Assembly: GCA_902778935.1 (NCBI GenBank)
Contig: CACYZT010000003.1
Span: 1-64,000, forward strand
Direction: 5' to 3'
Origin: an uncultured Bacteroidales bacterium
GTDB taxonomy: Bacteria; Bacteroidota; Bacteroidia; Bacteroidales; Paludibacteraceae
DNA length: 64,000 nucleotides
Part shown: positions 1 through 64,000 of the stretch, one piece after another
How the letters are laid out: each line of letters begins with the position of its first letter
Numbering within the stretch: position 1 is the first letter of the stretch
The notes under the pieces: generated by a model
What the model was told of the DNA's origin: nothing
Seen by the model: only the letters and a program-made list of their open reading frames with translations
Database searches by the model: none
Translations under genes and position numbers: made by a program

Positions 1-34
1 GATTTATGATTGATGATTCTTCTGATTTTGACTG

Positions 35-66
35 CAAAAATACTGCTTTTTTTTGAACTATGCAAA
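35..66 (-). promoter_or_regulatory. Bacteroidetes-type promoter reading out of the window
   Basis: Read on the minus strand, a -33 box TTTGCATA (59-66) and a -7 box TATTTTTG (35-42) are separated by a spacer rich in A and G. The -33 box overlaps the stop codon of purF, so a gene just beyond the left edge probably has its own promoter inside the purF 3' end. The boxes match the other promoters in this window. Confidence 0.7.
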
Positions 67-1806
67 TATATTTACAAAAAAATGGATAAAAGCCTGGTTA
101 ACGAGGTAGTTGCCTCCTGAAGTAGGATAATTGCCGGAGAAATACCAGTCGCCGGGATGGTTTGGGCACGCAGCGTGGAGGCCGTCAAGGGTCTGGAATA
201 CAAACTCTACAGGTGCTTGCATGCCTGATGGGCGTAGCATGAGCGCCATCTGGCGGTTGATATCCTCTACCGACAAAGGCTCATAAATGGCAAGCACACA
301 GTTCCTTTGCTCCTGTTTGGGTTTACGAATCTCCGCCAAACAGGCATTATACGTCTCCTGAATAATATATGTCAATCCGCGCTCCTCAAGCAACGCAATT
401 GCAGCACGGAAGGCGCAAAACTCCTCAAGCCTGGCCATGTCGATGCCATAATAATCAGGGTAACGAATCTGCGGAGCACTGGAGGCCATCACAATCTTCT
501 TGGGGTGCAAACGGTCTAGGATCTTAAAGATACTCTCACTAAGGGTTGTTCCGCGCACCACGGAATCATCAATAATGACGAGGTTATCTTCATAAGGCTG
601 CAGAGAACCGAACGTAATGTCATAGACATGCGATGCCAAATCATTGCGAGAACTGGCTTCTGTGATAAACGTGCGGAGTTTAATATCTTTCCACGCCACT
701 TTCTCACAGCGGATGGTAAGCCCTCTGCCGCGCAAGCCCTCTACCATACCGTAGAAAGCCACCTCTGCAGTGTTGGGGATAAAGGAGAAAACAGAATGAT
801 CGGTGTCATAATCTATTGCTTTGAGTATCGTGTCTGCCAGTTGAACGCCTAATTGTTTGCGCTCTTGGTAGATGTCTCTGTCAGAGCCACGACTGAAATA
901 GATACGCTCGAAAGAGCATGGAGCGGGCTGTTGTGCCGTCAGGATTTGTTCCAAAGAGGACATACCGTTCTTATGAATGATCAGTGCTTGCCCTGCTGGC
1001 AGTTCATGCACTTGTTCACAAACGAGATCAAAGGTCGTTTGCAGTACCGAACGCTCGCTCGCTAACGCGATGACTTCATCATCTTGATAATAAAACGCCG
1101 GACGAATTGCCCACGGATCACGCACGGCAAACATCTCTCCTGAGCCCGTCATACCGCATATGACATAACCTCCGTCGTAATCTGCCATCGTTGTTTGAAG
1201 GACGTTCTTCATCTGTACATGCTCCTCGATGTAACGAGTGATATCGGTATTCTCCAAGCCTTGCTCTTTAGCCTCTACGAAACAACGCTCTACCTCGCGG
1301 TCAAGGCGATGTCCCATCCATTCGAGGGTAATATACGAGTCGCTATAAATACGCGGGGATTGACCTTGACGAACGATTATATCAAATATCTCGTCGATAT
1401 TGGTCATATTGAAATTGCCGCAGAGACAGAGGTTCTTAGCCCGCCAGTTATTTCGGCGCAGGAACGGGTGAACATATTGGAGTCCGCTCTTGCCGGTCGT
1501 CGAATAGCGCAAGTGCCCCATATACAACTGCGCCTCGGTCCATTCGGGCGTGATACGAGAAAAAATCTTTGCGATTGCATCTTTACCAAGATCTTTTTCA
1601 CGGAGCATATACTCTGTTCCTACAGGCGAGTTCATGTTCACGCACGCTATACCTGCTCCCTCTTGACCCCGGTTATGCTGTTTCTCCATCATCAGATAGA
1701 GTTTATTAAGGCCGTACGAGGAAGTACCGTATTTTTGCTGATAATACTGCTGCGGTTTGAGTAATCTCACTAACGCCACACCGCATTCATGTTTCAGTTG
1801 CTCCAT
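58..1806 (-). CDS. purF: Amidophosphoribosyltransferase-like class II glutamine amidotransferase
   Basis: Probable first enzyme of purine synthesis: it transfers glutamine-derived ammonia to PRPP to give phosphoribosylamine in the cytoplasm. The chosen start (MEQLKHECGVAL) places the N-terminal nucleophile Cys at residue 8, as in other Bacteroidales members; the frame is open 20 codons further upstream, but that part is not family-like and runs into dapL. The glutaminase domain fills the N-terminal half (NRGQEGAG, GHLRYSTTGKSG, CGNFN). The phosphoribosyltransferase half carries the PRPP loop VIIDDSVVRGTT at about residues 410-421. The product is 582 aa, within the range of this Bacteroidales form. 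It is the last gene of the glnN-pyrG-dapF-dapL-purF run, 32 nt after dapL. A genome may hold a second, classical purF, so this could be a paralogue. Confidence 0.88.
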   Translation of the reverse strand: MEQLKHECGVALVRLLKPQQYYQQKYGTSSYGLNKLYLMMEKQHNRGQEGAGIACVNMNSPVGTEYMLREKDLGKDAIAKIFSRITPEWTEAQLYMGHLRYSTTGKSGLQYVHPFLRRNNWRAKNLCLCGNFNMTNIDEIFDIIVRQGQSPRIYSDSYITLEWMGHRLDREVERCFVEAKEQGLENTDITRYIEEHVQMKNVLQTTMADYDGGYVICGMTGSGEMFAVRDPWAIRPAFYYQDDEVIALASERSVLQTTFDLVCEQVHELPAGQALIIHKNGMSSLEQILTAQQPAPCSFERIYFSRGSDRDIYQERKQLGVQLADTILKAIDYDTDHSVFSFIPNTAEVAFYGMVEGLRGRGLTIRCEKVAWKDIKLRTFITEASSRNDLASHVYDITFGSLQPYEDNLVIIDDSVVRGTTLSESIFKILDRLHPKKIVMASSAPQIRYPDYYGIDMARLEEFCAFRAAIALLEERGLTYIIQETYNACLAEIRKPKQEQRNCVLAIYEPLSVEDINRQMALMLRPSGMQAPVEFVFQTLDGLHAACPNHPGDWYFSGNYPTSGGNYLVNQAFIHFFVNIFA

Positions 1807-1838
1807 GGAATATAAAGATGCTTTACATAACTTTACCG

Positions 1839-3038
1839 TCACCGACTTAGATTTGGACGCACACAAAGGGTTTCGCGAAATCCATTTTTTATCCGTAGTA
1901 ATGCCTCTTCACTGTCTTCTCTTTGTGAGAAAGCAGAGAACCGCACGAATCCTTCACCGGAAGGACCGAAGCCCACACCGGGCGTACACAGGACTTGACA
2001 TTCATTCAAGAGGAAATCAAAGAAATCCCATGAAGTCATATTATCCGGGGTTTTACACCATATATACGGAGCGTTTTCTCCGCCATACACCTCATACCCC
2101 AATGCTGTTAGCCCGCCGGCAATGATTAGCGCTGTACGTTTATAATATGCCAAATTCGCATTGATGCCTCTTTTTCCTGCTGGTGTAAAGGTCGCCATAG
2201 CTGCACGTTGTGCCACATAAGAAGTACCATTGTATTTTGTGCATTGCCTGCGCATCCACATAGCTTGCAGCCCTGTCTCTTTGGGAACGACTGTATAACC
2301 GCATCTCACCGCCGTAAAGCCTGCTGATTTACTGAAACTGCGCACTTCGATGGCCACTTTTTGGGCGCCATCCAGTTCGTATATACTATGCGGCACATCG
2401 TCTTCTTCGATGTACGCCTCATAGGCAGCGTCGAAGATAATAATACTATGATTATCTATTGCGTAATCCACCCATCTCTGTAACTCAGCCCGGCGGAGTA
2501 CCGTTCCGGTAGGATTATTGGGCAGGCATAAATAAATAATATCGGCTTTTTGTCTCGGTAAATCCGGCACAAATCCGTTCTCGATAGTACAGGGAAGCGG
2601 AATAATTTTTCTTCCCGCCATCATACTACTATCCATATATGCCGGATAAGAGGGATCCAATATGGCTACGCTGTTCTTACTATCAAATAGTTCGCTCAGG
2701 TTTCCCAAATCACTACCCGCACCTTCGCTGATAAACACTTCATCAATATCCAGGCTTATTCCTAATGGCGTGTATTCATTATCTATCACGGCTTGTCGGA
2801 GCCATTCGTATCCCTCTTCAGGTCCGTATCCTCGAAAAGTGTTACTATACGCCAAATCTTCCACAGCCCGATGCATAGCTTCAATAATCGCCGGAGGCAA
2901 AGGCAGCGACACATCACCCACTCCCATACGCAAAAGGCGTTGGTCAGGATGTTGTTCCTTATACAAGGAAGCCCGAATAGCAATCTCTTTGAATAGATAT
3001 CGGTCGGGTAAGATATCAAAATTCGTATTTCTATTCAT
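1839..3038 (-). CDS. dapL: LL-diaminopimelate aminotransferase
   Basis: PLP-dependent fold type I aminotransferase that converts tetrahydrodipicolinate directly to LL-diaminopimelate, using glutamate as amino donor, in lysine and peptidoglycan precursor synthesis. The N-terminus (NFDILPDRYLFKEIAIR) and the GVGDVSLPLP segment are typical of DapL. NNPTGT lies at residues 174-179, and the Schiff-base lysine is K237 in SFSKSAGFTAVRCG. The length of 399 aa is close to the usual 400-410. It starts one nucleotide after the end of dapF, the next enzyme of the same pathway, so the two are almost certainly co-transcribed. The presence of DapL implies the aminotransferase variant of the DAP pathway, as in other Bacteroidetes. 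Confidence 0.95.
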   Translation of the reverse strand: MNRNTNFDILPDRYLFKEIAIRASLYKEQHPDQRLLRMGVGDVSLPLPPAIIEAMHRAVEDLAYSNTFRGYGPEEGYEWLRQAVIDNEYTPLGISLDIDEVFISEGAGSDLGNLSELFDSKNSVAILDPSYPAYMDSSMMAGRKIIPLPCTIENGFVPDLPRQKADIIYLCLPNNPTGTVLRRAELQRWVDYAIDNHSIIIFDAAYEAYIEEDDVPHSIYELDGAQKVAIEVRSFSKSAGFTAVRCGYTVVPKETGLQAMWMRRQCTKYNGTSYVAQRAAMATFTPAGKRGINANLAYYKRTALIIAGGLTALGYEVYGGENAPYIWCKTPDNMTSWDFFDFLLNECQVLCTPGVGFGPSGEGFVRFSAFSQREDSEEALLRIKNGFRETLCVRPNLSR

Positions 3039-3039
3039 G

Positions 3040-3813
3040 TTAGTAAGTATAATTGCCCCGGAACACTTCTTCCGCTGTGCCTGTCATGAAAACGGGATAT
3101 AAGATATCCTTCCATTGCACGGTCAAGTCTCCTCCGGGCAGATGAACGGTCACATTGCGCTCTGTCAGACCATGATAAATAGCAGCCACAGCCGAAGCAC
3201 AGGCGCCTGTTCCGCAAGCCAGCGTCTCGCCGGAACCGCGTTCAATCACGCGCACGCTCAATTCCTTATTGTTAATCACGCGCACGAATTCCACATTCGT
3301 ATCAGCGGGTAACTGTTGGATTTTTTCGCTAAAGAACACAGCGTGCGGATTACCCATATTAACAAAGGTGTAACCTATTGGATTGTTCGCGCACAACAGA
3401 GTGCGGGATTCGATAACCGGTACCCCCATATTCACCGTGACTTGCTGAACCACCCCGTTCATCGCTTGTACTTTCAGCGGTCGGATACCTGCGAGCGTCT
3501 CGATTTCCATTTGCTGAGAAGTACACAATTGGCTCTCATAGAGATATTTGGCCACACAGCGAATGGCATTTCCGCACATCTCTGCTTCACTGCCGTCGGC
3601 ATTGAAAATCAGCATCTTAGCGTCCGCTATTTTGGAAGGCATCATTAGAACCAAGCCATCTGAGCCGACACCGAAATGACGGTCAGAAACACGACGCGCC
3701 AAGTCAGACAAATCTATGCGGGCAATAATATCCTTCGTCTCCTTACGGAAACAATCAACATACACATAGTCATTTCCAAGACCATGCATTTTGATGAACG
3801 GAAGAGTTATCAT
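3040..3813 (-). CDS. dapF: Diaminopimelate epimerase
   Basis: Interconverts LL- and meso-diaminopimelate, the product of DapL and the precursor of lysine and the peptidoglycan cross-link. Both catalytic cysteines are visible: Cys80 in EMCGNAIRC and Cys200 in ETLACGTGACAS. The N-terminal MHGLGNDYVYVD is the standard DapF opening. I chose the ATG at 3813, which overlaps the pyrG stop as ATGA; an upstream in-frame ATG at 3837 would add eight residues that do not look like the family. The product is 257 aa. It lies between pyrG and dapL in the tightly packed operon. Confidence 0.95.
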   Translation of the reverse strand: MITLPFIKMHGLGNDYVYVDCFRKETKDIIARIDLSDLARRVSDRHFGVGSDGLVLMMPSKIADAKMLIFNADGSEAEMCGNAIRCVAKYLYESQLCTSQQMEIETLAGIRPLKVQAMNGVVQQVTVNMGVPVIESRTLLCANNPIGYTFVNMGNPHAVFFSEKIQQLPADTNVEFVRVINNKELSVRVIERGSGETLACGTGACASAVAAIYHGLTERNVTVHLPGGDLTVQWKDILYPVFMTGTAEEVFRGNYTY

Positions 3814-5429
3814 AATGTCTCTGTTGTTTGGATGCAAGTAGCGATAAAATCAAGGAATAAGGGATGAGGATTCAACACCGTGGAACTATACTCCGGATGA
3901 AACTGCGTACCTATATACCATCGAAGTGCAGGAATCTCCACAATCTCAACTAATCCTGTGTTGGGGTTGGTTCCCACACATTTCATTCCGTGACGCTCAA
4001 ACTCTTCTTTATAGGAGTTATTGAACTCATATCGATGGCGATGTCTCTCTTTGATAGCCGTTTTTCCTTGATAGGCCTGAGCCGTTCGGCTACCTTGAGT
4101 CAAAGCACATTCGTAAGCACCTAATCGCATTGTACCACCGAGGCGCGTAATAGTTTTCTGCTCCTCCATCATATCAATGACATTATGCGGAGTCGATTCA
4201 TCCATTTCGCTGCTATTGGCGTCCTTGTAGCCTATCACATTGCGCGCGAACTCAATGACCATCATTTGCATGCCTAAACAAATGCCAAAAGTAGGAATAT
4301 CGTGCGTGCGGGCATATTCAGCAGCGATAAGCTTTCCTTCTATACCGCGTTGCCCGAATCCGGGACAGATGACGATACCTGCCAAGCCGGACAAAGACTG
4401 CTCAATTGTATCACGGGTGATATGCTCACTATTGATGAAATGGATTTGAACCTTATAGCCTTTGTATGTTCCGGCGTGGTCCAAACTCTCACGGATACTC
4501 TTATAGGCATCCTGCAAATCATATTTGCCCACTAATCCGATATGAAGCACGGCGTTTGCTCTCTTTCGGCAGTCCAGAAAATGCAACCATGAAGTTAAGT
4601 CGGGACTTTCAATTTTCCCTGCTTTGACGCCCATTTTACGCAGAATAACCTCATCGAGTTTTTGGGCATGCATATTCACAGGCACTTCATATATACTTGG
4701 CAAATCCTGACTTTGAATGACCGCATCTGTCTCCACATTACAGAAATGGGCAACCTTTGTTCGGAGATCATCGCTCAGATGATGTTCCGTGCGCAAGATC
4801 AGCACATCGGGCTGAATACCAAAACCCTGTAACTGTTTGACGCTGGTTTGTGTCGGTTTGGTTTTCAGTTCATCCGCGGCAGCCAAATACGGCACATAGG
4901 TCAAGTGCACATTGAGTGCCCTGTGCGCGCCCAGTTCCCATCGTAACTGACGAATAGCTTCCAAAAACGGCTGGCTCTCTATATCACCGATAGTTCCGCC
5001 TATCTCCGTTATGACAAAATCCAAGGGTTGCTTCGTGGCATTGAGCATGATACGACGCTTGATCTCGTCTGTGATGTGCGGTACTACCTGAATCGTTTTG
5101 CCCAGATAGTCCCCTCGCCGTTCTTTCTCAATAACACTTAAATAGATACGGCCCGTGGTCACACTATTATCGCGCGTCATCTCAATACCGGTAAAGCGCT
5201 CATAATGACCGAGATCCAAGTCTGTCTCTGTTCCATCAGCCGTCACGTAACACTCTCCATGTTCGTATGGATTGAGTGTTCCGGGGTCGATGTTGATATA
5301 AGGATCGAATTTCTGGATGGTAATCCGATACCCCATCGCCTGAAGCAGTTTGCCCAGGGAAGCAGAGATAATACCCTTACCCAAAGACGAGGCAACCCCA
5401 CCGGTGATAAAGATAAATTTTGTTTTCAT
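3810..5429 (-). CDS. pyrG: CTP synthase
   Basis: Aminates UTP to CTP using ATP and glutamine, in the cytoplasm. The N-terminal synthetase domain opens with KFIFITGGVASSLGKGI and holds the P-loop-like ATP site. The C-terminal class I glutaminase domain has the nucleophile Cys in GICLGMQ and the His/Glu pair in GTQFHPEY. The length of 539 aa is normal. Its ATG shares one base with the glnN stop (TAATG), and its end overlaps dapF by 4 nt, so translational coupling is likely. The upstream neighbour, glutamine synthetase, supplies its nitrogen donor. Confidence 0.97.
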   Translation of the reverse strand: MKTKFIFITGGVASSLGKGIISASLGKLLQAMGYRITIQKFDPYINIDPGTLNPYEHGECYVTADGTETDLDLGHYERFTGIEMTRDNSVTTGRIYLSVIEKERRGDYLGKTIQVVPHITDEIKRRIMLNATKQPLDFVITEIGGTIGDIESQPFLEAIRQLRWELGAHRALNVHLTYVPYLAAADELKTKPTQTSVKQLQGFGIQPDVLILRTEHHLSDDLRTKVAHFCNVETDAVIQSQDLPSIYEVPVNMHAQKLDEVILRKMGVKAGKIESPDLTSWLHFLDCRKRANAVLHIGLVGKYDLQDAYKSIRESLDHAGTYKGYKVQIHFINSEHITRDTIEQSLSGLAGIVICPGFGQRGIEGKLIAAEYARTHDIPTFGICLGMQMMVIEFARNVIGYKDANSSEMDESTPHNVIDMMEEQKTITRLGGTMRLGAYECALTQGSRTAQAYQGKTAIKERHRHRYEFNNSYKEEFERHGMKCVGTNPNTGLVEIVEIPALRWYIGTQFHPEYSSTVLNPHPLFLDFIATCIQTTETL

Positions 5430-7624
5430 TAATGTATAAACATCAATTCGCGATACTTAGGCAGCGTCCATAGCTCGTCATCGACGATGAGTTCGAGTGC
5501 GTCAGCGTGGTCACGGATGTCCGCCATGTAAGGAAGGACGGTGTCATGGTACGCCAGTGCCTTTGAGCGCTCATCCGGTTGACGGTTGGCTTTGTGCCGT
5601 GCTTCGGTCATGAGTTCCACTCCTTTGAGGATAGAACCCGAATGATGCTCGATCTGCTTGATGATGCTGTAGTCCATTTCGTTAAGACTTGCCGACTCGG
5701 CTTCACTGAAGACTTGTTTGACCGTCAGCACATTTTTCAGCAACATCGTCTGGTAGCGCTTGGCTGCAGGGAGAACATGATTGACCACCAGGTCACCCAT
5801 CATTCGACTCTCGATTTGCAGCTTCTTGACATAGGTTTCCCATTTGACCTCACAACGGCTGTGAAGTTCGGATTCATTGAGGACGCTTGTGTGCTCGAAC
5901 ATTTGTATAGTGTCTGGGAGTAAGTAGTTATCAATGATTTTCGGCACAGAGGTCTCGCAATCCAAGCCGCGTTTAGCAGCTTCTTTCTTCCATTCGTCGC
6001 TATAGCCGTTACCGTCAAAACGAATAGCTTTGCATGCAACGATATATTTCTTAATGATGTCAAACAGGACAAGCTCTTTGGCTTCGCCTTTCTCAATACG
6101 CGCATCTACTTCTTCTTTGAAGAGAATGAGTTGTTCTGCGACAGCGGCGTTAAGCGCCAGCATGGCGGCTCCGCAGTTAGCGGAAGAACCGACCGCACGG
6201 AACTCGAAACGGTTACCGGTAAAGGCAAAGGGCGAAGTACGATTTCGGTCGGTATTATCCAGCAAAATCTCCGGGATATTCCCCACTCCTAACTTCATCT
6301 CTTTCTTCGCATTGATGATAATCGCCTCTTCGGCAGACGCGTGCTCGAGTTTGTCAAGCACTTCGCTGATTTGTTTTCCGAGGAAGACGGAGATGATAGC
6401 CGGCGGTGCTTCGTTGGCGCCAAGACGATGCTCGTTGGTAGCACTGACGATAGAGGCTTTGAGTAAGCCGTTATGGCGATGAACAGCCATGAGCACATTC
6501 ACAAGGAAGGTAATGAACTGGAGGTTCTGATACGGGTTTTTACCCGGTGCGAGCAGGTTAACGCCTGTGTTCGTCTCCATGGACCAGTTACAGTGCTTAC
6601 CACTTCCGTTAACACCTGCGTACGGTTTCTCATGCAGCAGTACGCGGAAATGATGTTTCGCAGCCACGCGCTCCATGATACTCATTACCAGTAGGTTATG
6701 GTCGTTGGAAAGGTTCATCTCTTCATAGATAGGCGCCATCTCAAACTGGTTCGGTGCCACCTCATTATGACGCGTACGCACAGGGATTCCGGCTTTGAGC
6801 GCTTCGTACTCCAGCTCCTGCATAAATGCCAGCACACGCGCGGGAATGGCTCCGAAATAATGGTCTTCGAGCTGTTGGCTCTTGGCGCTGTTATGTCCCA
6901 TCAGCGTACGGCCCGTCAGCATCAAATCCGGACGGGCGTTATACAATGCTTCGTCCACCAGGAAATACTCCTGCTCCCAGCCGAGGTTCGAATGAACATG
7001 CTTGACCTGCTTGTCGAAATAACTGCATACTTCACGTGCGGCGTGGCAAAGAGCGGCCGTTGAACGGATAAGCGGCGTCTTGTAGTCCAGCGCTTCGCCC
7101 GTATAAGCCACAAACACCGTCGGAATACATAGCGTGTCACTGATGAGGAAGACCGGACTGGACGGATCCCAAGCAGAGTAACCGCGCGCTTCGAATGTAT
7201 TACGGATGCCGCCAGAAGGGAACGAGGACGCGTCCGGTTCCTGTTGATAGAGGCTGTCGCCGCTGAATTCCTCAATAAGCGTGCCGTTCTTAAGCGTGAA
7301 GAAAGCGTCATGTTTCTCCGCTGTACCACCTGTCAGCGGCTGGAACCAGTGTGTGAAATGCGTAGCACCCTTTTCTATAGCCCATTTGCGGATACCAATG
7401 GCTACAGCGCCGGCGATGTCACGATGAATGGTGCGTCCGTTATCCACATCATCGAACAACTGGTCTAACACCTCCTGCGCGATATATTCCTTCATTTTAT
7501 CGCGCGTGAACACGTCGCACGCAAAATAGTCCTTTACACGCTCATTGCTGATTTTTTGATTTTCGACATCGGGCACTTTATGCCCAAAAGCAATTTTTAA
7601 TGCATCAAAACGAATGTTGCTCAT
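5429..7624 (-). CDS. glnN: Glutamine synthetase type III
   Basis: Makes glutamine from glutamate, ammonia and ATP; cytoplasmic oligomer of the large GSIII class. The 731 aa length and segments such as HFTHWFQPLTGGTAEKHDAF, NQFEMAPIYEE and GSGKHCNWSM identify GSIII rather than GSI or GSII. It heads an operon whose later members PyrG and PurF consume glutamine and whose DapL uses glutamate, so the grouping makes metabolic sense. A promoter lies about 50 nt upstream (7677-7708). A second promoter with a conserved leader lies further upstream (7813-7964) and could also read into this gene. Start chosen at MSNIRFDALKIAFG. Confidence 0.96.
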   Translation of the reverse strand: MSNIRFDALKIAFGHKVPDVENQKISNERVKDYFACDVFTRDKMKEYIAQEVLDQLFDDVDNGRTIHRDIAGAVAIGIRKWAIEKGATHFTHWFQPLTGGTAEKHDAFFTLKNGTLIEEFSGDSLYQQEPDASSFPSGGIRNTFEARGYSAWDPSSPVFLISDTLCIPTVFVAYTGEALDYKTPLIRSTAALCHAAREVCSYFDKQVKHVHSNLGWEQEYFLVDEALYNARPDLMLTGRTLMGHNSAKSQQLEDHYFGAIPARVLAFMQELEYEALKAGIPVRTRHNEVAPNQFEMAPIYEEMNLSNDHNLLVMSIMERVAAKHHFRVLLHEKPYAGVNGSGKHCNWSMETNTGVNLLAPGKNPYQNLQFITFLVNVLMAVHRHNGLLKASIVSATNEHRLGANEAPPAIISVFLGKQISEVLDKLEHASAEEAIIINAKKEMKLGVGNIPEILLDNTDRNRTSPFAFTGNRFEFRAVGSSANCGAAMLALNAAVAEQLILFKEEVDARIEKGEAKELVLFDIIKKYIVACKAIRFDGNGYSDEWKKEAAKRGLDCETSVPKIIDNYLLPDTIQMFEHTSVLNESELHSRCEVKWETYVKKLQIESRMMGDLVVNHVLPAAKRYQTMLLKNVLTVKQVFSEAESASLNEMDYSIIKQIEHHSGSILKGVELMTEARHKANRQPDERSKALAYHDTVLPYMADIRDHADALELIVDDELWTLPKYRELMFIH

Positions 7625-7676
7625 ATTTTTGACGTTGTTTTTTGTTTTTAATCGGATTAAAATTCAAAATCGACCG

Positions 7677-7708
7677 CAAAAGTACTATATTTTTTTGATA
7701 TATGCAAA
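7677..7708 (-). promoter_or_regulatory. Promoter of the glnN operon
   Basis: On the minus strand, -33 TTTGCATA (7701-7708) and -7 TACTTTTG (7677-7684) flank an A/T spacer. The predicted transcription start is near 7671, giving a leader of roughly 45 nt before glnN. Confidence 0.75.
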
Positions 7709-7812
7709 TAAATGAATAAAAAAATGCAAAATATTTCGTTTTTGACAACAAAATTCCACAAAAAAGCCATTTATACGGCAAAAACACGCATTTTTTACTC
7801 TCTTGCTTACGC

Positions 7813-7934
7813 CATGTATATTACTGAATATCAGCCGATTACAAGCATGTTGAAATTTGTAAAGTCTAGGACACTCTAACGAAGCCTTACTTCCGCCTCA
7901 ACGATTAGTCTTTTTTTAGGCTTATTTGCGGGTG
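7813..7934 (-). promoter_or_regulatory. Conserved leader element without an intact gene
   Basis: Downstream of the minus-strand promoter at 7935-7964, the transcript would contain TCCTAGACTTTA (7860-7871) and TTGTAATC (7837-7844) separated by 15 nt, then ATGGC at 7815-7811. The same two blocks, with the same 15-nt gap and followed by ATGGC, lead the conserved gene at 62997. Here the ATG is followed at once by a stop (ATG GCG TAA), and I see no coding sequence before glnN. A small hairpin (GAAG/CTTC) lies upstream of the blocks, at about 7885-7898. The remainder of the 409-bp gap between glnN and the TlpA gene holds only promoters and AT-rich sequence. Confidence 0.5.
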
Positions 7935-7964
7935 CAAAGGTACAATATTTTGCATTCCTGCAAA
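7935..7964 (-). promoter_or_regulatory. Second leftward promoter upstream of glnN
   Basis: Minus strand: -33 TTTGCAGG (7957-7964) and -7 TACCTTTG (7935-7942). It would transcribe the orphan leader and possibly continue into glnN. It is nearly back-to-back with the plus-strand promoter at 7981-8011. Confidence 0.65.
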
Positions 7965-7980
7965 TAAAATGCAGAAAAAC

Positions 7981-8011
7981 TTGCATATATGGCATAATTT
8001 TTGTACCTTTG
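7981..8011 (+). promoter_or_regulatory. Promoter of the TlpA/Omp28 operon
   Basis: -33 TTGCATAT (7981-7988) and -7 TACCTTTG (8004-8011). The start of transcription would fall near 8017, leaving a leader of under 20 nt before the ATG at 8034. Confidence 0.8.
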
Positions 8012-8033
8012 CAGCCGAAATGACAAGAAAAGT

Positions 8034-8507
8034 ATGAAAAGAGTATTCATTTGTTTATTGGCAGCCCTGTGCGGGCTGGGTGTTTCGGCGGCTGTACTGC
8101 CGGATATTGTTCTGCAAGATGTGGACGGAAAGAACGTTAACGTAGCTAACTTAGGCAAGACCAGCAAGCCGGTAATCATCTCGTTTTTCGCCACTTGGTG
8201 CAAACCGTGTATGCGTGAGCTGAAAGCGGTGCACGAGATTTATCCGGATCTACAAGAAGAAACGGGCGTGGAAATGTACATTGTGTCAGTTGACAAAGGT
8301 CAGGACTCGCAGAAAGTGAAGCCGTTAGTGGATGGCAACGGCTGGGAATACCATGTGCTACTCGACCCTAACGGTACTTTTGCCCGTGCCATGAATGTGC
8401 AACCTATCCCGCATATGTTCATTCTGGACAGCAAAGGTAAAATCGTCTATAACCACATAGGCTACAACGACGGTGACGAAACGGAGATTCGGAAGTACTT
8501 GAAGTAA
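8034..8507 (+). CDS. TlpA/ResA-like thioredoxin-family protein
   Basis: Exported thiol-disulfide protein of 157 aa. The N-terminus (MKRVFICLLAALCGLGVSA) is a signal peptide, followed by a thioredoxin fold with the active site FFATWCKPCMREL and the cis-Pro region VQPIPHMF. The ATG at 8034 is used because upstream in-frame codons fall inside the promoter -7 box. It is first in an operon with a DUF6029 protein and two Omp28-type lipoproteins that also carry CxxC motifs, so it may reduce or isomerise their disulfides; that link is inference. The stop codon is followed directly by a 16-bp tandem repeat. Confidence 0.85.
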   Translation: MKRVFICLLAALCGLGVSAAVLPDIVLQDVDGKNVNVANLGKTSKPVIISFFATWCKPCMRELKAVHEIYPDLQEETGVEMYIVSVDKGQDSQKVKPLVDGNGWEYHVLLDPNGTFARAMNVQPIPHMFILDSKGKIVYNHIGYNDGDETEIRKYLK

Positions 8508-8592
8508 GACCGCTACGCTGACAGACCACTGCGTTGACAGACCGTTGCACTGACAGACCACTGCGTTGACAGACCGTTACACTGACAGACTG
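8508..8592 (+). repeat. 16-bp tandem repeat, about five units, in the TlpA-DUF6029 gap
   Basis: Units of the form nnTGACAGACCrnTGC repeat at a strict 16-bp period, alternating between two variants. The first unit starts immediately after the TlpA stop codon. The stretch TAAGACCGCTWCGCTGACAG (8505-8524) recurs at 28557-28579 (minus) and 50302-50324 (plus), so this is a dispersed family and not a local slippage product. Confidence 0.9.
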
Positions 8593-8600
8593 AATTAGTT

Positions 8601-10247
8601 TTGAAAGATGAAAGAAACCATATAAGCAGATTGTTAGGGCTGATTGTCCTTTCATTTTTCGTTTGCCATTTTGTCATGGCCAATGACACGGTGTATGTGA
8701 GTGGCGGATTGCAGCACGACGGATTGATGGAGTTCAAGCCTGTAAGGTATTTGAGTAACAGTTATTTCGATTTGGACGTTCATTACGTGAACGATTCGAA
8801 CAATGCTCACTTCCGCAGTCTGTATGCCCGTACTCGTCTGGAGTTGACTCAATGGCCACTACCGGGTTACGAAGCAGATTTTAACGGATATGGCATGAGT
8901 CATCTGAGTGTTGAATCGGCTTTCGATTGGGGTGAGATTACCATAGGCGATGTGTATGGTCAGTTTGGTTCCGGCTTGATATTAAATCTGTACGAAGACC
9001 GTGCGATGGGTATTGACGGAGCTCTTCGTGGTGCTAAATTTACGCTTATGCCCTATAAGGGCATTCAATTGACGATGCTCGGAGGCAAGCAAAGACGGTA
9101 TTGGAACTGCTATAAAGACCATGCTTTCGGATGGAACTACAAGCGCGATGCCATGATGGGAGCGGACCTCGAACTATATATTGACCAATGGAGCACAAAG
9201 ATGCAGGAAAAGGACGTGAGGCTGATGATTGGTGGCAGTTACGTCAGCAAATATGAAGCCTTTGACACTATCCTGACATACGTGGATGAGCAGTTGTTTA
9301 TGTACAATCTGCCTCTATGGGTGGGTGCCGGCGATGTACGGGCAAAAGTGATGGTAAAAGGTTTTGAAGCGCTATTCGAGTATGCCACCAAAGCGCCAGA
9401 TCCTTGCTTGGAGAACACCTACAGTTATCGTTGGGGCAATGCTTATTTGGCGAGTTTGGGTTATTCGCAGAAAGGCTTGTCCGTACTGGTGCAAGCTAAG
9501 CTGACAGATAATATGGCCTTCCGCTCCGAGCGCCAACGAATAGGCATCGCGGGACGGCTCAACCACTTACCGGCTTTTGCCCAACAACATACTTATGCCT
9601 TAGCCTCACTCTACCCTTACGCCACGCAGTATAGCGACAAAGAGTTGGCTGTGCAAGGCGAGATACGCTATACCGCTCCGCGTAAGACCAAGTTCGGAGG
9701 CAAGTACGGCACAACGCTTAAGTTATCCGGCAGTCATATCCGCGTGCTGAAGGAACAGGAAGGCACAGAGGCATATACGGATGTTAATATAGAGTTGAAC
9801 AAACGGATCAGCAAAAACTGGTGGTTGAACGCGATGCTGATGTATCAGGCGTATAACCGCACAATCGCAGAAGGTCACGGAGGACTGATGCGTTCCGGCA
9901 TAGCGGTGGTTGATGCGCGCGTGCGTATAAATGATAATGTGTCCATGCGAGGAGAGTTGCAATACCTCTATACGCCGCATTACGAAGGACAATGGGTGTT
10001 TGCGCTATACGAATTGACTTTGTATCGTCACTGGACACTAAGCGGACAGTGGTTATACAACATCGGTTATGCGCCCGAAGCAACGAACAAACATTACTAC
10101 ACGGCAGGACTGACCTTCACCTATGGTGCCCACCGAGCCAACCTCGGCTACACCAAGACCCGTGAAGGCTTCAACTGCTCCGGCGGTATATGCCGATATG
10201 TACCACAAATGGAAGGAATATGCGTGAACTATTCGTTTACATTTTGA
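8601..10247 (+). CDS. DUF6029-like outer-membrane/secreted protein
   Basis: Large exported protein, 548 aa, resembling the Bacteroidetes DUF6029 family: hydrophobic signal (LLGLIVLSFFVCHFVMA), then alternating aromatic and polar strands such as YFDLDVHYVNDSNNAHFRSL and YGQFGSGLILNLYEDRAMGIDGALRG, ending in the aromatic strand GICVNYSFTF. A beta-barrel is likely. The only in-frame start before the signal peptide is TTG at 8601; an out-of-frame ATG seven bases later hits a stop after five codons. Either the gene truly uses TTG or the start was displaced by the neighbouring repeat. It overlaps the following Omp28-type gene by 28 nt. Function unknown. Confidence 0.75.
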   Translation: MKDERNHISRLLGLIVLSFFVCHFVMANDTVYVSGGLQHDGLMEFKPVRYLSNSYFDLDVHYVNDSNNAHFRSLYARTRLELTQWPLPGYEADFNGYGMSHLSVESAFDWGEITIGDVYGQFGSGLILNLYEDRAMGIDGALRGAKFTLMPYKGIQLTMLGGKQRRYWNCYKDHAFGWNYKRDAMMGADLELYIDQWSTKMQEKDVRLMIGGSYVSKYEAFDTILTYVDEQLFMYNLPLWVGAGDVRAKVMVKGFEALFEYATKAPDPCLENTYSYRWGNAYLASLGYSQKGLSVLVQAKLTDNMAFRSERQRIGIAGRLNHLPAFAQQHTYALASLYPYATQYSDKELAVQGEIRYTAPRKTKFGGKYGTTLKLSGSHIRVLKEQEGTEAYTDVNIELNKRISKNWWLNAMLMYQAYNRTIAEGHGGLMRSGIAVVDARVRINDNVSMRGELQYLYTPHYEGQWVFALYELTLYRHWTLSGQWLYNIGYAPEATNKHYYTAGLTFTYGAHRANLGYTKTREGFNCSGGICRYVPQMEGICVNYSFTF

Positions 10248-10909
10248 TGGCTTTGATGCTTGCGGGATGTGAGGTGATATCGCCGGACAACAAGCTGATT
10301 CCCGTCACTCCGAAAGAGCATGGCGGCGCACGCAATCATGTGCTGCTGGAGTTCACGGGCTTCCGCTGTGTCAACTGTCCGACTGCAGCTGAGTTGGCGC
10401 AGGACTTGGAAAAGACATACGAGGGACGGCTGATTCTCGTCTCACTCCACCCTGCTTCGAACCCCTTTACGCAAGGCCTGTACGACTATACCTGCCCTGC
10501 TGCGGACAGTGTTTACAAGTTCCTTGGCGGCACAGCGTCCACGCCTTTTCCTGCCGGTAACCTCAATATTCGCTCCTACGAAGGTGATAACTTCGTCAAC
10601 ATGAGCGAATGGCCCACAATGGTTTATAACGCGATGCAAGATACCTTGGTGCCGGCGCTGGACCAAGCAGAAGTGAGTTATTGGTTAGTAGAAGACAGCG
10701 TTTTGGGCGTTCAGGCAATGCCGGACGGAACAATCGACATGGCGTATTACCATCGTCACGTGTTGCGCGATATACAAGCCGACAAAGCGGATTTAACGAT
10801 TCCCGAAGGCTCTAACCCCGCCCAACTCTATTTGATAACGGTTTATTCTGATTCTAAAGACAAACATATTATACAAGCAAATGAAGAAAAATATCTTATT
10901 GGCGATTAG
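10220..10909 (+). CDS. Omp28-related lipoprotein with CxxC motif
   Basis: 229-aa putative lipoprotein: lipobox LMLAGC at the N-terminus, then a thioredoxin-like Omp28 domain with VLLEFTGFRCVNCPTA and LVSLHP. The CVNC pair corresponds to the thioredoxin active-site position, so redox activity or metal binding is possible. The start at 10220 (MRELFVYILM) lies inside the end of the DUF6029 gene, implying coupled translation. A second, larger Omp28-type protein follows two genes later. The family is a Bacteroidetes surface or periplasmic group with no settled biochemical role. Confidence 0.8.
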   Translation: MRELFVYILMALMLAGCEVISPDNKLIPVTPKEHGGARNHVLLEFTGFRCVNCPTAAELAQDLEKTYEGRLILVSLHPASNPFTQGLYDYTCPAADSVYKFLGGTASTPFPAGNLNIRSYEGDNFVNMSEWPTMVYNAMQDTLVPALDQAEVSYWLVEDSVLGVQAMPDGTIDMAYYHRHVLRDIQADKADLTIPEGSNPAQLYLITVYSDSKDKHIIQANEEKYLIGD

Positions 10910-11414
10910 TTGCCTATTGTGCCTTAACGCCAACGCGCTGATTATCAGTGTAGAAGGTTACGACGAAGTCCCTGAAGAAGGACTGGAGATAACCATTACC
11001 GAAGCACCTATCAATCCGCTGAGCGGTCTTCCACAAGTGGAACTGAAAGGCGGCATTGTGTGTGTTGCTCCGTTGACGGTGAATATCACCCGTTCGTCTG
11101 CCGGTCTGAGTGATGAGTTCTGTTTAGGACAATGTATTCCAGGTAATGGTCAGACAACAGAAACTCTGCAGTTTACGCCAAGCGGAATGGAAAGCTGGTA
11201 TGCCCATTACTCGCCCGTTCCGAATAGTCATGAGACCATCGTTTATACCTTTACGGATGCCAACGAGAGTCTGACTATCACCGTGCATTATTTCCTGGGA
11301 ACGGAAGGTATGGAAGAGGTTGACGGCGAACAGAAGAGCAGCACCGGCAAAAAAGTGCTGCGCGATGGTATTCTGTATATTGAGAAAAACAATAAAACAT
11401 ATACAATATTATGA
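10881..11414 (+). CDS. Small secreted protein of unknown function
   Basis: 177-aa exported protein. A signal peptide (MKKNILLAISCLLCLNANA) is followed by a compact domain with three cysteines (GIVCVAP and FCLGQC) that may carry a disulfide. The C-terminal tail (KVLRDGILYIEKNNKTYTI) resembles the short C-terminal tag seen on many secreted Bacteroidales proteins. It overlaps its upstream neighbour by 29 nt and its downstream neighbour by 4 nt (ATGA), so it is firmly part of the TlpA/Omp28 operon. I do not recognise the domain. Confidence 0.7.
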   Translation: MKKNILLAISCLLCLNANALIISVEGYDEVPEEGLEITITEAPINPLSGLPQVELKGGIVCVAPLTVNITRSSAGLSDEFCLGQCIPGNGQTTETLQFTPSGMESWYAHYSPVPNSHETIVYTFTDANESLTITVHYFLGTEGMEEVDGEQKSSTGKKVLRDGILYIEKNNKTYTIL

Positions 11415-12811
11415 AACGATTTATGATTGTAGCAGCCTTTGCTGCATTGTGCTTAACAGCCTGTAATGAACCAAGCGGTCCGATTCCCGAGTCGTTCCCC
11501 AAAAAACAACTCATTGAGGAGTTCACCGGACAATCGTGCGGTTATTGCCCGAACGGAATGGAATATATTCGTGAGTTTGTCGCGAATGACCCCAACTGGG
11601 TGTTGGTGCTGCACCACTACGGTTTTGCACAGGATAACTTTACTGTAGCAGGAAGCAAGACCATCACGGATGCCCTGAACGTAGATGGTGCACCGCAAAT
11701 GACCGTTAACCGCGCTGTTACCAAGACAGCTGATGGCAATGCGACCGTATTCCATCCGGCATACCTGGAGTATATGAGCAAGACGCAGTTTGACGCAACC
11801 ACCTATGCTTCGGTGGTGCTGGAGAACAGTTACGATGCCTCCACCCGTCAACTGAAGGTACATGTGAGTGGTGCGTTGGCGAAAGACGACTACCCTGCCC
11901 TCAAACTAACCGTGCTTGTCAAGGAGTCCGGCATGATTGATTATCAAGAAGACAAAATTTACTCATTCGCCGGTTGGAAAGAGTTCCGTCATGCGAATGC
12001 TGTTCGTGCGTTCCTGACCGACGCCAAGGGCGATGTGGTGACAGTCAAGAAGAACCGTTATTCGGCGGATTATACGCTCACTCTGAACAACAAATGGGTG
12101 GCGGAGAACTGCATGGTAGTAGCGTTCCTGAGCGAAGAGTTCAAACCGGTGGTTCAAGCCGAAGAAGCGCCTGTTGTAGCAGGTAGCAAAGGTGGAGCCG
12201 ACCTTGAGGCTAAAGGTATCACTCCTGTGCCTGTTTCCGACTATTTCCCTGAACCATCCGCCACGGCTGCCCCCAGTGATTACAGCGGCGCAGAGGCCGA
12301 TACGCTGACCTTTGCCACTTCCGGATATCAATACCTGCCGGAAAACGGATTTAACTATTGGACCATCATGGCCTATAATGCCAAAAAAACGGTCAAAGTA
12401 GGTAGCACCAAATGTGTGCCATTCGTTTATCTGTACTTGTTTACCGACCTCAATGCGGATACTATTCCTGCCGGCACCTATCCGCTCAATCAAACTGAGA
12501 CTGTCGGCACGGCGTTGGCGGGTAACAGAAATGACGAGAAGCAGCAGATTGACGGATGTCAATTCTACTACACCAGCCAATCGTATTTCAAGCAAGGTTA
12601 TCTCCAACCGTTAGCTGAATGGTTGATTGCAGACGGCACATTGACCGTCCGCACGGATGGATGGGAACTCATCGGTCATGCCCGTAACGGCGCAGATATT
12701 CATCTGGTGGGTACTGCCGCTATTCCGTCAGAAGGGAGGTTGAACGCTCCGAGAAAAGCACCGAAAGACTACCAAAAACCTCCGTTTGCAATAGTCGAAT
12801 ATGACAAATAA
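11411..12811 (+). CDS. Omp28-related outer-membrane lipoprotein
   Basis: 466-aa lipoprotein: lipobox CLTAC, then an Omp28/thioredoxin-like domain (QLIEEFTGQSCGYCPNGM, VLVLHHYGF, GAPQMTVNR) over about the first 250 residues. A C-terminal domain of about 200 residues with beta-strand character follows. The CGYC motif is a canonical redox-active or metal-binding pair. It ends the operon that begins with the TlpA-like gene; the next gene, pheT, has its own promoter fused to a terminator. The role is unknown. The repeated pairing of CxxC lipoproteins with a TlpA-like protein suggests an extracytoplasmic thiol relay, which is inference. Confidence 0.82.
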   Translation: MKRFMIVAAFAALCLTACNEPSGPIPESFPKKQLIEEFTGQSCGYCPNGMEYIREFVANDPNWVLVLHHYGFAQDNFTVAGSKTITDALNVDGAPQMTVNRAVTKTADGNATVFHPAYLEYMSKTQFDATTYASVVLENSYDASTRQLKVHVSGALAKDDYPALKLTVLVKESGMIDYQEDKIYSFAGWKEFRHANAVRAFLTDAKGDVVTVKKNRYSADYTLTLNNKWVAENCMVVAFLSEEFKPVVQAEEAPVVAGSKGGADLEAKGITPVPVSDYFPEPSATAAPSDYSGAEADTLTFATSGYQYLPENGFNYWTIMAYNAKKTVKVGSTKCVPFVYLYLFTDLNADTIPAGTYPLNQTETVGTALAGNRNDEKQQIDGCQFYYTSQSYFKQGYLQPLAEWLIADGTLTVRTDGWELIGHARNGADIHLVGTAAIPSEGRLNAPRKAPKDYQKPPFAIVEYDK

Positions 12812-12816
12812 ATTCA

Positions 12817-12855
12817 AAAAGTGGCATACGCTCTTGCGTATGTCATTTTTTTTTT
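12817..12855 (+). terminator. Intrinsic terminator fused to the pheT promoter
   Basis: A run of As precedes the stem TGGCATACGC (12822-12831), loop TCTT and GCGTATGTCA (12836-12845), followed by ten Ts. The 3' arm also contains the -33 box of the pheT promoter, and the T-run serves as the promoter spacer. It would end the Omp28 operon. Confidence 0.8.
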
Positions 12856-12864
12856 GTAATTTTG
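12834..12864 (+). promoter_or_regulatory. Promoter of pheT
   Basis: -33 TTGCGTATG (12834-12842), T-rich spacer, -7 TAATTTTG (12857-12864). It overlaps the terminator of the preceding operon. The leader to the pheT ATG is about 20 nt. Confidence 0.75.
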
Positions 12865-12890
12865 CAGCCAAATTGTAAAAAACAAAAAGA

Positions 12891-15368
12891 ATGAATATTT
12901 CCTATAATTGGTTAAAGCGCTATATCGCGCTGCAGGACGATGCAGAAACGGTAGCGAAAATTCTAACCTCTATCGGCCTCGAAGTAGGCACCGTAGAGAC
13001 AGTTGAGACGATTCGTGGCGGATTGAGAGGTTTGGTTGTTGGCGAAGTACTAAGTTGCGAACCGCACCCGAATTCAGACCATTTGCACATCACCAAAGTC
13101 AATATCGGCGAGGGCGAACCCTTGCCTATCGTGTGCGGTGCGCCGAACGTAGCTGCGGGACAAAAGGTTATTGTAGCGACTATCGGCACGGTGCTTTATG
13201 ACGGAGACCAGAGTTTTACGATCAAGAAAGGTAAACTGCGCGGCGAGGATTCGTTCGGTATGATTTGCGCAGAGGATGAGATAGGTGTGGGAACCGACCA
13301 CGCCGGTATTATCGTACTGCCTGCAGACACACCGGTAGGTATGAAAGCGGCTGATTACTACCATGTAGAGAACGATACCATCATTGAGGTGGATATTACT
13401 CCGAACCGCTCAGATGCCGCTTCGCATTTTGGTGTAGCGCGTGATCTGTATGCATACTATCAGGCTCACGGACAGAACGTGAAACTGACCAAACCGAGCG
13501 TAGAGGCTTTTGCGATAAACAGCCATGATTTGCCCATCTGTGTGCATGTGGATGCACCGGAGGCATGTCCTCGTTACACGGGTGTGAGCATCCAGGGAGT
13601 GACTATCAAGGAATCGCCCGAGTGGTTGAAGAACAGTTTGTTGGCGATAGGACTAAGGCCGATTAACAATGTGGTGGATGTGACGAACTTTGTGCTCCAT
13701 GAGTGCGGTCAAGCATTGCACGCTTTTGATGCCGATAAGATTAAGGGCAACGAGATACATGTGCGCATGGCTAAGCAGGGTGAGAAATTCGTTACGTTGG
13801 ACGGCGTAGAGCGCGAGATGAACGAACGCGACTTGATGATAGCCAACGCAGAGGAAGCGATGTGTATTGCCGGCGTGTTCGGAGGTCTTGACAGTGGTGT
13901 GACGGACAAAACGAAGAATGTGTTCCTTGAGAGCGCGTATTTCGACCCTGTGACCATTCGAAAAACCAGTCGTCGTCACCAATTACAGACCGATGCTTCG
14001 TTCCGATACGAGCGCGGTTGTGACCCCAATAATACATTATATGTGCTCAAACGTGCAGCACTGCTCATCCAAGAGGTAGCCGGCGGCAAGGTAGCTATGG
14101 AGATTACGGACAACGGGCAGAAGGTCTTCGAACCATGGCCGGTAACCATTGATATAGTTCGTGTTAATTCCTTAATAGGAAAGGCTATTGGAGAAGATAC
14201 GATTGAGACCATTCTCAAGGCGCTGGAGATAGAGATAGAGAGCAAAAATGGATCTGTTTGGCAACTCTGTGTTCCTCGGTACCGCGTAGATGTACAACGT
14301 GAATGCGATGTAGTCGAAGATATCTTGCGTCTATACGGATATGACAATGTTGAGTTCCCTGACAAACTGAATACCAGTTTGGCTTATGGCATCAAACCTG
14401 ATCCGGAAAGACTGCGTCGTAAGATATCCGAGCAACTGACTGCACAAGGATTTAACGAGATTCTCAATAACTCGCTGACCAAAGTATCGTACTACGAACC
14501 ACTGGAACAAATGCCATTGGCTCAGTGCGTGAAGATCATGAATCCGCTTAGTTCTGACCTCGGAGTGATGCGTCAAACCCTACTCTTTGGCGGACTCGAG
14601 TCTATTGCCCGTAATGCGAACCGCAAGAATAGCGACCTTAAGTTCTACGAGTTCGGTAACTGCTACCATTATAACGGGGAATTAAAGATTAAAAATGAAG
14701 AACTCATTAAGAATGACCCGTTAAAAGCATATAGCGAGGAAGCGCACCTCGGCTTATGGTTGACAGGAAACAAGACCGCCCTCAGTTGGGTTCGTAAGGA
14801 GGAGAAGACAACGTTCTATCAGCTCCATGCTTACGTAAACAATATTCTCACGCGTTTGGGCGTAGAGGTGGCCAAGATGACTATCGAGCGTCTGGAGAAC
14901 GAACTGTTCTCGGATGGTTTGGTTCTTAAAGCCGCTAACGGCAAAGCATTAGGTTATATTGGTATCGTTGGTCGCAAGCAACTCAAAGCCTTCGATATTG
15001 ACCAAGAGGTCTATTATGCTGACCTCGACTGGAATGCATTGCTTAAGCAAAACAAGCAATACAAGGCTGTTATTACCGACCTGCCGAAATATCCGGAAGT
15101 GAAGCGCGATTTCGCATTGTTGGTTGACCGCTCTGTTGAATTCGCAGACCTTGCGCGCGCTGCTTTCAGCGTAGAAAAGAAACTGCTGAAGAATGTGTTC
15201 CTGTTTGATGTCTATGAAGGAAAAAACCTCGAGGCGGGCAAGAAATCGTATGCTCTCTCGTTCATCCTTCAAGACCCGAACAACACGCTCAAAGACACAC
15301 AGATTGAAGCAGTGATGGAACGACTTAAGAAAACCTTTGAAACCCAATTCAATGCTACCCTCCGCTGA
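12891..15368 (+). CDS. pheT: Phenylalanyl-tRNA synthetase beta subunit
   Basis: Beta chain of the cytoplasmic alpha2beta2 enzyme that charges tRNA-Phe; 825 aa. The order is the EMAP/tRNA-binding domain (about residues 40-150, with PNSDHLHITKVN), the B3/B4 editing domain, B5, the catalytic-like core (LTPNRSDAA near residue 170, DASFRYERG near 365) and the C-terminal ferredoxin-fold anticodon-binding domain (FDVYEGKNLEAGKKSYALSF). A short Lys/Glu/Asn-rich stretch, ELKIKNEELIKN at about 600, is coded by AT-rich near-repeats and looks like an in-frame insertion. It is followed by an overlapping prfC. Confidence 0.97.
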   Translation: MNISYNWLKRYIALQDDAETVAKILTSIGLEVGTVETVETIRGGLRGLVVGEVLSCEPHPNSDHLHITKVNIGEGEPLPIVCGAPNVAAGQKVIVATIGTVLYDGDQSFTIKKGKLRGEDSFGMICAEDEIGVGTDHAGIIVLPADTPVGMKAADYYHVENDTIIEVDITPNRSDAASHFGVARDLYAYYQAHGQNVKLTKPSVEAFAINSHDLPICVHVDAPEACPRYTGVSIQGVTIKESPEWLKNSLLAIGLRPINNVVDVTNFVLHECGQALHAFDADKIKGNEIHVRMAKQGEKFVTLDGVEREMNERDLMIANAEEAMCIAGVFGGLDSGVTDKTKNVFLESAYFDPVTIRKTSRRHQLQTDASFRYERGCDPNNTLYVLKRAALLIQEVAGGKVAMEITDNGQKVFEPWPVTIDIVRVNSLIGKAIGEDTIETILKALEIEIESKNGSVWQLCVPRYRVDVQRECDVVEDILRLYGYDNVEFPDKLNTSLAYGIKPDPERLRRKISEQLTAQGFNEILNNSLTKVSYYEPLEQMPLAQCVKIMNPLSSDLGVMRQTLLFGGLESIARNANRKNSDLKFYEFGNCYHYNGELKIKNEELIKNDPLKAYSEEAHLGLWLTGNKTALSWVRKEEKTTFYQLHAYVNNILTRLGVEVAKMTIERLENELFSDGLVLKAANGKALGYIGIVGRKQLKAFDIDQEVYYADLDWNALLKQNKQYKAVITDLPKYPEVKRDFALLVDRSVEFADLARAAFSVEKKLLKNVFLFDVYEGKNLEAGKKSYALSFILQDPNNTLKDTQIEAVMERLKKTFETQFNATLR

Positions 15369-16887
15369 TCAACAGGAAATACTCCGACGCCGCACTTTTG
15401 CGATTATCTCTCACCCGGATGCCGGTAAGACGACGCTGACTGAGAAACTGCTGCTCTACGGCGGTGCCATTCATGTGGCCGGCGCGGTTAAAAGTAATAA
15501 GATTCGCAAGACCGCTACTTCCGACTGGATGGAGATAGAGAAACAGCGCGGTATTTCTGTCGCTACTTCCGTCATGGGCTTTGACTACCGGCGCGTTGCC
15601 GGAGACAGCCATGCGCAGCAAGATAACACTATTTATCATATCAATATTCTTGACACTCCGGGTCACCAGGACTTTGCGGAAGACACATTTCGTACGCTGA
15701 CAGCCGTAGATAGTGCCATTGTTGTTATCGACTCAGCCAAAGGTGTTGAGACGCAGACACGCCGACTGATGGAAGTATGCCGAATGCGCAAGACACCCGT
15801 GATGGTATTCATGAACAAGATGGACCGCGAGGGTAAAGACCCCTTCGATTTGATGGATGAAGCGGAGAAAGAATTAGGTATTCACTGTACGCCTGTTACG
15901 TGGGCGAACGGACAGGGATTGAAGTTCGAATCTGTCTTCGCATTAAACAATAGACCCAAAGATTTAAGCGCCAAGCTTCAGGAAGACCTTGAGATTATCG
16001 ACGAAGTGTACCCTGCATTTGACCGTGAAGCATATCTACGCGGCGACTTGGCACCTGTATTCTTCGGCTCGGCATATAAGACGGTCGGAGTGCAGGAGTT
16101 GCTGGATTTCTTAGTAGCTAATGCTCCTTCGCCTCTTCCAGTTACCGCCGAAGAGCGCAACGTAGAACCGATGGAAGACAAGTTCACGGCGTTCTGTTTT
16201 AAGATTCACGCAAACATGGACCCGAACCATCGTTCCTGTATCGCGTTCTTCAAGATTTGTAGTGGTAAGTTCCTGCGTAACACCTATTATTATCATGTGC
16301 GTAAGGACCAACAAATGCGTTTTGCGGCACCTACGTGCTTTATGGCGCAGAAGAAAGAAACCGTGGATGAAGCTTTTGCAGGCGATGTAGTGGGTCTGCC
16401 TGATACAGGAAACTTCAAAATAGGAGACACACTGACCGCCGGAGAAAAATTACATTTCAAAGGACTTCCGTCTTTCTCTCCGGAGATGTTCAAATATATC
16501 GACAATGCGGACCCGATGAAGCAGAAACAGCTTGACAAGGGTGTCAACCAACTGATGGACGAAGGTGTGGCTCAGCTATTTGTGAGTCAACTTAACGGCC
16601 GTAAGATTATCGGAACGGTAGGACAACTGCAGTTTGAGGTCATTCAATACCGTTTGGAGCACGAATATCAAGCCAAATGCAAATGGCAACCATTACAGAT
16701 GTATAAAGCTTGCTGGATTGAGTCCAATGATGCCGCAGAGCTGGATACCTTCAAGAAACGCAAGGCACAGTATATGGCGACGGATAAAGAAGGCCGGGAT
16801 GTGTTTATGGCTGACAGCGCATACGTACTCAGTATGGCGCAGCAGGACTACAAGCACATCACATTCCACTTTACGAGCGAGTTTTGA
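15352..16887 (+). CDS. prfC: Peptide chain release factor 3
   Basis: Translational GTPase that recycles RF1/RF2 from the ribosome. The G domain has the P-loop SHPDAGKTTLTEKLL, switch II LDTPGHQDF and NKMD; the C-terminal part HFTSEF is typical of RF3. Between the GISVATSV segment and LDTPGHQDF lie about 17 extra residues (around RRVAGDSHAQQDNTIYHI) compared with the Bacteroides form I recall. I chose the ATG at 15352, overlapping the pheT end by 17 nt; ATG 15337 is also possible and adds five residues. Confidence 0.93.
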   Translation: MLPSADQQEILRRRTFAIISHPDAGKTTLTEKLLLYGGAIHVAGAVKSNKIRKTATSDWMEIEKQRGISVATSVMGFDYRRVAGDSHAQQDNTIYHINILDTPGHQDFAEDTFRTLTAVDSAIVVIDSAKGVETQTRRLMEVCRMRKTPVMVFMNKMDREGKDPFDLMDEAEKELGIHCTPVTWANGQGLKFESVFALNNRPKDLSAKLQEDLEIIDEVYPAFDREAYLRGDLAPVFFGSAYKTVGVQELLDFLVANAPSPLPVTAEERNVEPMEDKFTAFCFKIHANMDPNHRSCIAFFKICSGKFLRNTYYYHVRKDQQMRFAAPTCFMAQKKETVDEAFAGDVVGLPDTGNFKIGDTLTAGEKLHFKGLPSFSPEMFKYIDNADPMKQKQLDKGVNQLMDEGVAQLFVSQLNGRKIIGTVGQLQFEVIQYRLEHEYQAKCKWQPLQMYKACWIESNDAAELDTFKKRKAQYMATDKEGRDVFMADSAYVLSMAQQDYKHITFHFTSEF

Positions 16888-16922
16888 TGCTTAATAACGG
16901 ACAAATATAATTCTATACTGAT

Positions 16923-18224
16923 ATGAAAAACAAATCACTTTTACAATTCCGCCTCATTGTGATGAACTTCTTGGAGTTCGCCGTTTGGGGTGCGTATTTA
17001 ACATCCATGGGCACATACCTTTTCAAGCAAGGTATGGGTCAACACATCGGATGGTTCTACTCTATCCAGGGTATTGTCAGCCTCTTTATGCCAGCATTAA
17101 TGGGTATCGTAGCGGACCGTTGGATTCAAGCACAGAAAACATTGAGTCTATGCCATGCCTTGGCTGGTATCTTTATGTGCGCCGCAGGCATCTACGCTTA
17201 TACGGCTGCGGATGTGCAGTTTGCAACGCTCTTCTCGCTTTACACGATTTCCGTTGCGTTCTTTATGCCGACTATCGCTTTGACGAACTCTGTTGCTTTT
17301 AATGCCTTAGTCAAGGCGGACATGGATACCGTCAAGGACTTCCCTCCCATTCGTGTGTTTGGTACTGTGGGTTTCATCGCCACCATGTGGTGTATAGACT
17401 TGCTGGGTTTCCAGGCTACACCGTGGCAGTTTGTGGTAAGTGGTAGTTTGAGTCTCGTATTAGCAGCATACGCTTTGACTTTACCGTCATGCGAGATTAA
17501 GAAATCGGAAGGTTCTGTGGACCTTGTAGAGGCTCTCGGATTAAAAGCCTTTGCGCTATTCAAACAAAAGAAAATGGCCCTCTTCTTCATCTTCTCGATG
17601 CTGTTAGGTATGTGTTTGCAAGTGACCAATAGTTATGCCAATCCGTTCATCACATCCTTTGGAGCGATAGAAGAGTTCGCCAACACGTTCGGTGTGCAGC
17701 ATGCCAATATCCTAATCTCTATTAGCCAGATATGTGAGGCGCTCTGTATTCTCGCCATTCCATTCTTCCTCAAGCGATTTGGTATCAAGAACGTCATGCT
17801 TATGGCGATGTTCGCCTGGGTATTCCGCTTTGGTTTCTTCGGAGCCGGAAATCCGGGTATGCCGGGAGTTATTCTCTTTATCCTTAGTTGTATCGTTTAT
17901 GGCTTCGCCTTTGACTTCTTTAATATCTCCGGTGCTCTGTACGTTGATCAGGAGACCGAAGAAGCGCAACGTTCCTCTGCTCAAGGCCTCTTTATGATGA
18001 TGACCAACGGCTTCGGAGCTACTATCGGTACGCTCTCTGCGCAAGCCATCATCAATAAACTTGTCATGGCGGAAGAAGTAACCGCACAAGGTCCCTTGGC
18101 TGTTTGGGATGGATGGAAAGAAGCATGGTACATTTTCGCAGGCTTCGCACTATTCATAGCCATTGCCTTCTGGATTTTCTTCCCCAAGACACCGGCGAAC
18201 AAAGAGATCGAAGTTAAGCATTAA
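16923..18224 (+). CDS. NupG-like nucleoside:H+ symporter (MFS)
   Basis: Inner-membrane major-facilitator protein of 433 aa with about twelve hydrophobic segments. The N-terminus (LRLIVMNFLEFAVWGAYL-like) and GLFMMMTNGFGATIGT match the nucleoside-permease family found throughout Bacteroidales. It probably imports nucleosides with protons. It starts 35 nt after prfC with no clear promoter of the common type between them, and is followed by the gldF-like gene after 14 nt, so it may be part of one long transcript. Confidence 0.88.
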   Translation: MKNKSLLQFRLIVMNFLEFAVWGAYLTSMGTYLFKQGMGQHIGWFYSIQGIVSLFMPALMGIVADRWIQAQKTLSLCHALAGIFMCAAGIYAYTAADVQFATLFSLYTISVAFFMPTIALTNSVAFNALVKADMDTVKDFPPIRVFGTVGFIATMWCIDLLGFQATPWQFVVSGSLSLVLAAYALTLPSCEIKKSEGSVDLVEALGLKAFALFKQKKMALFFIFSMLLGMCLQVTNSYANPFITSFGAIEEFANTFGVQHANILISISQICEALCILAIPFFLKRFGIKNVMLMAMFAWVFRFGFFGAGNPGMPGVILFILSCIVYGFAFDFFNISGALYVDQETEEAQRSSAQGLFMMMTNGFGATIGTLSAQAIINKLVMAEEVTAQGPLAVWDGWKEAWYIFAGFALFIAIAFWIFFPKTPANKEIEVKH

Positions 18225-18238
18225 TAGCCAACTGGTAA

Positions 18239-18904
18239 ATGTATAAGAAGGAGCTTCGATATTATTTCTCCACCCCTATTGCGTACATCGTGATAGGTTT
18301 GTACCAATTGGCGGTCAGTCTTTTCCTATGGGTTATTCCGGGTCAGTGGAATATCATTGACTCGGGATATGCTCAAGTGGATGGACTCTTCCAACTCAGC
18401 CCGTGGCTTTTTATGTTACTCTGCCCGGCTTTGACGATGCGTCTTCTGTCGGAGGAACGCCAATCGGGGATATGGGATTTGATTCGAACCAAACCGGTTT
18501 CGCTAACTCGCATTATGTTCGGTAAATACTTTGCCGCCTGGACACTTGTGTTAATCGGTTTACTGCCTTGCTTCGTCCATTATTTCGTAGTAGCGTACAT
18601 GGCAGAGCCGATGGGCAATCTGGACAGCGGTGCGTTTATCGGTTCGTTCATCGGACTTATTTTGCTTAGCGGTACCTTCTTGGCGATTGGTCTTCTCTGC
18701 GCCACGTTCAGTAAGAGTCAGATAGTGTGCTTCATTAGTGGCGCACTTGGTTGTTTTATCCTCTACTGGGTACTGTTGCAGGACCACTACTCCGCCCTTT
18801 CGCGTGGTGTGATTGATTTGCGCGACCTCATCATTTTCGCGACCGTCTCGGTGCTGGCTATCCTCGCTTCTATTTTTACGATTGACAAACTGACCCGCAA
18901 ATGA
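18239..18904 (+). CDS. GldF-like ABC transporter permease
   Basis: 221-aa integral membrane protein with about six transmembrane helices. MYKKELRYYFSTPIAYIVIG and ALTMRLLSEERQSG...LIRTKPVS match the permease GldF of the gliding-associated ABC transporter and the wider ABC-2 family. The usual partners GldA (ATPase) and GldG are not in this window, so it is either split from them or works with an unlinked ATPase. Its end overlaps the next gene by 4 nt (ATGA). Bacteroidales that keep gldF are often not motile, so a role in gliding is not implied. Confidence 0.72.
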   Translation: MYKKELRYYFSTPIAYIVIGLYQLAVSLFLWVIPGQWNIIDSGYAQVDGLFQLSPWLFMLLCPALTMRLLSEERQSGIWDLIRTKPVSLTRIMFGKYFAAWTLVLIGLLPCFVHYFVVAYMAEPMGNLDSGAFIGSFIGLILLSGTFLAIGLLCATFSKSQIVCFISGALGCFILYWVLLQDHYSALSRGVIDLRDLIIFATVSVLAILASIFTIDKLTRK

Positions 18905-19422
18905 CACGTATAGGCGTTCTAAGCGACACACATGGATTATTAGACAAGCGCATCTTTGAGCATTTCAAGGATGTCGATGAAATATGGCATGCAGGAGATA
19001 TAGGCAGCGAGGAAGTGCTGCAAAAACTCCGAGAGTTCAAACCTACGCGCGCCGTATTTGGAAATATGGACAGCGGAGACGTGCGTTATACACTTAGCGA
19101 GTTCTATCGATTCAAAGTGGAAGATGTGAATGTGCTGATGACCCATATTGGTGGTTATCCCGGTCACTACAATCCATGGTTAATCCCTATGTTTCGTAAA
19201 GCGCTGGAGAACTACGATGATCCTAATCAACGCATTGACCTGTTTGTGTGCGGCCATAGCCATATTCTCAAGGTTCAATACGATTCGCTCTATAAATTTC
19301 TTACTATGAACCCCGGTGCAGCAGGCAAACAAGGATGGCAACCATGCCAAACTTTACTGCGATTTTCTATCGATGGAAGTAAGATTGACAACCTCGAAGT
19401 GATTGAATTGGAGCGTCTATAG
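18901..19422 (+). CDS. YfcE/MJ0936-type metallophosphoesterase
   Basis: 173-aa calcineurin-like phosphodiesterase. Metal-binding motifs are present in order: GVLSDTHG (residues 5-12), HAGDIG, FGNMD, MTHIGG and CGHSH, ending with MNPGAAG. This matches YfcE-type enzymes that hydrolyse phosphodiesters such as bis-pNPP in vitro; the physiological substrate is unknown. It is translationally coupled to the gldF-like gene and ends the plus-strand block that began with pheT. Confidence 0.88.
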   Translation: MTRIGVLSDTHGLLDKRIFEHFKDVDEIWHAGDIGSEEVLQKLREFKPTRAVFGNMDSGDVRYTLSEFYRFKVEDVNVLMTHIGGYPGHYNPWLIPMFRKALENYDDPNQRIDLFVCGHSHILKVQYDSLYKFLTMNPGAAGKQGWQPCQTLLRFSIDGSKIDNLEVIELERL

Positions 19423-19472
19423 CATTTTGCAAAGTGAAGTTTACAAAATATGTTGTAAAACATACAAAAAAA

Positions 19473-19504
19473 TTTGGTCAATTCAGAAAAAAGCAGTACC
19501 TTTG
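19473..19504 (+). promoter_or_regulatory. Promoter of a candidate small RNA
   Basis: -33 TTTGGTCA (19473-19480) and -7 TACCTTTG (19497-19504), in the same arrangement as the protein-gene promoters of this window, but no coding sequence follows. Confidence 0.7.
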
Positions 19505-19510
19505 CACCAG

Positions 19511-19657
19511 TTTTGAAGACCAATCTTTTTTGTACCTTAAATAAACAGACTAATACCTTAGAAAAACAGTCGTCGCGAGGACGCCTGTTTTCATTTTTAA
19601 GGCCAACTTAACTATATTAAATCCCGCCTACTCTTTCGAGTGGCGGGATTTGTTTTG
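19511..19657 (+). ncRNA. Candidate structured small RNA, about 150 nt
   Basis: The stretch between promoter and terminator contains no ATG or GTG at all. It can form a hairpin with arms AACAG (19565-19569) and CTGTT (19585-19589), inner CGTC/GACG, followed by TTCATTTTT. A flanking CCTTAAA/TTTAAGG pairing encloses it. It ends in a strong terminator at 19619-19656. The gene upstream ends at 19422 and the gene downstream is convergent, so this unit is independent. I do not recognise it as tmRNA, RNase P or SRP RNA; a 6S-like RNA cannot be excluded. Confidence 0.55.
19619..19656 (+). terminator. Intrinsic terminator between the small RNA and dcp
   Basis: Stem AAATCCCGCC (19619-19628) with GGCGGGATTT (19642-19651), inner stem ACTC/GAGT with loop TTTC, then GTTTTG. 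The symmetry means it can also end the convergent dcp transcript. Confidence 0.88.
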
Positions 19658-19675
19658 TGCCTTAGATAGCAGTCG

Positions 19676-21823
19676 TTATTTTATCTCTTGGGCCTTGATG
19701 CCATCGCGCTCAAGTAAAGCATTGATGGTAGGTTCTCCGCCACGGAAACGGATATACAAATCCATCGCTTTCTCCGTACTACCCTTCTCAAGGATATTCT
19801 CACGGAAACGCTTGGCGGCTTTCTTATCGAAGATAGAACCATTTTTCTTCTGCGCCTCTTTGAATACCGAGAATGCGTCAGCGTCCAAGAGTTCAGACCA
19901 CTTATAGCTATAATAACCGGCTGCGTAACCACCGGAGAAGATATGCGTGAAGGCACAGCACATTTGCGTACCCGGTACATTAGGTAATACGCGAACCTGC
20001 TCCATAGCATTATCGCTGAAACGGGTAACGGACTCTATCGTTCCGATGGCGTTGTTGACCTCAAACGGTTTCTCCAAAGTATGCCAAGCCATGTCGAGAT
20101 AACCGAAACTAAGCTGGCGCACGCATGCATAAGCAGCGTGGTAGGTCTGCGAAGCGTGCATCTTGTCCAACAGTTCCTGCGGCAGAGACGCTCCGGTCTT
20201 GTAGTGTTTGGCGAAAGTATCAAGGAATTCTTTCTCGTCGATGAAGTTCTCGTTGAACTGACTCGGCAGTTCCACAAAGTCACGCGGTACGTTTGTACCA
20301 CTTTGAGCTGCATACTGGCAGCGCGTAAGCATGCCATGCAGACCATGACCAAACTCATGAAGGAACGTACGAACCTCATCATAGGTGAAGAGCGCCGGTT
20401 TGTCTGCCGTTGGACGAGTGAAGTTCATCACATTCACGATATGCGGACGATGGTCTTTCTTGCCATCCATATACTGCGGTTGGAAATCATTCATCCATGC
20501 TCCGCCCCGCTTGCCGTCACGCGGATGGAAGTCTGCGTAATAGACGGCGAGGAATTTACCCTTCTCGTCATATACTTCGTAAGCGGTTACTTCGGGGTTA
20601 TAGACTTGAATATTCTTGTTCTCTTTGAATTTCAAGCCATACAATTTCTCCGCCAAGCCGAATACACCTTTCTTGACGTTCTCGAGCTCGAAATACGGGC
20701 GAAGGTCATCATCGGAAATGGCATATTTCTCTTGTTTGAGTTTCTTTGAGTAATAACTGAAGTCCCAAGGCTGTATATGAGCAGCATAGAAACCATGAGC
20801 ATGTGCATAATCCTCCAGTTCTTTCACTTCCTCGCGTGCAGCAGGCATATAGGCATCGCGGAGTTGGTCCAGCAGACTGAATACCTTCTCCGGAGTCTCT
20901 GCCATGGTCTTGTAGAGCGATTTCTCTGCGTAGGTCTTCTTGTCGAACAAGTTCGCGAGCGCCAGACGGGTATTCACTATCTCCACAATAATACCGGTGT
21001 TGTCGAATTCTCCGCCCACACATTTGCCTACATTCGCCATATAGAGCTCGCGGCGGATATCGCGGTTATCCAAGTCCTGCATTACAGGAATGGTGGTTGT
21101 CGGTTTGAGGTTCAGCAGATAGCCTTCCAAGCCTTTCTTCTCTGCGTTGGAGCGAAGCATCGCCTTGGTGTCATCGTTAAGACCGGCGAGAAGAGCCTCG
21201 TCCGTAATGAGCATAGTCCAGGCGTTGGTTGCCTTGAGAACATTTTGGCCGTATTGGAGCGTCAGTTTGCTCAGCTTGGCTGTCAGTTCGCGGTAGGTCT
21301 GCTTGTCTTCCGGCGAGAGATTGGCACCGTTATTGGCAAACGACTCATAGATATCTTCCAGCAGTTTATACTGTGCTTTGTTCAGTTTCAGTTTGCCGCG
21401 TTGGTCATAGACGGCTTTGATACGCTGGAACAATCCTTCGTTCAGACGGATGGCTGACGAATATTCAGACATCTTGGGGCTTAACTCCATTTCAATCTGC
21501 TGAAGTGTATCGTTGGTCTCCGCGCTGGTGAGGTTATAGAAACAGCCGGCTACGATGGTCAGCATCTCACCTGATTTCTCGTAAGCCTCAATAGTGTTGG
21601 CGAAGGTAGGTGCAGCGGGGTTGTTGACGATATCGTCAATATCCTTCAGACCTTGTTTGAATGCTTCCTCAAAAGCCGGCATATAATGCTCCGCGTGAAT
21701 CTCATTGAACGGATAGGTGCCGTGCGGTGTCTTCCAGTTCTTATAATCAAAGAACGGATTCGTAGCAGCAGTCGCTGCCAATACGGTAGTGGCTAAAGCC
21801 ATAGTAAGAATAGTTTTTTTCAT
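19676..21823 (-). CDS. dcp: Peptidyl-dipeptidase Dcp-like (M3 family) zinc peptidase
   Basis: 715-aa zinc metallopeptidase that removes C-terminal dipeptides from oligopeptides. The zinc site is TFLHEFGHGLHGML (HExxH) with the downstream Glu in the NFIDEKEFLD region, as in M3A peptidases. The N-terminus (MKKTILTMALATTVLAATAA) is a signal peptide, so the enzyme is expected in the periplasm, as is common for Bacteroidales members. It lies 3 nt after the T9SS-type gene and is the last gene of its strand before the small RNA terminator. Confidence 0.94.
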   Translation of the reverse strand: MKKTILTMALATTVLAATAATNPFFDYKNWKTPHGTYPFNEIHAEHYMPAFEEAFKQGLKDIDDIVNNPAAPTFANTIEAYEKSGEMLTIVAGCFYNLTSAETNDTLQQIEMELSPKMSEYSSAIRLNEGLFQRIKAVYDQRGKLKLNKAQYKLLEDIYESFANNGANLSPEDKQTYRELTAKLSKLTLQYGQNVLKATNAWTMLITDEALLAGLNDDTKAMLRSNAEKKGLEGYLLNLKPTTTIPVMQDLDNRDIRRELYMANVGKCVGGEFDNTGIIVEIVNTRLALANLFDKKTYAEKSLYKTMAETPEKVFSLLDQLRDAYMPAAREEVKELEDYAHAHGFYAAHIQPWDFSYYSKKLKQEKYAISDDDLRPYFELENVKKGVFGLAEKLYGLKFKENKNIQVYNPEVTAYEVYDEKGKFLAVYYADFHPRDGKRGGAWMNDFQPQYMDGKKDHRPHIVNVMNFTRPTADKPALFTYDEVRTFLHEFGHGLHGMLTRCQYAAQSGTNVPRDFVELPSQFNENFIDEKEFLDTFAKHYKTGASLPQELLDKMHASQTYHAAYACVRQLSFGYLDMAWHTLEKPFEVNNAIGTIESVTRFSDNAMEQVRVLPNVPGTQMCCAFTHIFSGGYAAGYYSYKWSELLDADAFSVFKEAQKKNGSIFDKKAAKRFRENILEKGSTEKAMDLYIRFRGGEPTINALLERDGIKAQEIK

Positions 21824-21826
21824 AAA

Positions 21827-23074
21827 TTATCGTAATAAATTAATATCTCCTGAGAGTTGATAAACGCCTAAAGCTGCTTTGTCGGCATTTAATTTCATTT
21901 TTTTATAAACTGCTTTGAGTCCGATGTAGGACGCATTCTTGGCGGCATCGGTTCCCAGTGCACGGATGACATAGAAATAGGCTCCTTCCGCAGCAGGGCG
22001 ACCATTGATAGTGCCGTCCCATCCTTTGGCTGGGTCATCCCACTCATAGACCAGCTTACCCCACCGGTTATATACCCAGCAGTGGAACTCACGCAAGGAA
22101 CGATAGGATACACGGAACTCGTCGTTCTTGCCGTCTCCGTTAGGCGTGAACACATTGGGCACGGCGAGATAAGACTCCGCGACAGCAACAGCTACTTCCG
22201 TCGAATCGGAGGTACATTGATTGTTGTTAACGGAGCACACCACCCTATACGTGCCCGGTTCGTTGAACACATAACGGATGTCTTTGTCATTTCGCGTCAC
22301 GATGAGGTCCGTAGATTTGTAGATAGACCATTTGTAGAACTGCGCCGCAGGAGTCGGGTTCGAATAGAAAGCCACCTCCAGCGGTCCGCTGTACTCGGAG
22401 CCAACAATAAGTGTCTGACTGGTAGGCCGGTTACGCTCGTTGCTCCGCTCGCCCTCCTCGCCTCTCGTAGTAGCCAAACTGGTTATCTCATGCTTCACAG
22501 CAATCACCGAGTCGGCTGGGAAATCCACTTCCACACACGCCGAGTCCAAGCCTAACGCATGGCGTAGTTCCGAGTCATAGCACAACCGGATAGGAGTGGC
22601 ACCATAGAGAGCAGGCATCAAAATATAGCTGCCCAGGTCTCCGCTCATCTCTGCCGCAGAGTCCACCCATGCCTCGGTATTCCATGCCAAAGCATTATAA
22701 GATAAGGAATACGTGTGCGCGCGTGAGTATATATCGCCCGTCAGATGAAGGATGGTATTGTCGCAAGTAGGTTCTATCGTGAAATCCAAGTCATCGATTC
22801 CTTTGTATAACTCCACGCAGAAACGACAACCATTCACGCGGTAACAGCCGGCGTCAGGATATACCTCGTCAATATTCGAAGCATAGATCGTCCCGTCTCC
22901 GTTGTACCAATCTACGTCACCCACCTTGGAGCGCATGTGAATCTCGTCTCGGAATATAAACAGCGTATCGTGGCCGTCAATCACTTGTGTCGCGACGCCC
23001 ACGCACTCCACATCAAGCGCATAAGCACTCGCGACAACAAGCGATAACAAAACTATGTTAATGAGTCTTCTCAT
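21827..23074 (-). CDS. Secreted protein with gliding-type (CHU_C / T9SS type B) C-terminal domain
   Basis: 415-aa exported protein. The signal peptide (MRRLINIVLLSLVVASAYA) is followed by a cysteine-bearing N-terminal region, a PKD-like segment (YVFNEPGTYRVVCSVNNNQC, about residues 265-290), and a C-terminal domain with VPNVFTPNGDGKNDEF, VYNRWGKLVYEW and GWDGTINGRPAAEGAYFYVI. That domain marks cargo of the type IX secretion system. A Glu/Arg/Asn-rich stretch, GEEGERSNERNRP, near residue 210 may be low-complexity expansion. The ATG overlaps the serA stop as ATGA, an odd partner for serine biosynthesis. Cargo function unknown. Confidence 0.82.
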   Translation of the reverse strand: MRRLINIVLLSLVVASAYALDVECVGVATQVIDGHDTLFIFRDEIHMRSKVGDVDWYNGDGTIYASNIDEVYPDAGCYRVNGCRFCVELYKGIDDLDFTIEPTCDNTILHLTGDIYSRAHTYSLSYNALAWNTEAWVDSAAEMSGDLGSYILMPALYGATPIRLCYDSELRHALGLDSACVEVDFPADSVIAVKHEITSLATTRGEEGERSNERNRPTSQTLIVGSEYSGPLEVAFYSNPTPAAQFYKWSIYKSTDLIVTRNDKDIRYVFNEPGTYRVVCSVNNNQCTSDSTEVAVAVAESYLAVPNVFTPNGDGKNDEFRVSYRSLREFHCWVYNRWGKLVYEWDDPAKGWDGTINGRPAAEGAYFYVIRALGTDAAKNASYIGLKAVYKKMKLNADKAALGVYQLSGDINLLR

Positions 23075-23991
23075 TTATTTACTTGGAAGCGTGTGTTGCC
23101 GTTTTGGATGAAGTCCACAATCTGCTTGGCAGCCGCGATACCGGCGTTGATATTTGCCTCCGCCGTCTGTGCGCCCATCTTCTTTGGGGTCGCGAAGTAC
23201 CTTCCTTCGAATAAAGTACGGAACTTCGCATCTGCCACCGGCATAATATCGGTCATGTACTTCAAGTCCGGACGCTCTTGCAGCAATGCAATCAGACCTT
23301 CTTCGTCAATCACCTCTTTGCGGGCGGTATTAACGAGCACACCGCCTTTGGGCATGAGGTTTACGAGGTCGTGATTGATGCTGTTCTTGGTCTCCGCTGT
23401 CGCAGGGATATGCAGGCTGACGATGTCGCAAGTTTTATACAGTTCCTCAGCGCTGTGCAATGGTTTCACGTTGGCAGCCGTCATGGCCTCGTCCGGGCAA
23501 TAGGCATCGTATGCATATACCTCCATACCGAAACCCTGCGCGATACGCGCTACATTACGACCGACGTTACCGAAGGCGTGAATACCGAGTTTCTTGCCTT
23601 TGAGCTCCGTGCCGCTGGTGCCGTTATAGAGATTACGAACTGCATAAACCATCAGACCAAGCGCCAACTCTGCTACGGCATTGCTGTTCTGGCCCGGAGT
23701 ATTCATTGCCACTACTTTGTGCGCTGTGGCAGCATCGAGGTCGATGTTGTCATAACCTGCTCCGGCGCGAACCACGATCTTCAACTGCTTGGCAGCATCC
23801 AGCACAGCTGCATCCACAATGTCCGAACGGATGATGAGTGCGTCAGCGTCAGCCACAGCGTCCAATAACTGCTGTTTTTCCGTATATTTCTCGAGCAGCG
23901 CCAGTTCATAGCCTGCGCCCTCTACCACCTCGCGAATACCGTCCACGGCTACTTTCGCAAAGGGTTTCTCTGTTGCTACAAGTACCTTCAT
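23071..23991 (-). CDS. serA: D-3-phosphoglycerate dehydrogenase-like
   Basis: NAD-dependent oxidation of 3-phosphoglycerate, first step of serine synthesis. The short 306-aa form has only substrate- and nucleotide-binding domains and no regulatory ACT domain. The Rossmann motif reads LGIHAFGNVGRNVA, and catalytic segments AGAGYDNID and NTARKEVIDEE are present. The ATG at 23991 is chosen; four codons upstream there is only a TTG inside a 16-bp tandem repeat. serC, the next enzyme of the pathway, lies directly upstream, separated by that repeat. Confidence 0.92.
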   Translation of the reverse strand: MKVLVATEKPFAKVAVDGIREVVEGAGYELALLEKYTEKQQLLDAVADADALIIRSDIVDAAVLDAAKQLKIVVRAGAGYDNIDLDAATAHKVVAMNTPGQNSNAVAELALGLMVYAVRNLYNGTSGTELKGKKLGIHAFGNVGRNVARIAQGFGMEVYAYDAYCPDEAMTAANVKPLHSAEELYKTCDIVSLHIPATAETKNSINHDLVNLMPKGGVLVNTARKEVIDEEGLIALLQERPDLKYMTDIMPVADAKFRTLFEGRYFATPKKMGAQTAEANINAGIAAAKQIVDFIQNGNTRFQVNK

Positions 23992-24027
23992 AAGATTTGA
24001 CAATTTGAAGATTTGACAATTTGAAGA
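23992..24027 (-). repeat. 16-bp direct repeat filling the serC-serA gap
   Basis: Two perfect plus-strand copies of AAGATTTGACAATTTG at 23992-24007 and 24008-24023 plus a partial third unit occupy the whole intergenic space, from next to the serA ATG to the serC stop. Confidence 0.9.
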
Positions 24028-25107
24028 TTAATGCATCGCTTCGTATTCTTTGATGCAATCCACGAGGGCTTGTACGCCTTCGAGGTCCATCGCGTTGTAG
24101 CAGGAAGCACGGAAACCGCCTACGAGACGGTGACCCTTGATACCTACCATGCCTTTTGCTGTAGCAAACTTGAAGAAGTCGTCCTGCAATTCCTCATAGC
24201 CGGGTTTGAAGACGAAGCAGATATTCATCCGACTGCGGTCCTCTTTCTTGCTGATGGTGGGCATAAAGAGTTTGGAGTTGTCGAGGCAGTTATAGAGCAA
24301 TTCGGCTTTAGCTTTATTGCGCTCCTCAATCCATTTCACACCGCCATTTTTCTTGAGCCAGCGGAGCGTCAGCACAGCCGTATAAACGGGCAGTACAGGA
24401 GGCGTGTTGAACATAGAGCCGTTCTCGATATGCGTCTGATAATTCAGCATCGTCGGGATATAACGGCTTACCTTCCCCAGACAGCTCTCTTTAATGATGA
24501 CGAAGGTCACACCCGCCGGAGCAAGGTTTTTCTGTGCACCGCCGTAGATGATGTCGTATTGGCTAACATCGATAGGACGGCTCAAGATATCCGAACTCAT
24601 ATCGGCTACCAAAGGCACATTGCCTTTTTTCTTGTATATCTCCGCCAATTTGGCATCGTTGATTTCGGTACCGAAGATGGTATTATTGGTCGTGATATGG
24701 AAATAATCAGCGTCTTGCGGGATTTCGTAATCTGTCGGGATTGAATCCGTGCTGGCTGCTACTTCGACTGCTTCACCGAAACCTTTGGCTTCTTTCAGTG
24801 CCTTCTTGCTCCATACACCGGTGTTGAGGTATGCGGCTTTCTTCTCCAGCATATTGAACGGCACCATGCAGAACTGCAACGATGCACCGCCGCCGAGGAA
24901 GAGCACACGATAACCTTCCGGCACGTTGAGTAATTCTTTAACCAGTGCCTCGGCTTCGTCCATCACAGGTTGGAAGTATTTAGCACGGTGGCTAATCTCC
25001 AGAACGGACAGTCCTTGACCCTCAAACTCCAATACGGCTTCTGCCGTTTGTTTGATGACTTCTTGCGGGAGAATCGAAGGCCCCGCATTGAAATTGTACT
25101 TTTTCAT
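24028..25107 (-). CDS. serC: Phosphoserine aminotransferase
   Basis: PLP enzyme converting 3-phosphohydroxypyruvate and glutamate to phosphoserine, second step of serine synthesis and also used for pyridoxal phosphate. The opening [17 protein letters not shown] and the PLP lysine in [15 protein letters not shown] are diagnostic; the end [10 protein letters not shown] is also typical. The 359 aa length is normal. The frame stays open far upstream into the carboxyltransferase gene, but the start at 25107 is set by homology and follows that gene by 1 nt. Confidence 0.96.
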
Positions 25108-25108
25108 G

Positions 25109-26779
25109 TTACTTAAGTGTATAATGTTTATGATTCCATGCAGTTGGTTTGATGCGCGGCAAGGTGATGATGCCCTCTTTGGGTTTCTTGCCCGCGAGAT
25201 ACAGTGCGTAAGCCACAGCGGCCAACTCGTCTTGATTCTTGGCTCCAGACTCTTGACTCTTGGCTTCCGGAGCAGCCGGCATATACTGACGGAGGTTCTC
25301 CGGTACGGGTTTGCCAGCCTTAAGCATACGCTCCACGAGGTCTTTGTTGAACTGCTCTTTAGCGATACCGGACTTATATTCGCGGTATTGCTTGTCGTGC
25401 ATAGCGAATTCGAACAGCTCTTCGTCGTCCTGACCGCGGTCCCAGCCAAGTTCTTTCATCTCCTTGATATACTGAGGCAGCACATCCGGATAGAGTTTCT
25501 GCGGGTCGTCGGTATAGAACTCGAATCCTTTCTCTTTGGCCAGTTCGATAATCTCCGGTGCCAGTTCGCCGGGCAGTTTGCCGGACTTGCCGAGTATCAT
25601 GCCCCACATAGCGGGGTCCATGCGCGTGAAGTCTTTCTCGCCCATCGAGCGGCTGAAGAGGTTCATCAGCGCAGCGTTCTTGACGTACTGGCTGAACGGC
25701 GTCACGAGACACGGCGTACCGAGCATAGGCCATATACGCTGTACCTCATCGAAGAGCTGAACGAGCAGCTCGTCTTCCGATAACTGCGGTTCACCTTTCT
25801 TCTTGAGGTTGGCGTTGATGGCAGCGTGCATGCCTTTGAGGTCCGCCATGAGCGACCCCATCATACCACCCGGCAGACCGCAACCAACGAGCAGAGACGT
25901 CATCAGCGCGTTCTTCGGGTCTATCCAGTAGCCCAGGAAGTCATCGATGAACTCCTGCGTCAGACTGCGTGCCTCCATATAGGCCTTCATATTAATGTCC
26001 TTCACGAGGAAACCGGCATCTTTGAGCATTGCCTGAATAGTAATCACATCCGGATGAACCTTACCCCAACTGAGCGGTTCCATCGCTACGTCCAGCACGT
26101 CGCAGCCAGCTTTGGCTACTTCGAGCATCGATGCCACCGAGAAACCGGGACCTGTATGACCGTGGTATTGGATGATGATATCGGGGTGTTTCTCTTTGAT
26201 GGCTGCCACAATGACACCTAACATGTGCGGACGACCGATACCTGCCATATCCTTGAGACAAAGCTCCTGTGCGCCACCAGCGATGAGTTGCTCAGCGAGG
26301 TTGATATAATACTCGGCGTTGTGTACTTTCGAATAGGTGATACACATCGTTGCCTGTGCGGTCATGCCTGCTTCTTTCGCCCATTTGATGGACGGGATGA
26401 TATTACGCGGGTCGTTCAGACCGCAGAAGATACGAGTGATGTTTGTGCCCTGTGCGTGCTTCACTTTGTACATCAACTTACGCACATCTGCCGGCACGGG
26501 GTTCATCCGCAGCGCGTTCAGTCCTCGGTCGAGCATGTGGGTCTTGATACCTGCCTCATTGAATGGTTTGCAGAACGTACGAACGGCTGCGTTCGGGTTC
26601 TCGCCGTAGAGGAGGTTCACTTGTTCGCTTGCGCCACCGTTGGTCTCCACGCGGTCAAAACAGCCCATGTCAATAATCACCGGTGCGATGCGTGCCAATT
26701 GGTCTTTACGCGGCACGTACCGTCCACTACTCTGCCACATGTCGCGATAGACAAGGGAAAATTGAATTTCTTTTTTCAT
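25109..26779 (-). CDS. Carboxyltransferase, OadA / pyruvate carboxylase subunit B-like
   Basis: 556-aa TIM-barrel carboxyltransferase of the oxaloacetate decarboxylase alpha family. LCLKDMAGI holds the probable carbamylated lysine, and [11 protein letters not shown] the metal-binding histidines. It lacks a C-terminal biotinyl domain (no MKM motif). Its final segment, [13 protein letters not shown], resembles the cytosolic tail of OadG-type subunits, so a separate biotin carrier and membrane subunit would be needed. The linker before that tail contains near-repeats (GCCAAGAGTCAAGA / GCCAAGAATCAAGA). It precedes serC by 1 nt. Confidence 0.82.
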
Positions 26780-26833
26780 ATATTACGATTTACTTTTTAA
26801 CAATTTAACGATTTAACGTCGCGTCAGCGACCG

Positions 26834-28546
26834 TCAGAACCCGAAATGCATGCCGCAGGAAAAAGTCACTTTCCGGCCTTGCAGATAAACGGGTGTGTAC
26901 CGGTTGAGGTCTTCGTCTTTTTCTGCTCTCGCATGGTTGTAAGCGAGTTCCAGATGGGCGTAGCAGTTGTTGAACACCTCATAAACGGCTTTGAGTTGCA
27001 CAATATCGTTTCGCCAAATCACCTCGTCAAACGGTTTTTGGGAGATGATATACTTGACATCCTCACGCGTATAGTCGTACGCGGTATATTTGGTATTGTT
27101 GGTATAATCGAGCGTCAGCCGCAGGCTTCGTGTCGGCCGGTAACTGAGTTGCACAAAGATATTCTGCGCATTGTCGCCCATATAATGGCCCATGTTGTAA
27201 CTGTTGGACGTGTAGTATAGCAGGTCCACCGAATTGGTGTAACAAGCTATGTTCGTCCGTGCGAACTCTCCGCGAAGCGCCAGACCTTTGACTGGCCAAC
27301 CGCTCCAATTGAAGCCCACCACATACGAGAACGGGTTGTGTTGCGGGTTCGAGGGACTGAGACGTGCGAACTTGAAGTCATCGAGATAAAACGACCCGTA
27401 CAGGCGCAGATGGTCGGTTGGTCGGACAGAGACGGAAGCGAACATCTGCGAGTTCTGGTTCTGCGTCGCCAGACCTTTTGTCAACAGGTGGTCCAGAGAT
27501 TTGAAGAACGCGATCGGGATGAAATACGCAGCCTGCACATTGCGCTCCGCATAAACAATCGAGTTACCCACGCTGAACTGCACATACTTGCAGGGCATAA
27601 ACGTCAGCATGTTCGCCGCCATGTATTTACCGGCAGGACGATAACGTTTCGCGGTCTGTCCTTCTTTCTCTACCTCGACATAGTAATAGGTCGAGTCGAG
27701 CACATTACTGATGAGCCAGGCATGGAAATAATCGAACTGGAACCATTTACAGGGCGTCAACTGTAGTGTGAGCATCGGCACGGCGGGATTATGCGCCGAA
27801 AGGATGTTCGAACAATGCTGTGCGTCACCCCATTGGATGCGTTCGCGCTGAATACCGATACTTCCCCACCATGCGTAGAGCGATAGGCCGCCACGCGAAT
27901 CCGAGAAATCGCCGCCGTAATTAGCCTCTTTGTACTCCACTCCGGCCAGGTTCTGCAGGTATTGCGGACGGGTGATTTTCGAGTTGTCTATACCCTGCCC
28001 GCTCCAACTGTTATCGCGCAGCGAACCCCAGATAGAGACATGTTTGGCGATGTCCATCTGGATCTCTGCGCCCCATACACGATGGAAGAGCGCTCCGTTG
28101 CGGTTATAACTGATGTCCATGCCCAAAATCGGACGAATACGCATCTTGAATATCTTGTCTTTAGTCAAGATATGCAGACTCGGGTCCGCCAGCGATAGGT
28201 TCGACACATTCGTAATCCACTGCGTCACGTGCATGTGTCCGTAACTCTTGTAAACGGGCAACGCATCGCACTCCAGCGCATAGTCTTGAAGATAGAAATT
28301 CAGGTCGTCGCGTTGACGCTGATTAAGCAAGGTGTCCTTATTCTGCGCCTCGCTCAACCGCGCCGCGATATAATCGCGTGTGTACGGTTTGATGGCGGCA
28401 TTCGATTGTATCACGCCGTCTGACGTTAATTCCTCGATGAAATCGTATATTTCCGTATATTCGATAGCCTCGGGAATACGCTGAGCACGCATAGCCAAAG
28501 GACAAAGGACAAAGGACAATAGACATATTACTATTCGTCGGTTCAT
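26834..28546 (-). CDS. Wzi-like capsule-assembly/outer-membrane beta-barrel protein
   Basis: 570-aa exported protein; signal peptide MNRRIVICLLSFVLCPLAMRAQ, then many aromatic-flanked beta strands ending in VTFSCGMHFGF, a typical outer-membrane barrel terminus. Segments such as IGIQRERIQWGDAQHCSN and FDYFHAWLISNV resemble the Wzi family that anchors capsule. The signal peptide is coded by three perfect 7-bp repeats (28497-28517); loss or gain of one unit would shift the frame, which could switch the gene on and off. No capsule genes lie next to it, so the substrate is unknown. Confidence 0.68.
   Translation of the reverse strand: MNRRIVICLLSFVLCPLAMRAQRIPEAIEYTEIYDFIEELTSDGVIQSNAAIKPYTRDYIAARLSEAQNKDTLLNQRQRDDLNFYLQDYALECDALPVYKSYGHMHVTQWITNVSNLSLADPSLHILTKDKIFKMRIRPILGMDISYNRNGALFHRVWGAEIQMDIAKHVSIWGSLRDNSWSGQGIDNSKITRPQYLQNLAGVEYKEANYGGDFSDSRGGLSLYAWWGSIGIQRERIQWGDAQHCSNILSAHNPAVPMLTLQLTPCKWFQFDYFHAWLISNVLDSTYYYVEVEKEGQTAKRYRPAGKYMAANMLTFMPCKYVQFSVGNSIVYAERNVQAAYFIPIAFFKSLDHLLTKGLATQNQNSQMFASVSVRPTDHLRLYGSFYLDDFKFARLSPSNPQHNPFSYVVGFNWSGWPVKGLALRGEFARTNIACYTNSVDLLYYTSNSYNMGHYMGDNAQNIFVQLSYRPTRSLRLTLDYTNNTKYTAYDYTREDVKYIISQKPFDEVIWRNDIVQLKAVYEVFNNCYAHLELAYNHARAEKDEDLNRYTPVYLQGRKVTFSCGMHFGF
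28497..28517 (-). repeat. Three 7-bp repeats inside the signal-peptide codons
   Basis: AAAGGAC (plus strand) occurs three times without interruption, within codons of the hydrophobic core of the Wzi-like protein. The unit is not a multiple of three. Confidence 0.9.
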
Positions 28547-28556
28547 TTTGGTCTTT

Positions 28557-28579
28557 TGTCTGTCAGCGTAGCGGTCTTA
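28557..28579 (-). repeat. Single copy of the dispersed 16-bp repeat at the ompH-like stop codon
   Basis: On the minus strand the stop codon TAA of the OmpH-like gene runs into the same sequence that follows the TlpA stop at 8505-8526 (TAAGACCGCTACGCTGACAG and two further bases). Confidence 0.9.
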
Positions 28580-29203
28580 TTTTGCGTAACGAGCGTTGAG
28601 CGCCTCGATCACCTCATCGGTAATATCATAACCGGCTACTTTGTTCATTAGCACGGCGTCGTTCAAAATCAGGTGCAAGTGTCCGTCTGCATTCATCTCA
28701 CGCAGGTAAGCCTGAACCGAGTCCTGAAGCTGTTGAGTCAGTTCGCTCTGCTGTGCCATAAAATCGGCACTCAGTTTCTGACGCAGGTTCTCCAACTCCT
28801 GCTGCTTAGCCATCAACTGCTGCTCTTTTTTCTGCAAACGAGCCTGCTCACTCTCGGCGCGCTCACGGCTGAGGAAAGCGTTAGCTTCTACTTTCTTCTG
28901 GAAATTGAGCACATCCTGCTGGAAGGTCTCATATTCTTTCTGGAATGCTTTTGCTTTCGTGTCGAGCTTAACCATCGACTCCTCATACTGCGCCTGCAGT
29001 TTGTCCGATGCCTCTACGGCGAGGGTGTAGTGCAAGAGGATGGAATCGGTGTTCACCACAGCGATTGGCAACAACTCGCCTTGTGCCTCTACCTCGTTGT
29101 TCGAGGACTTCTTGGCCCAAGGGTTAACGGTGAAAAACAGAATAAACAGAGCAACCACAGCCGCTCCCAAAATCGATTCTACAATAATACTTGTCTTGTT
29201 CAT
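28577..29203 (-). CDS. OmpH/Skp-family periplasmic chaperone-like protein
   Basis: 208-aa protein with one N-terminal membrane segment (about residues 8-27, ILGAAVVALFILFFTVNPW) and then a long coiled coil rich in Gln, Glu and Lys (about 70-165, ERAESEQARLQKKEQQL). The start of the mature part, PIAVVNTDSILLHY, and the tail DITDEVIEALNARY fit the OmpH/Skp family, which holds unfolded outer-membrane proteins in the periplasm. The membrane anchor differs from cleavable-signal Skp. The stop codon abuts a dispersed 16-bp repeat element. Confidence 0.8.
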   Translation of the reverse strand: MNKTSIIVESILGAAVVALFILFFTVNPWAKKSSNNEVEAQGELLPIAVVNTDSILLHYTLAVEASDKLQAQYEESMVKLDTKAKAFQKEYETFQQDVLNFQKKVEANAFLSRERAESEQARLQKKEQQLMAKQQELENLRQKLSADFMAQQSELTQQLQDSVQAYLREMNADGHLHLILNDAVLMNKVAGYDITDEVIEALNARYAK

Positions 29204-29223
29204 AATTTATAAATGTTTAATTT

Positions 29224-29424
29224 TTAATCTATGTTTATTTTCTTTGCCTGTTTGGCTTGTGCTTCTTTATCGAGGCTTGTAGCGCAATGTATCTTGTCTT
29301 TTTTCATTCGCTCGTTCTGATGGATATGTTGCGACCGAAAGGTATGGTCCTTGCGAAAAATCACACCCACGCTAAGCAGCAAAACTGCCACCAACACAAG
29401 CCCTATTGCCATCAATATCTCCAT
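29224..29424 (-). CDS. Small membrane protein
   Basis: 66-aa protein with one N-terminal transmembrane segment (IGLVLVAVLLLSVGVIF) and a basic, hydrophilic tail containing IHCATSLDKEAQ. Similar short proteins with a membrane helix and a HCATS-like motif occur in Bacteroidales genomes next to envelope genes, so I regard it as real. An internal ATG (residue 5) is an alternative start. It has its own promoter at 29478-29508 and lies 20 nt upstream of the OmpH-like gene, which may share its transcript. Function unknown. Confidence 0.62.
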   Translation of the reverse strand: MEILMAIGLVLVAVLLLSVGVIFRKDHTFRSQHIHQNERMKKDKIHCATSLDKEAQAKQAKKINID

Positions 29425-29477
29425 GACTTTTCCTTTTTAACACGCGCGTCACATACATGTACGCACAAAATATGGTG

Positions 29478-29508
29478 CAAAGATACAAAAAAATTCTAGA
29501 ATATACAA
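29478..29508 (-). promoter_or_regulatory. Promoter of the small membrane protein and ompH-like genes
   Basis: Minus strand -33 TTGTATA (29502-29508) and -7 TATCTTTG (29478-29485), with a T-rich spacer. Confidence 0.65.
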
Positions 29509-29554
29509 GTTTTATTGAAAAATATTGCTTTTTTTACCAAAATTTGCAACAAAA

Positions 29555-29586
29555 TTTGCATATTTCAAAAAAAAGTAGTAAATTTG
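29555..29586 (+). promoter_or_regulatory. Distal promoter upstream of cdsA
   Basis: -33 TTTGCATA (29555-29562) and -7 TAAATTTG (29579-29586). It lies about 240 bp before the proximal cdsA promoter and would transcribe a non-coding leader. Confidence 0.6.
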
Positions 29587-29592
29587 CAGAAA

Positions 29593-29796
29593 ATTTAGGA
29601 AAGAGGATTGTGCCGTGAAGGAGTTTGCGGCGGAAGAATAGGTTTTGAGAAGGGTGACAAAGGCATAAGCAACCTTTGAGCACCCTTTCATCATCCTTTG
29701 AGCACCCTTTGGGACCTGCTGGAGAGAACGCGGAAAAGAGGGGAAAGAGGCGGAGAGGATGCAGACGCGAAGAAATGCACTAAAATCACTCAAAAA
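29593..29796 (+). ncRNA. Candidate structured leader with competing hairpins
   Basis: About 200 nt without a convincing reading frame between two promoters. The 5' arm AAGGGTGACAAAGG (29650-29663) can pair with CCTTTGAGCACCCTTT at 29673-29688 or with an identical copy at 29695-29710, so two exclusive stems are possible. A purine-rich tract follows (about 29720-29760). It could be a free RNA or the 5' leader of cdsA. The rest of the 425-bp gap contains only promoters. Confidence 0.45.
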
Positions 29797-29828
29797 TTTG
29801 CATATATCAAAAAAAAGCAGTACTTTTG
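29797..29828 (+). promoter_or_regulatory. Proximal promoter of cdsA
   Basis: -33 TTTGCATA (29797-29804) and -7 TACTTTTG (29821-29828); transcription would start near 29834, about 15 nt before the ATG. Confidence 0.78.
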
Positions 29829-29849
29829 CACTCGCAAAAGTTTTTGAAT

Positions 29850-30722
29850 ATGACAGAATTGGTCAAGCGCACCCTTAGCGGGGCGGTATTTGTAGGCTGC
29901 GTTGTGGGCAGTATATTATGGAGTCCGTATGTTTTCAGCGGCTTGTTTTTGGTGTTCTGTGTATTGGCGGTGGATGAGTTTCACCGGTTGGTACAATCGC
30001 CTCGTGCGCTACGAGTCTATTCGTTCGTACTGACGCTGGTGCTATGGGCAACGGTGGAGTGTCTGGCATGGCGTGTAGAGGGCAGCGATGCCCATCTGCG
30101 CGTGTTCGGTTTTTCGCTCTCTTTCGCTTACCTGCTGTTACTTATCTTTGCGCTGCTGGACGAGATTTGGAATGAGTCAGGCCAGCCGTTGAAGAACTGG
30201 GGCCATCTGCTCATCTCCCAGACGATGATAGCATTGCCGTTAGCGACCTTGCTTTTCCTTGCCTATCTCGACAAATGGGTGTTGCTGGCGCTGTTTGTGC
30301 TGATATGGATAAACGACACAGGCGCTTATTGCGTGGGTTCGCTGACCGCCAAGCTACCGAAAGGCAACCATAAGATGACGCCGACCATCAGTCCCAAGAA
30401 GAGTTGGGAAGGCCTCATAGGCGGATTTGTGTTTGCGCTCGCAGGCGCACTCATCCTATGGAAATGCGGTTGGTTCGATGCGATTATCCAGACCGGTCTG
30501 GGCTTGCGTACCACGATTATCTTCGCCTGTCTGGTAAGTACCTTCGGCACGATGGGCGATCTGATGGAGAGCTTGCTCAAACGCTCCGTAGGCGTCAAAG
30601 ACTCCGGTAAATTCATGCCCGGTCACGGCGGTGTGTTAGACCGTTTTGACAGCGTACTGCTGGCGGGACCTGTTATAACTGCTTTTTGCTGGATATGTTA
30701 TCTGCTTGCGCCTCTCTTCTAA
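29850..30722 (+). CDS. cdsA: Phosphatidate cytidylyltransferase
   Basis: Inner-membrane enzyme that makes CDP-diacylglycerol from phosphatidate and CTP, the branch point of phospholipid synthesis; 290 aa with about eight hydrophobic helices. The family signature is near the end: LLKRSVGVKDSGKFMPGHGG followed by VLDRFDS. The start at 29850 (MTELVKRTLSG) is used because the upstream in-frame codon (TTG at 29826) overlaps the promoter -7 box. The next gene, an acyltransferase, begins inside its 3' end, which suits a lipid-synthesis operon. Confidence 0.94.
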   Translation: MTELVKRTLSGAVFVGCVVGSILWSPYVFSGLFLVFCVLAVDEFHRLVQSPRALRVYSFVLTLVLWATVECLAWRVEGSDAHLRVFGFSLSFAYLLLLIFALLDEIWNESGQPLKNWGHLLISQTMIALPLATLLFLAYLDKWVLLALFVLIWINDTGAYCVGSLTAKLPKGNHKMTPTISPKKSWEGLIGGFVFALAGALILWKCGWFDAIIQTGLGLRTTIIFACLVSTFGTMGDLMESLLKRSVGVKDSGKFMPGHGGVLDRFDSVLLAGPVITAFCWICYLLAPLF

Positions 30723-31555
30723 GCCGTCTGCCGCTCGCTGTCCATTACGGCATAGCCGACGGGGTGCTCTATCCGCTGATGTACCATGTGGTACGTTACC
30801 GGAGGCGCATGGTAGCGACGAACCTACGGAACGCTTTTCCGGACAAGACGGAGGAGGAACGGAGCCAGATAGCACGCGATTTCTACCATCAGTTCTGCTA
30901 TACGATGGTCGAGAGCGTCTATGGTTACCGCTGTCCGGACGAGGAAATGCGTCAGCGCGTCGTATTCGAGAATATGGACGAAGTGAACCGGCTCATCGAT
31001 GCCGCAGGAGGCGGAATTTTCATGCTCGGCCACATGGGTAACTGGGAGTGGCTGGCGTCCATCCAACAATGGGTAAGTCCCGGCGTGACGGAACTGAACG
31101 TCTATCGGCGTCTGAAGAGCGCAGCGATGGACAAACTGATGCTCATGCTTCGCTCCAAACGCGGCGGAGCGTGCGTGGAGAAACAACGTATCTTACGTGA
31201 GATGGTGCGCTATCGCGCTGAGAAACAGCCGGTTACAGTCGGTCTGCTGAGTGACCAGAAACCGCGACCCGAAGTGACACGTACCTGGCTCACGTTCCTC
31301 AACCAGGACACGGGATTCCTCGACGGAGGAGAAGTGCTGGGCAAGAAATTCGGCTATCCGGTGTTCTACCTCCACGTGCTCCGCGAGCACAGAGGCTATT
31401 ACCGCGTGCAGATGAAAACACTATGCGCAGAACCCAAGACATCGGCTGAAGGCGAGATAACCACCGCCTATGCCCGCCAATTGGAAAAAAATATTAACGA
31501 ACAGCCCTTCTTATGGCTATGGTCACACGATAGATGGAAGTGGAAACGAGCGTAA
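30695..31555 (+). CDS. LpxL/HtrB-type lipid A acyltransferase
   Basis: 286-aa membrane-associated acyltransferase that probably adds a secondary acyl chain to the lipid A precursor. The HX4E motif is in FMLGHMGNWEWL (about residue 112), and GLLSDQKP is conserved in the family. Start at ATG 30695, inside the end of cdsA; a TTG nine bases earlier is also in frame. It overlaps the following glycosyltransferase by 22 nt, so cdsA, this gene and the GT2 are probably translated together. Confidence 0.87.
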   Translation: MLSACASLLSRLPLAVHYGIADGVLYPLMYHVVRYRRRMVATNLRNAFPDKTEEERSQIARDFYHQFCYTMVESVYGYRCPDEEMRQRVVFENMDEVNRLIDAAGGGIFMLGHMGNWEWLASIQQWVSPGVTELNVYRRLKSAAMDKLMLMLRSKRGGACVEKQRILREMVRYRAEKQPVTVGLLSDQKPRPEVTRTWLTFLNQDTGFLDGGEVLGKKFGYPVFYLHVLREHRGYYRVQMKTLCAEPKTSAEGEITTAYARQLEKNINEQPFLWLWSHDRWKWKRA

Positions 31556-32430
31556 TCATATTAAACTGGAACGGCGCAGCCATGTTGCGCCAATACTTGC
31601 CGTCCGTCTTGGCATACACGCCTGACGCGGATATCATCGTCGCGGACAATGGTAGTACGGACGATAGTCTGGAGGTGCTCAAGAATGAGTTTCCGAGCGT
31701 TAAGACCATCGTGCTGGACCGCAACTACGGCTTTGCGGAAGGGTACAACCGCGCTATCGAGCAAGTGGACAGCGATTATGTAGTACTGCTGAACTCGGAC
31801 GTGGAGGTGACGGACAACTGGCTCGCTCCCCTACTCGATTATCTGCAGAACCATCCGGAGACGGCCGCTGTGCAACCGAAAATACGTAGTTGGCGCAAAC
31901 GCGACTATTTCGAGCACGCCGGCGCTGCCGGCGGTTTCGTCAACTGGCTGGGCTATCCCTATTGCCGCGGACGGGTGTTGTTTCACGTCGAGCAGGACAA
32001 AGGTCAATACGACACGACAGCAGAGATAGATTGGACCACGGGCGCATGCATGTGCGTGCGAACACGCGTCTATAAGGAGTCCGGCGGACTCGATGCGGCG
32101 TTCTTTGCCCACATGGAGGAGATAGACCTGTGCTGGCGTATGCGCAACAAAGGATGGAAACTGGCATGCGTGCCGCAGAGCGTCGTATATCATCTTGGCG
32201 GAGGTTCGCTCGCGTATGACAACCCGCGCAAGACCTATCTCAATTTCCGCAACAACCTGCTGATGATATACAAAAATCATCCTTGCCGCAGAACGGTACT
32301 CACGCTGCGCTTCTTCCTCGATTATATCGCAGCGCTGATGTTCCTGCTCATCGGTCGGCACGGCAGTGCCAAAGCTATCTGCTCCGCTCGTCGAGACTAC
32401 AAACAAATGCGTTCCGCATATAAATCGTAA
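31534..32430 (+). CDS. Family 2 glycosyltransferase (rhamnosyltransferase-like)
   Basis: 298-aa inverting glycosyltransferase. The GT-A fold opens with VSVIILNWNG-like sequence (TSVIILNWNG), nucleotide-binding IIVADNGSTDDS, metal motif LLNSDVEV, and WTTGACMCVR plus the EEIDLCWRM catalytic segment. A C-terminal hydrophobic segment (YIAALMFLLIG) may bind the membrane. The closest family type is the WbbL-like group that builds cell-surface polysaccharide. It follows the acyltransferase, suggesting envelope glycolipid synthesis; donor and acceptor cannot be told. Confidence 0.87.
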   Translation: MEVETSVIILNWNGAAMLRQYLPSVLAYTPDADIIVADNGSTDDSLEVLKNEFPSVKTIVLDRNYGFAEGYNRAIEQVDSDYVVLLNSDVEVTDNWLAPLLDYLQNHPETAAVQPKIRSWRKRDYFEHAGAAGGFVNWLGYPYCRGRVLFHVEQDKGQYDTTAEIDWTTGACMCVRTRVYKESGGLDAAFFAHMEEIDLCWRMRNKGWKLACVPQSVVYHLGGGSLAYDNPRKTYLNFRNNLLMIYKNHPCRRTVLTLRFFLDYIAALMFLLIGRHGSAKAICSARRDYKQMRSAYKS

Positions 32431-32446
32431 ATCGTCAAATCGTAAA
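32420..32446 (+). repeat. 9-bp near-repeat over the GT2 stop codon
   Basis: AAATCGTAA, AAATCGTCA and AAATCGTAA follow one another across the stop codon and up to the ftsY ATG. Confidence 0.65.
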
Positions 32447-32450
32447 TAAC

Positions 32451-33401
32451 ATGGGTTTTTTCGGATTATTCAATAGAGAGAAAAAAGAGACGCTGGACAA
32501 AGGTCTGGCGAAAAGTAAAGAGTCAGTACTCAGTAAAATCGGTCACGCCATCGCCGGTAAGTCCACTATCGATGATGATGTGCTGGACAACCTCGAAGAG
32601 GCGCTTATCACCTCGGATGTAGGCGTAGAGACCACGCTGCGTATCATCGAACGCGTGCAGGAACGCGTCAAACGCGATAAATATGTCGGAACAGACGAAC
32701 TGAACCGACTGCTCGTGGATGAGATTTCATCGCTTCTTCAGGAGAACAACGTAGAAGATGTGCTGGATTTCTCTGCTCCGCTGCCCGCCAAGCCATACGT
32801 CATCATGGTTGTCGGTGTGAACGGCGTGGGCAAAACCACGACTATCGGCAAACTTGCTTACCAATACAAAGAAGCAGGCAAGAAAGTATATCTCGGTGCC
32901 GCCGATACTTTCCGTGCAGCAGCCGTAGAACAGTTATGCATCTGGGGCGAACGCGTAGGCGTGCCTGTCATCAAACAGCAACAGGGTTCCGACCCCGCGT
33001 CCGTGGCATTCGACACCCTGCAATCCGCAAAAGCGAACGATGCGGATGTAGTCATCATCGACACCGCCGGACGTCTGCATAACAAAATCAACCTGATGAA
33101 CGAATTGACGAAAATCAAAAACGTCATGCAGAAAGTGGTTCCCGATGCGCCACACGATGTGATGCTCGTTTTGGACGGTTCCACCGGACAAAATGCCTTC
33201 GAGCAAGCCAAACAATTCACAGCTGCCACACAAGTGAGTTCCCTTGCCATCACCAAACTGGACGGAACCGCTAAAGGGGGCGTAGTCATCGGCATAAGCG
33301 ACCAATTCAAAATACCCGTCAAATACATCGGCCTGGGCGAACAGATGACTGACCTTCAATGCTTCAATCGCGAAGAGTTCGTCAAATCGCTCATTCTCTA
33401 A
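32451..33401 (+). CDS. ftsY: Signal recognition particle receptor FtsY
   Basis: SRP receptor GTPase that docks ribosome-nascent chain complexes at the inner membrane. The short 316-aa form has a minimal N-terminal acidic region, then the NG domain: P-loop GVNGVGKTTTIGKLA (about 123-137), DTFRAAAVEQL, DTAGRL and TKLDGTAKGG. Such short forms without a long A domain are usual in Bacteroidetes. It ends the plus-strand cdsA operon and is followed by a strong bidirectional terminator. Confidence 0.96.
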   Translation: MGFFGLFNREKKETLDKGLAKSKESVLSKIGHAIAGKSTIDDDVLDNLEEALITSDVGVETTLRIIERVQERVKRDKYVGTDELNRLLVDEISSLLQENNVEDVLDFSAPLPAKPYVIMVVGVNGVGKTTTIGKLAYQYKEAGKKVYLGAADTFRAAAVEQLCIWGERVGVPVIKQQQGSDPASVAFDTLQSAKANDADVVIIDTAGRLHNKINLMNELTKIKNVMQKVVPDAPHDVMLVLDGSTGQNAFEQAKQFTAATQVSSLAITKLDGTAKGGVVIGISDQFKIPVKYIGLGEQMTDLQCFNREEFVKSLIL

Positions 33402-33407
33402 TACATA

Positions 33408-33445
33408 CCAAAACAGGTGACCGAGCGGTCACCTGTTTTGGTTTA
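33408..33445 (+). terminator. Bidirectional terminator between ftsY and the Ser/Arg-rich gene
   Basis: Perfect 15-bp inverted repeat: CCAAAACAGGTGACC (33408-33422), loop GAGC, GGTCACCTGTTTTGG (33427-33441), then TTTACTTT. It lies between convergent genes and can serve both. Confidence 0.93.
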
Positions 33446-33461
33446 CTTTAGCCTTTAGCCT

Positions 33462-34904
33462 TTATCGGCGTGTTCTGCCGCCTCCGCCACCGGAAGATAC
33501 TCCACCTCCGCGGCTGCCACCGCCTGAGTAACCTCCGCCGGATGAACGGCTTCCACCATAACTGCCGCCTCCGTAACTGCCACTGCTGCGCGTGCTGGCT
33601 CCGCTGCCGGAACCGGAGCGCGAGCTGCTGTAGGTCGAACTACTGCTGCGAGCCGGCGCACTGGTGCTGCGGGATGTAGAACTGGTGCTGCGCGTAGCCG
33701 TGCTCGTGGAGCGTGTGGTCGCGGTTGAGCCCGTAGAACGCGTAGCGGTCGAACGGGTTGCCGTCGCGCTTGTGGTACGCGTCGATGCAGAACTGCTGCT
33801 CGTTGATGCACTCGTCGAACGAGTGGAGGCTGTGTTGCCTGTCGAGCGCGTAGTCGTAACGCTGGTACTACGAGACGCTGCTTCGGAACGGGAAGCTGTG
33901 GCAGTTGTTCCTTGCGAACGTGAAACAGAGCTTTGCGTACGAGCGGTAGCTTCGCCGCGACCGGCATCGGAACGTGCTGCTCCCTGGGTACGAGTAGTGC
34001 TCTGCGAGCGGGCAACAGCTGTGTGGGTACTTCCGTAGGTGCGGCTGGATGCATCGGTACGCTGACCTACGCCACTGCCTAATTCTGTACGCTGACCGGT
34101 ACTTGCCGAGCGTGCTGCTCCGCCGCCTCCAACGGCTGCTGACGATTGACGAGCTCGAACACCGGTTGTATTCCGTATCTCGCGTGCATTGCTCATACCT
34201 GCGTTGCGCTGACTGAACGAACGCTCCGGATTAGCCATCGCATACTCTCTTCGTGTCACTCCGCTGTGCAACTCATGATAACCACTATGAATTACGCGAC
34301 CTGAGCGGAACGAGCAATAGTGATGGCAGTGATGGTATGCATAGCAGTGACGCCAATACCAGTCATGTGCCCAGCAGCGGTGTACATACCACCAACCCGG
34401 GTAATATCCCCAATACCAAGGACTCTCCCATGCGTACCAGTACGGACCCCAAAACCAGTCGTAGATAACAGGTCTATAGACATATACAGGTTCGATGATA
34501 TAGTTCGCTCCATATACATATTCATCGCCGATAACCTGAACAGACACATTGTCGGCTGCGTCTTTCTCTACGTATATAGAGGCAACGTCCTGATAGATAT
34601 CCTTGGCGAGGATAGCCTGCAAAACGATGAGTCGTTTGTTACCCTCACCCGTCTCTACTACGCGCAAGTAATCCACTTGACCGTCTCCGTTGAGGTCGAG
34701 ATTGCAGAACGCGCTATCGGGGTTGTTGAGCATCGTCTCGAACTCCTCCAGGTTCTTAGCGTCCGCAAAAAGCTTAGCTACAACCTTCAAATCGAGTCCT
34801 TCCGAGATGTCAGAACTGTTGGCAGAAACCGTGATTGTTTCATCCGCCCATAACGCCGTACACATCAGCATAAGCGTCATCAGAAGTGTAGTTAATTTTT
34901 TCAT
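33462..34904 (-). CDS. Secreted protein with aromatic core and long Ser/Thr/Arg/Gly tail
   Basis: 480-aa exported protein. Regions in order: signal peptide (MKKLTTLLMTLMLMCTALWA); a conserved domain of about 120 residues with an EF-hand-like DLNGDGQVDYL (69-79) and VIGDEYVYGANYIIEPVYVY; a Trp/Tyr/His-rich stretch (about 149-200, with PWYWGYYPGWWYVHRCW and HHCHHYC); and a strongly basic tail from about 230 to the end made of RSTS, SRSTST and finally GGGSRGG motifs. The front half resembles a conserved Bacteroidales family. The tail could be disordered, bind nucleic acid or polyanions, or be O-glycosylated. Length of the tail may vary by repeat slippage. Function unknown. Confidence 0.78.
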   Translation of the reverse strand: MKKLTTLLMTLMLMCTALWADETITVSANSSDISEGLDLKVVAKLFADAKNLEEFETMLNNPDSAFCNLDLNGDGQVDYLRVVETGEGNKRLIVLQAILAKDIYQDVASIYVEKDAADNVSVQVIGDEYVYGANYIIEPVYVYRPVIYDWFWGPYWYAWESPWYWGYYPGWWYVHRCWAHDWYWRHCYAYHHCHHYCSFRSGRVIHSGYHELHSGVTRREYAMANPERSFSQRNAGMSNAREIRNTTGVRARQSSAAVGGGGAARSASTGQRTELGSGVGQRTDASSRTYGSTHTAVARSQSTTRTQGAARSDAGRGEATARTQSSVSRSQGTTATASRSEAASRSTSVTTTRSTGNTASTRSTSASTSSSSASTRTTSATATRSTATRSTGSTATTRSTSTATRSTSSTSRSTSAPARSSSSTYSSSRSGSGSGASTRSSGSYGGGSYGGSRSSGGGYSGGGSRGGGVSSGGGGGRTRR

Positions 34905-34926
34905 AATCGTAATATTTTAATTGTTT

Positions 34927-34964
34927 GTCGGTATCCCGATATTTCGATATATCGATATCCCGAC
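34927..34964. repeat. Imperfect inverted repeat of CGATAT units
   Basis: The stretch from GTCGG (34927-34931) to CCGAC (34960-34964) is close to its own reverse complement, with GATAT/ATATC units between. It sits between ribBA and the Ser/Arg-rich gene and lacks the T-run of a terminator. Confidence 0.65.
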
Positions 34965-34995
34965 ACTTTCATCTATCAAATACCGTGCCAAACGC

Positions 34996-36258
34996 TCACA
35001 CCATCTTCAGATCATGGTGCATTTTTTCTTTTTTGGTACGCATGTAACGCTCGTTCCAACGGTTCGGAGCAATCTCAATCGGCACATTTTCAACGATTTC
35101 AATGCCGTAACTCTCAAGCCCCACACGTTTGACGGGATTATTGGTCATCAATCGCAGTTTCATGGCTTTCATCTCGCGCAAGATTTGCGCACCCACGCCG
35201 TAATCGCGTTCATCGGGACGGAAACCGAGATGCACATTGGCCTCTACGGTGTCTTCTCCCTCTTCCTGCAGTTTATAGGCGCGAATCTTGTTCATCAGAC
35301 CTATTCCGCGACCTTCCTGGTTCATATAAACGATGATACCTCGTCCTTCCGCCTCAATCATCTGCATGGCTTTTGTCAACTGCTCTCCGCACTCGCAGCG
35401 CTGCGAGCCGAACACATCGCCGGTCATGCAACTTGAGTGAACGCGGCAAAGAATAGCCTCATCTTCGCGCCACGTTCCTTTGGTGAGCACTACGTGCTCC
35501 AAACCCGTTGTCAAGTCCCGAAACGGCGTGAGCATGAACTCTCCGTTCCGCGTCGGAAGGAAGACCGTTTCGCCGCGCTCAATCAGACCGGCCTCGCCGG
35601 ACAGACCGCTGGCGCTGACGGAAGACATACCATCCTTCGGACTGACAGAGTCGTGCGCCAACCGATAGGCGATGAGGTCTTTGATGGTGATGATTTTGAG
35701 GTCAAACTCACGTGCCACTTCTTGTAGTTGCGGCATACGCGCCATCGTTCCGTCCTCGTTCATAATCTCAATCAGTGCCGCGGCAGGATAAAAACCTGCT
35801 AACCGCGCCAAATCAACGCCGGCTTCGGTATGTCCTGCCCGTTGCAGTACTCCACCCGTTCGTGCATAAAGCGGATTGATATGCCCCGGACGACCGAAAG
35901 TCTCCGGTTTGCTGTTCGGGTCTGCCAACGCCAGAATAGTAGCTGCTCTGTCTGCCGCAGAGACACCTGTCGTGCATCCTTCGAGTTTATCCACCGTCAC
36001 CGTGAACGGCGTACCGAGCATCGAGGTGTTGTTAGCTACCTGGTGCATCAAATCCAGCTCTGCACAACGTCGCTCCGTGATGGGACAGCACAGCACACCA
36101 CGACCGTGTTGTAGCATAAAATTAACCTTTTCAGGCGTAATCATCTGCGCGGCGATAATAAAATCGCCTTCGTTCTCGCGGTCTTCGTCATCGACCACAA
36201 TCACAAACTTACCTTGACGCAATTCGTCTAAAGCTTCTTCTATAGTATTTAGTTTCAT
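34996..36258 (-). CDS. ribBA: Bifunctional DHBP synthase / GTP cyclohydrolase II
   Basis: Makes both early riboflavin precursors. The N-terminal RibB domain (about 1-205) shows [13 protein letters not shown] and [13 protein letters not shown]. The C-terminal RibA domain has the zinc site [19 protein letters not shown] and [11 protein letters not shown]. The 420-aa product starts at 36258 ([10 protein letters not shown]); six codons upstream are in frame but not family-like. The gene begins inside the last 50 nt of the lptG-like gene, in another frame. ribH, a later enzyme, is at 60447-60923. Confidence 0.95.
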
Positions 36259-37717
36259 ATTCTTTGGTTTTCGCAATCAGTTTCTTGAAAGTATTTGCCC
36301 ACGCCTCGGGGTTAAAGAGCGGCGAATCGGTAGCTGCTTTATAGGTCAGGAAAATGCCGGTGGGCAGAAGGATGAACGAACTGAGCCACATTCCCGCCCA
36401 GCATGGCCATAACGCCTCGCGTGCCATCTTATATCCCGTATTGTCAATAATATAATAGATGATGAACAGGATGACCGAAATAACTACCGGCGCGCCCAAG
36501 CCTCCTTTGCGGATGATGGCACCCAGCGGCGCACCGATGAAGAAGAATATCAGGCATGCGAACGCTAATGTGAACTTACGGTAGAGTTCTATCTCGTGCT
36601 TGCGTATATAGCGGTCGGCATCCTCGAGCATGATAGCGTTGTACTCCACCTGGTCGCGGTACATACGCGCTTTCTCTTGCGCCGTCTGCAATACACTACG
36701 CTGTTTCTGTACGGGCAGCACAGCCCATAACGAATCAAGATTGTGTGTCGCTTTCTCTTCTTTGGTCAACTTAACGGGCATCGGAACTTCGTATTTGGTG
36801 TTCTCACGACTGAAATAGCGTTCACTCAGCATTTTACTGCTCTGCTCCGAACAGCGTTCGCGCGACACACCGCGCACCGAGTCTATCGATTGTGTCAACT
36901 GTGCCACATTCTTGCTCACATGTTGGTCCTCCAGCATTGACTCATCGTAGCGATTGAAATCTGTCGCAAAATCGATGATGATGCGCTTATGGGTGAAGGT
37001 CTCACGGCGATAGGGAATACTCTTGGTCGTTCCCGTTGCTCGTTGCTGTTTCTTCTCGAGGTTCTCAAACGACTCTCCGTTGACGAGGTCCAGGATGAGG
37101 TATCGCTTGTCTTCACTTGCCGCCAGACGACCGGTGTCCGCAACCATCACTTTCGCATTCTCAAAACCCGCAGAGTAGTCATAAATCATGATATTGAGCA
37201 ACTCTCCGTTACGCGTTTTGTCATGTACATAAATGTGATAACCGCTGATTTCATCGTAGAATTCGCCCACCGGTATCTGCAATTCGGGACTCTTCTGACG
37301 CAATGAAAAAATAAGCGCCCAGAGTTTCATCTGCGACTTCGGTAGCACATTATTGCTGAAATAGAAGGCACCCACACTCAGGAACGCGACGGCTATCGCC
37401 AAGGGGCGAAGAATACGAAAAAGCGATATTCCTGCCGCTTTCATCGCTGTCAGTTCGGATTTCTCTGCAAGGTTACCGAACGAAATGAGCGAACTGAGCA
37501 AAATAGCCAATGGCAACGCCAACGGCACTACCGATGCAGCTGCATATAGGAAGAACTCCGACAGCACGGACAATCCTATTCCTTTGCCCACCAGGTCGTT
37601 CACATGCAACCACATGAACTGCATCAACAGGATAAAGATAGCAATAAAGAAAGTAGCCAAAAACAAGCCCAAGAAGTTCTTGAGCAAATAAATGTCTATT
37701 TTCTTTATAATTCTCAT
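36209..37717 (-). CDS. LptF/LptG-type permease (YjgP/YjgQ family)
   Basis: 502-aa inner-membrane subunit of the lipopolysaccharide export ABC transporter. Three hydrophobic helices at the start ([20 protein letters not shown], then [23 protein letters not shown]), a large periplasmic region, and three at the end ([23 protein letters not shown]). [16 protein letters not shown] is the coupling-helix region. The periplasmic part is longer than in the proteobacterial members, as in other Bacteroidetes. Its C-terminal codons overlap ribBA by 50 nt. Whether it is the F or G subunit is uncertain. Confidence 0.86.
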
Positions 37718-38200
37718 TTATCCTTTTAAGTTTTCCTTTACAAAGATCAGAGGCAGCAAATCTGCTGCGGAGTCAAATACATAAGTCTCTTCCTCGCCAT
37801 ACAGCAGTACTTCCATTTTACCGCCGTAACGGTGCTCTGTTTCCAACATCACCTGTCGGCAAGCCCCGCAAGGCGACCCCGGTTCTTTCGTATAATGACC
37901 ACCAGTGAAACAAGCGATGGCCAGTTTGTTCACCGGTTCAGCCGGGTATTGGGCACCCGCTGCAAATAACGCACTGCGCTCCGCGCACAAGCCACTCGGA
38001 TAAGCGGCATTCTCCTGATTACAACCACGGATAATCACACCGTTAGCCAGTTTAGCCGCCGCGCCCACATGAAAATGGCTGTACGGGCAATAACTATGCT
38101 TCGTCTGTTCCTTGGCGATAGTTAAAATCTCACGTTGTTCCTCCGTCAACTCGTCCCATTTATAGGCACGCATTTTCGCTGTCAAATTGATCTCTTTCAT
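37718..38200 (-). CDS. cdd: Cytidine deaminase
   Basis: 160-aa zinc enzyme that deaminates cytidine and deoxycytidine in pyrimidine salvage. The zinc ligands and catalytic Glu are in NAAYPSGLCAERSALF and SPCGACRQVM; YCPYSHFHVGAA near the N-terminus is also typical. It has its own promoter (38282-38313) and the lptG-like gene starts one base after its stop, so lptG and ribBA are probably co-transcribed with it. Confidence 0.95.
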   Translation of the reverse strand: MKEINLTAKMRAYKWDELTEEQREILTIAKEQTKHSYCPYSHFHVGAAAKLANGVIIRGCNQENAAYPSGLCAERSALFAAGAQYPAEPVNKLAIACFTGGHYTKEPGSPCGACRQVMLETEHRYGGKMEVLLYGEEETYVFDSAADLLPLIFVKENLKG

Positions 38201-38281
38201 TGTATTTTGAGGTTAAATAATTTACTGTATTTTTACCTGTTATTACGTCGTTTTTTCGTTTAAGTGCACAACTTTGCGCTG

Positions 38282-38313
38282 CAAAGTTACTGCTTTTTTT
38301 CCATATATGCAAA
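38282..38313 (-). promoter_or_regulatory. Promoter of cdd
   Basis: Minus strand -33 TTTGCATA (38306-38313) and -7 TAACTTTG (38282-38289); leader about 75 nt. Confidence 0.78.
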
Positions 38314-38350
38314 TAAAAAAGGAAAAATGTAGATTTTCCAAGAAAAATAC

Positions 38351-38381
38351 TTGTGTATGTCATATTTTTTTAGTACCTTTG
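38351..38381 (+). promoter_or_regulatory. Promoter of the Dabb-mtaB pair
   Basis: -33 TTGTGTATG (38351-38359) and -7 TACCTTTG (38374-38381). The -33 box is the TTGyGTATG variant seen in the terminator-fused promoters, here without the stem. Confidence 0.75.
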
Positions 38382-38406
38382 CACACAAATTATAAAACAT
38401 CACATT

Positions 38407-38712
38407 ATGGTAAAGCATATTATCCTATGGAAATTGCGCTCCGAGTTGAGCAAAGAGCAGAAAAAAGAAGTCGCGCTGGCCATCAAAGCCGGTTTGGAGG
38501 GATTGAAAGGTCAAGTCCCCGGTTTGCTGGACATCCATGTTCAGGCTACCAGACAATTACCCAGCAGCAATGCTGACATCATGCTGGACAGCACTTTGGA
38601 GTCCCCGGAGGCGTTGCAGAATTATGCGGTTCATCCTGCTCATGTGGCGGTCGCCAATGGTATCGTTCGCCCTAATACAGAGCTCCGCACATGTCTTGAT
38701 TTCGAAGTATGA
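38407..38712 (+). CDS. Dabb (stress-responsive A/B barrel) protein
   Basis: 101-aa dimeric alpha/beta-barrel protein. MVKHIILWKLRSELS is the typical first strand and helix, and YAVHPAHVAV the conserved central segment. Members bind small ligands or act in stress responses, but the role here is unknown. The stop overlaps the mtaB start by 4 nt (ATGA), a coupling I would not expect from function alone. Confidence 0.85.
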   Translation: MVKHIILWKLRSELSKEQKKEVALAIKAGLEGLKGQVPGLLDIHVQATRQLPSSNADIMLDSTLESPEALQNYAVHPAHVAVANGIVRPNTELRTCLDFEV

Positions 38713-39989
38713 CGGTTTCCTTTACCACATTAGGTTGTAAGCTCAATTTTGCTGAGTCAAGTGCGCTGGGAAAGGCGTTGCTTGAACGCGGTCATACGCG
38801 CGCCAAGCAGGGAGAACAGGCTGATATTTGCATCATCAACACCTGTACTGTCACCGACACGGCTGACCATAAGGACCGGCAGATTATTCATCGTATCCGT
38901 CGGCAGAACCCTAATGCCATCCTTATCGTCACGGGCTGCTATGCGCAGTTAAAACCCGATGAAATCGCGCATATCGAGGGTGTGGATTATGTCCTTGGCC
39001 AGAACGAGAAATTCAACATCCCTTCGTTCATCGAAACGCTCGAACACTCATCCGTTCATCCTTCCGCTATTTGCCACTCATCCATCCGAGAGATAGACGA
39101 ATTCTACGGCGCATATAGCAAGGATGACCGCACACGATGCTTTATCAAAGTGCAAGACGGATGTAACTATTTCTGCTCCTACTGCACGATACCTTTGGCA
39201 CGCGGAAAGAGTCGCAATCCATCGATTTCATCGCTGGTGGAGCAAGCAAAGGAAGCCATCCGCGGAGGAGCGAAAGAGCTTATTCTGTCGGGTGTAAACA
39301 TTGGTGATTTCGGACGCAGCACCAATGAGCGGTTTATTGATTTGCTGCGAGCATTGGATGAACTGCAAGACGATTTTCGTGTGCGGATATCGAGTTGCGA
39401 ACCCAACCTGCTGTCGGATGAAATCATCGATTTTGTAGCGCATAGCCGTCATTTTGCGCCGCATTTTCATATTCCTTTACAGAGCGGAAGTAACACTGTT
39501 CTCAAAATTATGGGACGCCGTTACACGCGTGAACTATTCGCCGAACGCTTAGCGCATATCAAGTCCGTGATGCCCCACGCCTTCATCGGCGTTGATTGCA
39601 TGGTGGGCGTTCGAGGTGAGACAGAAGAGTGCTGGGATGAATATGTTGATTTCATCGACTCTCTGCCCGTCTCACAACTGCATGTATTCACCTATTCGGA
39701 GCGCGCCAACACGCGTATGCTGGAGATGGATTTATATGTCGTGCCGCAGAAAGAACGCGAACGACGCAGCCAGCTGCTTCATACCATCAGTGCCCGTAAG
39801 ACCGAAACTTTCTACCGCGAGCATGAAGGATATGAAGCCACCGTTCTCTGGGAAGCAGGGAATGGACGAAAAGCCAATGGCGAGAGGCTGATGTACGGTT
39901 TTACCGAGAATTATATCAAAGTATCCTGCCCGTTCGACAAGGCTAAGATAAACACGTTTGAGCGCATAGTTGTGCCGCCTCAATCGTAG
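38709..39989 (+). CDS. mtaB: tRNA t6A37 methylthiotransferase MtaB
   Basis: Radical-SAM enzyme that adds a methylthio group to t6A37 of tRNAs. Order: UPF0004 domain with cysteines in TLGCKLNFAES, INTCTVT and VTGCYAQ (4Fe-4S auxiliary cluster); radical-SAM motif DGCNYFCSYCTIPLARG (about residue 149); C-terminal TRAM-like end. 426 aa is normal. Its 3' end overlaps the convergent HprK-like gene by 47 nt. Confidence 0.94.
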   Translation: MTVSFTTLGCKLNFAESSALGKALLERGHTRAKQGEQADICIINTCTVTDTADHKDRQIIHRIRRQNPNAILIVTGCYAQLKPDEIAHIEGVDYVLGQNEKFNIPSFIETLEHSSVHPSAICHSSIREIDEFYGAYSKDDRTRCFIKVQDGCNYFCSYCTIPLARGKSRNPSISSLVEQAKEAIRGGAKELILSGVNIGDFGRSTNERFIDLLRALDELQDDFRVRISSCEPNLLSDEIIDFVAHSRHFAPHFHIPLQSGSNTVLKIMGRRYTRELFAERLAHIKSVMPHAFIGVDCMVGVRGETEECWDEYVDFIDSLPVSQLHVFTYSERANTRMLEMDLYVVPQKERERRSQLLHTISARKTETFYREHEGYEATVLWEAGNGRKANGERLMYGFTENYIKVSCPFDKAKINTFERIVVPPQS

Positions 39990-40641
39990 GCAAGCACTCC
40001 AGTTCATAGACCGGAACCAATTCCAATAATTGTGCGATGGATTCGTACAAACGGTTCATTATATCGGGTTGTAGTTTAAGTCCACTGACCGATGCTAAGA
40101 TGTAGGGATAGGCCTGCGTCATTTTCAGAAGAATCATCTCATTATAAGGCGCCTGCTTCAACTGTACCATCGCAGCCACCGCTGCATTTTCATTACGATA
40201 ACAGGGCGTCTTACCGCTCCATGGAGAACCGAACACACGCACAGAGCCATCAGACATAATGCGCACCACAGGATTATCATCATTGAGCAAACGGGCATCG
40301 TCAAACGCCTGTAACCACTGCCGGGAATGGGTACTTTTTCCCGTTCCTGACCGACCGAGAAACAGATAACCCTTACCTTCCCGCACCACGACCGATGCAT
40401 GGAACAGCAATGTTCGTGCCTCTACCGTACAAAGCGCATACGAAAGCATAGCAGCCGTATCTACATAGGCGCGCACCTCGTTTGACGGAATATCTTGCAC
40501 CCGAATTATGAACATGTAAGTTCCGGCCTTTTCATCGATTAAAAAGGGTGTATAATTCGGCAGCAACGCAAATTGAGATTGAGTAGCTTCAATTGCGAAA
40601 CGATGTCCCGCCACTTCATAATATTGCACTATTGGTATCAA
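39943..40641 (-). CDS. HprK-like ATPase/kinase of unknown role
   Basis: 232-aa protein with a P-loop in LFLGRSGTGKSTHSRQWL (about residues 108-125) preceded by LFHASVVVREG, a layout shared with the C-terminal domain of HPr kinase/phosphorylase and the PEP-carboxykinase-like fold. LLNDDNPVVRI is the likely metal-binding segment. Bacteroidetes carry several such kinases, often near PqqD-like or sulfotransferase-like genes; none is visible here. It overlaps addB by 4 nt and mtaB tail-to-tail by 47 nt. Confidence 0.7.
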   Translation of the reverse strand: MIPIVQYYEVAGHRFAIEATQSQFALLPNYTPFLIDEKAGTYMFIIRVQDIPSNEVRAYVDTAAMLSYALCTVEARTLLFHASVVVREGKGYLFLGRSGTGKSTHSRQWLQAFDDARLLNDDNPVVRIMSDGSVRVFGSPWSGKTPCYRNENAAVAAMVQLKQAPYNEMILLKMTQAYPYILASVSGLKLQPDIMNRLYESIAQLLELVPVYELECLPTIEAAQLCAQTCLS

Positions 40642-43406
40642 GACTCCTTGTTTTTACGTCCGCAGAAGGTGATGAACGGACAGTACGACGGACATTGGTC
40701 TGGTTCGCATTTCGGGAAGTCGGTAGCATCCAAAATCTGCTTTATTTTGGTTTGCAGAGCATGAAAGAATGTATCTTTTATCGTTGCATAATCATGAACC
40801 GTTTCTCCTGCCACATCAATAGTGGTCACGATGTCCGTCAGTTTACGCTTGCAGAAGAATAACTGCGGTTCTATCGGCAGTCCTTGATTATCGTTCTCAT
40901 TCACAGCATGACTGTAAATAAGTGTTTGACGCACATAGGCTTTTTGATCACTATCCATCATATCCTCCCATGACGAAGACATCTTCTCATCGTGCGTCTT
41001 ATCATTATAACCGCCTGATTTATAATCCACAATGCGCAGATGTTGATTCCCTTCGGAACCATAGATATCAAGTCGGTCCACCTTTCCGCCCACTTCTATA
41101 TCTCCTACTCCGTCTATCGGAACGGAGAAATAGTAAGGATGCTCCAGTTTATAAACATACAAGCCTGTCTTGGCGTCCTCGCGGTCACGCTCCAAGATAT
41201 TTTTAACAAAACCCTTAATCTCCACATTCTCAGCACGATGATGTTCCGGTAGATAGTGGTTCGGTTCGTCCGGATAATCTTTCATCCATTCTTTATTCAT
41301 CGAGTCATACGCCGCCAGCAAGGCTTCGTCCAGACGTTGCTCGCTGGTAAGAACAGCCTCGATTTCATCGGCCGATATGCGCACTAACGAGTTGCCATCA
41401 CAATGCAGATACTCGCGGTAAATGTGCTCCATCGTATGATGCACAAAAGAACCCTTCGTGTTCGATTTGAAAAGAACCGACTCTTCTTCTTTTGGCCGTA
41501 TTCCCAAGACGTACTGCAGATAGAATTGATATGGACAGGAAATATAGGTATTCAGCGCACTGGGCGAAAGACGCTTGAAATGCGCGCGCTGCGTTGTGGG
41601 CAAAACGAGTTCTCTCATAGTAAATGTGTTCGACTCCTCTAAACGCAGTTTTTGCACGTTGAATTGAGGTGAATAGAGCATTTGAAGAATAAAACGCGAC
41701 ATACCTTTTCCGCCCTCCGAAGTTTCTGCGGATGCGTAGAGCAAGGTGGAATGTCCAGCCCTACTGAGGAGACGGAAGAAATTATAAGCATAAATGGTTG
41801 CCTTCTCGTCCGAAGTCTGCATATGGTACGCCTTACGCAGATAGAAGGGGATAAAACTATTATCCACCTGTTTCTGCGGGATGATGCCTTCTTCCACATT
41901 GAGAAGCAGCAATCTATCGAAATCCAAGAGACGCGTCTCAAGTACACCCATGATTTGCACATCCGTTACGGGTTCACCATGGAATGGCATTGTCACATTC
42001 TCCATCATGCGATGCATCAACAGACGCAGTAAGCGTAATGTAAACGGCACATCGCCCAAACCGTCAGCTATGAGCAACCTCATCTGGTTGGCTATCTTGC
42101 GTACTTGGTAATCGCTTTCTAAAATCAACAGTTCCTGCCATGACAGTTGATTGGATTGCTCCTCGTTCTCCGAAATGTCCGAAAACTCCGTAAGCACATT
42201 TTTTACCATTTCATCGATGATTTCCGGTGCCACGACATCATCGGCATTACCGCGTTGCCTGTCGCCTAACCAGCGTAGCACACGTGCATAAATGGCAGTA
42301 TTACGTAGCGGGAAACCTTTGGTAATATTGATTGGTGCCGGTTCGCTTTCTCCCTCCGGCGTAATCGCAGGAAGGGTATAGATAACCGATTCCAGCATAT
42401 TTTCATCGCAGATAACTACGCCTACTTTTTGCCCTTTTGCAGTATAGTTCTCCTGCAACCAGCGGTGAACATACTGCGCCTGCGCCTCTCTCGAAACGCA
42501 CTCCACAACCGTCACTTCCGATGGATGTTCAGACAACCGACTTTGCGCAACGGGAGACAGAGCATTGCCCAAAATACCGCTATTCAGTTCAGCAAACGAG
42601 AAAGCCTTGCTATTCGTCTCGAAATCCCGCACAAAATCCCAATAGAACCGTGCCTGACCATTATCACGAAGACGCATCATCAAATCGCGCTCAACGGGCA
42701 GCAAGTAGTTAAAGCCCACAAAAATATAAGTTCGTCCCGCTATCTTGGATTGCACATACTCGCTGTCCCAATTCTCAATAACCGCTCTCTGTCGCAAGCC
42801 TGCATAACCTTTCTGCTCAGCTGTCATCTCCGCTCTCAAAGCAGTATATAGTTCATGTATTTGCCGCCAAAGAAACTCATACTGAGCACGAATAGAATTC
42901 TCATCCTTCTGCCATTCGTCCGTACGGCCATTCGCCATCAATCCTCTCAACCGTTCTTCCGTCTCAGGGTCTATTTGCCATTGGCTCAGCTCATGGGCAG
43001 CAACAGTATTCGCAAAGAAATTCGGGACCTGCTCCGCCGGCATTGAGGCATCAACATTCGTGAAATCCGATATCATTTGACGTCCCCATCCATAGAACAT
43101 ATCGAGCGGCATTAACTCACTACCGGTAACAATGGACGATTGACGATAGAGTTTGTACAACCGAACTATGGTGAACAATTCATCTTCCGCATATAAGGTA
43201 CTAAGACTATCCTGTAATTGTGTTAAAGTCTGGACTTGCGGAGCCCAAATCGCTTGCGCGTGCCGTTCCTGCTGCAAACGCAACAACTCATCTTTGAGCA
43301 CTAATCCTGCACGATGAGATGGCAACACCAGAGTGGTGCGATTTAACTGCTTCCAGTCTATTGAATCAATGACAGACTGTGCTACTTGTTGCAAAAAACT
43401 ATTCAT
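40638..43406 (-). CDS. addB: AddB-like exonuclease subunit (PD-(D/E)XK family)
   Basis: 922-aa partner of the AddA-type helicase in double-strand break repair. The N-terminal region (TLVLPSHRAGLVLKDEL) is a degenerate helicase-like domain. The C-terminal nuclease has LRIVDYKSGG, and four cysteines that could hold an Fe-S cluster are split between CPYQFYLQYVLG (about 622) and PKCEPDQCPSYCPFITFCG at the end. It starts 11 nt after the addA-like stop. I name it AddB by domain order and partner; sequence drift in this family is large. Confidence 0.83.
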   Translation of the reverse strand: MNSFLQQVAQSVIDSIDWKQLNRTTLVLPSHRAGLVLKDELLRLQQERHAQAIWAPQVQTLTQLQDSLSTLYAEDELFTIVRLYKLYRQSSIVTGSELMPLDMFYGWGRQMISDFTNVDASMPAEQVPNFFANTVAAHELSQWQIDPETEERLRGLMANGRTDEWQKDENSIRAQYEFLWRQIHELYTALRAEMTAEQKGYAGLRQRAVIENWDSEYVQSKIAGRTYIFVGFNYLLPVERDLMMRLRDNGQARFYWDFVRDFETNSKAFSFAELNSGILGNALSPVAQSRLSEHPSEVTVVECVSREAQAQYVHRWLQENYTAKGQKVGVVICDENMLESVIYTLPAITPEGESEPAPINITKGFPLRNTAIYARVLRWLGDRQRGNADDVVAPEIIDEMVKNVLTEFSDISENEEQSNQLSWQELLILESDYQVRKIANQMRLLIADGLGDVPFTLRLLRLLMHRMMENVTMPFHGEPVTDVQIMGVLETRLLDFDRLLLLNVEEGIIPQKQVDNSFIPFYLRKAYHMQTSDEKATIYAYNFFRLLSRAGHSTLLYASAETSEGGKGMSRFILQMLYSPQFNVQKLRLEESNTFTMRELVLPTTQRAHFKRLSPSALNTYISCPYQFYLQYVLGIRPKEEESVLFKSNTKGSFVHHTMEHIYREYLHCDGNSLVRISADEIEAVLTSEQRLDEALLAAYDSMNKEWMKDYPDEPNHYLPEHHRAENVEIKGFVKNILERDREDAKTGLYVYKLEHPYYFSVPIDGVGDIEVGGKVDRLDIYGSEGNQHLRIVDYKSGGYNDKTHDEKMSSSWEDMMDSDQKAYVRQTLIYSHAVNENDNQGLPIEPQLFFCKRKLTDIVTTIDVAGETVHDYATIKDTFFHALQTKIKQILDATDFPKCEPDQCPSYCPFITFCGRKNKES

Positions 43407-43417
43407 ACCATTAACCC

Positions 43418-46400
43418 TTATGCATTAACCTTTACCAACTTGTTTTGACGGGCGAACCATAGATAACCGCGCACTGGTTGATGTCCCATCCTGCGAAGCG
43501 CATCCATATATTCTCCCACTTGCTGAATATACTTGTCTTCCCATCTGCCGAACTTATAATCCAGCACAATGGCTTCATTCGTCTCCGGATTAATCATGAC
43601 GCGATCGGGCCGCACCTCACGATGGTCAATATAGATAGCTTCTTCCAGTTTCAATTGCCAAGGAGCCGTGAACCAATCGCGCATCTCGTCATTACCTTCC
43701 CATGCCGATGAAATCAAGGATTTTAGTTCTTCCCGTTGCTCTTTAGACGCTATTTCTCCTCTGCTCTCGAAATCATCGAGAACTTGCTCCAATTCGTCCG
43801 CTTTACGCAAGTGGGCGAATATCTCGTGACACAAGGTACCTTCTTCCATCCTTGCCACACGCCGATATGCCTCATCGCCATAATGAGTGTACAATGCGCC
43901 TTCCTGCGATTGAACGAAACGCACTTGGTCGTCATTAGCCCATAACTCAGCTTGCAATGTTTTCTCTTCGATTTTCTCCTCCGCCTTTTCTTCTTTCACA
44001 ACCGGTGTGCCGGCTTCATACGTATCTCCTCCGATGTAATCCTTGATATACCGCCCTACATGGTTGCAAACTCCCATTTTACCGTCCGCCTTCACAGGAT
44101 ACATCGTTGAGACGAACAGATTGTCTTCGGCACGCGTCAACGCCACATAGAGCATATTAAGATTATCAATACGCATATTGATATGCTCCGCTTCATAGGC
44201 ATCGCGATAAGCTGACTCGGCCATCTCTGCGCCATCCTGAACAGGTACAAAATCATCATCTGTACTGATTTCATCGGCTATCTCGCACCAAATCTTTTGA
44301 GGATGCTTACCCGCCTCTTTCGTCCATGTACAGAACGGAACAAACAAGGTCTGGGACTGCAGTCCTTTACTGGCATGAACGGTTAGGATACGAATAGCAT
44401 CCGTCGCTGACGCAGGAATAGGTTTGGCATGCATTGTATCATCCCAACACTTCAAAAACTCATCGATATGACTGCCGTACACGCGCACGTAGTCACGTGT
44501 GCGATCCAATAAATTATTGACATATGCAGTCTCGGTACCATGATAGCGACCGTCTTCGTCTGCAAGAAGGAGTCGTATCAACTCGCATACCGCTTCGTAG
44601 AGCGGCGTTTGAGCAGATATACGGGCTCGGATTTGTCCGATGGAATCGGAGTTAGCGGTCAACATTTCGATATACTTGGCAGACACCTCATCATCCTTGG
44701 TTACCATCCGTAAACCGGCGATAATCAAGCGTACCGCTTCGGAGGCCTCAAGCAGAAAACTATCCGCCGAAACAATGTGCGCTTTCGTGAGATTAGGATA
44801 CAGCGTTTCATCCAACCCGCTCTTCAATTCCGTAATAAATATTGCTTCTTTACGTTCGCGCACCAATATCATCATATCACGCGGAGCAGCACCTTGCGCT
44901 AACAGTTCTTCCATTCTATCGAACATATCGAGCGCGAGATCCTCCTTCGTACCCTTCGGGAACGCCTGAAAACGTACGTATCCGCCTTGTTTCTTGTCCG
45001 ACTGGTAAAAATCCGCCAAATGGCTCTGCTCGTACCCTTCACCGTAGATACGCTTAATCAAATCTTTCTCAATGGAATCGGTAGGATACGTCTCAATGAT
45101 ATGCTGGAAAAGAGACAAATTGAACTTCACCACCTCTTCCCTACTGCGAAAGTTCTTCGTTAGTGAAGTGAAGTGCTCATTGCGCTGTGGATGGTCAGCA
45201 AGCGCATCCATGATATGCCAATCGCCATTTCGCCAACGATAAATGGATTGCTTGATATCTCCTACGATAAGCAAGGTATGCCCTACTCCTGCCAGCACAT
45301 CCTGCACCAAACGATTGATGACACTCCATTGCAAACGACTCGTATCCTGGAACTCGTCAATCAGTATATGCTTATATCGGATACCTGCTTTCTCAAGGAT
45401 GAAATCAGCATCGCCGCCTTTGAGCGCCTTACTGAGCGTACTGGCTGTCTGCGCCAACAAAGCCGTATTGGTCTCGCTTAGATTGCGCTGGATGAGCGCT
45501 TGAAGCGATGCCATCAGTTCCATATCCCGACTGAAACGAATAGTCAGTTGAATGGTGTTATAGAGCCGTTTCACACGCTCAGCCTGTTCGGTTGCACGCG
45601 CCATTTCATCGGCATTGCAACTCTTGCCGCTCACTCCGCGAAAACGGTCCGCCGTAGAAATCTTCTTAGGGTCAGCCACGCTGCGTTGTAATCGCTCGTA
45701 CGCACAACGCGTAAATCTATTATAGTCTGTAGGGTTACAAGCCGCCAACATTGCCTTCAATTCCGTCAATTCCGGGCTCGAACTCCAACGTTGCTCCAAG
45801 GCCTCACGCCGACGAGCTACAACTTCTGCATCAAACAAAATACGCCCATCCGCATCGAGTACCTGTACGGCTTCGTTGTACATCTCCTTTGCCAAGGCAC
45901 ACAAATTCTGCCGTATATCCAATTGCGATTCCTGGTCCAGTTTGAGCTGCATATAATCCTCGATGATGGTACGATCGGTAGCACTCATATCTGTCGTCAA
46001 TAACTGGTCTACCGCCTGCTCTATCAAATGATCTACATCCAACTCCGTATTCAGGCCTACACTACGCTGTAACACACTCGCCAAACCGGATAGAAGTGTC
46101 TGTAAGAACGAATCGATGGTCATGACTTGTACATTGTCATAATCAAGCAGCATTTTTCGGAAACACTCACCGGCACGTTGTTCTAACAATGCATCGGGCG
46201 CATTATTATCACGAAGCATAAACTGACGCGCTCGCTCAAGGAAGGCTTTCTCTCCTCCTTGCGAGATTTGATACAAGTAGCCTACAATACGCTCCCTCAT
46301 CTCTGCCGTTGCCTTGTTGGTAAACGTAATAGCCAAAATGGAACGATAGTCTTCGCCCGATAACAACAGACCCACATAATAAGCCGCCAGCGTGAAGGTC

Positions 46401-46471
46401 TTTCCCGTTCCCGCCGACGCGCTGCAAATCGTTACAGGCCGCTGAATATCAATCAATTGTTTGTCCTTCAT
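43418..46471 (-). CDS. addA: AddA-like UvrD-type helicase-nuclease
   Basis: 1017-aa helicase/nuclease for recombinational repair. Walker A is ICSASAGTGKTFTLAAYY near the start; Walker B is LIDEFQDTSRLQW; motif VI-like TVHASKGLQ and LYVALTRAEDNL follow. The C-terminal PD-(D/E)XK nuclease shows AIVLDYKFGRWEDKY. Start at 46471 (MKDKQLID); the frame is open 27 codons further, through the promoter, so that extension is excluded. It has its own promoter at 46496-46527 and is followed by addB-like. Confidence 0.9.
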   Translation of the reverse strand: MKDKQLIDIQRPVTICSASAGTGKTFTLAAYYVGLLLSGEDYRSILAITFTNKATAEMRERIVGYLYQISQGGEKAFLERARQFMLRDNNAPDALLEQRAGECFRKMLLDYDNVQVMTIDSFLQTLLSGLASVLQRSVGLNTELDVDHLIEQAVDQLLTTDMSATDRTIIEDYMQLKLDQESQLDIRQNLCALAKEMYNEAVQVLDADGRILFDAEVVARRREALEQRWSSSPELTELKAMLAACNPTDYNRFTRCAYERLQRSVADPKKISTADRFRGVSGKSCNADEMARATEQAERVKRLYNTIQLTIRFSRDMELMASLQALIQRNLSETNTALLAQTASTLSKALKGGDADFILEKAGIRYKHILIDEFQDTSRLQWSVINRLVQDVLAGVGHTLLIVGDIKQSIYRWRNGDWHIMDALADHPQRNEHFTSLTKNFRSREEVVKFNLSLFQHIIETYPTDSIEKDLIKRIYGEGYEQSHLADFYQSDKKQGGYVRFQAFPKGTKEDLALDMFDRMEELLAQGAAPRDMMILVRERKEAIFITELKSGLDETLYPNLTKAHIVSADSFLLEASEAVRLIIAGLRMVTKDDEVSAKYIEMLTANSDSIGQIRARISAQTPLYEAVCELIRLLLADEDGRYHGTETAYVNNLLDRTRDYVRVYGSHIDEFLKCWDDTMHAKPIPASATDAIRILTVHASKGLQSQTLFVPFCTWTKEAGKHPQKIWCEIADEISTDDDFVPVQDGAEMAESAYRDAYEAEHINMRIDNLNMLYVALTRAEDNLFVSTMYPVKADGKMGVCNHVGRYIKDYIGGDTYEAGTPVVKEEKAEEKIEEKTLQAELWANDDQVRFVQSQEGALYTHYGDEAYRRVARMEEGTLCHEIFAHLRKADELEQVLDDFESRGEIASKEQREELKSLISSAWEGNDEMRDWFTAPWQLKLEEAIYIDHREVRPDRVMINPETNEAIVLDYKFGRWEDKYIQQVGEYMDALRRMGHQPVRGYLWFARQNKLVKVNA

Positions 46472-46495
46472 AATAATTAAAAACCTTTGCGACTG

Positions 46496-46527
46496 CAAAG
46501 GTAATGACTTTTTTTGATATATGCAAA
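46496..46527 (-). promoter_or_regulatory. Promoter of the addA-addB operon
   Basis: Minus strand -33 TTTGCATA (46520-46527) and -7 TACCTTTG (46496-46503). Confidence 0.8.
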
Positions 46528-46555
46528 TAAAAAGAACAAAAAAAATTCTCAAATA

Positions 46556-46587
46556 TTTGCATATTTGAATAATTTGTTGTAATTTTG
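46556..46587 (+). promoter_or_regulatory. Promoter of the GH13 pair
   Basis: -33 TTTGCATA (46556-46563) and -7 TAATTTTG (46580-46587); divergent from the addA promoter. Leader about 14 nt. Confidence 0.75.
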
Positions 46588-46606
46588 TACGCTAAATTGA
46601 AAAACC

Positions 46607-48652
46607 ATGAGAAAAGGATTTATCTTGTTATCTCTCGTCCTATGTTTGGCGGGCTGTCAAAACAATCATCGTGTAGCATCAACTATTGCTGCTTCCAATC
46701 CGATTATGCCTATTCGTATGCACTCCGATACAACGCACGTCGTGCTGACGGATTATGTACCTTTGCTCTTCGGAGACACGAGTTTGTGGGAGGGCCTTCA
46801 GTGGACTACCAGCGAGTCCGTGGAGTGCCTGCACATGAGTGGAGTAGCGCCTATCATCCGTGAGTTGGACATCGTGAACCGTGACCACTCCATCCACGCG
46901 CTCACATTTCATGACCCAAACGGCAGTTTCGCTATCCCAATCCTACCGAACAAACCGGTTCGCCAAGCCTTTATCTCTTTAGGTTACGAGGATAACAAGT
47001 TACGCGTCGGATTCTTTGACACCGTTGCTAACCCGTCGTTCGAGGCGTACTATCAGAACAGCCTTATCGACCACACATTATGGCACGAAGAAGCAGACGG
47101 CACATGGACGCTGGATTTGAATGGATTGCAGGCTAAAGGCCATGAGATACAAGGTCGAGGATATTTGCGTATCTTTGCCGAAGACGAGACCTACCTATTC
47201 AACGACCTATTATTACCGATGCAGGACGGAACGATTATTACCAGCGCATCTCAGCTCAACCGTCACGACCAGCAGGCACAAGTACTCTACTCGATTCTCA
47301 TCGACCGTTTCTACGACGGGAACGTCCGCAACGATTGGAAACTGAATTCTCCCGAGGTGCTTGATATAGTGGATTATCAAGGCGGAGATATCGCGGGTAT
47401 TACTCAAAAAATCAGCGAAGGATATTTTGACAAATTAGGAGTAAACACCCTTTGGATAAGTCCTATCACGCAGAACCCGTGGGATGCATGGGGATGCTAT
47501 GAATTCAAGAACGGCAATAAATACGATGCAACGAAGACATACACCAAGTTCAGCGGTTACCACGGTTACTGGCCCATTTTTGCAACTGCGTTAGACACCC
47601 GTTTCGGTACACCAGATGAGTTACACGCCTTATTAGATAGTGCACATGCGCATGAAATCAATGTAGTGCTAGACTATGTAGCCAACCATATGCATATCAA
47701 TTCGCCGACACTACAACAACATCCGGACTGGCATACGGACTCATTGCTGCCGGACGGACGGCGGAACTTCGAACTATGGGACGAAGCACGTCTTACAACA
47801 TGGTTTGACAAGCATATTCCAACACTCGATTTGGAGCGTGAAGAAGTATGCGAGCAGATGACAGATAGTGCACTCTATTGGCTCGCCAACTATGATTTGG
47901 ATGGTTTCCGTCACGACGCATGCAAACATATCCCCGAAGGCTATTGGCGTATGTTAGGACAGAAAATCGCCACACGTTGGCCGGGACGGCCTATTTGGAT
48001 GATTGGCGAGACATATGGCAGTCCTGAACTCATCGGCAGTTACGTTAAGACCGGAATGCTCAATGCCCAGTTTGACTTCAATGTCTATTTCACAGCTCGC
48101 GAAGCACTATGCGGCTTTAAGGGATTGGATGAAGTGATGAATAATGAGTTGACTTCTCTCCGCACCTATGGTGCTCACCACACGATGGGGAATATCAGCG
48201 GCAACCACGACCAAATACGTTTTGCCTCCATCGCTGGCGGTGCTATCGATATTCACGCCTACGGCAAAGAGGAAGGTTGGACACAAGAAATCGGTATTGG
48301 CAATGCCGAAATCGCCTACAAACGTGCTCTTTTACTTGAAGTCCTGAACATGACACTTCCCGGTGTACCCTGTATTTATCAGGGTGACGAGTACGGCGAA
48401 GTAGGCGCGAACGATCCAGACAATAGGCACATGATGCGCTTCGAAACCTTGAGTCTTGACGAGCGGAATATGCGAAACCAAGTAGCAGAACTTATTCACT
48501 TGCGCCGTAATTCGATGCCGTTACTCTATGGTGATTTCATTCCGCTCATAGACAGACCGGACGAGATCATCTACCAGCGTATATATTTAGGAAAGAAAGT
48601 AACAGTCATCATCAATCGTAAAACATTGAACTACCAGATTATAGAAGATTGA
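46607..48652 (+). CDS. GH13 alpha-amylase-family lipoprotein
   Basis: 681-aa lipoprotein (lipobox VLCLAGC) acting on alpha-glucans outside the cytoplasm. An N-terminal beta domain of about 200 residues resembles those of neopullulanase/cyclomaltodextrinase-type enzymes. The barrel has the four conserved GH13 regions: VVLDYVANHMH, DGFRHDACKH (nucleophile Asp), MIGETYG (acid/base Glu) and NISGNHDQ. The stop overlaps a spurious upstream codon of the next gene; the true gap is 26 nt. The absence of susC/susD nearby makes this a two-gene starch or maltodextrin unit. Confidence 0.92.
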   Translation: MRKGFILLSLVLCLAGCQNNHRVASTIAASNPIMPIRMHSDTTHVVLTDYVPLLFGDTSLWEGLQWTTSESVECLHMSGVAPIIRELDIVNRDHSIHALTFHDPNGSFAIPILPNKPVRQAFISLGYEDNKLRVGFFDTVANPSFEAYYQNSLIDHTLWHEEADGTWTLDLNGLQAKGHEIQGRGYLRIFAEDETYLFNDLLLPMQDGTIITSASQLNRHDQQAQVLYSILIDRFYDGNVRNDWKLNSPEVLDIVDYQGGDIAGITQKISEGYFDKLGVNTLWISPITQNPWDAWGCYEFKNGNKYDATKTYTKFSGYHGYWPIFATALDTRFGTPDELHALLDSAHAHEINVVLDYVANHMHINSPTLQQHPDWHTDSLLPDGRRNFELWDEARLTTWFDKHIPTLDLEREEVCEQMTDSALYWLANYDLDGFRHDACKHIPEGYWRMLGQKIATRWPGRPIWMIGETYGSPELIGSYVKTGMLNAQFDFNVYFTAREALCGFKGLDEVMNNELTSLRTYGAHHTMGNISGNHDQIRFASIAGGAIDIHAYGKEEGWTQEIGIGNAEIAYKRALLLEVLNMTLPGVPCIYQGDEYGEVGANDPDNRHMMRFETLSLDERNMRNQVAELIHLRRNSMPLLYGDFIPLIDRPDEIIYQRIYLGKKVTVIINRKTLNYQIIED

Positions 48653-48678
48653 AAAAATTAACTTTAAATATTAGTATT

Positions 48679-50013
48679 ATGAAAAAGACATTAATTTTGT
48701 TTGTGGCATTGCTGGCTCTAATGAGCTGCTCGAAATTAACCGAGTTGAGGCACCCGAAATGGTGCTACGATGCTACTATCTATGAGTTAAACACCCGTCA
48801 GTTGACGCCGGAAGGCACCTTTGCCGCTGCAGAGGAATACCTTCCTATGCTGCGCGAGAATGGTATCGACATTATTTGGGTAATGCCTTGCCAGCCAATT
48901 GGAAAGATTACCCGTAAAGGTACACTCGGCAGTTACTACTCCATCATCGATTACTGCGCTATCAACCCTGAATTCGGTACTCGCGCAGATTTCGAGCATT
49001 TCCTTGCCAAGGCGCATGAATTAGGGTTTAAGGTTATCCTTGACTGGGTAGCCAACCACACAGCGCCGGACAGCGAATGGACAAAAAATGAGGGATGGCA
49101 CTATCGTGACAGTTTGGGAAACCTGATGGTTCAATATGACTGGACGGACATCAGCAAACTGAACTACGACAACCAGGACATGCGTAATGAAATGCTCAAA
49201 GCCATGCATTGGTGGATGGACTCGATAGGTATTGACGGTTTCCGCTGCGATGTGGCAGGCGAAGTGCCGACCGATTTCTGGAATTGGGCAATGGGTGACC
49301 TTCGTCTCACGCATCCGGATATGTTCACGCTCGCCGAGGACGAGGACAAAGCACAAGAGTTGACCGAGAGTGCGTTCGACATGTACTACGGCTGGACGCT
49401 TCATCATCTTATGAACGAAGTAGCACAAGGCAATAAGGGAGTAGAAGACCTCTGGGAATATTTCGAGAAGGCAGAAACGACCATCCGTCCGGAAGCTATC
49501 CGCATGAACTTCATCTCCAATCATGATGAGAACAGCTGGAACGGCACGGAACAGGAACGTATGGGCGATGCGATTAATCTGTTTGCCGCTTTCTGCTATG
49601 TAGTACCTGGAATGCCAATGATTTATACCGGTCAGTTAAGCGGTAACCACCATCGTCTGGAGTTCTTTGAGAAAGACTTGATTGACACTGACGAGGCATA
49701 CGCACAAGCAAGCCTGTATAAGCAGTTGAATGATTTGCGTCAACGCCAGAGAGTACTTTTCAGTCCTGAAATAGGAGCCCCGATGATTCGTATCCCTGCC
49801 GACAACGGTGCTATCTTTGCCTGCGCACGTCCCTACCCGAGTGGCATGAACGTCATAGCCGTGATGAACATGAGCGACCAAGAACAGAACGTGACACTTG
49901 ACCTTGGTATGTATGCCGGAAAGTACAAATGTCTATGCGGCAAGACGCATAAACTGGAGAAAACTCAGAGTTTTACTCTGAAACCGTGGGGATTTAAGAT
50001 TTTTGAGAAATAG
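48679..50013 (+). CDS. GH13 alpha-amylase-family lipoprotein, shorter form
   Basis: 444-aa lipoprotein (lipobox LALMSC). It starts almost directly with the barrel (WCYDATIYELNTRQLTPEG). Conserved regions: VILDWVANHTA, DGFRCDVAGEV (nucleophile Asp), FTLAEDED (acid/base Glu) and FISNHDENSW, then a C-terminal beta domain. It lacks the N-terminal domain of its neighbour, so the two probably have different product size preferences. Start at 48679; an upstream TTG overlapping the first GH13 is rejected. Its last 20 nt overlap the convergent GNAT gene. Confidence 0.92.
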   Translation: MKKTLILFVALLALMSCSKLTELRHPKWCYDATIYELNTRQLTPEGTFAAAEEYLPMLRENGIDIIWVMPCQPIGKITRKGTLGSYYSIIDYCAINPEFGTRADFEHFLAKAHELGFKVILDWVANHTAPDSEWTKNEGWHYRDSLGNLMVQYDWTDISKLNYDNQDMRNEMLKAMHWWMDSIGIDGFRCDVAGEVPTDFWNWAMGDLRLTHPDMFTLAEDEDKAQELTESAFDMYYGWTLHHLMNEVAQGNKGVEDLWEYFEKAETTIRPEAIRMNFISNHDENSWNGTEQERMGDAINLFAAFCYVVPGMPMIYTGQLSGNHHRLEFFEKDLIDTDEAYAQASLYKQLNDLRQRQRVLFSPEIGAPMIRIPADNGAIFACARPYPSGMNVIAVMNMSDQEQNVTLDLGMYAGKYKCLCGKTHKLEKTQSFTLKPWGFKIFEK

Positions 50014-50563
50014 AAGGATTTACCTTCGTCCACATAACCGCATCCGACTCCAGAGTCCATGCCGTGAGCGGAGATGACGGTATGTAAGAGGCTTGTTCAT
50101 AAATCAATGAGCAAGCCTTATTATTTGTTGCGATTACAGCATAAAGAACACGCAGATTGAGGAAACCAAAGGCATAGTCTTCCAGTAAACGAACCGCTTG
50201 TTTTCCTACTCCTTTTCCGCGCCATTCGGGCGCAATATACATTCCGATAGCTGCCCGGCGGTTACGGGCATCAAAGTCAAAAAGATCGATACAACCCATA
50301 GTAAGACCGCTTCGCTGACAGACCGCTTCGCTGACAGACCGCTCCCAGGTGTGACCCAGATCGTCCTGCGGACTGTTAGATTCAATGATAAGGCGTAACT
50401 GTCCGTCACGATAGATATCGCCGGTGGTGGATTGGATATAGTCGCGTAAGTCCTGCCGGGAGAGCGGATTATGGTTCGCTCCATCCGCCCAAGCACGCGA
50501 ATCGTTCTCCCATTGATACAAGAACGGGAGATCATCCGGTTCTATTTTGCGTAGTTTAATCAT
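49994..50563 (-). CDS. GNAT acetyltransferase with repeat-coded insertion
   Basis: 189-aa acetyl-CoA-dependent N-acetyltransferase of the RimJ/SpeG-like group: MIKLRKIEPDDLPFLYQWEN at the start, and acetyl-CoA loop APEWRGKGVGKQAV (Q/RxxGxG/A type). Between the strand LRLIIES and the next strand GCIDLFDFD lie about 20 extra residues including ERSVSEAVCQRSGL (about 74-87), coded by the dispersed 16-bp repeat at 50302-50345. The insertion is in frame and sits in a loop, so the enzyme may still work. Start at 50563, overlapping the HAD gene by 8 nt. Substrate unknown. Confidence 0.82.
   Translation of the reverse strand: MIKLRKIEPDDLPFLYQWENDSRAWADGANHNPLSRQDLRDYIQSTTGDIYRDGQLRLIIESNSPQDDLGHTWERSVSEAVCQRSGLTMGCIDLFDFDARNRRAAIGMYIAPEWRGKGVGKQAVRLLEDYAFGFLNLRVLYAVIATNNKACSLIYEQASYIPSSPLTAWTLESDAVMWTKVNPSISQKS
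50302..50345 (+). repeat. 16-bp repeat inside the GNAT coding sequence
   Basis: GACCGCTTCGCTGACA occurs twice in tandem plus a partial third unit, preceded by TAA exactly as at 8505 and at 28579 on the minus strand. The element lies in the opposite orientation to the gene, and its reverse complement is read as Arg-Ser-Val-Ser-Glu-Ala-Val and related residues. Confidence 0.9.
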
Positions 50564-50981
50564 TGAGCAATCGGGCAAAGAAGCCTTTTTTCTTCGGTCG
50601 TTCGTCCTCCAGCACGTTGCTGGGAGCCGGTTCCCATGGATGACCGGAATGAACCATTGTATAGATAACTCCCCAATCGGGCAGACCACCGAGATTGCGG
50701 TCGTCTATCCAAAGGTCAGCCACCAGTTTGCGGGCTGTACCATGCTCGGGTTCCTCCTCAGGATAATTGCTATTCACAGCATAGAACTCCAGTCCTTTGG
50801 ACTTGCAATAATCCAAAGCATCCTGGAGTAACTGACCTTCCCTAACTGTCCAAAGGATGATTTGGTGATGGTCTTCTTCCTGCAGTTTTTTCAAGGTTTG
50901 AATGGCAAAAGGAATCGGTTTGCCAATCTTCGGGTATTCATGGGTTACAATCGTACCATCAAAATCACAAGCAATAATCAT
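50556..50981 (-). CDS. BT0820-type HAD hydrolase
   Basis: 141-aa HAD-superfamily protein: MIIACDFDGTIVTHEYP holds the nucleophile Asp, IILWTVREG motif II, and ADLWIDDRNLGG the acidic motif. This compact form without a cap resembles the structurally known Bacteroides protein BT0820. The substrate is not known. It is 5 nt downstream of the membrane protein gene and overlaps the GNAT gene. Confidence 0.85.
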   Translation of the reverse strand: MIIACDFDGTIVTHEYPKIGKPIPFAIQTLKKLQEEDHHQIILWTVREGQLLQDALDYCKSKGLEFYAVNSNYPEEEPEHGTARKLVADLWIDDRNLGGLPDWGVIYTMVHSGHPWEPAPSNVLEDERPKKKGFFARLLND

Positions 50982-50986
50982 AATAC

Positions 50987-51427
50987 TTAGTATTTTTCTT
51001 CATTAGGGTCTTCAGGTTTCATCTCCTGCTCCATTTTAGCAAGAGTCGGCTTGGTAAAATACCATGCGATAGCCGACATACCTGCAAGCCACATCATCGG
51101 TCTATGCGTTCCGAGCAGATAAAAGAAGGCAATATTCATCGGCATGGTCAATCCAACCGCTAAAATGCGTCCCGTTGCCACATCGAGATATTTCTCCAAC
51201 GTAACGGGCTTGAATAATTTGACCATATAAAGGCCAAAAGGAATGGCAACGAGGGTTATACCGATAGCTATATATTGGAGTGTAACCCCAAAGGACTCCA
51301 TCGGACTAATCGGTTCAAAATCAGGCATTGAGGCCCAATAATACATTACGCCCAGAATAATGAGCGTGAACACCATCACTCCGTAATAATACCAATTGAG
51401 TGTTCGGATAACTTGATTTTCTTCCAT
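50987..51427 (-). CDS. Small integral membrane protein of unknown function
   Basis: 146-aa protein with about four transmembrane segments (YYYGVMVFTLIILGVMYYW, LQYIAIGITLVAIPFGLYMV, ILAVGLTMPMNIAFFYLLG, MMWLAGMSAIAWYF) and an acidic C-terminus (PEDPNEEKY). I do not recognise the family with confidence, though similar proteins are found beside recR in Bacteroidales. It lies 35 nt after recR. Confidence 0.72.
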   Translation of the reverse strand: MEENQVIRTLNWYYYGVMVFTLIILGVMYYWASMPDFEPISPMESFGVTLQYIAIGITLVAIPFGLYMVKLFKPVTLEKYLDVATGRILAVGLTMPMNIAFFYLLGTHRPMMWLAGMSAIAWYFTKPTLAKMEQEMKPEDPNEEKY

Positions 51428-51462
51428 TTTAGTGCAAAATTCTTAGCCCCAAGGGCACGATT

Positions 51463-52077
51463 TTAAACTTTAAATTCTGTACGGTTAACAATAGAGCGGC
51501 CGAGCGTTATTTCGTCCGTATATTCAATTTGATTGCCGACCGCCACGCCTCTTGCTATCTGCGATAGTTTGACATCGAGATTTGCATTTTGTATGCGGCG
51601 GAAGATATAGAAATTGGTTGTATCGCCTTCCATAGTGGTCGGCAAGGCAAGAATGACCTCTTGTATCTCTCCTTTGGAGAGACGCTCAACCAGCGAATCT
51701 ATCTCAATATCTTTTGGTCCAATACCCTCCATGGGTGAGATAATACCTCCCAACACATGATAAACGCCGTTGTACTGACCGGTATTCTCAATGGACATCA
51801 CATCCTGGACATTCTCCACCACACAGACGGTAGTCCTGTCGCGGCGCGTAGAAGCGCAAATCGGGCACAACTCCGAGTCTGATATGTTATGGCACTCACG
51901 GCAGTAGAGGACTTCTTTCTTGAGCCGTGTGAAAGAGGATGCAAACGATTCCACATCCTGGTCTGACTGCCGCAAAAGATGCAACACTAACCTGAGCGCC
52001 GTTCTGCGCCCCACTCCAGGTAGCGAGGCCATTTGGTTAACAGCCTGCTCTAATAATATGCTGGGGTAATCACTCAT
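51463..52077 (-). CDS. recR: Recombination protein RecR
   Basis: 204-aa DNA-binding ring protein that loads RecA with RecF/RecO during gap repair. The helix-hairpin-helix [12 protein letters not shown], the zinc finger [16 protein letters not shown] and the Toprim segment [16 protein letters not shown] are in order. It overlaps the Rel-like gene by 4 nt (ATGA). Confidence 0.96.
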
Positions 52078-53507
52078 TCTTTTTTAGCCCAACGGGCAGG
52101 CAAAACACGGTAAGGATAGCGCGCGCGTATATCTTCTGCATTCGGACAATCGCAACGATGGATACGTATTCCTTTGAGAACGGACACGAAGGCAAAAATG
52201 GGGTCTCCGGGTTGCGGGTTACAGCACTTGGAGAGGTTATAATCTACATTCTTGACATTCATATCCACCTCAATTGCCAAGCCTTTGAGGTCACTTTTGT
52301 CCACATACTCCGTATGCTCGCGTTGCGCCTGCGGTTCCTCCGGAGCAAGGAATACTTCCCGCAGACGAGCAATATCTTCCTTTCCGTTCGCTATTGACTG
52401 ATACATATCGGAAACCGCTTTATACCCAAGCTTGAGCGCCATGCGGGTAATGTCGCCTTCGGTATATTCGAGTTTCCAGTTTTTGAAGCGTCGTTCGATA
52501 ATCTCTTTACCCTCTGAAGCCTGCTTGTATTCAATCTCTTTGAGTGCCTGACGAATCTTATTGCGCGCCTTGGTGGATGACACAAAATTCAGCCAGTCTG
52601 CATTAGGATGCTGGTTAGGCGACGTCATTACAGACACCTGGTCACCATTCTCCAGGCGCTGACGAATGGATACGTTTTGGTTGCGAATAATACCGCCTAC
52701 GCAATGCGAGCCTACTTCGCTGTGTATGGAGTACGCGAAATCCAATACCGTTGCTCCTTCCGGCAAACGACGCAAATCGCCTGTGGGCGTGAACACATAC
52801 ACATCGCCGGACTTCTGTACGATAGAGCCTTTGACACCTTTGTAGGACCAGTGTGCCGCCACGCCTTTCTCTGCTACTTCGTCCATGCGGGCTGTACGAA
52901 TCTGCACCTCTACCCAACGCTTGTCCGGTCCAAGAACGGTTGTGTGCAAGGACTCATAGCCGTTCTCCTTGGGCACAGAAAGCCAGTCACGCAGACGTTT
53001 TGGGTTCGGCGGAAAGATATCCGTTATAAGGGAATACACCTGCCAGCAATCCGATTTCTCTTTCTCCAGAGGCGAATCAAGAATAATACGGATAGCGAAA
53101 AGGTCATAGATACGATCGACATCACAATGCTGGACCTGCATCTTATGGTATATCGAGTGAATGGATTTCGGCCTACCTTTGATGGTGAACTTGAATCCCT
53201 CCGCCTTGAGCTTCTGTTCCAAAGGCGCAATAAAGCGTGCGATGTAGTCCTCTCGCTCAGCCTTCTTGGCATTGAGCGCATGCGCGATATATTTATAGGT
53301 ATCGTAGTCCAGAAACTTGAGCGCAAGGTCCTCCATCTCGGTCTTAATTTGGTACAAACCGAGACGATGAGCCATGGGAGCATGCAAATTCTGCGTCTCC
53401 CGCGCTATATGGCGGCGCTTCTCCGAGTCACCTTCGGTATCCAACTGGCGAAGCAAGTTCAGACGCTCATTTAGTATCGAAAAAAGGACTTTATTACTAT
53501 CTTCCAT
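52074..53507 (-). CDS. Short RelA/SpoT homologue: synthetase plus TGS, no hydrolase domain
   Basis: 477-aa (p)ppGpp synthetase-type protein. It begins at what is normally the end of the HD hydrolase domain ([20 protein letters not shown]) and has no HD-type motif. Synthetase motifs are intact: [40 protein letters not shown] and [12 protein letters not shown]. The linker that usually separates synthetase from TGS (about 45 residues) is nearly absent. TGS is [18 protein letters not shown], and the end has the cysteine region [10 protein letters not shown] and HRCDCPNAE, but no ACT domain. The start at 53507 is forced because upstream codons lie in the promoter. Confidence 0.88.
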
Positions 53508-53530
53508 AGACCTAAATTCTAAAAAACGGC

Positions 53531-53562
53531 ACAAAGTTACGAATTTTCTTGCATATATGCAA
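53531..53562 (-). promoter_or_regulatory. Leftward half of a bidirectional promoter (Rel-like gene)
   Basis: Minus strand -33 TTTGCATA (53555-53562) and -7 TAACTTTG (53531-53538). Predicted leader to the ATG at 53507 is under 20 nt. The -33 box shares the palindrome TTGCATATATGCAA with the opposite promoter. Confidence 0.75.
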
Positions 53563-53578
53563 ATTTTTTTGTACCTTT
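53548..53578 (+). promoter_or_regulatory. Rightward half of a bidirectional promoter
   Basis: -33 TTGCATAT (53548-53555) and -7 TACCTTTG (53571-53578), serving the gene at 53617. Confidence 0.8.
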
Positions 53579-53616
53579 GCAGCGAATTTAGAAAATATAT
53601 TAAAATTTAACCTATA

Positions 53617-54375
53617 ATGAAAACAACAAGAACTATTGTAATTTGTGCTCTGAGTATCGCGGCAGTACTGATGTGCTATTTCTGCGTAACGAGCGTTACC
53701 ACTCCTATTAAATTTGAGAACACACGCGCTGAGCGCGAAGTAACCGTCATCAAACACCTGGTAGATTTGCGTACCGCAGAGGTGGAGTATCACCATCAGA
53801 AGGGTGTGTTTACTGCCAGCTATGACACATTGTTGATGTTCCTCAAGACCGCTCCGAAGAAAGAGTTGCTGAAGGAAGGTAGTCTGACCGACAAACAGTT
53901 GGAGGCTGGTTTGACCGAGCACAAAGCTATCAAGATTTTGAATGAAGCGAAGAAAAAAGCGCTCAAGAAGAACCAGTTTGAGAATGCAGACGCTCTGTAT
54001 GCTTATATCTGGGAGAACGACAAAGACGTGATTAGCAATGGTTTGGCAGGTTTCCGCCGCGACACGATTGAGCTCAATATGTTACAATCGCTATACAAAG
54101 GCGAGTACGATGAGAATTCGATTGATGCTATCGTTGAGATTCCTTTCAGCGAGGGTAAGAAGTTTGAGCTGGAGGTTAATAACGAGTACAAGACGAGTCA
54201 AGGCATCCATGTACCTCTGTTCGAAGCACGTGCTCCGTTTGAGAGTTATCTGGGTGACCTCAACAAGCAGGAATTGGTTAACCTCGTTGACCGCGAACAG
54301 AAATTGGAGCACTACCCCGGTTTGAAAGTGGGTGACATCTATTCTCCGAACAACAACGCCGGTAACTGGGAGTAA
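53617..54375 (+). CDS. Membrane-anchored protein of unknown function
   Basis: 252-aa protein with one N-terminal membrane segment (TIVICALSIAAVLMCYFCV) and an extracytoplasmic part with a helical, Lys/Glu-rich region (about 90-125, KEGSLTDKQLEAGLTEHKAIK). Similar proteins appear in Bacteroidales beside rsmD, but I know no function. It has its own promoter, shared head-to-head with the Rel-like gene, and is followed by rsmD after 27 nt. Confidence 0.72.
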   Translation: MKTTRTIVICALSIAAVLMCYFCVTSVTTPIKFENTRAEREVTVIKHLVDLRTAEVEYHHQKGVFTASYDTLLMFLKTAPKKELLKEGSLTDKQLEAGLTEHKAIKILNEAKKKALKKNQFENADALYAYIWENDKDVISNGLAGFRRDTIELNMLQSLYKGEYDENSIDAIVEIPFSEGKKFELEVNNEYKTSQGIHVPLFEARAPFESYLGDLNKQELVNLVDREQKLEHYPGLKVGDIYSPNNNAGNWE

Positions 54376-54402
54376 CCGGTTTAGAACCGGAGCAAAACAG
54401 CC

Positions 54403-54957
54403 ATGCGGATAATAAGCGGCATATACGGGGGGCGGCGATTGTCGCCCCCTAAAAATATAACCGCGAGGCCGACTACCGACTTCGCCAAGGAGAGTTTATT
54501 CAATCTGCTGAATAACCGTTTGGATTTTGAAGGCATCGATGTGCTGGATTTGTTTGCCGGCACAGGTGGTATTGGTATCGAATGTGTCAGTCGAGGAGCG
54601 CGGGAGGTGACGGCTGTTGAGATAGCACATGTGCAGCAAAACTGGATTATCGCCTGCTGCAAGCAACTCGGAATTCGTAATTTAAGTCTCATCCGCGGTG
54701 ATGTATTCAAATTCCTTAATGCTTGCCGCACCAAGTATGATCTTATCTTTGCCGATCCCCCATACGCATTAGAGGCAATCCCTACTCTTCCCGATATAAT
54801 CCTAGACTTTAGTAACGGGCAACAAGGAAGTAACAGCCTATTAAAAGAAAACGGATGGCTCGTTATTGAACACGGTAAAGATACCGATTTTACGAACCAT
54901 CCTCTTCATATAGAGACGCGCACGTATGGAAGCGTGCATTTCTCGTTTTTTCAGTAA
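54403..54957 (+). CDS. rsmD: 16S rRNA (guanine966-N2)-methyltransferase RsmD
   Basis: 184-aa SAM-dependent enzyme that methylates G966 of 16S rRNA during 30S assembly. MRIISGIYGGRRL, RPTTDFAKESLFNLL, the SAM loop DLFAGTGGIGIE and the catalytic DPPY in LIFADPPYALEA are all present. It ends 24 nt before the convergent manA, with a short 8-bp repeat between. Confidence 0.95.
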   Translation: MRIISGIYGGRRLSPPKNITARPTTDFAKESLFNLLNNRLDFEGIDVLDLFAGTGGIGIECVSRGAREVTAVEIAHVQQNWIIACCKQLGIRNLSLIRGDVFKFLNACRTKYDLIFADPPYALEAIPTLPDIILDFSNGQQGSNSLLKENGWLVIEHGKDTDFTNHPLHIETRTYGSVHFSFFQ

Positions 54958-54965
54958 TAAGAGTT

Positions 54966-54987
54966 CTAGAATACTAGAATACTAGAT
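54966..54987 (+). repeat. 8-bp repeat across the manA stop codon
   Basis: CTAGAATA is repeated twice with a partial third unit, extending from the rsmD-manA gap into the manA stop codon. Confidence 0.75.
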
Positions 54988-55983
54988 TTCCAGGTAGATT
55001 TCCAGCAGTTTACACTCGCCTTTGGGTGTAATAACGATATCGTTGAGTGCTGCAGGAATCAATACCGCTTCTCCGATATGCATCGAGACGGCATTTTGTT
55101 CCGTTTCGCTATCCAGCGCCTTCACGGTACACTCTCCTTCTACACACATATATGCCACAAACGAGTCCAACAGCGCATAATCGCGCTGGATAGTACGCGT
55201 TGCCCACATCAGATTCGTTGTGAAAAACGGTGTTCGCTGCAGATTAACAGCTCCGTTCTCCAACGGCATAGGATGTGACACCACATTTGTATCCGTTAAA
55301 GGCTCGAAGTTTATGACCTCCAGCGCTTTCTCAAGTTGGAGCGGTCGTGTTTTGCCGTCATTACCAACGCGGTTATAATCATAGAAACGATAGGTAATAT
55401 CCGAATTCTCCTGTATTTCCGCCACGATGGTATTTCGTTTCATCGAATGGACAGAACCAGTCGGGATGAATATCACATCTCCCTCTTTGACCTTATACTC
55501 CTGCACATAGTCCGCCAGTGAGCCATCTGTGATTGCTTCATGGATAAGCGGTTCATTCATCGCTTGTTTCCATCCGAGACAAATAGCAGCGCTCTCATGC
55601 GAAGGCATGACATACCACATTTCGGTCTTTCCCAACGAGTCTTCATGCTCCAAAGCATAGTCATCATCAGGATGGACCTGAATAGACAAGTCCTCGACCG
55701 CGTCGATAAACTTCAGCAGAACCGGAAAATGGTTTCCGAACACATCGTACACCTTACCTCCCACCAATTCGTCCATATAGACTTCCAACAAGTCCTGGAG
55801 TGAATCGCCGGCATGGTGGCCGTTCACCACCTCCGTAGGAAACTTCGCTATATCAGATATAACCCAGGCTTCCCCCACATTCTCATAGTCCGCGGGGACG
55901 TGGTCATACCATTTCTCAATAGTATGACCACCCCATATCTTATGCAGGAGTTGAGCCCGAAATTTAAACGGATATAGCGCCAT
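54982..55983 (-). CDS. manA: Class I mannose-6-phosphate isomerase
   Basis: 333-aa zinc enzyme interconverting mannose-6-P and fructose-6-P, feeding GDP-mannose and related sugars. The zinc site residues lie in LSIQVHPDDDYA and GKTEMWYVM, with GSVHSM further on. The compact Bacteroidetes-type length is normal. The ATG overlaps the galE stop by one base; together with galE and the nucleotidyltransferase upstream, it forms a sugar-nucleotide block. Confidence 0.92.
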   Translation of the reverse strand: MALYPFKFRAQLLHKIWGGHTIEKWYDHVPADYENVGEAWVISDIAKFPTEVVNGHHAGDSLQDLLEVYMDELVGGKVYDVFGNHFPVLLKFIDAVEDLSIQVHPDDDYALEHEDSLGKTEMWYVMPSHESAAICLGWKQAMNEPLIHEAITDGSLADYVQEYKVKEGDVIFIPTGSVHSMKRNTIVAEIQENSDITYRFYDYNRVGNDGKTRPLQLEKALEVINFEPLTDTNVVSHPMPLENGAVNLQRTPFFTTNLMWATRTIQRDYALLDSFVAYMCVEGECTVKALDSETEQNAVSMHIGEAVLIPAALNDIVITPKGECKLLEIYLEI

Positions 55984-57014
55984 TACTTGATATTACGGAT
56001 ATGTTTCTCCCATTTCCATGCGGATGCGAGCACGTCACGAATCGGCGTGTCTGCTTTCCATCCCAGGACTTCATTGGCACGCTTGGGAGCAGCCCAAACC
56101 TGCTCAATATCTCCTTCCCGGCGACCAACGATGGTATAAGGAATCTTCTGACCTGTTGCTGCCTCAAACTCACGAATGAGCGTCAAGACACTCAAGCCGG
56201 TACCTGTACCGAGATTGAAGATCTCCACTTGCTCGCGGTCCTTGGCATGCAGCATACGGTCAATCGCTTTGACATGTGCTTTGGCGAGGTCCACTACATA
56301 GATATAATCGCGGATACACGAGCCATCGGGTGTGTTATAATCGTCTCCGAACACCTTCAGTTCCGGACGAAGTCCGGCAGCCGTCTGTGTAACGAAAGGC
56401 AGCAAGTTCTGCGGCACGCCATTAGGAAGTTCACCGATATGAGCGGACGGGTGTGCGCCTATCGGATTGAAATAACGCAAGATAGTAGCGTGCAAATCGC
56501 TATCAGCGTGCGCAGCATCGGTAATGATTTCCTCGTTTATCTGCTTGGTGTTGCCATAAGGCGAGAGTGCTTTCTGGATAGGTGCCGTTTCATCCACAGG
56601 CAAGTGTTTCGCATCGGGTTGTCCATAGACGGTACACGAAGAGGAGAATACCAAATTCTGCACCTTATGTAACTGCATTACCTCGAGCAAGGTAACGAGA
56701 CTACCAATATTATTGCGGTAATAGAGCAAGGGTTTCTCTACCGACTCTCCGACAGCTTTGCTGGCTGCAAAGTGTATAACGCCCACGATATCCGGGTACT
56801 GCTTGAATACGTTATCCAAATCGACGAAGTTACCGCAGTCAATATTCGCAAACTCAGGCTTGCGTCCGACAATAGCAGCTATGCCATCCAGCACGTCGAT
56901 AGACGAGTTGCTGAGATTATCCACGATGGTAACCTCGTAACCCTGTTGCATCAATTCAACGGTGGTGTGAGAACCGATATATCCGGTACCACCGGTCACT
57001 AATATTCGAGCCAT
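55983..57014 (-). CDS. galE: UDP-glucose 4-epimerase
   Basis: 343-aa short-chain dehydrogenase-type epimerase. The NAD loop is ILVTGGTGYIGSHT, the catalytic Ser/Thr SSSCTVYGQP and YxxxK in SPYGNTKQINEE; the end has RREGDIEQVWA. The start at 57014 is by family; nine upstream codons overlap the neighbour. It interconverts UDP-glucose and UDP-galactose for cell-surface glycans. Confidence 0.95.
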   Translation of the reverse strand: MARILVTGGTGYIGSHTTVELMQQGYEVTIVDNLSNSSIDVLDGIAAIVGRKPEFANIDCGNFVDLDNVFKQYPDIVGVIHFAASKAVGESVEKPLLYYRNNIGSLVTLLEVMQLHKVQNLVFSSSCTVYGQPDAKHLPVDETAPIQKALSPYGNTKQINEEIITDAAHADSDLHATILRYFNPIGAHPSAHIGELPNGVPQNLLPFVTQTAAGLRPELKVFGDDYNTPDGSCIRDYIYVVDLAKAHVKAIDRMLHAKDREQVEIFNLGTGTGLSVLTLIREFEAATGQKIPYTIVGRREGDIEQVWAAPKRANEVLGWKADTPIRDVLASAWKWEKHIRNIK

Positions 57015-57015
57015 A

Positions 57016-57915
57016 TCAGAACAGTTTAGACGGGTAAACACCCTCCTTGATTAATTGATTGATTTTCATAACAACCTGCGGGCGGTCCTCAGCGTAGGTT
57101 ACTCCGAACCATTTAGACGGCGTGTCGAGCACCTTACATGTAGCTTTGCCGGCAAGGATGAGGTCATTGACCAAAGTCGGGATATAGAACTCCGATTTGA
57201 GTTCCTGTCCATGCGCAGCAAGGAAGTCCTTGAAAGCTTTCTCGCTGTACTCGAAATACTCCGGCGTGAAGCCCCACATGTTCATCGAAACAGGTGTATG
57301 CGGATCGAGCGGCGTATCCACATCGTTCTCCGTAAAGACGATGGTTCCGTTTTTGTCCTCAATCTTCGTGCGCTCCACTACGTCGGTCAGGTGTCCGTTG
57401 GCGTCTGTTGTACAAACACCACGGCTGACAGAACCATTCTCGCTAAGGGTATTGCAAACGCGGTAACCGACCATGCAGTATTCGCCTTTCTTGCCTTCTA
57501 CAGAGCAAAGGAAATCAGCGAGCACCTGGAACGACTCCTTGCCATAGAAATCATCTGCATTGATGACAGCGAAAGGTTCGTGGATAAGGTCTTTACCCAT
57601 GAGAACAGCATGATTGGTACCCCAAGGTTTGGTACGCTCGGTGTTGTAGGTACAGCCTGCCGGCACTTTGTCAACCGACTGGAAGCAAATCTCACACTGT
57701 ACTTTCCCCTCATACTTGCTCAGAACCACGCGGCGGAAGTCATCCTCGAAATCCTTACGGATGACAAACACAATCTTCCCAAATCCAGCACGTAACGCAT
57801 CATACACGCTATAATCAAGGATTGCTTCCCCATTCGGTCCCAGACCATCCATCTGCTTGAGGCCTCCATAACGGCTACCCATTCCGGCAGCCAAGATAAA
57901 AAGAGTTGGTTTCAT
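57016..57915 (-). CDS. Sugar-phosphate nucleotidyltransferase-like protein
   Basis: 299-aa protein with the nucleotidyltransferase signature LFILAAGMGSRYGGLKQ at the N-terminus and the metal-binding FAVINADDFYG. This family resembles glucose-1-phosphate uridylyl- or thymidylyltransferases, and its place one nucleotide upstream of galE suggests it makes a nucleotide sugar. The exact base and sugar are not clear from sequence. It follows the YitT-like gene by 19 nt. Confidence 0.83.
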   Translation of the reverse strand: MKPTLFILAAGMGSRYGGLKQMDGLGPNGEAILDYSVYDALRAGFGKIVFVIRKDFEDDFRRVVLSKYEGKVQCEICFQSVDKVPAGCTYNTERTKPWGTNHAVLMGKDLIHEPFAVINADDFYGKESFQVLADFLCSVEGKKGEYCMVGYRVCNTLSENGSVSRGVCTTDANGHLTDVVERTKIEDKNGTIVFTENDVDTPLDPHTPVSMNMWGFTPEYFEYSEKAFKDFLAAHGQELKSEFYIPTLVNDLILAGKATCKVLDTPSKWFGVTYAEDRPQVVMKINQLIKEGVYPSKLF

Positions 57916-57934
57916 ATATTCGTTATATTAGTTA

Positions 57935-59041
57935 TTATTCGTTTACAATGATTGTTTTGCCGTCCTTCTTCTTATGTCTGAACCAGAGTCCATAGACTTC
58001 GGAGCAGTTACCGGCAGTAATAAAGGCTTTGATATGATTATTGCGAATAAACGCCATGAGTGCCGAGAACTCGTCCTGCGCAAGAATCGTCTGAATCTCC
58101 ATGTGCTCCTCTCCGCTGTAACCGCCTTGAATCTTATACAAAGAACAACCGCGGACCAGCGTCTCTACGATATACTTACGCACACGTTCGGGTTCGTTGG
58201 CAACCACGCAGACGCGTTTGCGCTTATTGAACGAAGCGGTGAAATAATCAATCGCCAAGCCGTTAATCCACGTACCGATGATACCAATAACCACCATACG
58301 GAAGTCATTAATCATGAAGGCAGAGCAGCAAATAATAATACCGCCTATCGCGACTGAAGTACCGATATCGAAATGCATGTATTTGTTCACTATCTTGCCC
58401 AAAATATCCAATCCGCCGGTAGAGGCATTGATGCGGAAGAGGAAAGCCTGACAGATACTCAAGAGGAGAACGAAGCAAATCAAGTCAAACCACACATCTC
58501 TCATTCCAAGACCGCCGCTCATCACACTATCGCGCACGCGTTCAAGCACTTCGCCGGAACGGCTGAGCAGATAAGGATTGCCATGCGCGTCCAATACCGT
58601 TTGTCCCGATTGAAGTTGGGCAAGGATATCCGGCGCATTGATGACCTGGTGCGTAAAATTGGTATTCGAGTAAATGCGGTCCCACATTTGTGTGAGCGGA
58701 CCAAGAATCATCGCTGTATAAACGGTCTTGGCGCCAAACTCATTACCGATAAGGACAAACGCCAACAAGAGAAGGAAGGCATTTATTCCCATTACCAGAT
58801 AAGAGAAGGTATCCGCGTCACCACCGATAAGGGTATTGATGACGATGGACAGACCGGAAATAGAACCAACGATAAGATGGCTGGGCATTAAGAAATAATA
58901 GACAGCGGCAGCGCCCAGACTCATGCCGACCGTCATATAAATCAGTTCACGCCAAAACTTACGCGTCCCTAAAGCATGCCCAAAGGACTTCATCAAATCC
59001 GACCAATAAGCGGCTGTGAAATATTGTTTTAAGTGTTCCAT
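57935..59041 (-). CDS. YitT-family membrane protein (DUF161/DUF2179)
   Basis: 368-aa inner-membrane protein with about six transmembrane helices (e.g. LIYMTVGMSLGAAAVYYFL, YLVMGINAFLLLLAFVLIG) and a cytosolic C-terminal DUF2179 domain (EHMEIQTILAQDEFSALMAFIR). The family is widespread and its substrate is unknown. It carries a region of about 60 residues after the third helix (around GQTVLDAHGNPYLLSRSG) that looks like an extra loop. It sits between lysC and the sugar-nucleotide genes. Confidence 0.87.
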   Translation of the reverse strand: MEHLKQYFTAAYWSDLMKSFGHALGTRKFWRELIYMTVGMSLGAAAVYYFLMPSHLIVGSISGLSIVINTLIGGDADTFSYLVMGINAFLLLLAFVLIGNEFGAKTVYTAMILGPLTQMWDRIYSNTNFTHQVINAPDILAQLQSGQTVLDAHGNPYLLSRSGEVLERVRDSVMSGGLGMRDVWFDLICFVLLLSICQAFLFRINASTGGLDILGKIVNKYMHFDIGTSVAIGGIIICCSAFMINDFRMVVIGIIGTWINGLAIDYFTASFNKRKRVCVVANEPERVRKYIVETLVRGCSLYKIQGGYSGEEHMEIQTILAQDEFSALMAFIRNNHIKAFITAGNCSEVYGLWFRHKKKDGKTIIVNE

Positions 59042-59076
59042 TGATAGATTTCAGAATTCAGATTTCTGATGTTAGA

Positions 59077-60381
59077 TTAAGCTTCATCTTTTACGACCAG
59101 ACGTGCAGTGCGTCGAGTCGTTTGGCTAAGCATGACGGTTCGTCCGTCTTTTGCGCGTTCGAGTATCTGAGGCGTAGTACCACGGATGGTAAGCAAAGAG
59201 AGGCGGTCGTTATACGAGACCTTGAAATGCTCTTTGAGTTCCTCAATCGCTTCCGGCACAAAACGGGTGTTATCCACGCAGACCGAGATTGTAACCGCCG
59301 AGGATTGGATAAGCGATACTTTGAGCCGGTGTCTGCGAATAGTCTCAAAGATTTCATTCAAACTCTCTTCGAGCACAAAAGCAAAGTCTTTTGCGCGCAT
59401 GGTAATAAGGATTTGGTTCTTGCGCCAAATATATACCGGTACGTCTATCGGTCCGACACCATTCTCAGAGATACACGAACCCGCGGCTGTCGGTTCGCCG
59501 AAAGGCTTGACGTACAGCGGGATATGTTTGTTCTCCAAAGGACGAATCGTCTTAGGGTGGATAATCTGCGCACCCGAGTAACTCAGTTCGACTGCATCCT
59601 GGTAACGAAGCGAAGGGATGAGTACCGTTTCGGGTTCGATACGCGGGTCGGCATTGAGAATGCCGGGTACGTCTTTCCAAATAGTGACCGACTCTGCATC
59701 GAGGTAATTTCCCAAGAGAGCCGCCGTGTAGTCCGAGCCCTCGCGTCCAAGCGTAGTACGTTTGCCATCCGCCGTGCCACCGATGAAACCCTGCGCAACC
59801 ACTATCTGCGGACGGTTAGCCCTACTCCAGCCTGCCCGTATGACAGCGCGACTGGCATCGTCATCCACTTTGGCTTCACGCCAAGTATCGTCCGTTCGGA
59901 GCAGCTTGGGCATATTCCACCATTCGACTGACAAGCCCTGCTTAAGCAGATAGACGGCGACAATCTGGGTGGACATGATTTCGCCCATCGAGACTATCTG
60001 GTCGTAGTTCTCATCAAAAGGCAGTTGAGGATCGTAAGGTATCTCGCCCTGCATGCGGATGTCCGTGCCGGGTTGAAGCCCGAGTTCCTTCATGACAGCG
60101 ACATGGAAGTCGATGATGTCCATCCATTGGTTGAGCGCCTGTTCTTCCTTGCCGGCTGCGAGAAACTCGACCACTCGCTCGAGCGCATTCGTGGTCTTTC
60201 CCATCGCAGAGACGACGACCATCAAACCATTGACGATTGGACGATTGACGATTGGACGATTGACGATTGGACGATTGACGACTGACGATTGGTCATCCAG
60301 AGCCAAGCGCACGATGTGCTCCACGTTGCGGACGCCTGCTGCGTCTTTAACCGATGCTCCACCGAATTTATAGACCCTCAT
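59077..60381 (-). CDS. lysC: Aspartokinase with repeat-coded insertion
   Basis: 434-aa enzyme phosphorylating aspartate, the entry to lysine, threonine and methionine synthesis. The kinase domain opens with VYKFGGASVKDAAGVRN and includes GREGSDYTAALLG; two ACT-like regions follow (VSLIQSSAVTISVC). Between residues 35 and 51 it contains Asn-Arg-Pro-Ile-Val three times, coded by a 15-bp repeat also found just upstream of the gene. Normally this point is a short turn before LMVVVSAMGKTTN. The insertion is in frame, so activity may persist. Confidence 0.92.
   Translation of the reverse strand: MRVYKFGGASVKDAAGVRNVEHIVRLALDDQSSVVNRPIVNRPIVNRPIVNGLMVVVSAMGKTTNALERVVEFLAAGKEEQALNQWMDIIDFHVAVMKELGLQPGTDIRMQGEIPYDPQLPFDENYDQIVSMGEIMSTQIVAVYLLKQGLSVEWWNMPKLLRTDDTWREAKVDDDASRAVIRAGWSRANRPQIVVAQGFIGGTADGKRTTLGREGSDYTAALLGNYLDAESVTIWKDVPGILNADPRIEPETVLIPSLRYQDAVELSYSGAQIIHPKTIRPLENKHIPLYVKPFGEPTAAGSCISENGVGPIDVPVYIWRKNQILITMRAKDFAFVLEESLNEIFETIRRHRLKVSLIQSSAVTISVCVDNTRFVPEAIEELKEHFKVSYNDRLSLLTIRGTTPQILERAKDGRTVMLSQTTRRTARLVVKDEA
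60231..60292 (-). repeat. 15-bp tandem repeat inside lysC
   Basis: GACGATTGGACGATT (plus strand) repeats with a 15-bp period about four times, coding the NRPIV units on the minus strand. Confidence 0.93.
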
Positions 60382-60383
60382 AG

Positions 60384-60449
60384 GATTGGACGATTGGACG
60401 ATTGACGATTGGACGATTGACGATTGGACGATTGACGATTGGACGATTA
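60384..60449 (-). repeat. The same 15-bp repeat in the ribH-lysC gap
   Basis: About four further units fill nearly the entire space between the ribH stop codon (60447-60449, which it touches) and the lysC start at 60381. Confidence 0.93.
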
Positions 60450-60923
60450 GAGGTTAGCCATACGGATGGCGGTAACTGCGCCTTCGATACCTTTATTGCC
60501 CAGTTTGCCGCCACAGCGGTCAAGCGCCTGCTGCTTGTTGAGGACAGTAAGGACGGAGAAGATAACCGGCACTTTGCCTTGCGCATTGAGGAAAGCGATG
60601 CCTTGCGTCACGGACTGGCATACATAATCGAAATGCGGTGTATCGCCCTGAATCACACAGCCGATGACGACCAGGGCATTCACGCGTTCCTCTCTAAGGA
60701 TACGTGCTGCTCCGTATGTCAGTTCAACTGCTCCCGGGACATGGATGACATCGATATTATCCTCCGGCACGCCCTGTTTGATAAACGTATCGACCGCACC
60801 CTGCGCCATGGCGTAGGTGATTTCGCTATTCCAGTCCGCTACCACAATTGCATAGCGCTGACGTTCGAGAACATCAGCGCTAGGCAGTAGAGAGCTGTCA
60901 TATTTGGACAGGTCCGTTGTCAT
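60447..60923 (-). CDS. ribH: 6,7-dimethyl-8-ribityllumazine synthase
   Basis: 158-aa capsid-forming enzyme of riboflavin synthesis that joins the RibBA product DHBP with the pyrimidine precursor. VVADWNSEITYAM, HVPGAVELTYGA, VIGCVIQGDTPHFDYV and catalytic His are standard. It lies one base after the TPR gene, and its stop codon touches the 15-bp tandem repeat. Confidence 0.96.
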   Translation of the reverse strand: MTTDLSKYDSSLLPSADVLERQRYAIVVADWNSEITYAMAQGAVDTFIKQGVPEDNIDVIHVPGAVELTYGAARILREERVNALVVIGCVIQGDTPHFDYVCQSVTQGIAFLNAQGKVPVIFSVLTVLNKQQALDRCGGKLGNKGIEGAVTAIRMANL

Positions 60924-61603
60924 TACTCAGCGATAGCGATGTATTTGTCGATATCCTGTGCTTCCGCGGAAGCCGGGTAGTCAGCCTTGATAGCCTTGAA
61001 TGCCTTCAGCGCTTTGGATTTCTGGCCCTCGTGCAGATAGACGAGACCCGCTTTCTTCAAGCTCATCGGAGCAATCATCTCGTTGCCGGACTCAGCAGCG
61101 GACTCGAAAGCCTTAGCAGCCTTGCCGTACTCACCGAGCTCTACATAAGCGTCACCCAAGAGCTGACGCGCAGCGGGATCGATATTGAGGTCGTCCGCAT
61201 CGAATTTCTTGAGATACTTAGCAGCCTCTTCGTACTCGCCCTTCTCGAAATAGCAGATACCTGCGTAGAGCGCAGCGAGCTCGCCCTGCTGGTTGTGGTA
61301 CTCGTCCGCGATAGCCTCAAAGCCCATGCACTCAGCGTCGTCACCTTGGAGCGCCTTGTCATAGTCGCCCGCCATGAAATAAACGACAGCCTTGGCATTC
61401 TCATTACTTGCCTCGAGCGCCTTGGGCTTAATCACATAGTTGTTGATAGCGATAACAGCCATCACCACGATAGCAATACCGCAGACAATCCAACTGATGA
61501 GATTAGCGTTGTCTTCAATCCATTTACCTGCGCCGGTCAGCGCTTCATTAACTTCTTGCAATTGTTCGTCCTGTTTAACGAACTCTTCTTTCTTTTTTGC
61601 CAT
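60923..61603 (-). CDS. TPR protein with one membrane anchor (YfgM-like)
   Basis: 226-aa protein: a short charged N-terminus, a transmembrane segment (LISWIVCGIAIVVMAVIAI, about residues 35-53), then TPR-like repeats (AALYAGICYFEKGEYEEAAKYL, DAYVELGEYGKAAKAFESA, GLVYLHEGQKSKALKAFKAI). YfgM-like proteins assist secretion or cell-envelope chaperones in other bacteria; the role here is unknown. It heads the operon to manA and is driven by the terminator-fused promoter at 61654-61684. Confidence 0.8.
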   Translation of the reverse strand: MAKKKEEFVKQDEQLQEVNEALTGAGKWIEDNANLISWIVCGIAIVVMAVIAINNYVIKPKALEASNENAKAVVYFMAGDYDKALQGDDAECMGFEAIADEYHNQQGELAALYAGICYFEKGEYEEAAKYLKKFDADDLNIDPAARQLLGDAYVELGEYGKAAKAFESAAESGNEMIAPMSLKKAGLVYLHEGQKSKALKAFKAIKADYPASAEAQDIDKYIAIAE

Positions 61604-61653
61604 TTTTATGTTTAATTTATTATTTACAATAATACTTTATTCGAAAAAGCGTG

Positions 61654-61684
61654 CAAAGTTACAAAAAAAAAACGACATACACAA
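61654..61684 (-). promoter_or_regulatory. Promoter of the TPR-ribH-lysC operon
   Basis: Minus strand -33 TTGTGTATG (61676-61684) and -7 TAACTTTG (61654-61661), sharing its -33 box with a terminator stem. Confidence 0.78.
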
Positions 61685-61696
61685 GGGTGTATGCCA
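61663..61696 (-). terminator. Intrinsic terminator of the PAP2 gene fused to the next promoter
   Basis: Minus strand stem TGGCATACAC, loop CCTT, GTGTATGTCG, then ten Ts. It starts 8 nt after the PAP2 stop codon. Confidence 0.82.
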
Positions 61697-61703
61697 TTTT
61701 TCT

Positions 61704-62414
61704 TTATTTTTTGCATTTTTTCTTGAATTCCTTTTGTGCTTTCTCGAGTTGCTTGAGGTATGCTTTGCTGGTATGGAGGCGAGCAAAGGCGGCGCTTGCC
61801 ACCACACGTGCGGCATCGACATCGCTCTGCCAGTGGAAGCCGGCGATGACGCGGCTCTGACCATATTCGAAGCCTTCTTTGAGGATAGCATCTTGGGCCT
61901 CCGGATAGATCTCGCAAAGGATGAGCGCGGTGGTCCAGCCGAGCGTTGTATGTCCGGACGGATACGAACCGTTATGGCTCAGTTCCTCTTCATCTTCGGG
62001 GACCAAAGTCGGTTCATGGAAGACCATATACGGGCGTTTGCGCATGTATGTATTTTTGGCACTATCGCACGCGTAATGGGCGGTTTTGTTAGCATCCTTG
62101 AGCAGTTTCCACAGTTCGGGCGTGTTGGCCTTGGATATCTCGATGCCCACTATCGGCGAGAAGATAACCGCCATTCGGTCGATGCTATACTCGGCATCCA
62201 GACGCGCTTTCTCTCCTCTGGGCGTCGGACGCATCCGTTTGCCCCACTGGTACTGCGCCGTGTCGTAAGCGTAGCGCATCTCGTTGGTTTGCGGCGGTCC
62301 GGGCAAGTAGTGGAGCGCGTTGGGCATTTCCGGCGATGTGAAATACGGATGTGCCTTCGCCATCAATCCAAGCGACAGCACCAAAAACGGAAGGATAAGA
62401 CAGATTTTTTTCAT
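61704..62414 (-). CDS. PAP2-family acid phosphatase (class A-like)
   Basis: 236-aa exported phosphatase. A signal peptide (MKKICLILPFLVLSLGLMAKA) is followed by the PAP2 motifs KNTYMRKRPY, SYPSGHTTLGW and SRVIAGFHWQSDVDAAR, which form the Lys/Arg, Ser-Gly-His and Arg-His-Asp catalytic set. This matches periplasmic nonspecific acid phosphatases of the PhoN type. The C-terminal tail is Lys-rich. Promoter at 62446-62476, terminator directly downstream. Confidence 0.92.
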   Translation of the reverse strand: MKKICLILPFLVLSLGLMAKAHPYFTSPEMPNALHYLPGPPQTNEMRYAYDTAQYQWGKRMRPTPRGEKARLDAEYSIDRMAVIFSPIVGIEISKANTPELWKLLKDANKTAHYACDSAKNTYMRKRPYMVFHEPTLVPEDEEELSHNGSYPSGHTTLGWTTALILCEIYPEAQDAILKEGFEYGQSRVIAGFHWQSDVDAARVVASAAFARLHTSKAYLKQLEKAQKEFKKKCKK

Positions 62415-62997
62415 ATAAACAAGTGTTTTTAGTCAAATTCGGGTGCAAAGGTACAACTTTTTTGCGACATACGCAAGAGTGTACGCATTTTTTGTCGGTC
62501 GAAACGGGTTCGAAAGTGACTCCTTGCGAGGCTTGATAAGCGGCTCTAAGTGCGCTATATATGGTAGTATAGACGAAGGAGAAAAAATGCGGATATTGTT
62601 TCTTGTCCGGTTCGGGGTTAATGAGCTGTGCCAAGAACCGAGTACGCCACTCTAAGGAGGCAGACGAGTGATCGCTCTCAATGTCGTGGGCTTGTCGCTG
62701 AGCAAGTTTGATAAGTTCGCGGTTGGCTTGACAAGCGTCGGACCAATGGGTGGGGAAATGGTAAGTGTAGAGTTCGTGCAATCCCAGATGATGTCTGGAA
62801 GGGCGCACGACGATGCGTGCGCGGCGTTTCTGACCGGACTTGACGGTGTCTAAGGCACCACGGATAGAGGTAATGAACGAGCATGTGGTAAAATACTTCG
62901 TACCTCGTGCCGGTCGAAGAGCTGCGGGACGGCGAACCGTTTCGCCCAAATAGGCGTTAATAGCCGCCAAAATGATAGATTTTTGATGTTTTGCCAT
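62185..62997 (-). CDS. Conserved Bacteroidales protein of unknown function, with apparent readthrough
   Basis: The open frame codes 270 aa. Roughly the first 165 residues look like a conserved Bacteroidales protein of unknown function, with TKYFTTCSFITSIRGALDT, RIVVRPSRHHLGLHELYTYH and FPTHWSDACQANRELIKLAQ. After about 62500 the frame continues without a stop through the terminator/promoter of the PAP2 gene and 230 nt into it, and the sequence no longer looks protein-like. A lost stop codon, a frameshift or a sequencing error is likely. It has its own promoter and a leader shared with 7813-7934. Confidence 0.55.
   Translation of the reverse strand: MAKHQKSIILAAINAYLGETVRRPAALRPARGTKYFTTCSFITSIRGALDTVKSGQKRRARIVVRPSRHHLGLHELYTYHFPTHWSDACQANRELIKLAQRQAHDIESDHSSASLEWRTRFLAQLINPEPDKKQYPHFFSFVYTTIYSALRAAYQASQGVTFEPVSTDKKCVHSCVCRKKVVPLHPNLTKNTCLYEKNLSYPSVFGAVAWIDGEGTSVFHIAGNAQRAPLLARTAANQRDALRLRHGAVPVGQTDASDAQRRESASGCRV
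62446..62476 (-). promoter_or_regulatory. Promoter of the PAP2 phosphatase gene
   Basis: Minus strand -33 TTGCGTATG (62468-62476) and -7 TACCTTTG (62446-62453). A partly paired stem (TGCGTACAC / GCGTATGTCGCA) overlaps it, a weaker version of the terminator-promoter fusion. Confidence 0.72.
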
Positions 62998-63130
62998 AAG
63001 TGAGTAAGTATTTGATTATTAGTTGATTACAAAAGGATTCATAGTTATAAAGTCTAGGATTGGTTCGAAACGCCTCTGAAAAGCCCCTTTTCCAGGTGTT
63101 GTTTCGATTATTTTTCGTTCAAATCGAGTG
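62998..63130 (-). promoter_or_regulatory. Conserved leader of the 62997 gene
   Basis: The leader contains TCCTAGACTTTA (63048-63059) and TTGTAATC (63025-63032) with a 15-nt gap, as at 7837-7871, and a GAAAAG/CTTTTC hairpin at about 63080-63095. It may be an RNA control element. Confidence 0.55.
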
Positions 63131-63162
63131 CAAAGATACAAAAAATTTTTGATATATGCAAA
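63131..63162 (-). promoter_or_regulatory. Promoter of the 62997 gene
   Basis: Minus strand -33 TTTGCATA (63155-63162) and -7 TATCTTTG (63131-63138). Confidence 0.75.
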
Positions 63163-63182
63163 TTTTTTGGCAGTAATAGTAC

Positions 63183-63386
63183 TTATTTATTGCATTTTTG
63201 AGAAAAAAGCAGTTTATACAACTCGCTTCCTCTGTCCCATAGTCCGAGTAAGAGGCCTAAAATTCCGATGGCGACACCAATATTGCAAGCCCAACAGCCG
63301 CAATACAAAACTTTCATCATACAGAGGTATGAAAAAGAGAAAACTAATACAAGCAGTAGTTTGAGTGCCCAAATAACGTATTTCAT
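63183..63386 (-). CDS. Small membrane protein coupled to the FGE-like gene
   Basis: 67-aa protein with two hydrophobic segments (WALKLLLVLVFSFSYLCMM and IGVAIGILGLLLGLW) separated by a cysteine-rich turn (YCGCWAC). The ATG overlaps the stop of the upstream gene by 4 nt (ATGA), which supports real translation. I know no function. Confidence 0.58.
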   Translation of the reverse strand: MKYVIWALKLLLVLVFSFSYLCMMKVLYCGCWACNIGVAIGILGLLLGLWDRGSELYKLLFSQKCNK

Positions 63387-64000
63387 TGTTTTGATATATA
63401 TGTGACTAACCTGAGTGGACGGGATTCATCGTCTGCTTTTTTGAATTGTAATAACACGGGATCATCCGGTTTGGGCAGTTTCACTCCTACTAATTCCGTC
63501 CAAGGAGACAGTTTGTTAGCCGCCTTTCTTTTTCGCTGAATTTGATGAACACTCTGTTTCTTATGCCGGTGATTTACATCCGACCGGAATGGCTCAATAA
63601 TTCCTTGCTGCTCCGCGGCAACTATCTGTTCTGATGATGCGACATAGATAGCAACATTGGACAAACGGCTGCAATATTCGGCAAAGCGCACACGTTCCGC
63701 CTTGCTCATTCCGAGGGCGACATTTTGAATCTTATCCGGTGCATCTTTTAGCATGATTTTTCGCCATAGATTACATGGTATTTCCTCCGAAATATAATAG
63801 GGTTGTTCAGCCGGCACAAAGACGAATCGAATTTTCTTGCCCTTGATACGAACGGAGCGGGTCAAAGGAGGTTCTTCCTGCGGAACTTGCATCATAGGAT
63901 CATCAGGTAATGTAAATGCCACACGAAATCCGATATATTCGGTTGATGTTTCGGGCAAAAACCAGCGGCGTACGGAGAGATGGCTGTTAGCGATACACTC
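63383..64000 (-). CDS. 3' part of a gene with a formylglycine-generating-enzyme-like end (partial)
   Basis: The frame is open to the window edge. The visible part starts ECIANSHLSVRRWFLPETS and continues TEYIGFRVAF, which resembles the close of an FGE-sulfatase/SUMF1-type domain, as found in GldJ/GldK-like proteins. About 180 further residues follow, hydrophilic and basic (HRHKKQSVHQIQRKRKAANK), with no recognised domain. No stop or credible start is present before 64000. It overlaps the small membrane protein by 4 nt. Confidence 0.6.
   Translation of the reverse strand, partial: ECIANSHLSVRRWFLPETSTEYIGFRVAFTLPDDPMMQVPQEEPPLTRSVRIKGKKIRFVFVPAEQPYYISEEIPCNLWRKIMLKDAPDKIQNVALGMSKAERVRFAEYCSRLSNVAIYVASSEQIVAAEQQGIIEPFRSDVNHRHKKQSVHQIQRKRKAANKLSPWTELVGVKLPKPDDPVLLQFKKADDESRPLRLVTYISKQ

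Follow-up and report, generated by a model that had tools for sequence, protein, structure and literature searches.

Probable intrinsic terminators that share their 3' arm with an extended -33 promoter box in a genus of Paludibacteraceae

In a genus of gut Bacteroidales, the end of one gene and the promoter of the next often appear to be written in the same letters. Judged from sequence, the elements described here are very probably intrinsic (Rho-independent) terminators of an upstream co-directional gene into which the following gene's promoter is built, the 3' arm of the stem being also the -33 box and the U-tract being also the promoter spacer. The box and its spacing are conserved, the 5' arm is complementary to the box, and stem, T-tract and gene direction are associated with one another. 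The analysis concerned the window, a stretch of 64,000 nucleotides from an uncultured bacterium of the Paludibacteraceae, together with the rest of its genome, its congeners, other genomes of the order and titled loci found by matching.

Junctions in the window

The first junction lies between an Omp28-domain gene and pheT (Table 1). Five bases past the stop of the former begins a stem of 16 pairs (12816-12851) around the loop TCTT (12832-12835), which folds at -20.8 kcal/mol, a value that none of 200 shuffles equalled (z -9.6). The motif TTGCGTATG occupies 12834-12842, and the extended box TTGCGTATGT, largely inside the 3' arm, is followed by CA, ten T, a G, TAATTTTG and then pheT, whose transcript would start at about 12869 from the placement of the TAnnTTTG element at -12 to -5 (PMC9723704). 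The original prediction had described this layout, a stem after the Omp28-domain gene with its 3' arm as the -33 box of pheT and its T-run as the spacer; the letters bear it out on direct reading, while termination itself is presumed from the fold.

The same design, with both arms changed together as had been claimed, recurs on the minus strand at 61654-61702 as GGCATACAC-CCTT-GTGTATGTC, between a PAP2 gene, whose stop at 61704 directly precedes it, and a TPR gene (60923-61603); it folds at -18.1 kcal/mol (z -7.2), and 0 of 200 shuffles do as well. At both sites a stable predicted RNA hairpin follows the end of a co-directional gene and runs directly into a U-tract, as expected of an intrinsic terminator. 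A further site, at 62446-62490, had been put forward as a weaker copy of the stem and lacks these marks: an A-run forms its spacer, its fold is equalled by 11 of 200 shuffles (z -1.6), and the proposed arms hold an A.C mismatch. What stands there is a promoter with no convincing terminator. A frame of 270 open codons (62185-62997, minus strand) crosses this promoter into the PAP2 gene; it has no Pfam match and is probably not a gene. Within the window, no Rfam match and no tRNA were found.

Since the two copies stand at unrelated genes, the joint C/T and G/A difference between them is covariation between loci and not a compensatory change traced by descent, and no full double switch between orthologues occurs among the 8 gene families having more than one stem. 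Two copies made a weak argument for selection on the stem, which is supported by the sequences of many gene families: 61 closed-loop stems in different families, stems at other boxes, and the effect of flipping the Y position, all described below.

Taken alone, the stem pattern does not rise above chance. In the window, 8 matches with up to three mismatches compare with 5.2 expected (16 of 100 shuffles reach 8), and 38 boxes with one mismatch compare with 30.7 expected, neither being significant; across the whole genome, 14 and 14 stem patterns with up to two mismatches are not above the 13 and 19 of the reversed control. With at most one mismatch the genome has ten distinct places, eight of them on promoter boxes at fixed spacing. 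Because the stem and loose-box statistics were not significant, the test was instead made on promoter boxes lying at a fixed distance from the -7 element.

Table 1. Features of the junctions in the window, and loci with stems at other boxes
Feature	Position	Strand	Basis
Omp28-domain gene	11411..12811	+	Open reading frame; Pfam Omp28, E 5.8e-21; stop at 12811; gene preceding the stem
Putative terminator stem, 5' arm (A-tract + GTGGCATACGC)	12816..12831	+	16 pairs, loop of 4; -20.8 kcal/mol, z -9.55
Putative terminator stem, 3' arm; overlaps promoter -33 box and start of T-tract	12836..12851	+	Pairing, fold
Extended -33 box of pheT, TTGCGTATGT	12834..12843	+	42 genome copies, all at the same distance from TAnnTTTG; none of the reversed pattern
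T-tract, putative terminator U-tract and promoter spacer	12846..12855	+	Direct reading; stems associate with T-tract spacers
-7 element TAATTTTG	12857..12864	+	Direct reading and genome pattern search
pheT	12891..15368	+	Open reading frame; Pfam B3_4, B5, tRNA_synthFbeta, FDX-ACB
Fourth window box TTGTGTATGT, T-run spacer	38351..38381	+	Nearest upstream open reading frame called divergent; box stem absent (-3.5 kcal/mol)
Second putative stem, 5' arm (read 61702 to 61687)	61687..61702	-	Fold, -18.1 kcal/mol, z -7.23
Second putative stem, 3' arm	61667..61682	-	Fold
Promoter of the TPR gene (60923-61603), TTGTGTATGTCG-T10-G-TAACTTTG	61654..61684	-	Genome pattern search
Promoter of the PAP2 gene, TTGCGTATGTCGC-A6-GTTG-TACCTTTG	62446..62476	-	Pattern search; A-run spacer, weak upstream pairing, z -1.63, not terminator-like
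Stems at other boxes	L198, L283, L051, L306, two in L308		T-tract promoters

A rigid promoter with an extended -33 box

In the genome, TTGNGTATG placed 14 nt before TANNTTTG (TAnnTTTG) has 42 sites, far above chance, and the reversed pattern has none. When gaps of 12-16 are allowed, the gap is 14 at all 42 sites, 41 of which carry Y at the N; the one with G for Y falls outside the pattern used below. The spacing is equally fixed where the box is not required: a sample of 300,879 nt from the own genome, made up of contig C3, on which the window lies, plus 120 kb of C2, holds 114 TANNTTTGC sites, and at 55 of them TTG precedes TA by exactly 23 nt, against 0-4 sites for each of the remaining offsets in the range 17-29. 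A common promoter of the genus is a rigid block of an extended -33 box of the general form TTGCATATNT, an A- or T-tract, and GTAnnTTTGC, in which 20 nt separate TTG from TA. TTGYGTATGT is one variant of this more general box with its A- or T-tract spacer; among 73 promoters the variants are GCATATA (16), GCATATT (6), GCGTATG (5), GTGTATG (4), GCATATG (4), GGTCAAT (3) and others. The form with TTGCATATNTS, an A- or T-tract and GTAnnTTTGC, again with exactly 20 nt from TTG to TA, is seen in the window, for example, with its TA at about 8004, 29579, 29821 and 53572 (plus strand).

A first sample had the box in 12 of 12 congeners, at 1 to 40 copies, and in 0 of 8 genomes of other families, with one control hit. 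Among 393 genomes of the order, the own genome had 38 copies, two congeners 69 and 13, ten others one each and 380 none, the control again giving one hit. In seven congeners, a looser form (TTGNNNANNT, 12 N, GTANYTTTGC) has 51 to 342 copies; three sister genera have 0, 3 and 6 of it, and the controls 0 or 1. Of 101 genomes of the genus, 68 contain the version with a T-tract. Among the matches listed in a separate scan (at least 118 titled loci, which make up the titled-locus set), 106 are titled Paludibacteraceae or Bacteroidales, many of them from ruminants.

The TAnnTTTG -7 element and the TTG near -33 of the Bacteroidota sigma-A promoter are both present; a variable spacer and a short -33 element, which mark the Bacteroides type, are not, the spacing being fixed and the box extended. 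We file the promoter of the genus as a variant of the Bacteroidota sigma-A promoter, with sigma-A presumably recognising the box. When sigma-A of three congeners was aligned with six sequences drawn from five further genomes, the congeners stood apart from five of these sequences at four positions; no sigma-A match was found in G478. Two of the four positions lie towards the C-terminal region 4. A change in sigma-A was considered as the source of the extended box; the alignment gives no clear cause and nothing decisive.

Two other elements were seen beside these promoters. A distinct box family, TTGGTCAATT / TTGGTCATGT, has the same spacing and often the spacer CAAAAAAAAGCAG; it stands on the own contig C3 at about 19497 and 158477 (plus strand) and also in G478 and G007. 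Further, a CpG-rich alternating element such as TGCGTGCGCGC lies directly 5' of TTG with an A-run before it, and the nearest upstream open reading frame is often called divergent; it occurs at L003, L006 (plus-strand site), L054, L069, L112, L115 and L125, and on the own contig C2 at about 109,400.

Stems, spacers and gene context

The further copies anticipated by the original prediction are there: a T-tract spacer is present at 18 of the 41 promoter sites analysed in the own genome, and 11 of these 18 carry the stem. The full comparison covers 279 distinct sites, namely these 41, 82 from the titled loci L072-L151, 42 from the titled loci L152-L189 and 114 from other congeners; most of the last group were chosen for their T-tract, which makes the overall ratio of T to A meaningless. 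Three sites near a locus start or with N, and identical 71-nt copies, were dropped; related genomes are pooled, and some titled records duplicate sampled genomes. Stems reach the box at 105 of 184 T-tract sites, 10 of 87 A-tract sites and 2 of 8 others. Where a co-directional open reading frame ends at most 80 nt upstream, the figures are 55 of 66 for T-tracts and 0 of 21 for A-tracts, and with a divergent frame within 80 nt T-tract sites have stems at 8 of 22. Without the loci chosen for T, stems occur at 39 of 83 T-tract and 9 of 82 A-tract sites (20 of 25 against 0 of 21 near a co-directional end).

Gene direction separates the T-tract sites themselves, the nearest frame being co-directional, divergent or absent at 80, 21 and 4 stems and at 31, 43 and 5 non-stems (Fisher p 6e-7, co-directional against divergent). 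By a second context rule, which asks for a tRNA or for a co-directional frame of 60 codons that ends no more than 100 nt away, T-tract stems number 79 of 114 in context against 26 of 70 outside, and A-tract stems 2 of 42 against 8 of 45. Exceptions exist on both sides: 79 of the 184 T-tract sites have no stem, and at 21 of the 105 T-tract stems the nearest frame is called divergent, a call made by crude recognition of open reading frames. One such "divergent" case, at position 882 of the own contig C5, follows two same-strand tRNA genes, the nearer of which ends 88 nt upstream.

Seven loci set apart by their titles (three Prevotellaceae, one Prevotella, Capnocytophaga, Muribaculaceae and one titled only Bacteroidia) were kept in the context, register, family and covariation counts and omitted from the swap and Y-flip tests; without them, stems stand at 104 of 183 T-tract and 10 of 81 A-tract sites. 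L165 and L181 (titles such as Prevotellaceae or Muribaculaceae) and L184 (Colicola) were kept in all counts. From the other direction, strong hairpins followed by T6 run into TANNTTTG within 5 nt at 5 of 13 places in the own sample and at 0 of 12 in G339, 0 of 9 in G332 and 0 of 22 in G163, the last two being sister genera; the samples are small (300,000, 83,832 and 147,612 nt outside the genus), and the reversed control gave 0 in all four.

Some A-tract promoters after a co-directional gene are preceded by a separate terminator, as judged by eye, whose T-run stops at the box (L118, L113, L178). G+C-rich separate terminators, looped by TTCG or GAAA and with their T-run just upstream of the promoter box or abutting it, were likewise seen by eye at L061, L101, L113, L118 and L178; L061 and L118 have CGCTCTTCGGGGCG in common.

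The 5' arm follows the box

Pairing between the upstream segment and the box has one dominant register, found at 80 of 184 T-tract sites against 6 when the upstream segment was shuffled (one shuffle per site). All five GTATG positions are paired in 81 stems (73 T-tract, 7 A-tract, 1 neither), which spread over 69 downstream gene families; 69 of the 81 are closed at the guanine of TTG, or 61 when one is taken per family. In these 61, the arm base and the Y of the box form G-C in 29, A-T in 20, A-C in 7, G-T in 2 and other pairs in 3, a covariation with Fisher p 8e-8 over the four main pair types. When only Y was flipped, in a second set of 69, the native stem was more stable in 58, equal in 1 and less stable in 10.

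Moreover, the arm differs where the box differs. At six T-tract promoters with other boxes (Table 1), 8 or 9 of 9 positions are paired, against a mean of 1.0 and a maximum of 4 with swapped upstream segments; examples are ATGACACATA with TATGTGTCAT (L198) and AAGCACACTA with TAGTGTGCTT (L283). Mean energies of native against swapped upstream segments are -9.57 against -8.07 kcal/mol at YGTATGT T-tract sites and -5.08 against -3.91 at other T-tract sites, and in the two A-tract classes -4.86 against -4.84 and -3.53 against -3.70. A point on the other side is that, at YGTATGT T-tract sites, 67 good stems are native against a swapped mean of 57.7 and maximum of 65, the swap costing little because arms and boxes there are much alike. 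In G453, 10 of 18 listed T-tract spacers start with CGTTTT in place of the usual CATTTT, possibly a lineage drift of the stem base.

Box positions 9-12 had no part in the selection of stems, and over one stem per family (69) they hold 174 Watson-Crick pairs, 68 G.U, 2 A.C and 32 others; opposite the T of position 9, all 81 stems have a purine in the 5' arm, G in 48 and A in 33. The box would be held as promoter DNA and the free 5' arm only by pairing in RNA, which would explain why the arm has G.U wobbles and tracks the variants of the box.

Alternative explanations

An inverted repeat over a -33 box could also be the operator of a dimeric transcription factor, recognised on DNA, and the near-palindromic shape with one dominant register across the box would suit it. 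So would the Y position, which departs from the rule of pairing in RNA and not in DNA, with 7 A.C against 2 G.U mispairs in the 61 stems. The outer mispairs speak the other way, since an operator predicts indifference between G.U and A.C and the 69 families hold 68 of the former and 2 of the latter; moreover, the stems accompany a T-tract and a co-directional gene end, different boxes have different complementary arms, and loops of 4, 6 and 8 occur. We regard an operator as hardly credible. That the copies are instead one mobile or duplicated MITE-like cassette of stem and promoter, owing their likeness and covariation to descent, is only slightly less improbable. The commonest arm, near AAAAAGTGGCATACRC, does recur at many loci with the same G.U wobble, but the likeness stops at stem and promoter, the flanks of 42 own sites differing by eye; stems concentrate in co-directional T-tract contexts while the same promoter also occurs without them; and there are several arms and whole stems of different sequence.

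A third account is compatible with fused terminators and denies only an added function: compact neighbours share letters as mere economy, pairing being selected for termination and the sharing bringing no benefit. The median distance from stop to box, 38 nt at 79 T-tract stems, agrees with such compactness, as do the separate terminators directly before the box noted above by eye (L118, L178, L113). Its chances seem to us evenly balanced.

Proposed mechanism and its meaning

Where a co-directional upstream gene ends nearby, an arm complementary to the box often precedes it, and under the preferred reading of a terminator fused with a promoter, the T-tract spacer of the promoter, with which stems are associated, would serve as the U-tract. 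Transcription arriving from upstream would let the RNA fold with the transcript of the box as 3' arm, and RNA polymerase would release in the spacer, about 15 nt ahead of the next start site; that start would lie about 12 nt past the beginning of TAnnTTTG and use sigma-A. It is conceivable, though unlikely, that the arrangement is a hand-off device, in which the polymerase finishing the upstream RNA sits on the next promoter with its active site some 15 nt before the start and is re-used with sigma, coupling expression of the next gene to completed upstream transcription. If so, the rigid promoter of the genus would make the placement of the polymerase exact and repeatable.

One stretch of DNA would here be a promoter and, in the upstream transcript, an RNA hairpin, with constraints that can be separated, one arm being held and the other free. 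Such junctions offer many natural, graded test objects for asking if initiation at a promoter is blocked or fed by termination over it. They also show a promoter so stereotyped within one gut Bacteroidales genus that terminators appear to be built on it, and they suggest that where annotation calls one element alone, its partner will be missed.

Comparison with known systems

Neither ingredient is new in itself, as terminator-promoter overlap is already known from Salmonella operon pairs (PMC7055797), and terminators of Bacillus cereus are known to undergo compensatory change (PMC5381666). At Salmonella tufB-secE, an inter-operon terminator is reported to overlap the promoter of the following operon, to have a role in expression and to carry a fitness cost if interrupted (PMC7055797); the elements described here would share this overlap of one operon's end with the next one's promoter. 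However, the Salmonella account names a few core operon pairs, whereas stems here stand at 69 downstream gene families of the sampled genomes and covary, a comparison at the level of description. Among open-licence literature, as judged by titles and abstracts, no description was found of this layout in Bacteroidota, in which the -33 box and the spacer of a rigid genus-specific promoter recurrently double as 3' arm and U-tract; the words terminator, promoter and overlap do not occur in the text of PMC8046335.

The canonical sigma-ABfr promoter of Bacteroides, with TAnnTTTG at -7 and TTTG at -33, shares with the present promoter the -7 element and the TTG at about -33, but is described with a variable spacer and a short -33 element, whereas the spacing here is fixed and the box extends over some ten positions (PMC7366714). 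Intrinsic terminators of Bacillus cereus undergo compensatory pair switches with G.U as the most frequent intermediate, and the stems here have pair switches and G.U alike; those are ordinary terminators, whereas here one arm doubles as a promoter box (PMC5381666). Finally, RNA polymerase has been reported to stay on DNA after a terminator and to be able to restart (PMC6978322, PMC6978380). That work is single-molecule and live-cell and describes restart as usually in reverse, and its abstract says nothing of overlap with a forward promoter (PMC6978322).
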